Shown here in pieces: positions 1-38,961 of a stretch of 38,961 nucleotides of DNA. The stretch comes from Candidatus Bathyarchaeota archaeon (GTDB lineage Archaea; Thermoproteota; Bathyarchaeia; 40CM-2-53-6; RBG-13-38-9), in the NCBI GenBank assembly GCA_018396915.1, contig JAGTRD010000017.1, positions 1 through 38,961 of the forward strand, read 5' to 3'. Each line of letters starts with the position of its first letter. Positions within the stretch are counted from its first letter, which is position 1. The translations under genes and the position numbers were made by a program. A model generated the notes under the pieces. That model did not search any database and was not told where the DNA came from. It saw only the letters and a program-made list of their open reading frames with translations.

Positions 1-1029
1 GTGATTATTCCGTCGAATACTACTGCATGTACACCTTCTGCTATTTTCAACTTTTCAGCGAGTTCGCTCACAGGCATCCTCTCGATGGGGTTTCCCCTCT
101 CGTCGAACGTTATGGCTTCGAGGGTTTCTTTCAGTTCCTTGACTGCTTCAACTATGTATTCCGGCTGTTGCTGAGCCTGAGCCTTCACTGGATGGGGCTC
201 CTCATACCTCCTCTTGACTGGAATCTTCTCCCTCAGGCATCTCATAACCTCCTTTGGAGTGAGGTCCTCAACCTCCTTTCCTGGAGGTGCCCTGGCGACA
301 TAGTCGAGCTCAGCAACCTGCATCAGCTCTTTGAGTATCAGGTCTCCACCTCTGTCCCCGTCCAGGAATGCTGTGACTTCTTTGTCTTTGCATAGATTTA
401 TTATTGTTTGAGGGACCTTTGTTCCATCCATTCCTATAACATTCTTTATTCCACACTTCAGCAGGTTTATGACGTCGGCTCTTCCCTCAACCAGTATTAT
501 TGACCCGCTGGTTGCAACTTCTGGTCCTGCAGGCAACTCTTCAGGGCCGTACTTTGATACTTCAGCAGGTCTGACAGCCTCTGTGATCTCCCTTATAATC
601 TCGTCTGTGCTCGGTGTAGACTCGACTAGCCAGTCTTGAAGTATCTGTTTTGCTTTACTCATTATTGCTCGACGTTTAGCCTCACGTTCATCTTGGACTG
701 GTTCGAGGGTTATCTTCGCATTGCATGGACCTATTCTGTCGACGCTCTCTATTGCGGCTGCTATGATCGCTGTTGAAGCCTTATCTAGACTCGAAGGTAT
801 TGTGATCTCGCCTGTTGTTCTGTCATTCTTGGATTCGAGTTTTATTCCTATTCGGCCGAGTCTTCCACTCTTCTGGAGTTCCCTCAGGTCCAGGTCTGGG
901 CCGAATAGCCCCTCGGTCTGCCCGAAGATCGCTCCGATCACGTCAGGCTTCTCTACTACACCATCAACTTCAAATTTTGCTTTAATCACGTATTTCGGGG
1001 TCTGTATAGACCTCTCAGATTCTTGCATA
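1..1029 (-). CDS. dnaG: Archaeal DnaG-like primase, 3' part cut off by the window edge
   Basis: Archaeal DnaG is a Toprim-fold primase-like protein, also reported with the archaeal exosome. No stop codon is reached before base 1, so 343 N-terminal codons are seen. The translated protein begins MQESERSIQTPKYVIKAKFE. In the middle it has the Toprim glutamate motif (IILVEGRADVINLL) and the acidic motif FLDGDRGGD, followed by a charged proline-containing linker (KRRYEEPHPV) and a conserved-looking C-terminal segment. Two in-frame ATGs exist, at 1035 and 1029. GGAGGT lies 3 nt before the first and 9 nt before the second, so 1029 is preferred. It follows the Toprim protein and tyrS in the same direction, with about 95 nt between it and the Toprim gene, so it may share their transcript or have its own promoter. 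The family call is firm; only the 3' end is missing. Confidence 0.93.
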
Positions 1030-1124
1030 AGCATGCAACCTCCATTACGATTCTATTTTTAATAGGTGAATGTGACAGTTGAATCTTCACCTCTAATTTT
1101 TTAAAGGTTCCATCAGATTCTCAG

Positions 1125-1535
1125 TCAGTCTGATGCCGATTTCCTCCTCAGTCTTTCGACGTATTCCGCAAGCTCCTCTACGGCTCTTACGTCTGGTCTG
1201 CATAGGGCTTTCAGCCTCTTCCAAGCTGTTATATCAGCTTTGACTTTCATGTGGGTGAGTTCGTCTACCAGCCTGGCTGCTAGGTATGTTCCTTCCCTGT
1301 CGAAGTCCGTTAGGACCGCAACCTCCCTATCGCCTATGAGATTCCCTGTGAAGTCGTGGAAGCTGTCGCCCCTCGCCTTCAAACATATTATCTCGCCTTG
1401 AATTCTGAGGCGTCTGAGGGCGACCTCATCCCTCCTACCTTCAACTATGATTGGGATTCCGCTCTCAGACTGGCTGATCAACTTTTTTATTGTCTTCTCT
1501 ATCTCTTCAAGTTTTCGCCTTATACTGGAGTTCAA
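1125..1535 (-). CDS. Small stand-alone Toprim-domain protein (UPF0292-like)
   Basis: A 136-residue protein made of a short N-terminal helical region and one Toprim fold. The Toprim signature is visible as the glutamate motif IIVEGRRDEVALRRL (about residues 28-42) and the acidic motif LTDFDREG (about 75-82), the metal-binding residues used by primases, topoisomerases and RNase M5-type nucleases. Small archaeal proteins of this size form the UPF0292 family, of unproven function; a nucleic-acid processing role is inferred. It starts with TTG 6 nt after the tyrS stop codon with no clear Shine-Dalgarno, which suggests translational coupling to tyrS. The adjacent downstream gene is another Toprim protein, DnaG, but the two are not close paralogues. 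Confidence 0.8.
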   Translation of the reverse strand: MNSSIRRKLEEIEKTIKKLISQSESGIPIIVEGRRDEVALRRLRIQGEIICLKARGDSFHDFTGNLIGDREVAVLTDFDREGTYLAARLVDELTHMKVKADITAWKRLKALCRPDVRAVEELAEYVERLRRKSASD

Positions 1536-1541
1536 TTTGAA

Positions 1542-2630
1542 CTATCTCGTGACATCCATATTCTTCATCATTTCGAGTAGTTTAGGGTTCTCCTTGAAGT
1601 GTCTCCTTACATTTTCAAGGAGCTTGATGAGCTCTTCGGCTACTCCGTTCTTCAAGTCTAACGGATGGATCCTTCCGTTTCGATACTCATTTTCCAAGAG
1701 CTCATAGTCTGTGAATATTGTGTCTCCACCATACTTTTGGGGTCTAGGAATATTGATCTCTCCCCTCTCAGGCATGATTATGTATTTCACTATCTCCATA
1801 ATGGGGTTTCCACTGGTCTCTCTGGGTGGACAGAAGGCGTTCCTTATCTTCATCTTGACCTCTTCAGGCTCGTCGTGAATCAGGATTGAGCTTCCAGGTA
1901 TGCTCTTTGACATTTTGGAGCCTATCATGAGACTTACCTTCTTGTCTTCGTCGAATATGCTCCCTGTATCCTCGACTGGACCCTTCAACCCTGTGAGTAG
2001 GGGTGTGTGTATGCATACTGGTTTCTTCCATCTGTATCTTTCAGCCGCCTCCCTGGCGAGCATGTGGGCCTTCCTCTGGTCTATTCCTGCGCATGCAACA
2101 TCTATATTCATGTGGAATATGTCTGCGGCTTGCATGCATGGGTAGATTATCGTCGCAGCTTCAACCTCCGAGTCGGTGAGGCTCCTACCCATTATGGGTA
2201 GGGCTCTCAGAACTCTGTTCAAGGTTGCGCTCTTGGCTACTTTAATCACTCTCTCCCAGTATTCTGGGTTTGCGGCGAGGTCTGATGTCCATACATATCT
2301 GACTTTGGATGGGTCTATGCCTATTGCTGTGAAGCATTCTTTGAAGTATTCCCCGCAGGTTTTTATATTCTCCATTTTTCCACCTAGCTTATTGTTTATT
2401 AGTGAGTGCCAGTCTGCGAGGAAGATTGTGAAGTCGAAGCCTGCCTCGATCATGTCTTTAATCTTTCTTCCACATACCAGGCCCATGCCTAGATGCATCA
2501 TCCCTGAACATTCGAATCCCCAGTATGCTTTTGGTCTCGAGACAGTTTCAAGTAGGATCTTCAACTCTTCGTAGGTGACTGTTTCCTCGACGTTTCTTGT
2601 TGCCAGTGTGATTCTGGTCTCCAGATCCAT
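1542..2630 (-). CDS. tyrS: Tyrosyl-tRNA synthetase, archaeal type
   Basis: Class I aminoacyl-tRNA synthetase that charges tRNA-Tyr in the cytoplasm. It has 362 residues, about the length expected for the compact archaeal/eukaryal TyrRS. The HIGH-equivalent motif is HLGM (residues 46-49, within SGMMHLGMGLVCG), and the KMSKS motif is exact at residues 239-243 (GSKMSKSIPGSS). The segment YPCMQAADIFHMNIDVACAGIDQRK is the tyrosine-binding helix region with the Q..D..Q pattern of this family; the related TrpRS is less likely because of this segment and the length. ATG start with GGTGAG about 6 nt upstream. First gene of the run tyrS, Toprim protein, dnaG. Confidence 0.93.
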   Translation of the reverse strand: MDLETRITLATRNVEETVTYEELKILLETVSRPKAYWGFECSGMMHLGMGLVCGRKIKDMIEAGFDFTIFLADWHSLINNKLGGKMENIKTCGEYFKECFTAIGIDPSKVRYVWTSDLAANPEYWERVIKVAKSATLNRVLRALPIMGRSLTDSEVEAATIIYPCMQAADIFHMNIDVACAGIDQRKAHMLAREAAERYRWKKPVCIHTPLLTGLKGPVEDTGSIFDEDKKVSLMIGSKMSKSIPGSSILIHDEPEEVKMKIRNAFCPPRETSGNPIMEIVKYIIMPERGEINIPRPQKYGGDTIFTDYELLENEYRNGRIHPLDLKNGVAEELIKLLENVRRHFKENPKLLEMMKNMDVTR

Positions 2631-2744
2631 TTTTTCTCACCGCTTCTTTGGATGGTGTTTACCTGATTTTAAAGTCAGGAGAGGCTTCATATGTGGCATC
2701 TAAACCTTAATCACCTATTAATGTTATAATCTTATGATGGGCGC

Positions 2745-2875
2745 CAATAAATGCCTGCCTCCGAGAGAGCCCAGCATAGTGGGGCGTGGCCCCTCGATGA
2801 AGCTGCGGTGTTAGTGTTGTAGGCGACATCCCCGCCGGTTAAACCGGCGTGGCGAAACCCAGAACGCATAAACTT
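2745..2875 (+). ncRNA. Candidate structured RNA or IS605-type right-end (omega-RNA-like) remnant
   Basis: A GC-rich island in a 280-nt gap between tyrS and the AOR gene, with AT-rich flanks. Two perfect inverted repeats are visible. GGGGC-GTG-GCCCC lies at 2781-2793 and is followed by CGATGAAG. CGCCGGTT-A-AACCGGCG lies at 2833-2849. No open frame with protein character crosses it. A GGGGx(n)CCCC hairpin, then GATGAA, then a strong GC hairpin near the 3' edge resembles the right ends of archaeal IS200/IS605 elements that encode TnpB guide RNAs, but no tnpB or tnpA is nearby. A stand-alone housekeeping RNA or a conserved leader is also possible. Strand is assigned from that resemblance only. 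Confidence 0.4.
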
Positions 2876-2913
2876 TAAAAACATTTATTGTTCAAACGGT
2901 CCTTTGATTGTTT

Positions 2914-4671
2914 TTATTCTAGGATCTTTGAGTAGTAGAGTTTTATGCCTCTTCTCAACTGGTCTTCGTCGAGTCTTCCATGAGGGGTCTCGACCTCAAG
3001 GATTCTTTTCGGTATTCGCAGATTTTCATATTCGAATCCTTCTCTGAACTTGAATCTGTTCTTCACTCTCAAAATCTCTGCTCCGAGTCTTCTGAGTTCC
3101 TGTTGGTCGAGGTTGTAGCCTAGGACTGTGAGGGCTTTGGCTACGAATTCTGGTGTATAGTTTCCTCTTGCGAAGTAGCAGATGACTAGGCTGGATAATA
3201 TTTGGCGCCAACACTCCTCATCGAATAGCTGGTTCACAGTCTCTTCGATTGATTGTGTGGTCTTTGATGTGTATGTTCTCTGGTCGATGCTGTATCCTGC
3301 GCTGTCGAGGTGGCTGTGTCTGGCTCCTGTTATGAAGCCTAGGTGGCATGCTGGTCCGGTGTGGTAGCCGGGCATCTCGTTTCCTCCGTATGCTAGGGCG
3401 AAATCTTTTCCGCCGTATATTGTTGAGGCGTATTCTACTCCTCTCGCCAATGCCTTGTAGAAATCGTTCGGCTGCTTCACTATCATCCTTATCGCTTCAA
3501 GATAGTTCTCAACTTTCCCCCAGGTGAGTCTCAGTCCAACCTCATTCTCTGAGACTAAGCCTCTCTCCTGGGCTTCTGTAGCCCATGCCAAGGTTACTCC
3601 TGTACTTATTGCGTCCAACCCTTGAATCTCAACCTCGTCTAGGAGTCTGAGTAGGCTCCTCGGATCAGATACTTCAAGCATGGAGCCGAGGGCATATATC
3701 AACTCGTAATCGTATGAGATCATTGATGTCTTGTAGAAGTATGGGTCTGAGGTGTATGGTTCCCTCAGTGCTGCCAGATGTATGCAGCTGACTGGGCAGT
3801 GTGAGCATGCGACTCTTCTTCCAAGATAGTTTGCTGCGAAATTCTCCCCTGAGATCGCTTCTCCACCTTCGAAGCTTGTTTCTCTGAGGTTTCTTGTAGG
3901 TAGACTCTTAGACTCGTTCAGAATGTTGACGTTCATTGAGGTTCCTAATTCATGATACTTCTTCATCGAAGGCGACTTCGTCACACTCTCAAATATCTCC
4001 CTGTAAGCTTCACGGTAACTCTTCGGATCCTTGACTTTCAACCTTCGGTCTCCAGCTATCATGATAGCCTTCAACTTTTTACTTCCGAAGACCGCGCCCA
4101 AACCAAGTCTTCCGAAGTGTCTGTATGTCTCTGTTATCACACATGCGTATGATACGAGCCGCTCCCCTGCCCTTCCTATCCTCATTATTGATCTCAGACC
4201 TGAACCTGGCTCCCTCTCCCTTATCACCCTCCCAACCGTGTAGCTGCTCCCCATACCCCATATTGCAGATGCGTCTCTGAAGTAGACTCTCTCACCTTGG
4301 ATCGAGAGGTATACTGGAATGTTACTTGCTCCTTTCACAACTATGGCTCCGTAACCTGCCAGCCTTATCGCTACTGCGCTTCTTCCTCCAGCGTGGCTCT
4401 CACCCAGATTTCCAGTCAGTGGAGACTTGAACATCGCCACAGCCTTTGAGGCTAGGGGGAATACTCCACATAACGGTCCGACCGTGATTATTATCGGGTT
4501 CTCTGGACCTAGAGGGTCTACGCCTCTTGGACACTCCTGAAGGAGTAGGTTTGAAGCTACACCTGACCCTCCAAGATATTTCTCGAAGAGTTCAGTCTTC
4601 TCCTCAATCCAGAAGTCTCGGCTTGTGAGATCGATATATAATACTCTGGATAATGGGTCTCCAACAATCAT
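2914..4671 (-). CDS. Tungsten-containing aldehyde ferredoxin oxidoreductase family enzyme
   Basis: Oxidises an aldehyde to the acid with ferredoxin as electron acceptor, using a tungsten bis-pterin cofactor and one [4Fe-4S] cluster. The protein has 585 residues. The cluster ligands sit at C289, C292 and C296 (ACSHCPVSC) and C498 (SLVICYF), almost the same positions as in the Pyrococcus AOR. The N-terminal half shows the AOR pattern KYLGGSGVAS, GPLCGVFPLASKAV and SPLTGNLGESHAGG. The aldehyde substrate cannot be read from the sequence. Its ATG overlaps the stop of the upstream ferredoxin gene (ATGA, 4668-4671), so the two are co-translated and the ferredoxin is the likely electron partner. The tungstate transporter tupABC about 20 kb away in this window fits the cofactor need. 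Confidence 0.93.
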   Translation of the reverse strand: MIVGDPLSRVLYIDLTSRDFWIEEKTELFEKYLGGSGVASNLLLQECPRGVDPLGPENPIIITVGPLCGVFPLASKAVAMFKSPLTGNLGESHAGGRSAVAIRLAGYGAIVVKGASNIPVYLSIQGERVYFRDASAIWGMGSSYTVGRVIREREPGSGLRSIMRIGRAGERLVSYACVITETYRHFGRLGLGAVFGSKKLKAIMIAGDRRLKVKDPKSYREAYREIFESVTKSPSMKKYHELGTSMNVNILNESKSLPTRNLRETSFEGGEAISGENFAANYLGRRVACSHCPVSCIHLAALREPYTSDPYFYKTSMISYDYELIYALGSMLEVSDPRSLLRLLDEVEIQGLDAISTGVTLAWATEAQERGLVSENEVGLRLTWGKVENYLEAIRMIVKQPNDFYKALARGVEYASTIYGGKDFALAYGGNEMPGYHTGPACHLGFITGARHSHLDSAGYSIDQRTYTSKTTQSIEETVNQLFDEECWRQILSSLVICYFARGNYTPEFVAKALTVLGYNLDQQELRRLGAEILRVKNRFKFREGFEYENLRIPKRILEVETPHGRLDEDQLRRGIKLYYSKILE

Positions 4672-5096
4672 CTCTCATCTACCATCGTAGGCTCTATCTT
4701 CAGGACGTCGTAAGGGCAATGTGAGACACATATCCCGCAATGGACACAGATGATCGGTTTATTCTTCTCCCAATCCCAGAATATTGCTCTTAGGGTGCAG
4801 GCCTCCACACAGCTTCTGCAGCCTATGCATCTCTTTCTATCTAAGATAACCCCTCCGTGGGGTCTCTTGACCAGGGCGTCTGTGGGGCAGACCTTCATGC
4901 AGGGTGGGTCGGCGCAACCCCTGCAGACGTAAACTATGAACCCACGCTCCACACCACCCGCTGAGCCTACATGTATAGCGGACCTCCCCAAACCTGCGTC
5001 GCCGAATCTTCTTGAGCATGCGAACATGCAACATTGACAGCCGACGCATAGATTAACGTCCCTTACAGATATCCTACCCATCACTCTGCCGCTCAA
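4668..5096 (-). CDS. Four-cluster [4Fe-4S] ferredoxin-type electron carrier for the AOR
   Basis: A 142-residue polyferredoxin of the HycB/CooF/AOR-associated type. Four cysteine groups can be read in order: CVGCQCCMFAC (from residue 17), CRGCADPPCMKVC, CIGCRSCVEAC and CVHCGICVSHC, enough ligands for four [4Fe-4S] clusters. Members of this family shuttle electrons between an oxidoreductase and its acceptor in the cytoplasm. It directly precedes and overlaps the AOR gene, so it is the probable small partner subunit. The frame opens at a TTG (5096) behind AAGG; an ATG five codons further in (5081, MGRISVRD) is an alternative start. A repeat element lies about 160 nt upstream in the leader region. 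Confidence 0.88.
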   Translation of the reverse strand: MSGRVMGRISVRDVNLCVGCQCCMFACSRRFGDAGLGRSAIHVGSAGGVERGFIVYVCRGCADPPCMKVCPTDALVKRPHGGVILDRKRCIGCRSCVEACTLRAIFWDWEKNKPIICVHCGICVSHCPYDVLKIEPTMVDER

Positions 5097-5254
5097 ACCT
5101 TACTGGCCTCCAACATGCCCGGTTGACGGTGAATCGAGACCCAGAATGGTGTGGAGAGACCTCTTTCTCTGGAAGATTCCATATGGGTTGGATGCCTGAC
5201 CTACTTTAGTCTTCCGATCCAGGTTTACCAGGCATATCATGTGGATTACCTCCT

Positions 5255-5301
5255 GAAGGTGGGTATGGGGGTGGGGGGGTCTCAGCCCCAATCACATAAT
5301 A
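5255..5301 (-). repeat. G/C-tract repeat, copy A
   Basis: Read on the minus strand this copy runs TATGTGATTGGGGCTGAG followed by C-tracts (ACCCCCCCACCCCCATACCC). About 37 nt match copy B at 10662-10701 on the plus strand with two substitutions and small length changes in the C-runs. It contains the hairpin TGGGG-CTGAGA-CCCC. The opposite strand has four runs of G (GG, GGG, GGGGG, GGGGGGG) separated by 1-3 nt, a G-quadruplex pattern. It lies about 60 nt downstream of the secreted-protein gene and about 160 nt upstream of the ferredoxin gene, in the same orientation as both. Confidence 0.7.
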
Positions 5302-5339
5302 TTCCCACCATGGTGGAGGAGTATGTTACTATCAAGTTG

Positions 5340-5357
5340 CGAGACGTTCAGTCTCTC
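5340..5357 (-). terminator. Hairpin directly after the secreted-protein stop codon
   Basis: GAGAC-GTTCA-GTCTC (5341-5355) is a perfect 5-bp stem with a 5-nt loop starting a few bases beyond the TAA at 5361-5359. Its position suits a 3'-end or transcript-stability element. No long T-run follows on the minus strand, so true terminator activity is uncertain. Confidence 0.35.
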
Positions 5358-5358
5358 A

Positions 5359-8300
5359 TTATAGGGTTCCAGTCGGTCGGTTTGACCGAAACTTCCTCAG
5401 AAACCCACAGATTATACTGAGTATCTTGGCTGAGAGAAGTATTGAAGCGGTGATTGTGGATATGACGAAGCAGGATGTGGCGACCATCATAAGCCCAGAA
5501 TGTCCGGTGAACTCGCCGGTGAACGAGAGTACTGAGCTGAGAAGAAAGGTCATTGAGGTGAGTCTCAAGATAGTGCCTGAGAGTCTCCTCTTAAAGAGCA
5601 GTATGGGCGCAAGTGCTGGGCTGAAGTAGACGGTGCCTATGAGGAAGCTTGCCACAAACCCTGATGTGTAAACCGCAAATTCAGGCGTATGCTGGAAGAT
5701 CTTGTAGGAGGTCGACGCAACATAGAGTATCTTGATGAGCGGGTGGAGTATGAGTCTTGCAAATGATTTTGCGGAGCTGCTCTGATTTATGTAGTCAGCC
5801 ACATACGGGCTGAATGAGTAGTACCAAATGTTGAAGGCTGACATGAAACTCTCCCCTGCAAAGGTCTTCCTCACCTGATTATCCCTGAAGCCTCTGAGAA
5901 ACTGAACTTCACCTGAGAGTTCGGAGCCGTATGTTGCTGTGGCGACTATGCAGGCGCCCATACTCAGCCTAGCCTGGACCGTATGGACGATATTGTCACC
6001 TACAGCGGTTACGGTGAGGACGTATGAGCCTACAGGTGTCGTGGGGTATGTGTTGATGGTGAGTGTCGCTGTCCCTGGGGGTTGTAGGGTTCTTGGGTTG
6101 AATGTGCTGTTCGAATTCACAGGCATCCCCTTGACTCCCAAGGTCACAGGCAGATTGAATCCGCCTAAAGATTCGAGTCTTATAACGTAGAATGTTGATT
6201 GGCCTGGACCTATCCTCTGATGGTCTGGTGAGATGGATATTGAAAAGTCCCTCTTCACCTGGCCGTAGATGGCTATGTAGACTCCTCCTGAGGAGATTGT
6301 TCTCGAAGTCGTGTTCGAAGCTATATCTTGCCATTTCGAGAATGTGCGTCCAGCCTTGTCGGTCGCAGCTGCCACGACCGTATGGCTTCCAGTCACTGTT
6401 CGAAAAGTGTATGGTGTGGTGTATATCTTGCCATCCCAAGTGAATTGGGCCTCAGTCTCCTCACCTGTAGGTGCATATAGAGCTCTGACGGTGACGTCGT
6501 AGGAGCCTAGACTCTGATATATCGCAACAGCGACACGGGGCGCATCCATAGTCACCTCCACAGGATTACTTGCAGTCTCTGAACCGTCAACCATCCACGC
6601 CTTGAAAGTGTATCCTGAGAGAGGCGGCGCAGTCAACGTTACCTTCGACCTTGAATCGTACCATCCAGAACCGTTGATTTGAATCAAACCGGAAGGTATT
6701 GTTGAGATGTTGAGCATGTACTGGGTCTTGTACAGGCCTGTAACTGTGAGGGGATCCGTGACGGTCAACGGAGATCTCGAGGAGACCTCAACGAGCAGAT
6801 ATCGGGTTGTCTCATCGGTCAAGTTTCCAGCATATGTGAAGCTATGGTTTGAACCGCTAGTCCACCAGAAACTGACTGGCAGAGTGTATATCGTTCCATC
6901 TATCGTCGCCGGAACAGGTTTACCTGAACCGTTCTGCTGGAAAAGAATGTAGACCTGCCTCAGATATGTGAAGGTGACTGTTGCCTCAGAAGTCACAACC
7001 TGAATATTTGGTGAGGCGTGGTATCTCTCTGTAGATGAGACGTTGACGTAACTGTCGACTTGGATGGTATGTGTCGTACCCATATCGAAGGTTAAGGTTG
7101 CGGTTCCACCACCCTGAACCGTGCCCTTGACCGTTCCGTCGACTTGGAGGGTCGTCGAATATGTCGAAGGTAAACCTTGAATTTTAACAGTCACAGTGTA
7201 CGGTGTCGGTGAGGGTGCTGTTGAATTCATCCAGACGACGCGGGTATAAGGGTTTGGCTTACCGAACTTTCTCTGAAAACCTCCTGAAGAGAGGGTTATC
7301 TCGAGTGGAAGGGTCTGTGTGGAGGCTTCAATCTTGAAGGCGCCCCTAGTATTCAATTTGACAGTTCCTCCAGTAGCGGTCACCGTCGCTGGGACAGGTT
7401 TTCCGCTGCTGTCCAATGTGACCCCGTAAAGATTCATGTCAGGCTGCTCAATAAACCTAGACTCTCCTTGGCTGAATGCATAGTTTCTAGCCGTGTAGTT
7501 TATGTCGCTGAAGATTGTTGAAGCAACTATCTCATATCCACCTGCCTGGTAAGGTGTTGGAGAGAGATCCAGATACCCCATACCGTCAGAGCCTGTGATG
7601 GCCTGGCCTGAATTGACCACCCTACCTTCGACATCCATAACCTTTACGTTCACCCTCAAACCGCCCATAGGAGTCTCCTCTCCATATGAGCTCCTGAGAA
7701 AGGTCATCACCCAGACTCTTGTAGGATTCTCCGGTCTATATGGGTATACTCCGATATGGAATCCTGTCCTGACGAGCGTGTATGTTATAGGCTGGTATCC
7801 AACCCATACATCAGCCAACTGACCCTCAACAAGCCTTCCAGCGGCGACTTGCCGTATTGCGAGTTTGAACCTGAGATCGTCGAAGTAAGGGTTAGCTGGG
7901 GCTTCTGAGTAGAGAGCCTGATTCAGCCTCTTCAAGAAGTCGTATGGATTCGATGTGCTGGTTGACAGTTCACAGGTCAGTATGAAGAACATTGCGGAGG
8001 AGATTCTGTAGGATATGTCTGGGTTGAATTTCAAAAAGAAGTTGGGGGTCCCTCCGACAACTCGGCTTCCCATATAGCTCCAAACATCATAATACTTCAG
8101 GTTGACTATAGGATCCCTGTATACGATGTCTCTCACCCCCTTATTCTTAAGGTTCATGGCGACTATCTGAGTAGCGGCCTCAGTCATCCCCTCCTCAGCC
8201 CAAGTTTCAGTCAAGACTATTGCGTCGTGGAATGCGTGGATCAGCTCATGTGTGAATATCGCATCCCAAGTTGGGGATGTCCCTGATGGTGATGGTAATT

Positions 8301-8724
8301 GGCTTAGAACGATCGTGTTGTTCGCTGGGATATAGAAGTTCCAAGGATACCAATCCCTATCATACTTCAGAGTCACAGTGATGGTGTTTGAAGGGTCGCC
8401 GTAGATGGTCTTGATTTCAGGGTATACAATGTCGAAGAGGGTCTGAACATAGGATCTATAGTCGACTGGGAAGCTGGTGTGATATATGAGGGTTATGTCC
8501 CCTCCACCGACTGCTCCTGAGGCTGGGGCCCCATAGACCTTCTCAGAGACCTCTAGATCGGTGCGTATAACTCCTCCACAGAGAGGTATAGACACATTAT
8601 CCTCGACATATTGGCGGCTGGAGTATCCCTCCTGGCCTGAGACTCTCAATGATGGTGCTTGGTTGAAAGATGCAGGTAAGAGAATTACAATTATCAGTAT
8701 TAGAGGGTAGAGTTTCAGATTCAT
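5359..8724 (-). CDS. Large secreted HExxH metallopeptidase-like protein with Ig-like repeats, CFI box and C-terminal membrane spans
   Basis: About 1121 residues. A signal peptide (MNLKLYPLILIIVILLPASF) is followed by a peptidase-like domain with FTHELIHAFHD (H159, E160, H163) and WAEEGMTEA (E178 as possible third zinc ligand), the gluzincin pattern HExxH plus downstream glutamate. The middle consists of repeated beta-sandwich segments, a FKAWMVDGSE type repeat, and a DFSISISPDHQRIGPGQ domain like those in the neighbouring Ig-like proteins. At about 925 stands CIVATATYGSEL, the CFI-box seen in archaeal surface proteins. Hydrophobic stretches near 1018-1043, 1052-1068 and 1078-1108 anchor the C-terminus. 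Frames also open at TTG 8754 and ATG 8745; ATG 8724 has AAGGAG upstream and gives the cleanest signal peptide. Substrate unknown; an external protease or wall-associated role is inferred. Confidence 0.75.
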   Translation of the reverse strand: MNLKLYPLILIIVILLPASFNQAPSLRVSGQEGYSSRQYVEDNVSIPLCGGVIRTDLEVSEKVYGAPASGAVGGGDITLIYHTSFPVDYRSYVQTLFDIVYPEIKTIYGDPSNTITVTLKYDRDWYPWNFYIPANNTIVLSQLPSPSGTSPTWDAIFTHELIHAFHDAIVLTETWAEEGMTEAATQIVAMNLKNKGVRDIVYRDPIVNLKYYDVWSYMGSRVVGGTPNFFLKFNPDISYRISSAMFFILTCELSTSTSNPYDFLKRLNQALYSEAPANPYFDDLRFKLAIRQVAAGRLVEGQLADVWVGYQPITYTLVRTGFHIGVYPYRPENPTRVWVMTFLRSSYGEETPMGGLRVNVKVMDVEGRVVNSGQAITGSDGMGYLDLSPTPYQAGGYEIVASTIFSDINYTARNYAFSQGESRFIEQPDMNLYGVTLDSSGKPVPATVTATGGTVKLNTRGAFKIEASTQTLPLEITLSSGGFQRKFGKPNPYTRVVWMNSTAPSPTPYTVTVKIQGLPSTYSTTLQVDGTVKGTVQGGGTATLTFDMGTTHTIQVDSYVNVSSTERYHASPNIQVVTSEATVTFTYLRQVYILFQQNGSGKPVPATIDGTIYTLPVSFWWTSGSNHSFTYAGNLTDETTRYLLVEVSSRSPLTVTDPLTVTGLYKTQYMLNISTIPSGLIQINGSGWYDSRSKVTLTAPPLSGYTFKAWMVDGSETASNPVEVTMDAPRVAVAIYQSLGSYDVTVRALYAPTGEETEAQFTWDGKIYTTPYTFRTVTGSHTVVAAATDKAGRTFSKWQDIASNTTSRTISSGGVYIAIYGQVKRDFSISISPDHQRIGPGQSTFYVIRLESLGGFNLPVTLGVKGMPVNSNSTFNPRTLQPPGTATLTINTYPTTPVGSYVLTVTAVGDNIVHTVQARLSMGACIVATATYGSELSGEVQFLRGFRDNQVRKTFAGESFMSAFNIWYYSFSPYVADYINQSSSAKSFARLILHPLIKILYVASTSYKIFQHTPEFAVYTSGFVASFLIGTVYFSPALAPILLFKRRLSGTILRLTSMTFLLSSVLSFTGEFTGHSGLMMVATSCFVISTITASILLSAKILSIICGFLRKFRSNRPTGTL

Positions 8725-8846
8725 CTTTGACAGACTCCTTCCCATCCTACTCAACGATTTTCTTCCTCTACTGGAGAGTAGATCTGGTGCATAAAGTTTT
8801 TATCCACGATTTTTGAGCCTCCTCTTAATTGGAGGATGATAGTGTA
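8725..8846. promoter_or_regulatory. Divergent promoter region of the secreted protein and the thermosome gene
   Basis: The AT-rich block CATAAAGTTTTTATCC (8790-8805) lies about 45-55 nt before the thermosome ATG and reads as a TATA-like element in both directions. GGAGGATGAT at 8831-8840 is the Shine-Dalgarno that decides for the ATG at 8847. Assignment is by pattern and position only. Confidence 0.4.
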
Positions 8847-10469
8847 ATGGCGTATCTTGCAGGTCAACCTGTACTCATCCTGAAGGAGGGGACCTCTGAG
8901 AGTAGAGGTAGGGAGGCTCAACGTTCAAACATAATGGCGGCTAGGATAATAGCTGAGGCTGTGAAGAGTACGTTGGGACCTAGAGGTATGGATAAGATGC
9001 TCGTCGACACAATCGGCGACGTCACTGTCACAAGTGATGGAGCAACTGTTCTTGATGAGATAGATGTAGAGAATCCGGCGGCTAAGATGATGGTTGAACT
9101 GGCCAAGGCCCAAGACGATGAGGTCGGCGATGGGACGACGACCACAGTAGTCCTGGCAGGTGAGCTGCTCGGTAAGGCTGGGGAGCTCCTTGAGGAGAAG
9201 ATTCATCCAACCACAATAGCTTCAGGCTTCAAGAAGGCATCTGAGAGAGCTGTGGAGATTCTGAATCAGATCTCGACACCGATAAAGGTTGATGACAAGG
9301 CTGCGTTGAGGAAGGTTGCCCTCACATCGATGGCTAGCAAGGGGATAAGGGACGCCGCTGAACATTTCGCCGATATAGCGGTCGAAGCTGTGAGGCATGT
9401 GATGGAGAAGAGGGGTAACACATACTTCGTCGACTTGGACAATATTCAGATCATAAAGAAGGAGGGTAAGAGTCTACTCGACACAGAGTTTGTAAAGGGT
9501 ATGATTCTCGATAAGGAGGTTGTCAACCCTAGGATGCCTAAGAGGGTTGAGGGTGCGAGAATAGCTCTGGTCGACTGTGCCTTTGAGATTGAGAAGACAG
9601 AGTTCAGCGCAGAGATCAGAATAATGGATCCGAGTCAGATGAAGGCCTTCAAGGATGAGGAGATGAAGATGGTGAAGGCTATGGTCGATAAGATAAAGGC
9701 TGCGGGTGCGAATGTGGTTCTATGCCAGAAAGGGATAGAGGATATGGCTCAACATTTCCTTGTCAAAGAGAATATTCTGGCGGTTAGGCGAATAAAGAAG
9801 TCGGATATGGAGAAGCTCTCCAGAGCTACAGGTGCGAGAATAGTTACGAACCTAGATGATCTGACGTCGAAGGATCTGGGTGTGGCAGGTCTGGTTGAGG
9901 AGAGGAAGGTTGGAGATGAGAAGATGGTATTCATTCAGGGATGTAAGGATCCCAGGTCTGTCTCCATACTGGTGCGAGCTGGATTCGAGAGGCTCGTCGA
10001 CGAGGCTGAGAGAGCGATGAAAGACGCCCTCTCAGCAGTAGCAGCCGCAGTATCTAAGAATAGAGTTGTCTATGGAGGCGGGGCGGTTGAGACTGAGCTG
10101 GCGAAGAGGATAAGAGGATACGCAGCGAAGATAGGTGGTAGAGAGCAGTTGGCGATAGAGGCCTTCGCAGACGCTTTGGAGGCGATTCCTAAGACCCTTG
10201 CCGAGAACGCTGGACTAGACCCGATAGACATCATGGTTGCCCTGAGGTCTGCCCATGGAAAGAAGACCGGTTTGGCTGTGGGTGTCGATGTATATTCAGG
10301 GAAGGTTAAGGACATGTCTAAACTTGGAGTGTTGGAGCCTGTGAAGATCAAGGAGCACGCTGTCAGAGCAGCCTCTGAGACTGCGTCGATGATCCTCAGG
10401 ATAGACGACGTGATAGCGGCGGCGAAACCTCCGCCTACACCACCTCCTAAAGGTGAGTATGAAGAGTAG
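8847..10469 (+). CDS. thsA: Thermosome subunit (group II chaperonin)
   Basis: ATP-driven folding chamber of the archaeal cytosol, homologous to eukaryotic CCT. It has 540 residues with the full domain order of the family. The N-terminal [18 protein letters not shown] is typical, and [14 protein letters not shown] and the ATP-site motif GDGTTT (residues 94-99) are intact. The apical and intermediate domains are followed by the second equatorial half with VVYGGGAVE. The C-terminal tail is [13 protein letters not shown] rather than the glycine/methionine-rich tail of some relatives. The frame can be opened at TTG 8829, but the ATG at 8847 sits behind GGAGGATGAT and gives the conserved N-terminus. 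No second thermosome gene is in the window, so which paralogue this is (alpha or beta) cannot be judged. Confidence 0.95.
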
Positions 10470-10846
10470 GAGGAGCTGCCTCCTGCGGATAGAGAAGAAA
10501 TCACATAAATTTTTTCCTTTGAGCGAATATTATAGGCTGTTCCCCCTTTCAACTCTTCTTTCACCAATTTAATGGTGAAACTTCTGTTTTTCAGTCGACT
10601 TATCAAATAGAAAGGCCGGTTTGAACCATTAGGACGGCCAGCCCAAAATGGCTTGGATAGGTATGTGAGTGGGGCTGAGACCCCCCACCCCCCTACCCCC
10701 CCTTTTGGGTTCCAGGTAACCATATCCAAACCATCCACATAGCCATAAGCATATACTCTCGATGGAGCCATATTGTTGGAGACGTATGCAAAGACTGAAA
10801 TAAGTGAGTCAGAGAGAAAATATCAGTCTGATTTGAAGAGGGATCA
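10470..10846. other. 377-nt intergenic region with terminator-like hairpin and repeat copy B
   Basis: Right after the thermosome stop, GGAG-GAGCTGC-CTCC is a short hairpin followed by an AT-rich stretch with ATTTTTTCC, a plausible 3' end. CACCA-ATTTAA-TGGTG (about 10563-10578) is a second small hairpin. Repeat copy B lies at 10662-10706. Both strands can be read open in places, but no frame has protein character. The promoter of the zinc-ribbon/winged-helix gene must be in the last 140 nt; no convincing TATA box was picked. Confidence 0.5.
10662..10706 (+). repeat. G/C-tract repeat, copy B
   Basis: Reads TATGTGAGTGGGGCTGAGA then C-tracts (CCCCCCACCCCCCTACCCCC), matching copy A near 5255-5301 in inverted orientation. 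The complementary strand carries three long G-runs separated by 1-2 nt, long enough to supply four quartet strands. The hairpin TGGGG-CTGAGA-CCCC is preserved. It lies about 190 nt downstream of the thermosome stop and about 140 nt upstream of the zinc-ribbon/winged-helix gene, in the same orientation as both, which mirrors the placement of copy A. Confidence 0.7.
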
Positions 10847-11458
10847 GTGATCAGGAGTCGGGTAGGCCGAAACTTCTGCCCAAGATGTGGATCCCCACTT
10901 TTGACGGTGGGGGGTAAGTCTTGGTGCAGCAGATGTAGAACATACCCCTTCGAGAGGGGACTTGACATTTCAGGGGTAGTCGCCCAACTCAAGGGGAGAC
11001 TCATAGATGCCATCGAAAGGATTGAGAAGAAACTTTCTGGAGAGCCTGAAATTTTTAAAGGGGGATTATATGTTCCGCCTCGGGATGTTAGAGAGCCACT
11101 CCCACCTCCAAGGGTTACATTGACGTCTCCTGGAAGGGTTGAACATCAACCCACCGTGACTGTTGAGGAGAAGGTATTCAAATATATTGAGGACCATGAT
11201 GGAACCATATCGCTCTCCCAAGCATCTGTAGACCTGAACATGCCCCCTGATGAGCTTCAGGCAGCGATAGGAAGGTTGAGGGCCGCCGGCTTCCTGACAA
11301 TTCAGACCGAGCAAGAGAGTGAAAGTCAGAAAACACCGAGGCTCAGAAGGACATGTGTAAACTGTCTCAGACCGATAGAGGATGGGGCAAGATACTGCAG
11401 CGCATGCGGGTTCAGACAACCATCCCAGAGACCCCTCCCAAACCGAACCTATGGGTAA
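10847..11458 (+). CDS. Zinc-ribbon / winged-helix / zinc-ribbon protein
   Basis: 203 residues with three modules. An N-terminal zinc ribbon has C11, C14, C27 and C30. A proline-rich linker follows, then a winged-helix-like domain at about 106-155 (VEEKVFKYIEDHDGTISLSQ onward to AAGFLTIQTE). A C-terminal ribbon has C170, C173, C184 and C187 (CVNCLRPIEDGARYCSACG). The helix domain closely resembles the cytoplasmic tail of the membrane protein at 14073-16025. The layout suggests a DNA-binding or transcription-associated protein, but no operator or partner is visible. GTG start behind GAGGGATC. The next gene begins 50 nt downstream on the same strand. Confidence 0.7.
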   Translation: MIRSRVGRNFCPRCGSPLLTVGGKSWCSRCRTYPFERGLDISGVVAQLKGRLIDAIERIEKKLSGEPEIFKGGLYVPPRDVREPLPPPRVTLTSPGRVEHQPTVTVEEKVFKYIEDHDGTISLSQASVDLNMPPDELQAAIGRLRAAGFLTIQTEQESESQKTPRLRRTCVNCLRPIEDGARYCSACGFRQPSQRPLPNRTYG

Positions 11459-11508
11459 GATTTTTCTTCTCCCAAACATCCTAATGGATGGATTGAGGTG
11501 TATGTTTC

Positions 11509-12084
11509 ATGGAGAGGCTGCCACTAACCATAGCCCTCGACCAAAACTTCAGTGAGAAAGAGCTGCGCAAAGTCACAGAGGCCTTCGGAAGGGCCTTCGA
11601 CATAAAGGATAGGGTGTATATGCTTAAGACCTCAGAGGAGAACCCTCCCACAGCCGTATTCTCATTCGGCCAAGTATCAACCGAGAAGCTTCCCTACCTT
11701 CTTGGAGTGATGAAGAGCGAATATTGGAGGAGGGTGAAGAAGGATGTTTCAAAGATACTCAGTAAACGTAGGAAGGGTGAAGACCCTATGATCTCCTTCG
11801 AATGTACTCTCGAAGGCTTCAGCGTGAAACTCAGATGTAGGTCGAGTGATCGAAAGGTTGTGGAGGCTGCCTTCGAACGCTTAGACTCTGCTGTTGAGAA
11901 TATTTGGAGCCTGACCAGGAGGGAGGATACACCCTTCAAGAAGGCTCAGGTTTACATTGGATTCCATGAGCCTACAATGAACTATAGGATAGATAGGGCT
12001 GTCACCCTGACCCCTGAGTTCAGCGAGTACGAATATGATGAGAAGAATGGTAAGTGGAGTAAGATAAGCCCAGTGAAGAATTAG
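11509..12084 (+). CDS. Unknown soluble protein, 191 residues
   Basis: Not recognised. No membrane segment, signal peptide, cysteine cluster or catalytic motif stands out. The protein is highly charged, with alternating helix-like and strand-like segments; the tryptophan-containing stretch YWRRVKKDVSKILSKRRKGEDP is strongly basic. The C-terminal third (YRIDRAVTLTPEFSEYEYD) looks like beta structure. Coding character is supported by a good ATG with GAGGTG eight nt upstream and by placement 50 nt after the zinc-ribbon/winged-helix gene on the same strand, with which it may share a transcript. A nucleic-acid role would fit the charge and the neighbour but is only a guess. Confidence 0.7.
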   Translation: MERLPLTIALDQNFSEKELRKVTEAFGRAFDIKDRVYMLKTSEENPPTAVFSFGQVSTEKLPYLLGVMKSEYWRRVKKDVSKILSKRRKGEDPMISFECTLEGFSVKLRCRSSDRKVVEAAFERLDSAVENIWSLTRREDTPFKKAQVYIGFHEPTMNYRIDRAVTLTPEFSEYEYDEKNGKWSKISPVKN

Positions 12085-12097
12085 ATGGTGGGGAGAG

Positions 12098-12757
12098 TTA
12101 AGCGTTCTTGGAGAAAACTTCAGAGACCCAGCCCTCACATATCCTCACACCTTGAACAACATCCTTAGCATAGGCGTCTGCCCCAACATTCTTGGCAAAA
12201 TCCTCCGTCAAAGGTGCACCGCCCAATATGACTTTCACCCTCCCACGCATAGAGGCCAACTTCAAAGCTTCAATAACCTCCCCGATCCTCATCATGGTTG
12301 TACTCGTCAAAGCGGAGATCCCTAAAATGTTCGGCTGCTCATCCTTCACTGCCTGAATGAACCTTTCTGGAGAGACATCTATACCCAAGTCGACAACCTC
12401 AAATCCTGCGCCGATAAGGCTGACAGCGACAAGATTCTTACCTATATCATGCAAGTCACCTGGGGCACTGCCAATCACAACCTTCCCCCTATACTTCACT
12501 TCTTTCTTTGAGAGGTGGGGTTTGATAAGGTCTGTCACAGCCTTCATAATCGAACCAGCGATCACGAGCTCACTTATGAAGTATTCACAGGACTCAAACT
12601 TCTCGCCAACAATGTTGCTCGCAGCCCTCATAGCCTCCATCAAATCGTATGGAGATAAACCGCAACTCAACGCTTCCCTCGTAGCTTCCAGAGTCTGATC
12701 TAGATTCAACTCAACTATTGAATTCTTAAATCTCTCAAGAATCTCCACACCACTCAT
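12098..12757 (-). CDS. Corrinoid (B12-binding) methyltransferase protein
   Basis: Carries a methyl group on a cobalamin cofactor between two methyltransferases, as MtaC/MtbC/MttC-type proteins do. 219 residues: an N-terminal helical cap domain (to about 90) and a Rossmann B12-binding domain with the cobalt-ligand motif DLHDIG (DxHxxG, within GSAPGDLHDIGKNLV). The usual downstream patterns LGISALTSTTM and GGAPLTEDFAKNVGADAY contact the corrin tail. The frame opens 23 codons earlier (12826), but that extension overlaps the upstream gene and lacks family character; the ATG at 12757 begins MSGVEILERF. It follows the UroD-like methyltransferase gene by 14 nt, so the two form an operon and most likely one methyl-transfer pair. 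Confidence 0.9.
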   Translation of the reverse strand: MSGVEILERFKNSIVELNLDQTLEATREALSCGLSPYDLMEAMRAASNIVGEKFESCEYFISELVIAGSIMKAVTDLIKPHLSKKEVKYRGKVVIGSAPGDLHDIGKNLVAVSLIGAGFEVVDLGIDVSPERFIQAVKDEQPNILGISALTSTTMMRIGEVIEALKLASMRGRVKVILGGAPLTEDFAKNVGADAYAKDVVQGVRICEGWVSEVFSKNA

Positions 12758-12771
12758 ATAGGATCCACATC

Positions 12772-14013
12772 CTAAAATTTGATTGGGTAGAAGCCATGTT
12801 TTATAACGGAGTCGTAGAGCGCACATACGTTCCAGGGTGGAACATCGGGCTGAATTATATGTCCAGGGGCAACTATCAAACCTCCGCCGGCAGCCCCTGC
12901 CTTGAGGACTCTAATAACCTCAGCCTCAACATCGGCCGGTGTACCTCTGGGGAGCACCCTCTGAGAGCTCACACCCCCACAGAAAGTGAGTTTATCCCCA
13001 TACTTCCCCTTCAGAGCAGCCAAGTCCATGTCTGGACATTCAGGTTGGACAGGATTCAGGACGTCAACACCCTCCTCTATGAAATCCCCAATATACATCT
13101 CAACGTTTCCGCAGCTATGCAAGTAAATCTTCCCAGCCGTCTTCTTATGTATGAAATCATAGATCATCTTATGTCTAGGCTTGATGAATTGCCTATAGAT
13201 CTTCAGGCTGAGTAATCCTGAGGTCTGGGCTCCCATATCATCAGCCACACCAACCAATGTGCAATATTCACCTATCTGATCAAGCATCATCCCATACATT
13301 TGAATAAGAATCTTCGTGGCTTTATCAAGAATGGCGTTGGCTATATGTGGCCTCAAATATAGATCCTCAATAAACTTGTTGAATCCTCTGCGTTGCCAGG
13401 AGGTTTCGAATGGGCCGCCCATAGGTGCTACACAGCATACTGCGTAACCAGCCTCATCAAGCCTCTTAGCCTTCCTATCCAAACCTTCAACAGACCTATC
13501 CTTCTCAGGATCAGGCCAGTAAGGGTCGTTCAATATCTCATCAACCGTATCCATATGTTCGAGGGGTGCAGGATTTGCGAATTCAAGATAAATTTCACCT
13601 GCCTTCCTGTGGAAGCCACACTCATCGATGAAAGAATTGTCTGGGAAGAGTTTCTGAGGTATGAAAGGTCTAGGCAACTTTATCGATACAGGCCTGAAAT
13701 CTATTCTGAACCTTCTGTATATCCTCTCATCTATTGGGGTAGTCCACCAAGGCGTGTAATGTGTTCCACCTGGCCAGTAATCGATCTCCTTGAATATTAT
13801 CGGTAGATGCAAGTAATGTTTAAGGTTGAAGTAGGATTGCTTCATCATGAAAGACAGACATCCACCGAGTTCAGCTGGAACCCTGTCAGCCTCCTGATGG
13901 TCCAGAATCCTCCAGACACGCTCCCTCGGAGTGTAACGTTCACCAGGATATATTACAGCCTTCTCCCCACGTGAAACAGTCTCCAACGGCTGAACCTCAA
14001 CTCCTCCAACCAC
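12772..14013 (-). CDS. Uroporphyrinogen-decarboxylase-family methyltransferase
   Basis: Belongs to the UroD/MtaA/CmuA superfamily, not to haem biosynthesis: it is partnered with a corrinoid protein. 413 residues on a TIM-barrel pattern. Zinc-site candidates are the histidine and cysteine in YLHSCGNVEMYI and the later cysteine in LTFCGGVSSQRVLP, the H-x-C..C arrangement of these methyltransferases. It probably either moves a methyl group from a methylated donor (methoxyl aromatic, methylamine or methanol type) to the corrinoid protein, or from it to an acceptor such as a pterin or thiol. The sequence does not tell which. GTG at 14013 is the longest start; a TTG nine codons in (13986) behind GGAGGAGTTGAGG is an alternative. 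Confidence 0.85.
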   Translation of the reverse strand: MVGGVEVQPLETVSRGEKAVIYPGERYTPRERVWRILDHQEADRVPAELGGCLSFMMKQSYFNLKHYLHLPIIFKEIDYWPGGTHYTPWWTTPIDERIYRRFRIDFRPVSIKLPRPFIPQKLFPDNSFIDECGFHRKAGEIYLEFANPAPLEHMDTVDEILNDPYWPDPEKDRSVEGLDRKAKRLDEAGYAVCCVAPMGGPFETSWQRRGFNKFIEDLYLRPHIANAILDKATKILIQMYGMMLDQIGEYCTLVGVADDMGAQTSGLLSLKIYRQFIKPRHKMIYDFIHKKTAGKIYLHSCGNVEMYIGDFIEEGVDVLNPVQPECPDMDLAALKGKYGDKLTFCGGVSSQRVLPRGTPADVEAEVIRVLKAGAAGGGLIVAPGHIIQPDVPPWNVCALYDSVIKHGFYPIKF

Positions 14014-14072
14014 TAAACTCGACGCATATTAAAGTTTAATTGATCTTGAATACCAGTAAATCTTGACTGGAC

Positions 14073-16025
14073 TTGAGCCGCATCAGCATAGTTGCATTGG
14101 CCACATTCATATTGACTTTATCTATATTCTCCTCAATGTGTAGTGCGAGTAGAAGTAATCCGAATCCTCAAGGCGGAGTGGTCTTCACTGAAACAATTCT
14201 TTCAAAAGATAAGATATATGACGGTGAAGATGTAACCCTAACCTTCGCCGTCAGGAACATAGAGTCGTCCGACAAACTCTTTTACATTAAAATCTACAGG
14301 CAGGAGGAGCTCATCTACAATGGGAAAACGAGTCCATTCGAATGTGTGAAAGGTGAGACTACTGGAAGGATGCGTATACCCCTCCCAGGTTGGATAGGTC
14401 CTGGAACCTATACTTTAACAGTCGAGTTGACCTCAGCAACATCAGATACCACGCTCGACTCTAAAACGCTCATGTTGACCGTTGTGAAGTTGACAGCAGG
14501 AGACTGGGCATCTTCAGTCTCAAATGCAACTTGGGGATTGAATGAGACGCTTCCATTCAGAGTAAACTTCACAAACATAGGCAACGACGACATGTTCGAC
14601 GCAGTCCTGACAGTCATTAAGTCCAACCTGAAGATAAGCCCACTCAGCAGCGGCAACATGGGCAGAGTAAGAAGTTTCGAGACGAAGACAGTAACATTCA
14701 CATTAGGATCATTGAACGAGAAAGAGGTTAAGCCTGGAACCTACAAGATCACATTCAGACTCTTATTCAACGACTTCAGAGGCATAGCCCACAGTCAAGA
14801 TGAAACCTTAGATTTCAAACTGGAGAAGATGAGGCTGAATATCAACCTCTCAACAACCCCTCCAAACCCGAAATATGGTGAGGAGATACGGTTCAAGTTG
14901 AAGCTGACAGATATGAAAGGTAAACCTCTACCTGATGAGCAGTTAAACATACAAGTAGGAAAAGCCACAATGCAAAACCTAACAGATCGAAATGGAGAAA
15001 CCACCTACACTTACAGGGGCATACTAGATTCAGGCGAACATAATATCAAAACAATATACAACGGATCAGAATATTACATGAATCTTACGAAAACGTTCAG
15101 ACTGAAAATAGATCCTCTCGCAACGATCCTGATAATAAAGACTCCAAAAATATTGAATGCAACAGTACCTGCCACTTTAAATTTGACCCTCCTCGACGAG
15201 TCGGGGAGACCCCTGAAAGGACAGAAGCTAGAGATCCTTTTGAAAACGCAGACTGAAGAAATCCCCTACGAAAAATTGACTGAGAAGAATGGTGAAGCAT
15301 ATCTGACATTGAATTTGACAAGGTCAGGCGATTTTCAGTTGCAAGCCAACTTTCCAGGGTCGAGGAACTATCTCAAGACCAGCAACTCCTCCACACTCAC
15401 CTTGAATAGAGCTTCAACAAGATTGAAGGTACACAGTAACCAAACAGTTCTATTTGCAGGCAACATTGCAGAATTCGAGATTACAGTCAGAGACCTCCTC
15501 AACAGACCTGTAAGAAATGTGCCTGTAGAGATAAGATGTGATGATGAACCGTCCACCGTCTCCAATACCGACTTGGAGGGCAAGGTGAAGAAGACCGTCG
15601 ATTTGAAGATTCCAATGTTATACAAGACAGTGAGGGTTCAAGCAGTCTTCAATGGAGACGATGTCTACGCTCCTTGCTCAGGCGAAATAGAGATATTAAA
15701 CGTAAATCCAGCAACAGTCTTCGGTTTAGCAGCGACTCTGACAGGGGGGACCGTATCGACCCTCATATACATTGCAAGAAAGAGAGCCGCCAAGATTATG
15801 AGACCTCTACCTAAAACCAAGCCTGTAACCTCAAAGAAGTCTCCACCAATCCATGAGGAGACTCTGACCCCGCTGGATGAGAGGGTTTACAAATATATAG
15901 TTGAGCATTCAGGGGTTATATCTTGGAGTAAAGCATCCCAAGATCTCGGCCTCTCAGTTGAGGAGATTAAGGAGGCTACTCGGAGACTCAAGGAAGCAGG
16001 TAGAATCGCACCTAGTTCAGAGTAG
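14073..16025 (+). CDS. Secreted Ig-like repeat protein with C-terminal membrane span and cytoplasmic winged helix
   Basis: 650 residues. A signal-peptide-like N-terminus (ISIVALATFILTLSIFSSMC) leads into at least four beta-sandwich domains of the adhesion/CARDB/Ig type; SRPLKGQKLEILL-like segments and repeated GE.T..Y patterns mark linker-strand repeats. A hydrophobic stretch near 548-568 (VFGLAATLTGGTVSTLIYIA) is followed by a basic stop-transfer RKRAAK. The last 50 residues form a winged-helix-like domain (LDERVYKYIVEHSGVISWSK onward) almost superimposable on the one in the protein at 10847-11458. The topology is outside beta domains, one membrane span, inside putative DNA- or protein-binding domain, so a one-component sensor-regulator is conceivable. 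TTG start without an obvious Shine-Dalgarno. Confidence 0.75.
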   Translation: MSRISIVALATFILTLSIFSSMCSASRSNPNPQGGVVFTETILSKDKIYDGEDVTLTFAVRNIESSDKLFYIKIYRQEELIYNGKTSPFECVKGETTGRMRIPLPGWIGPGTYTLTVELTSATSDTTLDSKTLMLTVVKLTAGDWASSVSNATWGLNETLPFRVNFTNIGNDDMFDAVLTVIKSNLKISPLSSGNMGRVRSFETKTVTFTLGSLNEKEVKPGTYKITFRLLFNDFRGIAHSQDETLDFKLEKMRLNINLSTTPPNPKYGEEIRFKLKLTDMKGKPLPDEQLNIQVGKATMQNLTDRNGETTYTYRGILDSGEHNIKTIYNGSEYYMNLTKTFRLKIDPLATILIIKTPKILNATVPATLNLTLLDESGRPLKGQKLEILLKTQTEEIPYEKLTEKNGEAYLTLNLTRSGDFQLQANFPGSRNYLKTSNSSTLTLNRASTRLKVHSNQTVLFAGNIAEFEITVRDLLNRPVRNVPVEIRCDDEPSTVSNTDLEGKVKKTVDLKIPMLYKTVRVQAVFNGDDVYAPCSGEIEILNVNPATVFGLAATLTGGTVSTLIYIARKRAAKIMRPLPKTKPVTSKKSPPIHEETLTPLDERVYKYIVEHSGVISWSKASQDLGLSVEEIKEATRRLKEAGRIAPSSE

Positions 16026-16048
16026 AGAAGGTTGAGTTGGAGACAGAC

Positions 16049-16447
16049 TCACCAGTAACGGGGTTGCGGAACCGACATCCCATAGCATTGCGGGCAGAAG
16101 ACCATGTTGTAGTAGAATCTGCCGCAAGCCTTGCATATCTGGCGGCTACACCTGCTACATATATATGTTGCAGGGAGATCTCTGTGGTAACTGCATGTGC
16201 CCATTGACGGCACCCTCATAGTTACAGTTCTTCCTTGGAGTGGTTGAATAGGGGGCGCCATTCTGGGTGGGGTGATGACCCTGACGGTCGGTGCAGGCTT
16301 AGGGATCTGGATGGATGGGGTAGCGACTTGGCCTGTCGGCTGTGCCGGTGGGGTTTCAATAGGGGGTAGATGCATCGGACTACCACAGTCGTAACAGAAC
16401 TTCGCCCGTTTTGGGTTTGCTTTACCGCATTTTGGGCAAGTCGGCAA
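16049..16447 (-). CDS. Soluble zinc-ribbon plus B-box-like treble-clef protein; candidate E3-like factor
   Basis: 132 residues, last gene of the ubiquitin-like cassette. An N-terminal zinc ribbon (C4, C7, C18, C21) is followed by a proline-rich linker and a binuclear zinc module with ligands C85, H88, C97, C100, C105, C108, C118 and C121, i.e. C-x2-H-x8-C-x2-C-x4-C-x2-C-x9-C-x2-C. This resembles prokaryotic B-box/RING-type treble clefs. Its start TTG is 10 nt after the E1 stop, with GGAG overlapping that stop, so it is tightly coupled to E1. In the Caldiarchaeum ubiquitin cluster a small RING-like zinc protein is the E3; the same role is inferred here from position and zinc fold. It is a paralogue of the N-terminal part of the protein at 19857-20699. 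Confidence 0.75.
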   Translation of the reverse strand: MPTCPKCGKANPKRAKFCYDCGSPMHLPPIETPPAQPTGQVATPSIQIPKPAPTVRVITPPRMAPPIQPLQGRTVTMRVPSMGTCSYHRDLPATYICSRCSRQICKACGRFYYNMVFCPQCYGMSVPQPRYW

Positions 16448-16459
16448 ATCTTCACTCTC

Positions 16460-17701
16460 CTAAATCAGTTTGATGATAGCCTCATTATATTCACCGGCCC
16501 TTCTTTTAAAAGTAACTCGTAAATAATCTCCCCTCCTCAATTCTTTCTTCAGAGGCTTGACTTCACCTATGGGGGTCATCCCCAATCTTGAAAGTTTGAA
16601 TATATGCATCTCTTCAAAGTCAGGAAGTATTTTCTTGAAGACTCTGTCTTGACTGGTCGATTCGAAGATCTTCAAGGGAACATCAAGCCTCATAACGGTG
16701 TCTCTTGCTTCACCGTGCTCACCACAGATGACACATTCTTTATTCCTTGAGAGTTTGACTATGGAGTATTTGTTATGTTTAACGTCAGCTATCCATATTC
16801 CCCTCATAGGTTCACCTGTAACCTCAGGCCACCTCCCCTCTTCAAGATATGTCCTGTAACCTAGAATAATTTTGACTGCTTCATGACTCTGCAGCGAGGC
16901 TACTAAAGATATGGAGGTTGATAGGGAAGGAACCTTAGCATCCTCAACAGGTGCATCGCATGGATTTCTAAGTCCAAGCATCCTGCCATATTGGTTTGGA
17001 GGTATAGGACATGCCAAGCATGGGTCGTTCGGAGGGATATATGATTGGACTCTGCACTGGTATCCCATCACACCTGCGTCTACCATAGGGACCATATACC
17101 TTCGGCAGATTGATGTTAAAAAGGCTCTGGATGCGAAGTTGTCTAGAGAACTCAAAATTATATCTGACTCCAAAAATGTTCTGAGAGGAATTTTTTCAAG
17201 TCGACCTTGAATAGCTGTGACTTCTATGTGAGGGTATTTCCGATGCAAAGCCTCCGCAAGAACAGTAGATTTTGGTTTTCCAGAATCTTCCTTACTAAAG
17301 AATATCATCCTACTCAGGTTCGATACTTCAACAGTATCATAGTCGACTATGATCAGTCTTCCAACTCCGAGCATGGCAAGATTCTTTGCAACCTCATTTC
17401 CCACCGCTCCAGCCCCAGCGATCAAAACTTTAGATCTGTTCAAGGCAGCTTGGCCCTTAGTATCCCAGAGGATGAGTTGTCTAGACCATAAATAGTCAAC
17501 TTCAAAATTCAAGAACCTTCTTTTATACTTCGATAGCGGAGTATTCTCCTTTAACGGTTTACCGTCAAGAAGAATCTTCGTAAGGTCAGGTTCGAGACCT
17601 AACCTTTCACATATAAGCCTCTTCAGCTTATCAACCGTTATTTTGGGGGTGACTTCAAACTCTATCTTCTTCACGGATGGAATTTTCGCTGTGACCTTCA
17701 A
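16460..17701 (-). CDS. E1-like ubiquitin-activating enzyme with N-terminal ubiquitin-like domain
   Basis: Activates a ubiquitin-like protein by C-terminal adenylation and thioester transfer. Order: residues 1-70 form a ubiquitin-like beta-grasp segment (ITVDKLKRLICERLGLEPDL, then ILLDGKPLKENTPLSKY). Residues 72-290 are the ThiF/MoeB/E1 adenylation fold with GAGAVG (96-101), D120 and R131. Zinc cysteines are C228/C231 and C323/C326. C248 (GLRNPCDAP) is the best catalytic-cysteine candidate, because the usual PSC position is PSL here (258-260). Residues 330-413 form a basic C-terminal domain, possibly an E2-docking ubiquitin-fold domain. TTG start behind GAAGGG, 17 nt after the E2 stop. MoeB/ThiF alone is unlikely because of the E2 and modifier next door. 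Confidence 0.88.
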   Translation of the reverse strand: MKVTAKIPSVKKIEFEVTPKITVDKLKRLICERLGLEPDLTKILLDGKPLKENTPLSKYKRRFLNFEVDYLWSRQLILWDTKGQAALNRSKVLIAGAGAVGNEVAKNLAMLGVGRLIIVDYDTVEVSNLSRMIFFSKEDSGKPKSTVLAEALHRKYPHIEVTAIQGRLEKIPLRTFLESDIILSSLDNFASRAFLTSICRRYMVPMVDAGVMGYQCRVQSYIPPNDPCLACPIPPNQYGRMLGLRNPCDAPVEDAKVPSLSTSISLVASLQSHEAVKIILGYRTYLEEGRWPEVTGEPMRGIWIADVKHNKYSIVKLSRNKECVICGEHGEARDTVMRLDVPLKIFESTSQDRVFKKILPDFEEMHIFKLSRLGMTPIGEVKPLKKELRRGDYLRVTFKRRAGEYNEAIIKLI

Positions 17702-17718
17702 GAATTGCCCTTCAAAAT

Positions 17719-18300
17719 TTAAGGCTTGTAAGGCCTCAGGATGGTGAATTTGACAATGTCTCCTGTTTGAGTTTTCTGCCCTGAAACTGCCGGGACCGGT
17801 ATGATATTAAACTTTGCTGTGTCAGATTCATGCGCTCCCAAATTCCTACGCATCTTTGGGAAACCATGCTCTCTACATATCTTGGCAGCCTCCAAACATT
17901 TGGGGTGGTCGAAGACATTGTTAGGATTTGGATCTGACAGGAGGTAGTATAGGGCATTAACTACTGAGACCAGTTTAAGGTTAGGCCTCCAATTCTCACC
18001 TATTATCGACACGCATACTGCGCCTGGAATGTTTGGAACTATATTTGGATGTCCAATCTCTGTGAGCCAAGTTACTAGGGGAGGTTTCAAGGGATATTCC
18101 GGAGGCAACTCAAACCTGAACCTCTGCCACTGAACATATTCAGTGAAAGGCCAGATCTTCTTATCGGCAAGCCTCTTCACTTCCCCCTTCTCACATCTGA
18201 GCATACCCTCATAGATGGTAGGTGGATCATTGAGGGCTGCAACTGTTGGAAACTGATGGTTTAGAAAACTCTTCTCCTTGTAGAGTAGGGGGATATTCAA
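17719..18300 (-). CDS. E2-like ubiquitin-conjugating enzyme
   Basis: Accepts the ubiquitin-like protein from E1 on a cysteine and passes it to targets. 193 residues. The UBC core is easily read: FRFELPPEYPLKPPLVTW (about 61-78), the HPN tripeptide (84-86), the active cysteine C96 in GAVCVSII, the tryptophan of ENWRPNL (W104), and LLSDPNPNN (120-128). These match the eukaryotic pattern of YPxxPP, HPN, active cysteine, W.P and LL.DPN. The N-terminal 30 residues and a beta-rich tail after 150 (NIIPVPAVSGQKTQTGDIVK) are extensions to the core. TTG start 3 nt after the modifier stop with only a GGCGGT overlapping that stop, so translation is probably coupled. Confidence 0.92.
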   Translation of the reverse strand: MNIPLLYKEKSFLNHQFPTVAALNDPPTIYEGMLRCEKGEVKRLADKKIWPFTEYVQWQRFRFELPPEYPLKPPLVTWLTEIGHPNIVPNIPGAVCVSIIGENWRPNLKLVSVVNALYYLLSDPNPNNVFDHPKCLEAAKICREHGFPKMRRNLGAHESDTAKFNIIPVPAVSGQKTQTGDIVKFTILRPYKP

Positions 18301-18303
18301 AAT

Positions 18304-18546
18304 TTAACCGCCGATGATGTTGTATGGCATCAATGCGAGTTGAGCGTTTTCAGGTATCCCAGCAGCAGCTACTGTGATACTATCATCCAATATGACCCCA
18401 CCATACATCAGAGCTACTGTTGACTGATCTATTCCGAATGAGTTGCAGACCTGCTGCTTTATCTCGCTTATCGTATGGTCTGGTAGAACATCTATCTCTG
18501 CAAGCCCAGACTGCGGTCCGATAGGTGCCTGAATAAACAGTTTCAT
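18304..18546 (-). CDS. Ubiquitin-like modifier ending in Gly-Gly
   Basis: 80 residues with a ubiquitin beta-grasp pattern: strand MKLFIQAP, strand LAEIDVLP, helix HTISEIKQQVCNSFGI, then STVALMYGGVILDD and QLALMPYNIIGG. The natural C-terminus is Gly79-Gly80, so no protease is needed to expose it, unlike modifiers made with an extra tail. Only two lysines (K2, K30) and no arginine are present. It has the strongest Shine-Dalgarno of the cassette (GGAGGTGA about 10 nt before ATG), fitting the need for many copies of modifier per enzyme. Directly followed by E2 and E1. Specific targets cannot be predicted. Confidence 0.9.
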   Translation of the reverse strand: MKLFIQAPIGPQSGLAEIDVLPDHTISEIKQQVCNSFGIDQSTVALMYGGVILDDSITVAAAGIPENAQLALMPYNIIGG

Positions 18547-18593
18547 GGGTTTTCACTCACCTCCAGAATGAGTCGTTACCATGAACATAAACC

Positions 18594-19760
18594 TTACCCA
18601 AATTCAGGTTTAACGTTCAGAGCGACCTCCGTGGTGTGTGTCAAGACACCGTCTGTAGCTGTTATCGTTAGGTTGAAGGTTCCGAGTGGAGATAGTGCCG
18701 TCGTCGATATGACGAGAACAAGCCTCTGAACTGTCCCTGAAAGGCTTGTGGTGTTCCTGTATGTTGTGAAGGTGTATCTGATGCCTCCGAATCCCCCTGT
18801 CGGCAGTCCTGAGACTTGGAGGGTAACATCACCACTATAACCATTCCTAGCTGTAAGGGTGACATTGTAATATGCGGCTGAGCCACGTCTTATCTCTATA
18901 GATGTGGGTGCTGCAGATATATCGAAGTCTCTTGGAGGGTTTACCTTTATGGTCAAGGTAGTTGTATGTGTCAGATTTCCACTCCAACCAGTCACAGTCA
19001 CCGTGTATATTCCTGATGGTGCTGAGGTGACGGAGGAGAAAGTCAATGTTGAATAGGCCAATCCATTCGATGGAGGGGTAACCGTTTGAGGATTGAATGT
19101 CGCCGTGACTCCTGAAGGCAATCCTGTTATCGAGAGTGATACCGGCGAATTGAAGCCTCTGAGCGACCCAACAGTTACAACTGTGTTGTTTCCGTAGCCT
19201 GCTGAGAATACGAGTCTTTTAGCCTCGATTGAGATGTTGAAGTTCTTGACCTGTATGAAGTATGCCCTGGTGTTTGTGGATAGGCCTAGGGAGTTCACCG
19301 CCTCAATATAGTAGGTGATGTCCGAGGTTACCTCAGGACCCGGTATCACGGCTACATATGGTTGGACCCCTGCAGGTGGCAGCTCCATAAGTTTCTTCTT
19401 CCAAACACCCTCATCGACAACATTATAGTGAAGGGTTGCGTTCTGCAACCATGTCCCACCACCAACAATGGTTGCGTTCAAGCTCACAGGACTGTTGGCT
19501 AACCCTTGAACTACAGGTGTATGCGTTATGCCCGGCGGCCTATAAATAAATAGGAATATCGATGCTGTCGATGTTAAGAGTAGCCCTGCAAATAGGAGGA
19601 CCAGCAGCAAGATCCTTAAGGGTTGCCTACTCGGTCTGGGATAGTATGTCGGCACAGGCCTGGGTCTCGGTGGAGGATAGTATCCTCTCGAGGGTGCATG
19701 GCCGGCTGGTTCAATTTTATAGCATGGTAAGGACATATCAATCCCAAATTCTTTCAACAT
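18594..19760 (-). CDS. Membrane-anchored Ig-like protein of the ubiquitin-like cassette
   Basis: 388 residues: a cytoplasmic proline/tyrosine/arginine-rich N-terminus (about 1-47, GYYPPPRPRPVPTYYPRP), one membrane span (about 49-72, ILLLVLLFAGLLLTSTASIFLFI), then an external part. That part has three beta-sandwich domains rich in N-glycosylation-like NxS/T sites; the last two (FNISIEAKRLVFSAGYG and DFDISAAPTSIEIRRGSA) repeat the same pattern seen in the large secreted protein (DFSISISPDHQRIGPGQ). No enzyme motif. It lies 47 nt upstream of the modifier gene and on the same strand, so it is probably cotranscribed. It could be a membrane platform or substrate of the system, or simply a neighbouring envelope gene. 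ATG with GGAAGG upstream. Confidence 0.75.
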   Translation of the reverse strand: MLKEFGIDMSLPCYKIEPAGHAPSRGYYPPPRPRPVPTYYPRPSRQPLRILLLVLLFAGLLLTSTASIFLFIYRPPGITHTPVVQGLANSPVSLNATIVGGGTWLQNATLHYNVVDEGVWKKKLMELPPAGVQPYVAVIPGPEVTSDITYYIEAVNSLGLSTNTRAYFIQVKNFNISIEAKRLVFSAGYGNNTVVTVGSLRGFNSPVSLSITGLPSGVTATFNPQTVTPPSNGLAYSTLTFSSVTSAPSGIYTVTVTGWSGNLTHTTTLTIKVNPPRDFDISAAPTSIEIRRGSAAYYNVTLTARNGYSGDVTLQVSGLPTGGFGGIRYTFTTYRNTTSLSGTVQRLVLVISTTALSPLGTFNLTITATDGVLTHTTEVALNVKPEFG

Positions 19761-19856
19761 GGCTTATTACCTTCCATATAGCCTCAGCTAATATACTAAC
19801 GTATGGCGCCATCGTACCTCCAGAGACTCTTATGATGTAAAAAGGGGTGGGGAGGT

Positions 19857-20699
19857 TTATTTTCCAAGTATGCCTAGTATTCCACCGACCATTCCAAGTA
19901 CCAGTGCAACTATACCTGCTGCGATTGGTAGATAGACATATGTCGTAGGCACCATTATGAGCAGTGCCAGGTAGATGTTAGCAAGAGAGAATACAAATGC
20001 AATGATGCCTCCAAGCGTTGTATATCCGAGACGTATCAGGAATGATCCGAGAATCACAACTAGACCTAGCAACAGGCCGACTCCTAGGAAAGCCAGCCAG
20101 TATGGCGCTAACCATGCTGGGACCAGTGCCAGGTTTGCATATAGGATCGCAGTGGCTGCCGCACCGGCTATTATAGTAACTATTCCAGCTACCAATGATA
20201 GGATGAAGCCCCATAGGGCACTTGGCCTAGGTGGCAGGAATGGGACTGGAACCATTCCAGGCGGTGGTCCTGGAATAGCTGGCGGCGGACCGATTGGTGC
20301 ACCCATAGGCATAGTCGGTGTTGGTGGCGGTGCCGGATACTGCGCCGGATAGGCTGTTGGATAACCTGTTGGGTATGCAGTCGGATATGTTGGGACTGTT
20401 ACAGGAACTATTCCAGCATAGCATTGGGGACATAAGACCAAGTCGCCATAGAATCGCGCATCATCTCTGCATATAGCCCTCCCACACCTACTGCATATGT
20501 ATTGGGCCGGAAGATTCGGATGGTAGTAACACATCCCTGGGGGTGGAACCCTGTATGGGACAGATGGTACTGCAGGACGGACAACCTTCACTGACGGGAC
20601 AGGTTTCACTGCAGGAGCGGCGAATGATGCTCCACAGCTTGAGCAGAATGTTGCATCGTCTCTGTTGGCTGCTCCACAGCTTGAACATTGCTTAACCAA
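19857..20699 (-). CDS. Zinc-ribbon plus B-box-like protein with four membrane spans
   Basis: 280 residues, first gene of the cassette. Zinc ribbon C5, C8, C19, C22; then a binuclear zinc module C57, H60, C69, C72, C77, D80, C90, C93 (C-x2-H-x8-C-x2-C-x4-C-x2-D). A long Pro/Tyr/Gly-rich linker with YPT/YPA repeats (about 100-155) follows, then four hydrophobic segments to the C-terminus (from WGFILSLVAGIVTIIAG to GIVALVLGMVGGILG). The zinc half is paralogous to the protein at 16049-16447; the second module differs by D80 in place of a cysteine. A membrane-bound E3-like or adaptor role is inferred from the zinc fold and operon. TTG start with GGAGG seven nt upstream. Confidence 0.78.
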   Translation of the reverse strand: MVKQCSSCGAANRDDATFCSSCGASFAAPAVKPVPSVKVVRPAVPSVPYRVPPPGMCYYHPNLPAQYICSRCGRAICRDDARFYGDLVLCPQCYAGIVPVTVPTYPTAYPTGYPTAYPAQYPAPPPTPTMPMGAPIGPPPAIPGPPPGMVPVPFLPPRPSALWGFILSLVAGIVTIIAGAAATAILYANLALVPAWLAPYWLAFLGVGLLLGLVVILGSFLIRLGYTTLGGIIAFVFSLANIYLALLIMVPTTYVYLPIAAGIVALVLGMVGGILGILGK

Positions 20700-20900
20700 T
20701 TCTTTTCCTCCACATTCACATATGTTTTAATATTGTAGTCTCAGGTTATACACTTAAGCCTTTCCACTCATAACGTGAATATCTGGCCGAATGTGGAACT
20801 CAGCATCTTTGGATTATAACGTCTAATATCTTGTATCTCGATGGGTGGTGATGAACTATAAAGTAATGAATATAACCATGAGTAAGTTTATTTTAAATGA
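20700..20900. promoter_or_regulatory. Divergent leader between the ubiquitin-like cassette and tRNA-Thr(GGT)
   Basis: No gene is seen. For the tRNA, TATAAAG (20857-20863) and AATATAACC (20869-20877) are TATA-like and lie 25-45 nt upstream of the mature 5' end. For the cassette, AT-rich ATATTAAAACATATG and GTGTATAACC on the minus strand are TATA candidates within 60 nt of the start. GGAGG on the minus strand sets the TTG start of the first cassette gene. Confidence 0.35.
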
Positions 20901-21009
20901 GCCCCGGTAGCTCAGCCTGGTTAGATGCCGGTGGACAGCAGAGAGCGTTGGCTTGGTAGACTCAACAAAGAGTCAAAGGTCACGGGTTCGAAACCCGTCC
21001 GGGGCTCCA
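20901..21009 (+). tRNA. tRNA-Thr(GGT) with two introns
   Basis: After removing two insertions a regular 78-nt tRNA with encoded CCA remains. Parts: acceptor GCCCCGG/CCGGGGC; D stem GCTC/GAGC; anticodon stem TTGGC/GTCAA (one G-T pair) with loop TTGGTAA and anticodon GGT at 20955-20957; T arm ACGGG-TTCGAAA-CCCGT; discriminator T, which fits archaeal tRNA-Thr. Intron 1 is 19 nt inside the 3' strand of the D stem (20926-20944; its edges can shift by up to two bases because of a GA repeat). Intron 2 is 12 nt at the canonical 37/38 site (20959-20970). Together 78+19+12 equals the 109 nt observed. GACTC-AACAAA-GAGTC forms a hairpin across the second intron. Confidence 0.88.
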
Positions 21010-21089
21010 CAAAAAGTGAACGTTAAGGGTGAGCTCAAAATTTCTCTTCAAATCAAAGAAATCTAACGATTTTTGAGTAAGTTTGGAGG

Positions 21090-22340
21090 TTGATAGGATT
21101 CTACACATGCGACGTTCTGGTTGTTGGAGCTGGCCCCACTGGATCTACGGTCGCCACCATATTAGCTAAGAAAGGCTTCAAGACAATTCTTTGTGAAGAA
21201 CACAACATGGTTGGGAGGCCATGCCACTGCACTGGGAAATTGAGTGTTCACGCTTTCAGAGAGTTCAATCTACCTAGAGACTCCATATTGAACTCTGTCA
21301 GGGCAGCTAAACTTTATTCACCTGGAGGGGTTGAGTTAAATGTAAGGAAAGATCGTGTAGATTCGTATATTATTGATAGGGAATTATTCGACTCCAGATT
21401 GTCAGACTTAGCCTGCTATTCTGGTGCTGACCTATTTCTTAGAACAAGAGCCTATGATGTGGAGAAGAGGTTTGAAGGTCACATTATTTTGAAGGCTAAA
21501 AAGGATGGGGCGCCTGTAAGGTTCAAGTCTAGACTTGTAATAGACGCTGAGGGGGCTACACCAGTCTTACCTGGAAAGTTTGGCCTACGGCCCGTGAATG
21601 ATTTACTTCTAGGAATCCAGTACGAGATTTCTGGGGTTCAGGTAGAATCTCCTGATTCAGTGGAACTCTATTTCGGCAGAATGTTTGCTCCAGGATTCTT
21701 TGCATGGATCGTACCTTTGTCGGAGTGTACGGCAAGGATTGGATTATGCATACGAAGATCTATGGCAACCTCGCCCCTAAACCAATACATTGATAGATTC
21801 GTAAGAATGCTGATCGACCGTGGTAGACTCAGAGATTTCAAGGTTGAGAAAGTTCTTGCAGGCGTTGAACCTGCCGGTCCATATATGGCACCATCTTATG
21901 CGGACAACATTATGGTTGTTGGTGATTCGGCAGGCCATGTGAAGCCTACCTCTGGAGGCGGAATATATTTTGGATTAAAGGCAGCAAAAATCGCAGGGGA
22001 GACAGCGATCAAATGTTTGGATAAGATGAATATGAGTAAAAGACATCTGAGAATCTACGAGGATGAGTGGGTTAGAGCCTTCGGCAGAGAGTTGAAGGTC
22101 ACATTGCTTATCAGAAGAATTCTGAATAGTCTCACAGATGATGAGGTTGATAGGCTCATCAGGAAGATGTCCGAATGGGATATTAAGAGGATTATTGAGA
22201 GGTACGGAGACACCGCATACCAGTCTAGAGTTATTGGGCAAATCATCCCTCACTTCCTGAAGAGGTCCTTGGGAAATCTGGATGACATTAGCCTTCTAGC
22301 AAGAATCGTCGCAGAAGGTTTCTTGGCACTTATAACATAA
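21090..22340 (+). CDS. Geranylgeranyl reductase family flavoprotein
   Basis: Reduces the isoprenoid double bonds of archaeal membrane lipids (digeranylgeranylglycerophospholipid reductase type), or a related prenyl substrate. 416 residues. An N-terminal FAD dinucleotide-binding motif (VLVVGAGPTGSTVATILAKKG) and the family's PCHCTGKLS-type cysteine motif near the flavin are present. The mid-protein FAD motif NIMVVGDSAGHVKPTSGGGIYFG is the strongest family signature. Helical C-terminus. The frame starts at TTG 21090, which abuts GGAGG with no spacer; no better in-frame start lies between it and the FAD motif, so the exact start is uncertain. About 80 nt downstream of the tRNA, 77 nt upstream of rpiA. 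Confidence 0.88.
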   Translation: MIGFYTCDVLVVGAGPTGSTVATILAKKGFKTILCEEHNMVGRPCHCTGKLSVHAFREFNLPRDSILNSVRAAKLYSPGGVELNVRKDRVDSYIIDRELFDSRLSDLACYSGADLFLRTRAYDVEKRFEGHIILKAKKDGAPVRFKSRLVIDAEGATPVLPGKFGLRPVNDLLLGIQYEISGVQVESPDSVELYFGRMFAPGFFAWIVPLSECTARIGLCIRRSMATSPLNQYIDRFVRMLIDRGRLRDFKVEKVLAGVEPAGPYMAPSYADNIMVVGDSAGHVKPTSGGGIYFGLKAAKIAGETAIKCLDKMNMSKRHLRIYEDEWVRAFGRELKVTLLIRRILNSLTDDEVDRLIRKMSEWDIKRIIERYGDTAYQSRVIGQIIPHFLKRSLGNLDDISLLARIVAEGFLALIT

Positions 22341-22417
22341 TGGTGACCCGATGTTTGTTGGTGAACTTCTGGAAAGCAATAAATATTCTGGAGGAGTCTG
22401 CATGGTGAGGGTATTAG

Positions 22418-23113
22418 ATGGATTATGAGGAAGCTGTGAAGGCTGCATCGTCGAAGGTTTTAGAGCTGGTTGAAGACGGGTTTGTAATAGGTCTTGGAAG
22501 CGGCAGGGCTGTAGCCCAAGCAATAAACATGCTCAAGGAAAAGATCGATAGAGAGAATTTGAATCTAACTTTCGTTCCATCATCCTACCAAGTGGAATTC
22601 CTTTCAAGACAACTTGGTCTCAAGTTGAAGCATATGGATGGAAGTAGGCCTTTGGATGTGGCTTTAGATGGAGCCGATCAGGTTGAGCTGTGTACATTGA
22701 ATATGATCAAGGGCGGTGGAGGAGCCTTGGCAAGAGAGAAGATTATTGACTCAAATTCAAGGAAGGTAGCTATCATCATCAGTGAGGATAAACTTGTGAA
22801 GAAGCTCGGTGAGGCTGGCCCTGTCCCAGTCGAGGTATTGCCCTTCGCCTTAGATGCAGTAATGCACACCGCCATGAGGATGGGCGGTAGGCCTACTCTC
22901 AGGCATGGCACAGGCAAAGTTGGACCGGTGATAACCGATAATGGAAACATGATATTGGATGTTGATTTCGGACCCATAGACGATCCCTCTACACTTGAAA
23001 GAAAGATCAGAATGATTCCAGGCGTAGTTGAGGTTGGCCTCTTCATAGGGATCGCTGACCTCGTCTATGTCGGGAGGGCCAACGGAACGGTAGATGTTCT
23101 GAGGCGGGAGTAA
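22418..23113 (+). CDS. rpiA: Ribose-5-phosphate isomerase A
   Basis: Interconverts ribose 5-phosphate and ribulose 5-phosphate. 231 residues, the normal length. Motifs: GLGSGRAVAQ (phosphate loop), PSSYQVEFLSRQLG, the catalytic region DVALDGADQVE, IKGGGGALAREKII, and GPVPVEVLPFALDAV. ATG start with GAGGGT 5 nt upstream. It provides ribulose/ribose phosphates to nucleotide synthesis and links with the RuBisCO-AMP route encoded further along, although it is not in that operon. Confidence 0.94.
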   Translation: MDYEEAVKAASSKVLELVEDGFVIGLGSGRAVAQAINMLKEKIDRENLNLTFVPSSYQVEFLSRQLGLKLKHMDGSRPLDVALDGADQVELCTLNMIKGGGGALAREKIIDSNSRKVAIIISEDKLVKKLGEAGPVPVEVLPFALDAVMHTAMRMGGRPTLRHGTGKVGPVITDNGNMILDVDFGPIDDPSTLERKIRMIPGVVEVGLFIGIADLVYVGRANGTVDVLRRE

Positions 23114-23123
23114 ACGTGTGAAG

Positions 23124-23260
23124 TGCCGGGGGCGGGAGTTCCGGCTAATGCAGTCGAACCCGCGGCCTCTGGATCTCTCCAGAGTGACTCAGAAGATTTA
23201 TGAGTCCAGCGCTTAAACCTGCCCTTGAAGGGCATCTGACCACAGCTGAGCCACCCCGGC
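23124..23260 (-). tRNA. Elongator tRNA-Met(CAT) with three introns
   Basis: Read on the minus strand. Removing three insertions leaves a perfect 76-nt tRNA: acceptor GCCGGGG/CCCCGGC, D stem GCTC/GAGC, anticodon stem CTGGA/TCCAG with loop CTCATAA (CAT at 23202-23200), variable AGGCC, T arm GCGGG-TTCGACT-CCCGC, discriminator A, no encoded CCA. Introns: 22 nt in the D arm (23234-23213), 24 nt at the canonical 37/38 site (23198-23175), and 15 nt inside the T loop (23153-23139, edges may shift by two bases). 76+22+24+15 equals the 137 nt observed. G1-C72 and overall sequence fit elongator Met; an Ile2-type tRNA with modified CAT is less likely. Confidence 0.87.
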
Positions 23261-23353
23261 ATCAGTCAATACTATCGAAGAAGCCTAAAAAACTTTGATA
23301 TTCAGGTTGTCAAAAAAGATATAATGTGCAACGTTGACCAAGAATATGTAGAG
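23261..23353. promoter_or_regulatory. Divergent tRNA promoter region
   Basis: Between the oppositely oriented tRNA-Met and tRNA-Thr(TGT). AAGATATAATG (23317-23327) lies about 30-37 nt upstream of the tRNA-Thr and looks like its TATA box. On the minus strand AAGTTTTTTAGG (about 23284-23295) is placed similarly for tRNA-Met. Pattern and spacing only. Confidence 0.4.
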
Positions 23354-23463
23354 GCCCCGGTAGCTCAGCCTGGCCAGAGCGACGGATGTACAAGAACAGT
23401 CGAACCTTGTATGCGTTCCAGGCTAGCCGTAGGTCACGGGTTCGAAACCCGTCCGGGGCTCCA
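23354..23463 (+). tRNA. tRNA-Thr(TGT) with two introns, one at 30/31
   Basis: Acceptor GCCCCGG/CCGGGGC, D arm GCTC-AGCCTGGCCA-GAGC, T arm ACGGG-TTCGAAA-CCCGT, discriminator T and CCA are identical in kind to the tRNA-Thr at 20901. The anticodon arm is only regular if two segments are spliced out: 19 nt at 30/31 (23386-23404) and 13 nt at 37/38 (23412-23424). The mature arm is then ACGGC-CTTGTAA-GCCGT with anticodon TGT (23408-23410) and five perfect pairs. 78+19+13 equals the 110 nt seen. Intron 1 contains TACAAG, which pairs with CTTGTA across the anticodon, as expected in an archaeal bulge-helix-bulge precursor. Confidence 0.87.
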
Positions 23464-23546
23464 CACATTCAATCGAAGAAACAATGTAGGTTATCTGGTT
23501 CTATTGAAAGGAAATAGCCAGAATCTGTGGGCGGACATTCACATCC

Positions 23547-24107
23547 CTATTCCTTGGCAATCATGACCTCTGTAGCTTTTATCACTGCTTCAACTTTTTC
23601 ACCCGGTTTTATCTGAAGCTCATCAACCGCCTCCTTCGTGATAACTGCGGTTATGGTTGTTGGAGTTGTGATCCTGACCTTTACTTTCGAGGTAACAGGC
23701 CCCACTTGAACATCCTCCACAATCCCTTTTAGACGGTTTCTTGCGCTTATCTTCAGTCCTATAACCTCCCAATACTCCTTATCGTTCAAAACCCTTCCAA
23801 TATACCTCTCAACCCTATCATAATTTCTTATCAGGGTCAGAGCACTCTCAGTCAACTCTGCGCCGCCGCCCATTCTTCCTCCTACCCTCGTCTGCAGGAA
23901 GGGTTCACCGAAAGCCTTCTCCATCTCTGAAATCATATCCCAAGCATGTTTATAGGATATGCCGATCTTCTTGGCTGCCTCCGTTATTGAGCCATATTTC
24001 ATTATAGCTTTCAGGAGTGTCACTCCACCTTTACCTATGACATATCCAGCTTCTGACCCTAGCCAGAGTTTGAATGTTGGATTGAGGGGCTTAGTTTTCT
24101 TTTTCAA
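23547..24107 (-). CDS. ModE-like molybdate/tungstate-responsive regulator
   Basis: 186 residues. An N-terminal ModE-type winged helix-turn-helix (about 22-90: LLKAIMKYGSITEAAKKIGI, then AWDMISEMEKAF and GGRMGGGAELTESA) is followed by a single C-terminal Mop/TOBE oxyanion-binding domain (about 118-186, SARNRLKGIVEDVQVGPVTS onward). E. coli ModE carries two Mop domains in tandem; this one has one, so oxyanion sites must form between subunits. It is divergent from tupABC, with ModE-type operator sequences in the shared promoter, so it most likely controls tungstate uptake and perhaps itself. TTG start without a Shine-Dalgarno; a leaderless mRNA is possible. Confidence 0.87.
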   Translation of the reverse strand: MKKKTKPLNPTFKLWLGSEAGYVIGKGGVTLLKAIMKYGSITEAAKKIGISYKHAWDMISEMEKAFGEPFLQTRVGGRMGGGAELTESALTLIRNYDRVERYIGRVLNDKEYWEVIGLKISARNRLKGIVEDVQVGPVTSKVKVRITTPTTITAVITKEAVDELQIKPGEKVEAVIKATEVMIAKE

Positions 24108-24124
24108 AGTTGATTAAAATTTGC

Positions 24125-24178
24125 CGTTATATTTATATATGTATTTCGGACCACCGTTATATTCTAATATATATAACG
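24125..24178. promoter_or_regulatory. ModE-type operator(s) and tupA promoter
   Basis: A perfect inverted repeat CGTTATAT-N8-ATATAACG lies at 24155-24178. It has the same arms and spacer length as the E. coli ModE box, recalled as CGTTATAT-N8-ACATAACG. A second, weaker copy with one perfect arm (CGTTATAT 24125-24132) and a degenerate partner (GTATTTCG 24141-24148) starts exactly 30 nt earlier. CTAATATATATAAC inside the first operator is a good TATA box about 40 nt before the tupA ATG, so a bound regulator would block TBP. The arrangement predicts repression by ModE when tungstate or molybdate is plentiful. Confidence 0.75.
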
Positions 24179-24207
24179 AGTGCATTATAATCAGAGAGTT
24201 ACAGAGA

Positions 24208-25194
24208 ATGAAGATGGAGATAAAACTCGCAACTGCAACCGTTCTAGTACTCGCAACGATAACATTCTCAGTAGTAGGTTCAGAGCCTAGAAGGGAGCAG
24301 ATAATTGTCTCCACAACAACCAGCCTATTTGAGACAGGGCTCCTGGACGAGATCAAGGAAGAGTTTGAGAAGAAACATCCATCGATCAATGTAGCCTTCA
24401 TATCGAAAGGAACAGGATTAGCGATAATGTCAGCAGTGAGAGGCGACTCCGATATGATCTTGGTCCATGACCCTGAACGTGAGTTGAAGTTTATGCAGGA
24501 GGGGTATGGGGTGAACCGCAAGATCATAGCCTACAATTTCTTTGTTATAGTGGGGCCGAGTGGTGATCCTGCGAAGGCCAGAGGAATCAGGCCCGTCGAG
24601 GCTTTGAAAAAGATTCTGCAGGCTGGAGAGATTGGAAAAGCCATATGGATCTCCAGGGGAGACGACTCTGGAACACATGTCAAGGAGAAACGTCTTTGGA
24701 GATCTGCGGGGGTTGACCCTGAAAGTTTGAGGTGGGCATCTTGGTATGTTGAGGCTGGGTCAGGTATGTGTGAGACCCTGAAGATGGCTGATGAAAAAGA
24801 GGCCTACACATTGACGGATGTTGGGAGTTACCTGAACAATTACTTGAGTAAGAATATCAGGCTGGAGATTCTTGTGGATTCTGGGTTTGAGACGATAAAT
24901 ATCTACAGCGCCATAATCAGCAATCCTCGAAGGGGTATGATATCAAGTTCAAAGTTCAATGCATGTATGGAGTTTATTCGATTCCTTACATCTGACGATG
25001 GCCAAAAGATTATCGGAGAATTCGGTGAGGAGAGATTTGGGAGACCTATCTTCAACCCTTACATGAAACTTCGGTGTGATGGCAGAGATGATCAAATACT
25101 GGAGTGGATAGTTGAAGCTGCATATTTCGACGGATATGAATGCCCACCAGAATACAGGTACATGGAAGATGACCTATACCGGACACGAGATTGA
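24208..25194 (+). CDS. tupA: Tungstate ABC transporter substrate-binding protein
   Basis: Captures tungstate outside the cell for the TupBC permease. 328 residues. After a signal/anchor segment (LATATVLVLATITFSVVGS) comes the TupA motif VSTTTSLFETGLLDEIKEEF, then SKGTGLAIMSAVRGDSDMILVHDP, a GYGVNRKIIAYNFFVIVGP segment and SRGDDSGTHVKEKRLW, all characteristic of TupA rather than ModA or WtpA. An open frame continues upstream to 24121, but that part overlaps the operator and is not protein-like; ATG 24208 (or 24214) directly precedes the signal peptide. The ModE-like gene is divergent. tupB follows after about 60 nt. Confidence 0.9.
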   Translation: MKMEIKLATATVLVLATITFSVVGSEPRREQIIVSTTTSLFETGLLDEIKEEFEKKHPSINVAFISKGTGLAIMSAVRGDSDMILVHDPERELKFMQEGYGVNRKIIAYNFFVIVGPSGDPAKARGIRPVEALKKILQAGEIGKAIWISRGDDSGTHVKEKRLWRSAGVDPESLRWASWYVEAGSGMCETLKMADEKEAYTLTDVGSYLNNYLSKNIRLEILVDSGFETINIYSAIISNPRRGMISSSKFNACMEFIRFLTSDDGQKIIGEFGEERFGRPIFNPYMKLRCDGRDDQILEWIVEAAYFDGYECPPEYRYMEDDLYRTRD

Positions 25195-25253
25195 AGCCCT
25201 AAACATCATGTTCAGACCACACATGATCCAAAAAATGATTGGAAGCGGATAAA

Positions 25254-25943
25254 ATGTTTCAGACAATTATTGAAAGCTTGTTTCGAGCCCTACAACTTAT
25301 CTTGGAAGGAGACCCAGAGGTTATCTCAGTAACTTTAAGATCGATACATATTTCAGGCCTCGCAACCATGCTAAGTTGCCTCTGGGGTCTGCCAGCATCT
25401 ATTCTCATAGGTCTGAAATCTTTTCCTGGGAAGAAGATCCTGAGAGGATTCTTCAACGCCATGATTGGAGTACCGACAGTCGCCCTTGGCCTTATCCTTT
25501 ATCTTCTGTTTTCCAAGACTGGCCCCCTCGGAGTCTTCCAGCTTCTGTATACACCTTTAGGCGTGTCTATAGGACAGGCGATCCTGATCACACCAATATT
25601 GGTAAGTTTCGCAAGTAACGCCTTGGAGTCGGTTGACGTTGACTTGAGAGATCTAGCTAAGACATTGGGTGCTTCAGAGGCGCAGACAAATATCGCGATT
25701 ATGAAGGAAGCTATTTGGGGCGTCGTCTTAGCGGTAACGGCGTCATTCAACAGGGCCTTCGCCGAGCTGGGAATAGCGATGATGATAGGGGGGAACATCA
25801 GGAATATGACCAGAGTTCTGACAACAAGCATAGCTTTGGAGACTGCGAGGGGCGACATCGCCTTCAGCATAGCCTTAGCAATAATTTTGATGGCAGTAGT
25901 CTTCACCATAACCTTACTTTTGAACATTCTGAGGAAGGGGTGA
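25254..25943 (+). CDS. tupB: Tungstate ABC transporter permease
   Basis: 229 residues, integral membrane, about five spans (LATMLSCLWGLPASILIG, FFNAMIGVPTVALGLILYLL, LGVSIGQAILITPILVSF, and two near the C-terminus). The cytoplasmic EAA-type loop that contacts the ATPase reads LRDLAKTLGASEAQTNIAIM..AIWGVV. ATG 25254 lies behind GGAAGCGGAT; a TTG five codons earlier (25239) is an alternative. Second gene of tupABC; the ATPase gene starts 4 nt after its stop. Confidence 0.9.
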   Translation: MFQTIIESLFRALQLILEGDPEVISVTLRSIHISGLATMLSCLWGLPASILIGLKSFPGKKILRGFFNAMIGVPTVALGLILYLLFSKTGPLGVFQLLYTPLGVSIGQAILITPILVSFASNALESVDVDLRDLAKTLGASEAQTNIAIMKEAIWGVVLAVTASFNRAFAELGIAMMIGGNIRNMTRVLTTSIALETARGDIAFSIALAIILMAVVFTITLLLNILRKG

Positions 25944-25947
25944 ATTC

Positions 25948-26667
25948 TTGCCGAGTAAAATCAGGGTTTTGGATGTCACCAAGAGATATGGCAGTATTGA
26001 AGCCCTGAAATCGGCATCATTCGATGTTGAAGGTGGTGATACCGTCTCCCTGGTAGGTGTGAACGGCTCAGGTAAGACATCTATGCTCAGAATTCTAGCA
26101 GGGTTGGATGAGCCTAGTGAAGGAGACATTATACTGGGCAATATGAAGATGAGACCCAAAGACCTGAGGAGATTATCGACAATGGTATTCCAGAAGAATG
26201 TTATGTTCAACACAAGCGTCTATGAGAATGTAGCTTTCGGCTTGAAGGTAAGGGGCCTCAGTGATGATGAGATTGAGGTTAGGGTGAGTGAGGCTCTCGA
26301 CTCAGTAGGCCTGAAAGGTTTCCAGAAGAGGAAGGCTAGAAGACTCTCTTATGGTGAGCAGCAGAGGGTATCCTTGGCTAGGGCTTTCGCTATCAGGCCT
26401 GAGATTCTCCTCCTCGATGAACCTACATCGAATCTCGACCCTTCAAACGCAATGATAATTGAGGATGCCATCAGGAGCATTTGGAGGAGAGGCATATGCA
26501 CAGTGATTCTGGCTACCCACAATCTCCATCAGGCCAGGAGGCTCTCAGACAGAATAATCCATATACACTCAGGCAGAGTACTGGAGTACGCCACCCCAGA
26601 AGAATTTTTCAACAATCCAAGAAATGAGGTCACAAGAAGATTCGTTAACGGGGAACTCCAATTCTAA
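25948..26667 (+). CDS. tupC: Tungstate ABC transporter ATP-binding protein
   Basis: 239 residues. Walker A GVNGSGKTS (about 37-45), Q-loop MVFQKN, signature LSYGEQQR (Y and E in place of the second G and Q of LSGGQ), Walker B ILLLDEPTSNLD and switch histidine ATHN. Energises TupB. It lacks the C-terminal regulatory TOBE domain found in ModC/WtpC proteins, which fits the TupC type. TTG start preceded by AGGGGTGA; the 4-nt gap to tupB implies coupled translation. Followed by about 110 nt before the RuBisCO gene. Confidence 0.9.
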   Translation: MPSKIRVLDVTKRYGSIEALKSASFDVEGGDTVSLVGVNGSGKTSMLRILAGLDEPSEGDIILGNMKMRPKDLRRLSTMVFQKNVMFNTSVYENVAFGLKVRGLSDDEIEVRVSEALDSVGLKGFQKRKARRLSYGEQQRVSLARAFAIRPEILLLDEPTSNLDPSNAMIIEDAIRSIWRRGICTVILATHNLHQARRLSDRIIHIHSGRVLEYATPEEFFNNPRNEVTRRFVNGELQF

Positions 26668-26780
26668 GAGTTAATTATTACATCGTTAAACGGCTGGCTG
26701 AATTCATCGGTGACACCAACCATTTTATGTTTGACCTGTATAATTTAGTCTGAAGGAGTCTGGTCAGGTGCGGAGATTTG

Positions 26781-27998
26781 ATGTATAAAGACTTTGTGAA
26801 TCTAAACTACAGTCCGAGAGATGACGACCTGATATGTGAATTTACAGTTGAACCTGAAGGGGTGAGTTTAGAGGAGGCTGCTGGTGCAGTTGCAGCTGAG
26901 AGCTCTATTGGAACATGGACTGAACTCTCAACGATGAGGACCTATGTTACGGATCTACATGCAACGGTATTCATGATGGAAGGTGGGAGGATCAAGGTCG
27001 CTTATCCAATTGATCTGTTCGAGTCTGGGAATATGCCGAATATTTTGAGCAGCATCGCAGGAAATGTCTTCGGACTCAAAACGTTGAAGGGCCTCCGTCT
27101 AGAAGACATAAACATACCGAGAAGACTCGTCAAAAATTTCAAGGGCCCGAAATATGGAGTGGCTGGTGTGAGGGAGATCACAGGGGTCTATGGGAGGCCA
27201 CTCCTTGGAACGATAATTAAGCCGAAGATAGGGCTCAGAACCCAGGACCATGCAAAGGTAGCTTACGATGCTTGGATAGGAGGCTGCGACATAGTCAAGG
27301 ACGATGAGAACCTGAGCAGCCAAAGATTCAATCCCTTCGAGGACAGAGTCATAGAGACTCTGAAGATGAGGGATAAAGCTGAAGGGGAGACTGGTGAGAG
27401 GAAAATGTACATGGTGAATGTGACCGCTGAGACTGAGGAGATGTTGAGGAGGGCGAGTTTCGTTGAGGAGCAGGGTGGAGAATATATTATGGTCGATATT
27501 CTGACATGTGGATGGTCAGCCCTACAAACCTTGAGGAACAGGGATCTCAACCTGGTGATTCATGCACATAGGGCTGGGCATGCGGCGTTCACTAGGAACC
27601 CAAAGCATGGAATATCTATGAATGTCATAGCGAAGATCGTTAGGATAATAGGTTTAGACCAGTTGCATGTAGGTGCAGCCTTCGGCAAGATGTCTGAGGG
27701 TGAGGGTGAAGTTAAGCGGAACTGTGAGGTGTTGAGGGGTGACCTCTACGGTTTAAAGGAGGTTATGCCGGTTGCGTCGGGAGGTCTCCATCCCAGAACT
27801 GTGCCGCCTCTCATCGAAAATTTCGGCCTAGATATTGTCATTCAGGCTGGTGGGGGGATACATGGACATCCCGGAGGGACTATTTCAGGAGCCAAGGCTA
27901 TGAGGCAGGCTATAGAGGCATCAGTCAAAGGTGTAAGCCTTGATGATTATGCGGGTTCACATCCTGAACTCGATCAAGCATTGAAGTTGTGGCTTTAA
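26781..27998 (+). CDS. rbcL: Ribulose-bisphosphate carboxylase, form III
   Basis: 405 residues. All catalytic signatures are present: TIIKPKIGL with the first active lysine (K147), GGCDIVKDDEN with the carbamylated lysine K173 and metal ligands D175/E176, HAHRAGHAAF, the loop-6 lysine in GAAFGKMSEGEG, and VASGGLHP. It is therefore a genuine carboxylase and not a RuBisCO-like protein of form IV. In archaea form III enzymes fix CO2 onto ribulose bisphosphate derived from AMP, making 3-phosphoglycerate. The partner genes (AMP phosphorylase and R15P isomerase) converge on it from the opposite strand with a 9-nt gap. ATG with GGAG six nt upstream; a TTG one codon earlier is also open. Confidence 0.95.
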   Translation: MYKDFVNLNYSPRDDDLICEFTVEPEGVSLEEAAGAVAAESSIGTWTELSTMRTYVTDLHATVFMMEGGRIKVAYPIDLFESGNMPNILSSIAGNVFGLKTLKGLRLEDINIPRRLVKNFKGPKYGVAGVREITGVYGRPLLGTIIKPKIGLRTQDHAKVAYDAWIGGCDIVKDDENLSSQRFNPFEDRVIETLKMRDKAEGETGERKMYMVNVTAETEEMLRRASFVEEQGGEYIMVDILTCGWSALQTLRNRDLNLVIHAHRAGHAAFTRNPKHGISMNVIAKIVRIIGLDQLHVGAAFGKMSEGEGEVKRNCEVLRGDLYGLKEVMPVASGGLHPRTVPPLIENFGLDIVIQAGGGIHGHPGGTISGAKAMRQAIEASVKGVSLDDYAGSHPELDQALKLWL

Positions 27999-28007
27999 CC
28001 TGCATAT

Positions 28008-29552
28008 TCACCTATCAAGCATGAATCTGTCGGGTTGAGGTTTATAGTCCTTGATGCAACTAAGGGTCATCTCCATACTGTGGCCTACAAGCATGATAGG
28101 TGAATCTTTCAAGCTTGAATATGCACTCTCAAGTTTGCCAGCCTTCTCTGAATAGATTGTGAACAATTTATCGCCTTTACTCACCTTCTCTCCAAGTTTC
28201 TTATGCAGCAGGACACCTGCACCCTTATCTTTCGGTGAGCCGGCCAACCTAGCAATCTCAACGAGTCTAGGCATATCGATCCAGAGGAGGATTCCATGAT
28301 TCTCAGCCTCTATGTCAAGAGTGTATTGGCCAACTGGAATGTCTTCAGGCTTGATATTTGGGTTGCCGCCTTGCTCGGCGATTATCTCCCTCATCTTCCG
28401 CTCAGCCCTACCAGACTTCAGAACATCCATGGCCTTAGCCTCACCGTCGTGGATTCCAGCCATTTCAAGTAGCATTCCAGCGATATCGGTTGCCTTGTCT
28501 ACCAGGTCCCTGTCAAGCCTAATGTTAGTCAGGTTCTCTAGGGCCTCTCTAGCCTCGAGGGCTGGTCCTATGGCGTGGCCTACAGGTTGGCCTCCATATG
28601 TTATTGCACATTGCACATTCATCTCCAGCCTCCTCCCGAGCTCTATGAAGTCTTGTGCAAGGAGCTGGGCTTCAACCATCGTCTTGACCTTGACCTCAGC
28701 CCCTGTAGGTATATCGATCACTACAAACTTGGATCCTACAGCTTTCTTCTTACTCATTATTGACGGCAGCAGTAGTGGGTCTATCGAGAGGGGGAACTCA
28801 ATGTTGACGAAGATGTCGTCTGCGGGGGCGAGATGTAAGGCGCCACCCCATACTATGCAGCCGTCAGTCTTCTCTAAGACTCTTCTCATCTCCTCCAGAC
28901 CCAGGTTCACAGGCATATATACTTCGGCCCTGTCAGCCGTTCCTGCCGCTGAGGTTATTGCCCTGGAGGAGCATTTTGGGATTGTTAAACCGCATGAGGC
29001 GACTATTGGAACCACCAGAAGAGTTGTCTTATCCCCTGGAACACCTCCAATTGAGTGTTTGTCAACGATGATTTTTTTGTCGAGTTGCAGGGTCTGGCCT
29101 GACTCAACCATAGCGATTGAGAGACTTGTAGCCTCGTCCATGTCTAGGGCGAAATGTTGTAAGGAGGTAACGAAGGATGTTAATTCAACGTCACTCAACA
29201 AGCCGTTGACAACGTCTCTTATGATCTCTTTTATCTCGTTATGTGTGAGTTTCCTTCCCTTTAGCCTCTTCTTGATATGGTTGAGGGAGTTTGGTGGGTT
29301 TGAGAGTTCAACATCGATTATGTCGCCCTCAACCAGTTGGAGGCGTTGCTGAACATCCAGACATACTCCTACATTTCCTCTATGGAACATTCTGGTTGTG
29401 GTGTTTACGATGGCTGTCGTCTCTAAACCGTTCTTTCTCAGCTTGACCCTGCTCAGACTCCTGACACCTAGCTCCTCAGCGTCGTCTATGTTCATGATTA
29501 TCAGTAGTTTCCCGCCTGCGTCCAGATGTGTAAGCCTAACCTTCAACCTCAC
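28008..29552 (-). CDS. AMP phosphorylase
   Basis: Phosphorolyses AMP (also CMP and UMP in characterised relatives) to ribose 1,5-bisphosphate and a free base, the first step of the AMP-RuBisCO pathway. 514 residues, typical of the archaeal enzyme, which is longer than bacterial thymidine phosphorylase by an N-terminal domain (about 1-85). Family motifs: LHTN-type segment near KRLKGRKLTHNEI, DKHSIGGVPGDKTT phosphate site, SSRAITSAAGTADRAEV, and CIVWGGALHLAPADD. GTG start with GGAGG about 8 nt upstream; 21 nt behind the R15P isomerase stop, so the two are cotranscribed. Confidence 0.93.
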   Translation of the reverse strand: MRLKVRLTHLDAGGKLLIIMNIDDAEELGVRSLSRVKLRKNGLETTAIVNTTTRMFHRGNVGVCLDVQQRLQLVEGDIIDVELSNPPNSLNHIKKRLKGRKLTHNEIKEIIRDVVNGLLSDVELTSFVTSLQHFALDMDEATSLSIAMVESGQTLQLDKKIIVDKHSIGGVPGDKTTLLVVPIVASCGLTIPKCSSRAITSAAGTADRAEVYMPVNLGLEEMRRVLEKTDGCIVWGGALHLAPADDIFVNIEFPLSIDPLLLPSIMSKKKAVGSKFVVIDIPTGAEVKVKTMVEAQLLAQDFIELGRRLEMNVQCAITYGGQPVGHAIGPALEAREALENLTNIRLDRDLVDKATDIAGMLLEMAGIHDGEAKAMDVLKSGRAERKMREIIAEQGGNPNIKPEDIPVGQYTLDIEAENHGILLWIDMPRLVEIARLAGSPKDKGAGVLLHKKLGEKVSKGDKLFTIYSEKAGKLESAYSSLKDSPIMLVGHSMEMTLSCIKDYKPQPDRFMLDR

Positions 29553-29573
29553 CTTGAAAGCCTCCGCACATGT

Positions 29574-30650
29574 TTACTGTTGATCCTCAGTTATCTTGTA
29601 GGTCTGATACTTTAATAGCTCATCTGGCTGGATTGAGCCGAATAGTTCATGGATAACCATTATGGCGCCTTGAGGGGGGATTATGCCTCTCTCGGTAACT
29701 ATGAGGTCTACATATTCAGGTGGTGTTACATCGAAGGCTGGGTTCCTGACTCTTATCTTCGGGTATTTTCGGATGAAGTTTTTCGAAACAACCTCAGTCG
29801 CATCCCTCTCCTCAACGGTTACGAGTTCACCCATGACTGTTTCTGGGCTGAACTTGTAGGTTTCACTTGCAACCATGAATTGTGTTCTGGCTTCATGGGC
29901 CAGGGTCGCTATGGTTGAGGTCCCTATTTTATTCACAACCGCTCCGTTGGCTGCGATAGCGTCGGCTCCGACGACTACCTTGTCGACATCATTCATGAAG
30001 TATCTCGCCGCTGAGTCGACTATTAAGGTTATAGGGATACCTAGCCTGGAGAGTATGGTTGCAGTCTCTCTTCCCTGATATCTAGGTCTTGTCTCCGTGA
30101 CGTACACACTGAACCTTCTACCGTTCATCCAAGCTCTTCTCATAACCTCGACGGCCGCAGCGCTGTGGCAGTGTGTCAAGAGGACATCACCGTCTCTTAT
30201 ACGTCTAGAACCTATCTCACCTATCCGCTCGACAGCCTTCATTGACTCCTCGATGAATTCATCGGCGGCAGTCAACGCGACAGATCTTATTCTCTCAAGG
30301 TCCATGCTACCCATACTGGCCATATTGACTCTATGCATCACATACCTTACACCGTTAGCCAAGGAGACGGCGGTGGGTCTGGTTGATAGAAGTCTCTTGG
30401 CAGCATCTTCAAGCTCAACCAAGAGGGTCTTCCCGTCCTTCGCCCTAGAATGTTTAGCGACCATTCTTATCGCTGAGACCGCATGTCTAGCTATATTCCC
30501 TGCACCTCTAACACGCATACTCTCAATATCTGAAGTTGCCTTCTCCAAAAATTTCGAGATGTTCAAACAAACCACTACAAAAGATATGTTGTCGATAGCC
30601 AATAACTGTTTACTTCCAGTTTCAAAGAAATGTTTCTGTAAAGTTCTCAT
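29574..30650 (-). CDS. Ribose-1,5-bisphosphate isomerase
   Basis: Converts ribose 1,5-bisphosphate to ribulose 1,5-bisphosphate, the substrate of RuBisCO. Belongs to the eIF2B alpha/beta/delta-like family: MRVRGAGNIARHA (sugar-phosphate site), DVLLTHCHSAAAVEVMR with the cysteine, ETRPRYQGRETATILSRLGI, VVVGADAIAANGAVVNKIGT with the catalytic aspartate, and FDVTPPEYVDLIVTE. The 358-residue frame is about 35 longer than usual; the first 30 residues look unconserved and a later TTG (LNISKFLEKA) may be the true start. First gene of a two-gene operon with AMP phosphorylase. Confidence 0.9.
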   Translation of the reverse strand: MRTLQKHFFETGSKQLLAIDNISFVVVCLNISKFLEKATSDIESMRVRGAGNIARHAVSAIRMVAKHSRAKDGKTLLVELEDAAKRLLSTRPTAVSLANGVRYVMHRVNMASMGSMDLERIRSVALTAADEFIEESMKAVERIGEIGSRRIRDGDVLLTHCHSAAAVEVMRRAWMNGRRFSVYVTETRPRYQGRETATILSRLGIPITLIVDSAARYFMNDVDKVVVGADAIAANGAVVNKIGTSTIATLAHEARTQFMVASETYKFSPETVMGELVTVEERDATEVVSKNFIRKYPKIRVRNPAFDVTPPEYVDLIVTERGIIPPQGAIMVIHELFGSIQPDELLKYQTYKITEDQQ

Positions 30651-31353
30651 CCCTGTTTAACACGCTTTCAGAATACGAGTACTAGGAAAATAATGATGTT
30701 TCAGGGTTATTGCGGGTCGTCTGAGGCTCATTAGTTCCCATATCCTCGGCATCATCTTTTTTGTTTCAAATGGAGGAACCTCTCTGGGTGATGATGATAA
30801 TGAATATTGAGGGAAAAATTCTAAATTAAAGGTTAAATTGGCTTTCCAAGAAAAAATAATATAATGTAGTTTTCATATGGTTCTATGGAGATAACATATC
30901 TAAAGTAGATGAAAGGGGAGAATTACATATCAATTCTATTGAAACCATAGTTGAGATGGATATTGTTGCAGCCACAGTTATGAAAAAGCTCAATCTAAAA
31001 TCTATCTTCGACGTGTACTACGCGGCTACAGCGCTACACGCTGTCCCCGGCCACACAATAATCTAAACCGGCGATACATTAAACAAAGTGATAGGTATAA
31101 AGAGAGTAGACCGAGAAGCCTGTAGGCGACATTCACCCAATGGAGATTAACTTCTAAGCATAAACCTAAGATTCGTCGTCTACTAAATTCAATCAGTAGG
31201 TCTGTTATCGTTCTAGCGCTCTAACCACACTGTTTCACTTAATTTTTTGGGGGCATACTGTCTGATTTACGGAATGCTCAAATTAGAGTGTGACGATACC
31301 CAGGTGTCGTTACCTCTGACTTTTCTAATCAAGATTGTAGAATTGCTTTAAGA
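30651..31353. other. 703-nt low-coding region with gene debris
   Basis: Between the R15P isomerase and vapC. The only recognisable content is the decayed PIN-domain frame at 30860-31150 (listed separately). The rest, 30651-30859 and 31151-31353, is AT-rich and has stops in all frames at short intervals. I see no tRNA, repeat, CRISPR or clear RNA structure. Confidence 0.5.
30860..31150 (+). pseudogene. Decayed PIN-domain (VapC-type) toxin gene
   Basis: One frame reads GDNISKVDERGELHINS, then LNLKSIFDVYYAATALHAVP and GHTII, a TAA at 31064-31066, then TGDTLNKVIGIKRVD. This is the C-terminal half of a PIN-domain nuclease: FDVYYAATAL holds one conserved aspartate, and TII(S)TGD aligns with the usual ISTDD. 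The N-terminal part with the first aspartate and a start codon is missing; a TAA stands at 30857-30859. A premature stop plus a lost N-terminus make it a remnant. It is not a copy of the intact vapC beside it, whose sequence differs. Confidence 0.7.
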
Positions 31354-31773
31354 TCATATTTTGACTTCGCTTAGATGGATGGTCTTGACGAAGTCTTCGC
31401 CCGCAATCATCTGACTCTCGTCAGCAGTCAATAACGCGGTCTTCAGTTCTTCAGCTGCTTGTAGGTAGGTGGCGTCATAGAAAGTTATCTTCTTCAGTCT
31501 AGCGATCTCCATGGCTCGTCTTGCTCTCACCATGTCAGGCATAAGCAACTGCAGGCCTATTCGGATGAGTGATGTGATAGCGTCGCTGGCGTCCTCCTCC
31601 CTGAGCTGCCTGTTCCTCCATATGGAGTTCCCAACTTCATAGATGATATGAATCGGTGCAGCCAGTTCCAATGCGCCTGAAACAAACGCATCCTTCACTT
31701 CAACAGCCTTGTCTGAAAACTTCTCGATATTAAACCATTTGGATACCACACTCGCATCTACAACAAGTCTCAT
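31354..31773 (-). CDS. vapC: VapC-type PIN-domain toxin
   Basis: 139-residue PIN nuclease that cleaves RNA, commonly tRNA or rRNA, when not bound by its antitoxin. Acidic metal-site residues: D6 (LVVDAS), E46 (IIYEVGN), D100 (TFYDATYLQAA) and D118 (LLTADES). Its ATG overlaps the stop of the upstream antitoxin gene (31770-31773), the standard antitoxin-first arrangement. Length and motifs are complete, so it looks functional. Confidence 0.88.
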   Translation of the reverse strand: MRLVVDASVVSKWFNIEKFSDKAVEVKDAFVSGALELAAPIHIIYEVGNSIWRNRQLREEDASDAITSLIRIGLQLLMPDMVRARRAMEIARLKKITFYDATYLQAAEELKTALLTADESQMIAGEDFVKTIHLSEVKI

Positions 31774-32021
31774 ATTCTCTCTCTATCCTCCCTTATTGAT
31801 TTGGCTGCATCATATGCACCATCCTTTGTCTTCATGCGGATCTCGTCTATCTTCCTTGATGCCTCGGTCATCTCGTGCTCCTTTATTCTACGCGCGATCA
31901 TGCGGCGAAGGTAGTCTGACCAATTTTCTTGCACTCTGCTCATTCTTTCTTTGAGATCCTTTGGAATGCGTATGCTAATGACTGACAAAGCTGATCGACA
32001 GAAGTGTAATCTCTCTGTCAT
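31770..32021 (-). CDS. vapB: VapB-type ribbon-helix-helix antitoxin
   Basis: 83 residues at most. The DNA-binding ribbon SVISIRIPKDLKERM is followed by two helices (WSDYLRRMIARRI) and a charged C-terminal tail that would wrap the toxin. The true start may be the TTG at 31988, giving MSVISIRIPKDL as in related antitoxins; the ATG at 32021 adds 11 residues. TATACATTTATG lies about 20-30 nt upstream of the ATG, so a leaderless transcript from there is conceivable. Probably autoregulates the pair. Confidence 0.82.
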   Translation of the reverse strand: MTERLHFCRSALSVISIRIPKDLKERMSRVQENWSDYLRRMIARRIKEHEMTEASRKIDEIRMKTKDGAYDAAKSIREDRERI

Positions 32022-32317
32022 ATAAGATTATCTACATAAATGTATACGAATGTGTTAGACTGATCATCACGAAATTTCTTATGAGCTAGATGAGTAGCAG
32101 CCTATAGGTGGATATTGGAGGTTTTCTCTCGACATCCTAACAACATAGTCCATGAGAAACACACCATGCCGATATTTCTTATACATTCAAATACCCGGCG
32201 ACCCCTTAAAATAGTCTTCCTCATAAAATGAATTGGAATACAACTTTCGTTAGGCCTTTGAAAAGATTATTTGGAAGCCGAAAGATTAATTGCTGTCCCA
32301 GATAATGCTAGAGCAGG
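32022..32317. other. Intergenic region, about 296 nt
   Basis: Separates vapBC from the membrane spermidine-synthase-like gene. It contains the vapB promoter at its left edge and AT-rich stretches (CCTTAAAATAGTC near 32205-32217) that may serve the right-hand gene. No coding frame or structured element was recognised. Confidence 0.4.
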
Positions 32318-34534
32318 TTGAGTACCAGAAGAGAAACCTATCTTATTCTCGGCCTATTCCTAATGGGTTTCACAGGATCAATATTTCAGATACTCATAGT
32401 GAGGGAGCTCATAGTAACATTCTACGGTAACGAGCTCTCTCTGAGCCTGATCTTCCTCAATTGGATGGTAATGGTTGCTTTTGGAAGCATCATATCGACA
32501 AGAATGGTTAAAGGAAAAAGTAGAAACCATTTCGCTATCGCTCAGATTCTCATCTCAATACTCATACCGATACAGATTCTCTTTGCGAGGGGATTGAGGA
32601 GTCTTTTAGGTGTTGAGGAGGGGATTGTCTTATGGATCATTCCAACCTTCTACTCTTCACTCCTAACAATCGCACCCATCTCCATACTGGTTGGATCACA
32701 GTTCATATTGGGATGCAAATTATATGCTGGAGATGGTGGCGTCTCTATAGGTAAGGTGTACCTATATGAAGCCTCTGGAGCCGCCGCTGGAGGATTCACA
32801 TTCGCCTATATCCTAGTACATTACACCAATCCTCTAGAGGCCGCATCGTATCTGGCCATCCTGAACCTGCTCTCAGCACTCCTAATCCAAGGTCCAGCAA
32901 GGAAGAGTATACTAGGCATTTTGACAGTCATACTCTTGACCATCAACGTATACGCTCTCTCCTCCGGATACTCGAGCAGGTTGCATGAAATCTCAACAGG
33001 CTGGCGGTGGATGGGTTACAACATAATTGATAGTCAAGACTCAATATATGGAAATATAGCGGTGACCGAGATCGAGGGGCAATACAACTTCTTCAATAAT
33101 GGGCTACTCATGTTCACATCTCCAGACCCAGATATAGTCTCTGTTGAGGAGGCAATACATTTCCCAATGTTGATCCACCCAACACCCCGGAGGGTCCTCA
33201 TCATAGGTGGAGGAGTTGGGGGCCTGATAAATGAGGCCCTCAAGCATCCAGTCGAAGAAATACGCTATGTGGAGCCTGACCCACTCATAATTCAAATCGC
33301 TGAAAGATATGAATCATCGAAGGCCCACCGTGATCCCAAGGTCAAGGTTGAGCATGTCGACGCAAGACTCTTTGTAAAAGAGTCGGAGGGAGGTTTCGAC
33401 ATCATTGTAATGAGGTTACCACCACCATCAACATTGCAGTTGAACAGATTCTATACTGAAGAGTTCTTCAAGGAGGTACATAGATTGATGGGAAGGAGCG
33501 GCGTATTCTCATTGACCCTCCCATCATCAGAGGCCTATATGAGTAGGGAGATGAAGAGACATAACGACTGCATCCACAAAACCGTCGGAAGGGTATTTGC
33601 ATCATCGATAGCGATTCACGGAGACCAAACTGTCTACCTAGCCTCACCGGTCAACATCTCATACGACACCCACATCTTGACCGATAGATTTAGAATGAGA
33701 GCCTTGGATACTAGACTTCTAAACGAGAATTACATCAAGTATAAACAGAATCTGGTCACGTCGATCATCGACCTAAATGAAGACCTTAAGGTCAACAATG
33801 ACATGAAACCCATCGCATGCTACTATAACATACTCCTATGGAACGTCATGTATTATCCTGAGCTGGGAAGCCTCTTCGAAGCAATCTCAGAGCGAACCCT
33901 CTGGCTGGCGGTCATAGGCCTCTCAACTTTACTGGTATTTATCTCAACAGGCAGAAGGGGCAGGTTCACTGAGACAGCAGTGTCCGCAGCTGTCCTGACC
34001 ACAGGATTCGCAGGCATGACTCTTAACATAACTTTGATCTACGCCTTCCAATCGCTATACGGCTACATTTACCATGCAATAGCCATCCTCACAACATCAT
34101 TCAACTTAGGTCTGGTCTTAGGAGCATCAACCATGAACAGGCTGTTGAAGATGCTGAAGAAACCCATACACACTCTGGCAAAATTGGAGTCGATGATCTG
34201 CATATACTCAATCATAATCCTATTCACACTCATCGTACTGTTTCAAACATCACATAGATATGCCGTCATAGTCTTCCCGATCCTGAACGTTATGACAGGT
34301 CTCATTGTCGGAGTAGAGTTTCCATTAGCCAGTGCTGTATCTTTAGATCTCAGGGGAAGCAGGTTAGAGAGGGTTGCAGGAAGACTCTATGCATCAGACC
34401 TCTTAGGCGCATGTCTAGGCACGGTCTTGGCAGGCGTATTCCTGATACCCGTTCTGGGAATCCAGCAGACATGCATTGGGATATTCGTCCTCAACCTTAC
34501 AAGTTTAGCCCTTATACTCTCTGTGAAAAACTGA
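32318..34534 (+). CDS. Polytopic membrane protein with spermidine-synthase-like domain
   Basis: 738 residues: seven or so N-terminal membrane spans (1-215), a cytoplasmic Rossmann methyltransferase-like domain of the spermidine synthase type (about 225-450), then further spans to the C-terminus. The nucleotide motif is IIGGGVGG (G297-G302) with acidic YVEPDPLI after it. The place that in real aminopropyltransferases carries the catalytic acid (D-x-x-DP) reads MRLPPPSTLQLNRFYTEEFF (from 365), so polyamine synthesis is unlikely. Members of this fused family occur in anaerobes, often near redox maturation genes; true function unknown. A Tat-signal radical SAM gene converges on it. TTG start, weak Shine-Dalgarno. 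Confidence 0.8.
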   Translation: MSTRRETYLILGLFLMGFTGSIFQILIVRELIVTFYGNELSLSLIFLNWMVMVAFGSIISTRMVKGKSRNHFAIAQILISILIPIQILFARGLRSLLGVEEGIVLWIIPTFYSSLLTIAPISILVGSQFILGCKLYAGDGGVSIGKVYLYEASGAAAGGFTFAYILVHYTNPLEAASYLAILNLLSALLIQGPARKSILGILTVILLTINVYALSSGYSSRLHEISTGWRWMGYNIIDSQDSIYGNIAVTEIEGQYNFFNNGLLMFTSPDPDIVSVEEAIHFPMLIHPTPRRVLIIGGGVGGLINEALKHPVEEIRYVEPDPLIIQIAERYESSKAHRDPKVKVEHVDARLFVKESEGGFDIIVMRLPPPSTLQLNRFYTEEFFKEVHRLMGRSGVFSLTLPSSEAYMSREMKRHNDCIHKTVGRVFASSIAIHGDQTVYLASPVNISYDTHILTDRFRMRALDTRLLNENYIKYKQNLVTSIIDLNEDLKVNNDMKPIACYYNILLWNVMYYPELGSLFEAISERTLWLAVIGLSTLLVFISTGRRGRFTETAVSAAVLTTGFAGMTLNITLIYAFQSLYGYIYHAIAILTTSFNLGLVLGASTMNRLLKMLKKPIHTLAKLESMICIYSIIILFTLIVLFQTSHRYAVIVFPILNVMTGLIVGVEFPLASAVSLDLRGSRLERVAGRLYASDLLGACLGTVLAGVFLIPVLGIQQTCIGIFVLNLTSLALILSVKN

Positions 34535-34578
34535 TCTAAAAAAAGGTCAAACGACAGTAAGGTTAAGAAATCCTCCGC

Positions 34579-35718
34579 CTATCCGCCCCATATTCCTGGT
34601 ATTTTGTGTCCGCAGTTTCTGCATCTTCCGTCTCTGATATTTACTTGGTGTACTGTGAAGTGGGTTCTCTTGATTATGGTTTCTCCGCATCTGGGGCATC
34701 TTGTGCTGTTTGCTTCATGTCCTGGGACGTTTCCTATTGTGACATATTCTATTCCAGTCTGTAATGCTATCTCCCTTGCTTTCTCCAGGGTTTTTACCGG
34801 TGTCGGTGGTAGGTTTGTGAGTTTGTATGCTGGTTGGAACCTGTTGAAGTGTATTGGAACCTCTACACCTAGATTATCTCGTATCCATATGCACATCTCT
34901 CTTATGTTCTCCATGTTGTCGTTCAATGTTGGGATGATGAGGTTCACTATCTCCATCCATACACCTTCATTGTGGATGGTTTTCAAAGTCTCTAGGACAG
35001 GGGTCAACTCTGAGAATGATGTTGAACGGTAAAACTCAGCTGTGAAAGCCTTCAAATCAACAGCAACAGCATCAATATGTGTAAGCAGTATTCTAAGAGG
35101 CTTCTCATTCATGGAGGCGTTTGTGTGGAATATTGTCTTTAACCCTCTCTCCCTAGCTAACTTCGCGGTATTGTACATATATTCATAGAAGACTGTGGGC
35201 TCATTATACGTGAAGGATATGGCGGCGACATGATTCTCCAGAGCTGACTCAACAGCCTTCTCAGGCGGTAAGTCGACGTATCCGGTCTCCTCAATGGTTC
35301 TGGTTGAAATCTCCCAGTTGTGGCAGAATGTACATTTGAAGTTACATCCGGCTGTTCCTATGCATAGGATCCGGCTTCCGGGTAAGACGTGGAATTGAGG
35401 CTCCTTCTCTATGGGGTCGACTTGAACGGCGCATGGCTTACCATAGACCAAGGTTTCTAGCTGCCCATCAATATTCAACCTGTTGCCGCAGAAACCCCTC
35501 GCCCCAGGTAGGATGACGCAATGTCTGAAACATAGTTCGCACTGCACCTTGCCACTGGAAAGCGTCCGGTAGAACATAGCCTCATAAGGTTCGGTTTGGC
35601 TTAAGTTTGAGGTTTGACTCCTTTTAGACTGTATGTTGCGGAGACTTAGAAATCCCAAGCCCAAGGCTGCCCCACATCCTAGGGCGAGTTTAAAGAAAAT
35701 TCTCCTCGAATGATCCAT
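34579..35718 (-). CDS. Tat-signal radical SAM protein, AmmeMemoRadiSam/PflA-like (copy 1)
   Basis: About 379 residues. The N-terminus SRRIFFKLALGCGAALGLGFL is a twin-arginine signal with hydrophobic core. An N-terminal four-cysteine module (C60, C63, C67, C77: CELCFRHCVILPGARGFC) is followed by the radical SAM motif CNFKCTFC (C125, C129, C132) and a TIM-barrel (FTYNEPTVFYEYMY, AVAVDLKAFT). A C-terminal zinc ribbon (CPRCG..CRNCG) ends the protein. This is the COG1180-type enzyme usually found with AMMECR1 and Memo, neither of which is here. The frame opens 20 codons earlier (35778), but ATG 35718 places the signal at the start. It ends convergent to the membrane spermidine-synthase-like gene and begins 60 nt after the nfeD stop. 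Reaction unknown. Confidence 0.85.
   Translation of the reverse strand: MDHSRRIFFKLALGCGAALGLGFLSLRNIQSKRSQTSNLSQTEPYEAMFYRTLSSGKVQCELCFRHCVILPGARGFCGNRLNIDGQLETLVYGKPCAVQVDPIEKEPQFHVLPGSRILCIGTAGCNFKCTFCHNWEISTRTIEETGYVDLPPEKAVESALENHVAAISFTYNEPTVFYEYMYNTAKLARERGLKTIFHTNASMNEKPLRILLTHIDAVAVDLKAFTAEFYRSTSFSELTPVLETLKTIHNEGVWMEIVNLIIPTLNDNMENIREMCIWIRDNLGVEVPIHFNRFQPAYKLTNLPPTPVKTLEKAREIALQTGIEYVTIGNVPGHEANSTRCPRCGETIIKRTHFTVHQVNIRDGRCRNCGHKIPGIWGG
34936..35078 (-). repeat. 143-nt near-identical segment shared by the two radical SAM genes (copy 1)
   Basis: Compared base by base with 38819-38961 on the other strand, only one difference was seen (GTTGACC here, GTTAACC there). Just outside, on the side of the N-terminal coding part, similarity drops to that of distant paralogues. 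The other boundary cannot be seen because the second copy runs off the window. Confidence 0.9.
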
Positions 35719-35778
35719 TTTCAACTCTTTGTATCGTCCTGTATGAGAAAAAGTTTGTCTCATCCAAACTTTTGACAA

Positions 35779-37113
35779 CTATGCCTTCTCGTCTCTGCCT
35801 TGAGCTCTTCTGATTATGAGTATGGGGCCGTCCTTTCCTATAACAAGAGCCTTCTCTCCAGCACCGACTCTTTCGGTAGCCCGTGCCTTCCAGTATTCAC
35901 CCATATATCTTACGAAGCCCGTCTTCCCATTCTCTATATCTTCGGTTGCATAGACTTCTATACCTATCAACCCTCCCATGACAGGTTTCCTCCTCCGAGC
36001 CTGCAATATCTTATAGATCATGATGAGGGTGAATATGCCTAGAACGGTTAAGACTCCTAGAGCGATCGACATGAATTGGCTGTACCATTCTGGAGCTATA
36101 AGCCATTTTGGGGATGTGTAGGGGAGGAGTAGGAGCCCGCCGAGAATCAGGCAGAATATGCCTGCGCCGCCTAATATGCCGAACCCTGCCGTGTATGCTT
36201 CAGCTATCATCAGTAAAGCTCCGAGGCCCAAGATCAGTAGCCCACCGAGATTCAGGTCGAATCCCAGGCCTATCAGTCCGGTGAGGAGGGCCACCGCACC
36301 AATAACTTCCCCTCCATATCCAGGAGTTGCCAAGCCGAATATCAACGCGTATAGGCCCAAAGCAAAGAGTAGGTATGCAAGGATAGGGTTTGAGATCGCT
36401 GTTAAGATACTGACTCTGAGGCTTGGAGAATAGTCTACAATAGATGCAAACCTAGTCTTTAAGGTTGATTGACCTCCGGCGGTAGACACCACCCTACCAT
36501 CTATGAGGCGGAGGAGATCATTCAGGTCTGACGCTAAGACATCTACCACATTGAGTCTATGCGCATCCTCACTGTTCAGGTTGAGGTTCTCCTCGACGAA
36601 TAGCCTCGCAGCGGTCTCGTTCCTATTATGCATTCTGGCTCTTTCAACGATGAATGTTGAGACGGCGTTCAAGACCTTCTTTTCGGTGACAGGCTCTGAT
36701 CCTCCAAGGGGCGAGTAGCTTACAGGCTGGGCTGACCCCATGATAGTGTGGGGGGCCATAGCTGCGATGTGGGAGCCTATAAGTATTATAGTTCCTGCAG
36801 ACCAAGCCTTAGCACCGATTGGATAAACAAATGATATGACTGGTATCCTTGAGCGTTCAATAGCCTCAACGATCCTCATGGTTGCGTCGAGCTGTCCACC
36901 GGGAGTATCGAGAATTATGATTATGGCCTCGGCTTGGAGGTCTATGCCAAACTTCAGAGCCTCCTCCACCTTCTCGGAAGTCGCCGAAGTTATCAGGCCT
37001 TTAACTTCGACGACGACAACTCGACCTGTTGCAGGTTGCATTTGAGCCCAAGCTACGGTGATGAGAATATTGCAGAGAAGGGCCTGTACGAGCACGAATG
37101 ATCTTCTGTTCAT
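35779..37113 (-). CDS. NfeD-type membrane serine protease (stomatin operon)
   Basis: 444 residues. A signal-like N-terminus is followed by a ClpP-fold protease domain (about 30-200; ILDTPGGQLDATMRIVEAI, and AKAWSAGTIILIGSHIAAMAPHTIMG with the candidate nucleophile serine), several membrane spans (about 235-365), and a C-terminal OB-fold domain (GLIGIEVYATEDIENGKTGF). This is the full-length form; the Pyrococcus relative cleaves the C-terminal region of its partner stomatin using a Ser-Lys dyad. A lysine after the serine region (TEKKVLNAV) could serve as the base. It starts 5 nt after the stomatin gene stop, an obligate operon pair. Confidence 0.9.
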   Translation of the reverse strand: MNRRSFVLVQALLCNILITVAWAQMQPATGRVVVVEVKGLITSATSEKVEEALKFGIDLQAEAIIIILDTPGGQLDATMRIVEAIERSRIPVISFVYPIGAKAWSAGTIILIGSHIAAMAPHTIMGSAQPVSYSPLGGSEPVTEKKVLNAVSTFIVERARMHNRNETAARLFVEENLNLNSEDAHRLNVVDVLASDLNDLLRLIDGRVVSTAGGQSTLKTRFASIVDYSPSLRVSILTAISNPILAYLLFALGLYALIFGLATPGYGGEVIGAVALLTGLIGLGFDLNLGGLLILGLGALLMIAEAYTAGFGILGGAGIFCLILGGLLLLPYTSPKWLIAPEWYSQFMSIALGVLTVLGIFTLIMIYKILQARRRKPVMGGLIGIEVYATEDIENGKTGFVRYMGEYWKARATERVGAGEKALVIGKDGPILIIRRAQGRDEKA

Positions 37114-37118
37114 TCCAC

Positions 37119-37901
37119 CTACTTTCTCTCTTGCAAGGCTTTAACCATGGATGCAATCTTACCTATATCTTCAGCAGCTGTTGAAGTAACCACTACCATA
37201 TTCTTCTCTCTTGCGATCTCCGTCAATGTCTGGAGCTCCCTCAACCTTAGGGCTCCTGGGGTTGTATACTTCTCAGCGGCCGCAGCTATCTTCTCAGCTG
37301 CAAGATATTCCCCCTCAGCAACGATTATTCTGGCCCTCCTCTCCCTCTCAGCCTCAGCCTGCTTCGCTATCGCCCTCAACATAGTCTCGTCTATACTTAC
37401 ATCTTTGATCGCTACAGCGGTGACTTTCACACCCCAAGGATCAGTGTAAGTATCAAGTATCTCACCTATCTTCTTACTTAGCTCCTCCCTCTTGGTCAAA
37501 AGGTCGTCCAAATCAACCTGGCCTAGAACATCTCTCAAAGTTGTCTGGGCTAGAAGATTCGTAGCCTGCAAGTAATTCTCAACCTGCAAGACTGCTTTAG
37601 CAGGATCGAAGACCCTATAATATACGGCAGCGTCAACATCCACGCTTACATTATCCTTAGTGACAACTCTCTGTTTCGGAATATCGAATGCGACGATCCT
37701 CAAGTCGATCTTTATGAATCTGTCAGCAATAGGGACTATGAAGAATAGGCCTGGACCCTTGGCACCAATAAACCTCCCCAGCCTAAAGACCACACCCCTC
37801 TCATACTCACGCACAACCTTGATCGATGCGGACAGTATCCATAAAACAATTATTATCAAAATGAAATAACCTAAAAGGTCTAGTATAGTCACTCTAGGCA
37901 C
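37119..37901 (-). CDS. Stomatin/slipin (SPFH domain protein)
   Basis: 260 residues. An N-terminal membrane hairpin segment (LLGYFILIIIVLWILSA) is followed by the SPFH core (REYERGVVFRLGRFIGAKGPG..IVPIADR through TLRDVLGQVDLDDLLTKREELSKKI) and a coiled-coil region (AKQAEAERERRARIIVAEGEYLAAEKIA). The C-terminal VVVTSTAAEDIGK lies where NfeD cleaves the Pyrococcus relative, in a hydrophobic stretch. Forms oligomeric membrane platforms. GTG start 37901; a GTG three codons on is also possible. Partner of the adjacent nfeD. Confidence 0.93.
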   Translation of the reverse strand: MPRVTILDLLGYFILIIIVLWILSASIKVVREYERGVVFRLGRFIGAKGPGLFFIVPIADRFIKIDLRIVAFDIPKQRVVTKDNVSVDVDAAVYYRVFDPAKAVLQVENYLQATNLLAQTTLRDVLGQVDLDDLLTKREELSKKIGEILDTYTDPWGVKVTAVAIKDVSIDETMLRAIAKQAEAERERRARIIVAEGEYLAAEKIAAAAEKYTTPGALRLRELQTLTEIAREKNMVVVTSTAAEDIGKIASMVKALQERK

Positions 37902-38145
37902 ACCCGATTCACACCCAAGTATGGAGTCACGACAGATTTAAACTTGGCCTCGAAACCTTTGAGACGAAGATATATGTGTCCCAAATACGCGACCATATCT
38001 CTTTGATAAAGTTTTGAGATTAAGCTCATCGATGAAAACGCGGTCACTACGAGCCAAATACGTAAGACCGCCCTCTGAGGCAACCACAACATTCTTAGTG
38101 AAGATATTGATACTAAGAAAATGTGTTAGGAAAAAGGGTAAGGTT
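37902..38145. other. Divergent intergenic region
   Basis: Between the stomatin gene (minus) and the second radical SAM gene (plus). No convincing gene; promoters for both must lie here. The AT-rich AAAGTTTTGAGATTAAGC near 38008-38025 is one candidate element. The radical SAM reading frame stays open upstream of the chosen GTG, so part of 38060-38145 could be coding. Confidence 0.35.
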
Positions 38146-38961
38146 GTGTTAGGTCGGCTGAAAGGTCAAAGTATTGCCAGAAGAGATTTTATCAGGCTCA
38201 CAGTAGGGTGCGGAGCCTGCCTAGGTCTAGCGATCGTAGTTCACCGGTTTCAAGAAAAAAGCAGCCCAAATCTCACCCAGCAAAATTCAGAACAAAACTC
38301 AACCTTGGTAGAAGCTAGATATTATCATACAATAGATGAAAAGACTGTTCAATGTGACCTCTGTTTCAGGAGATGCCGGATCACAATTGGCGGCAGGGGA
38401 TACTGCAAAGTCAGAGAGAACGTTGAAGGGAAACTGTATACCTTGGTTTACGGTCGTCCATGCGCAATAACCGTAGGAAGCCCCATAGAGAAGTTACCAC
38501 TCTACCATGTACATCCTGGTGCTCGGCGACTCAACCTAGCCACTGCAGGATGCAACTTCAAATGCATATTCTGTATTAACTGGCAATTCGCAGTGAAGAC
38601 ACCAGAAGATGTTATGAGCTACAACCTAACACCTCAAGAAGCTATTAGGACAGCTGTGGCGAATAACCTTGAATTCATATCATTCACATATACTGAACCA
38701 ACCGTCTTCTACGAGTACATGTATGACATCTCGAAGTTAGCGAAGGAGAAGGGTTTGAAGACGGTCTTCCATACGAATGGCTCAATGAACCTCGAGCCTT
38801 TAAAGAAGCTTTTGAAGTATATTGATGCTGTTGCTGTTGATTTGAAGGCTTTCACAGCTGAGTTTTACCGTTCAACATCATTCTCAGAGTTAACCCCTGT
38901 CCTAGAGACTTTGAAAACCATCCACAATGAAGGTGTATGGATGGAGATAGTGAACCTCATC
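38146..38961 (+). CDS. Tat-signal radical SAM protein, AmmeMemoRadiSam/PflA-like (copy 2), cut by the window edge
   Basis: 272 codons are seen and no stop is reached. The N-terminus contains ARRDFIRLTVGCGACLGLAI, a twin-arginine signal. The cysteine module CDLCFRRCRITIGGRGYC and the radical SAM motif CNFKCIFC follow, then FTYTEPTVFYEYMYDIS and AVAVDLKAFT. It is a paralogue of the gene at 34579-35718, clearly diverged over the first two thirds but nearly identical in DNA over the last 143 nt seen. GTG 38146 preceded by AAGG is chosen; the frame remains open upstream with a TTG at 38107. It is divergent from the stomatin gene. Confidence 0.83.
   Translation, partial: MLGRLKGQSIARRDFIRLTVGCGACLGLAIVVHRFQEKSSPNLTQQNSEQNSTLVEARYYHTIDEKTVQCDLCFRRCRITIGGRGYCKVRENVEGKLYTLVYGRPCAITVGSPIEKLPLYHVHPGARRLNLATAGCNFKCIFCINWQFAVKTPEDVMSYNLTPQEAIRTAVANNLEFISFTYTEPTVFYEYMYDISKLAKEKGLKTVFHTNGSMNLEPLKKLLKYIDAVAVDLKAFTAEFYRSTSFSELTPVLETLKTIHNEGVWMEIVNLI
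38819..38961 (+). repeat. 143-nt near-identical segment shared by the two radical SAM genes (copy 2)
   Basis: Matches 34936-35078 (minus strand) at 142 of 143 bases by direct comparison. The match begins abruptly at ATATTGATGCTG and continues to the last base of the window, so its real length is unknown. Confidence 0.9.

Follow-up and report, generated by a model that had tools for sequence, protein, structure and literature searches.

The archaeal ubiquitin cascades known so far have been viewed as cytosolic precursors of the proteasome tagging of eukaryotes. The Caldiarchaeum operon has been reconstituted in vitro, and its Rpn11 processes a modifier that carries a tail (PMC5654768, PMC6043591), while among bacteria the Bil modifier has two ubiquitin-like (UBL) domains and the Bil E1 two adenylation domains (PMC11354881). 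Here we analyse a ubiquitin-like cassette in a Candidatus Bathyarchaeota archaeon (assembly GCA_018396915.1, 1.63 Mb and about 96% complete); the window, meaning the whole stretch of DNA analysed, is the entire contig JAGTRD010000017.1 of 38,961 nucleotides. We found no description of this cassette in the literature; some of its loci may already be listed in supplementary material, for example in the extended cluster figure of PMC5654768. The most likely reading, and in our estimate a probable one judging from gene content and comparative sequence data, is that its products would form a ubiquitin-like conjugation (and deconjugation) cascade assembled at, or tethered to, the cell membrane.

Gene content of the cassette

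The cassette (positions 16049-20699, minus strand) consists of six ORFs on one strand, in transcription order zfTM, Ig, modifier, E2, E1 and zf132, with intergenic gaps of 96, 47, 3, 17 and 12 bases; promoter and terminator scans here gave scores near shuffle levels. A reading of the sequence alone had proposed a same-strand ubiquitin-like cassette of six tightly ordered genes, and all six ORFs were found as placed. The core comprises a ubiquitin-like modifier of 80 aa (18304..18546, minus strand as for all six genes; Pfam ubiquitin 7.2e-10), tail-less in the window genome with the C-terminus ALMPYNIIGG; an E2 ubiquitin-conjugating-like enzyme of 193 aa (17719..18300; UQ_con 1.6e-17) with HPN at 84-86 and candidate catalytic C96; and an E1-like enzyme of 413 aa (16460..17701) with an adenylation/zinc domain (one ThiF domain, 2.2e-54), candidate catalytic C248 in GLRNPC and a C-terminal domain of ~80 aa. 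The E1 carries in addition an N-terminal UBL (about residues 1-62; Pfam ubiquitin 2.9e-09) that the sequence-only reading had not mentioned.

The other three genes flank this core. Downstream lies zf132 (132 aa, 16049..16447), a soluble zinc-ribbon and B-box protein (Pfam B-box 25.6 bits, cut-off 24.1) at the position of the Caldiarchaeum RING protein, and a putative E3 or E2 cofactor. At the head is zfTM (280 aa, 19857..20699), a putative membrane platform or E3 in which a zinc ribbon and a B-box-like treble-clef module, the latter below the Pfam threshold, are accompanied by a Pro-rich linker and 4-5 hydrophobic segments. It is followed by an Ig-like single-span protein (388 aa, 18594..19760) with a short, predicted cytosolic Pro-rich tail and an Ig-like ectodomain. 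By hydropathy, then, the membrane components that had been proposed are real candidates in zfTM and the Ig protein, and the second zinc-finger protein, zf132, has no span.

Several other features of the window were noted. A gene convergent with the 3' end of the cassette (14073-16025, plus strand) encodes a multi-Ig, surface-like protein whose C-terminal domain is winged-helix-like. At 20902-21008 (plus strand) there is an apparent tRNA gene with intron-like insertions in the D-arm and anticodon regions; ARAGORN called none in the window, and the Rfam tRNA match was partial and below threshold. A RuBisCO large subunit gene (26778-27998, plus strand) and a gene for an IF-2B family protein, a ribose-1,5-bisphosphate isomerase candidate (29574-30650, minus strand), lie close together, which suggests the archaeal AMP/RuBisCO pathway.

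Conservation and selection

Cassettes were sought through their E2 in 201 genomes and through their E1 in all 257 genomes of the class; a separate scan of genome contigs took in close E2 relatives only. All the loci compared come from metagenome-type assemblies. The full-length cassette was present in 14 genomes (that of the window and 13 others), all within one taxonomic order, and in the loci read its gene order was fixed. The test set in advance for the earlier reading was whether the membrane genes stay beside E1 and E2, and by and large they do: zfTM was kept in all 12 cassettes with a contig long enough to reach it, and the Ig gene in 10 of 13, the contig of the 14th ending too early. 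The three cassettes without it (G002, G004 and G008) all belong to the window's family, so the Ig gene is not essential.

The motifs originally pointed out in the window proved to be invariant in alignments of 12-13 genomes, namely the modifier's terminal GG, the HPN and C96 of E2, and the E1 zinc cysteines C228/C231/C323/C326, together with the extra cysteine C248; the glycine-rich loop, Asp and Arg of E1 were conserved along with the zinc cysteines. Identity to the window across relatives was 81-100% for the modifier, the most conserved part, 60-97% for E2 and 42-94% for E1. Between the window and a relative from the same genus, dN/dS was 0 for the modifier, 0.06 for E2, 0.12 for E1, 0.04 for zfTM, 0.08 for the Ig gene and 0.31 for zf132; in this comparison all six genes are under purifying selection, weakest for zf132. 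Such recurrence of gene order with low dN/dS is far beyond chance. These comparisons show that the predicted modifier, E1, E2, two zinc-ribbon/B-box proteins and Ig-like protein form one conserved, selected gene set.

The adenylation domain and zinc cysteines of the E1 resemble those of ThiF/MoeB, as expected if the E1 were an adenylyltransferase of ThiF/MoeB type serving a modifier that carries sulfur (ThiS/MoaD/Urm1-like). However, this E1 is linked to an E2 with conserved HPN and Cys, the modifier's profile is that of ubiquitin, the window genome has a separate ThiF/MoeB-type homologue on another contig (C4), and in a tree the cassette E1s stand apart from ThiF-type E1s with 100/100 support. 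We regard a sulfur-carrier role as very improbable.

Presence of the cassette within the taxonomic order is patchy, a pattern that would suit a defence or conflict system tagging viral or foreign proteins, like bacterial Bil and the CBASS-linked E1/E2. PADLOC E1-E2 models do match the E1 adenylation domain, and bacteria use related enzymes against phage (cited in PMC12660748). Against this, the clades of the E1 tree agree mostly with host families, so that inheritance looks largely vertical with losses; the modifier is almost frozen, not fast-evolving; a viral-contig scan found no relative; and E2, modifier and zf132 drew no PADLOC match, whether to a nucleotide cyclase, an effector or anything else. 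A defence function is in our view quite improbable, and we retain the membrane cascade as the preferred reading.

The Ig gene as a transmembrane JAMM in relatives

The sequence-only reading had seen no JAMM/Rpn11 isopeptidase at the locus, and on this point it must be corrected, since a JAMM domain lies within the Ig gene of relatives, a remnant of it persists in the window, and two complete Rpn11-type JAMMs are encoded elsewhere in the window genome. When the Rpn11-like JAMMs of that genome were used as queries against 111 genomes, secondary matches fell inside the cassette Ig ORF of six (G009, G012, G016, G017, G019 and G036); in a seventh, G011, the same protein is divided over two contigs. 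These proteins of about 500-535 aa have an N-terminal JAMM domain, matched by Pfam JAB at 5e-12 to 6e-17 in the four that were scanned, then one hydrophobic helix, and then a region homologous to the window's Ig protein, which would thus be the membrane half of an ancestral JAMM-TM-Ig isopeptidase. The nearest sequence matches of this JAMM domain are CSN5 (7.8e-18) and the Rpn11 of Caldiarchaeum (5e-17). In an AlphaFold2 model of the G019 protein (mean pLDDT 83.5), a JAMM fold is followed by a helix at residues 169-189 and then by beta-sandwich domains; Foldseek matched its JAMM part to CSN5 and Rpn11 (TM-score 0.75 on target) and the remainder to tandem Ig domains.

Lys and Arg are more frequent on the JAMM side of the single hydrophobic span, so that by hydropathy and the positive-inside rule the JAMM domain is predicted to lie inside and the Ig domains outside. 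N-glycosylation sequons were considered as a further sign of an outside Ig domain and set aside, being weakly enriched in the window's family (90, 88 and 69 of 2000 shuffles) and not in the relatives. G016, G019, G036 and the distant G539 (described next) retain the full set of JAMM residues E/H/H/S/D. Four of the seven transmembrane JAMMs have lost the catalytic Glu: G009, G012 and G017 show R or K at its position, and G011 shows Ala (read by eye); loss of this residue resembles the condition of MPN-minus subunits such as Rpn8.

A related system occurs in G539, from another class of the same phylum. There the modifier (63% identity to that of the window) and E2 (46%) are fused, joined exactly at GG. 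The E1 that accompanies them has an N-terminal UBL, the zinc-ribbon/B-box protein has a single hydrophobic segment, and the JAMM protein, of 595 aa, has one span. Membrane-anchored JAMM and membrane B-box protein thus recur in a second lineage. We do not take G539 as proof of wide spread, because only one of the 81 genomes searched from its class has the system; its acquisition by transfer is possible for the same reason.

Loss of the operon JAMM in the window's genus

Between zfTM and the start of the Ig gene, the window has a GGAGGT ribosome-binding-like site, an ATG, then MAPYVSILAEAIWKVISHVERIWD and a stop codon (19812-19738; 19738..19812, minus strand), and this short reading frame aligns with the first 20 residues of the relatives' transmembrane JAMM. 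As high a score was reached by 1 of 1000 DNA shuffles and by 2 of 2000 residue shuffles. G001, of the same genus, keeps a longer remnant with one in-frame stop that matches the JAMM start and the IEDxI...GE segment (0 of 2000 residue shuffles). Judging by these alignments, the operon JAMM of this genus has decayed to a short remnant under its apparent original ribosome-binding site.

Outside the cassette the window genome encodes two complete Rpn11-type JAMMs, one fused to a coiled coil (on C1) and one of 144 aa (on C28), besides a third JAMM of prokaryotic (Prok-JAB) type on C25. The C1 protein (L036:7304-8314, equal to G000:C1:93303-94310), in which the coiled coil is N-terminal, has Rpn11 as its closest match (8.8e-17). 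Coiled-coil JAMMs were found in the window's family (G000, G001, G002, G005, G006 and G008), where the operon JAMM is lost or unseen, and may have taken over its role. We do not claim that the operon JAMM moved to C1, as the tree gives no support for or against a descent of the C1 protein from the lost operon JAMM. Of the 14 genomes with the cassette, 13 have the stand-alone C28-type JAMM, against 2 of the 97 without it (Fisher p = 5e-14, with relatedness ignored), and its E/H/H/S/D residues are complete in all aligned sequences of the type; this co-occurrence makes it the best candidate for a working isopeptidase.

Modifier lysines and processing at GG

The modifier has 1-3 lysines across relatives, of which K30 alone, aligned with ubiquitin K27, is invariant. 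The positions of ubiquitin K11, K29, K48 and K63 hold no lysine, and with K2 and K30 as the sole lysines of the window's modifier, single tags are more to be expected than long chains of K48 or K63 type, which are unlikely. The lack of any K or R after K30 leaves a long tryptic remnant; the predicted Glu-C mark on target lysines is NAQLALMPYNIIGG. Seven of 13 relatives in the taxonomic order have 2-8 residues beyond the modifier's GG, and these tails, together with the G539 fusion exactly at GG, indicate that GG is probably a cleavage or processing site.

Chain signals bear on whether the locus simply encodes a standard ubiquitin system like that of Caldiarchaeum, working in the cytosol to direct proteins to the proteasome, with the membrane genes as regulatory neighbours. 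Its core order of modifier, E2, E1 and zinc finger is that of the reconstituted Caldiarchaeum system (PMC5654768), three proteasome subunits are encoded in the window genome, and so are soluble Rpn11-type JAMMs. Nonetheless zfTM is strongly constrained and kept wherever it could be seen, the operon JAMM is itself membrane-spanning in relatives and in G539, and the missing lysines limit the chain signals that the modifier could offer; we consider the proteasome alternative unlikely. The earlier suggestion that the cassette does not feed the proteasome is mildly favoured by the lysine-poor modifier, but goes further than can be concluded for a genome with those three subunits.

Proposed mechanism

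Under the membrane cascade that we prefer, and following the established chemistry of these enzyme families, E1 would adenylate the modifier at its GG and pass it as a thioester to C248 and then to C96 of E2, beside HPN. B-boxes are RING-like cross-brace modules, and the two B-box proteins may act as E3s or E2 docking platforms, with zfTM bringing charged E2 to the inner face of the membrane. A Foldseek search with the zf132 model gave no structural match for its B-box module at E ≤ 0.001, so that an E3 role is a guess made from gene position and type of domain. Proteins close to the membrane would receive the modifier, for the most part singly or in short chains, and JAMM enzymes would trim precursors at GG and remove the modifier. 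In species with the fusion, the isopeptidase would be tethered to a surface-exposed Ig region; in the window's lineage the Ig protein may stay on as a partner or receptor while soluble JAMMs cleave.

In relatives the Ig gene is predicted to encode an enzyme that removes the tag and is joined across the membrane to an outward antibody-like region, and on that ground this ubiquitin-type system seems to act at the cell surface. A fuller reading, which we offer tentatively as a possible but doubtful one, is that Bathyarchaeia evolved a transmembrane receptor-like isopeptidase (outward Ig region, one helix, cytosolic Rpn11-type JAMM) that works with a membrane-embedded B-box ligase, so that the state of the cell surface would control ubiquitin-like tagging at the membrane; certain lineages would have turned the JAMM into an inactive subunit that binds the modifier and pairs with an active, soluble JAMM, and the window's lineage would have lost the JAMM and kept the receptor. 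This family of Bathyarchaeota, which lies outside the groups with such operons in the literature found, would, on the membrane cascade that we prefer, link the chemistry of the known archaeal cascades to the membrane by way of an isopeptidase that spans it and a B-box protein embedded in it. If this is true, archaea have a counterpart to the tagging of membrane proteins and the regulated removal of the tag, which are usually seen as eukaryotic. The series from complete through catalytically altered transmembrane JAMM to remnant is a testable history of JAMM enzymes becoming scaffold subunits.

Comparison with known systems

Caldiarchaeum-type loci were examined at L107-L113, L117 and L118, a label that rests on gene content and on the L117 modifier, which matches the solved archaeal protein at 3e-37. 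A multi-span membrane protein with C-terminal RING lies a few genes from the Caldiarchaeum-type cassettes in five of the loci read (L107:7380-8132, L109:1014-1718, L110:8295-9020, L111:499-1194 and L117:8430-9125; Pfam zf-RING_2 9.9e-09 in L117), so that the two kinds of cassette may have in common a zinc-finger partner bound to the membrane. Some Caldiarchaeum-type genomes also have a second, divergent system, with a modifier-E2 fusion at GG beside a JAMM gene (L115:4552-5869 and L116:4232-5531); in L115 it also includes genes for a short E1 of 280 aa and a zinc-finger protein of 106 aa, and in L116 it adjoins pilus/secretion-like genes.

Bacterial BilABCD resembles the cassettes of the window's relatives in uniting modifier, E1, E2 and JAMM in one operon. 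The window differs from it in having one UBL in its 80-aa modifier and one adenylation domain in its 413-aa E1, which places it outside BilABCD as defined, and no membrane B-box protein is reported in BilABCD as described (PMC11354881). It lies outside the CBASS E1/E2 (Cap2) type as well, having E1 and E2 as separate genes and no cyclase among the cassette genes. With eukaryotic CSN5/Rpn11 the relatives share the JAMM domain, and differ by their single span and Ig-like ectodomain.

The Caldiarchaeum subterraneum operon has, like the window, a single GG modifier, an E2, a single-chain E1 and a small zinc protein in the same order, which bears out the earlier description of a Caldiarchaeum-like core headed by membrane genes; like the relatives' cassettes, it is associated with an Rpn11-type JAMM, and its modifier is at times tailed past GG. 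Identity is 33% over 64 aa for the modifier and 43% over 69 aa for E2. Compared with the Caldiarchaeum-type E1, that of the window has the extra N-terminal UBL and lacks the insert after the catalytic cysteine, so that C248 sits in a short loop, as the catalytic cysteine does in compact E1s. Where Caldiarchaeum has the small RING finger E3 (srfp), the window has the B-box protein zf132; neither of its zinc-finger proteins is a RING by profile, zfTM matching only Prok-RING_1 at 17.8 bits (cut-off 29.1). The Rpn11-type JAMM adjoins the Caldiarchaeum operon as a separate soluble gene, whereas it is a TM-Ig fusion in the relatives and a remnant in the window. We class the cassette as a variant of the Caldiarchaeum-type cassette, outside the Caldiarchaeum family in the strict sense.
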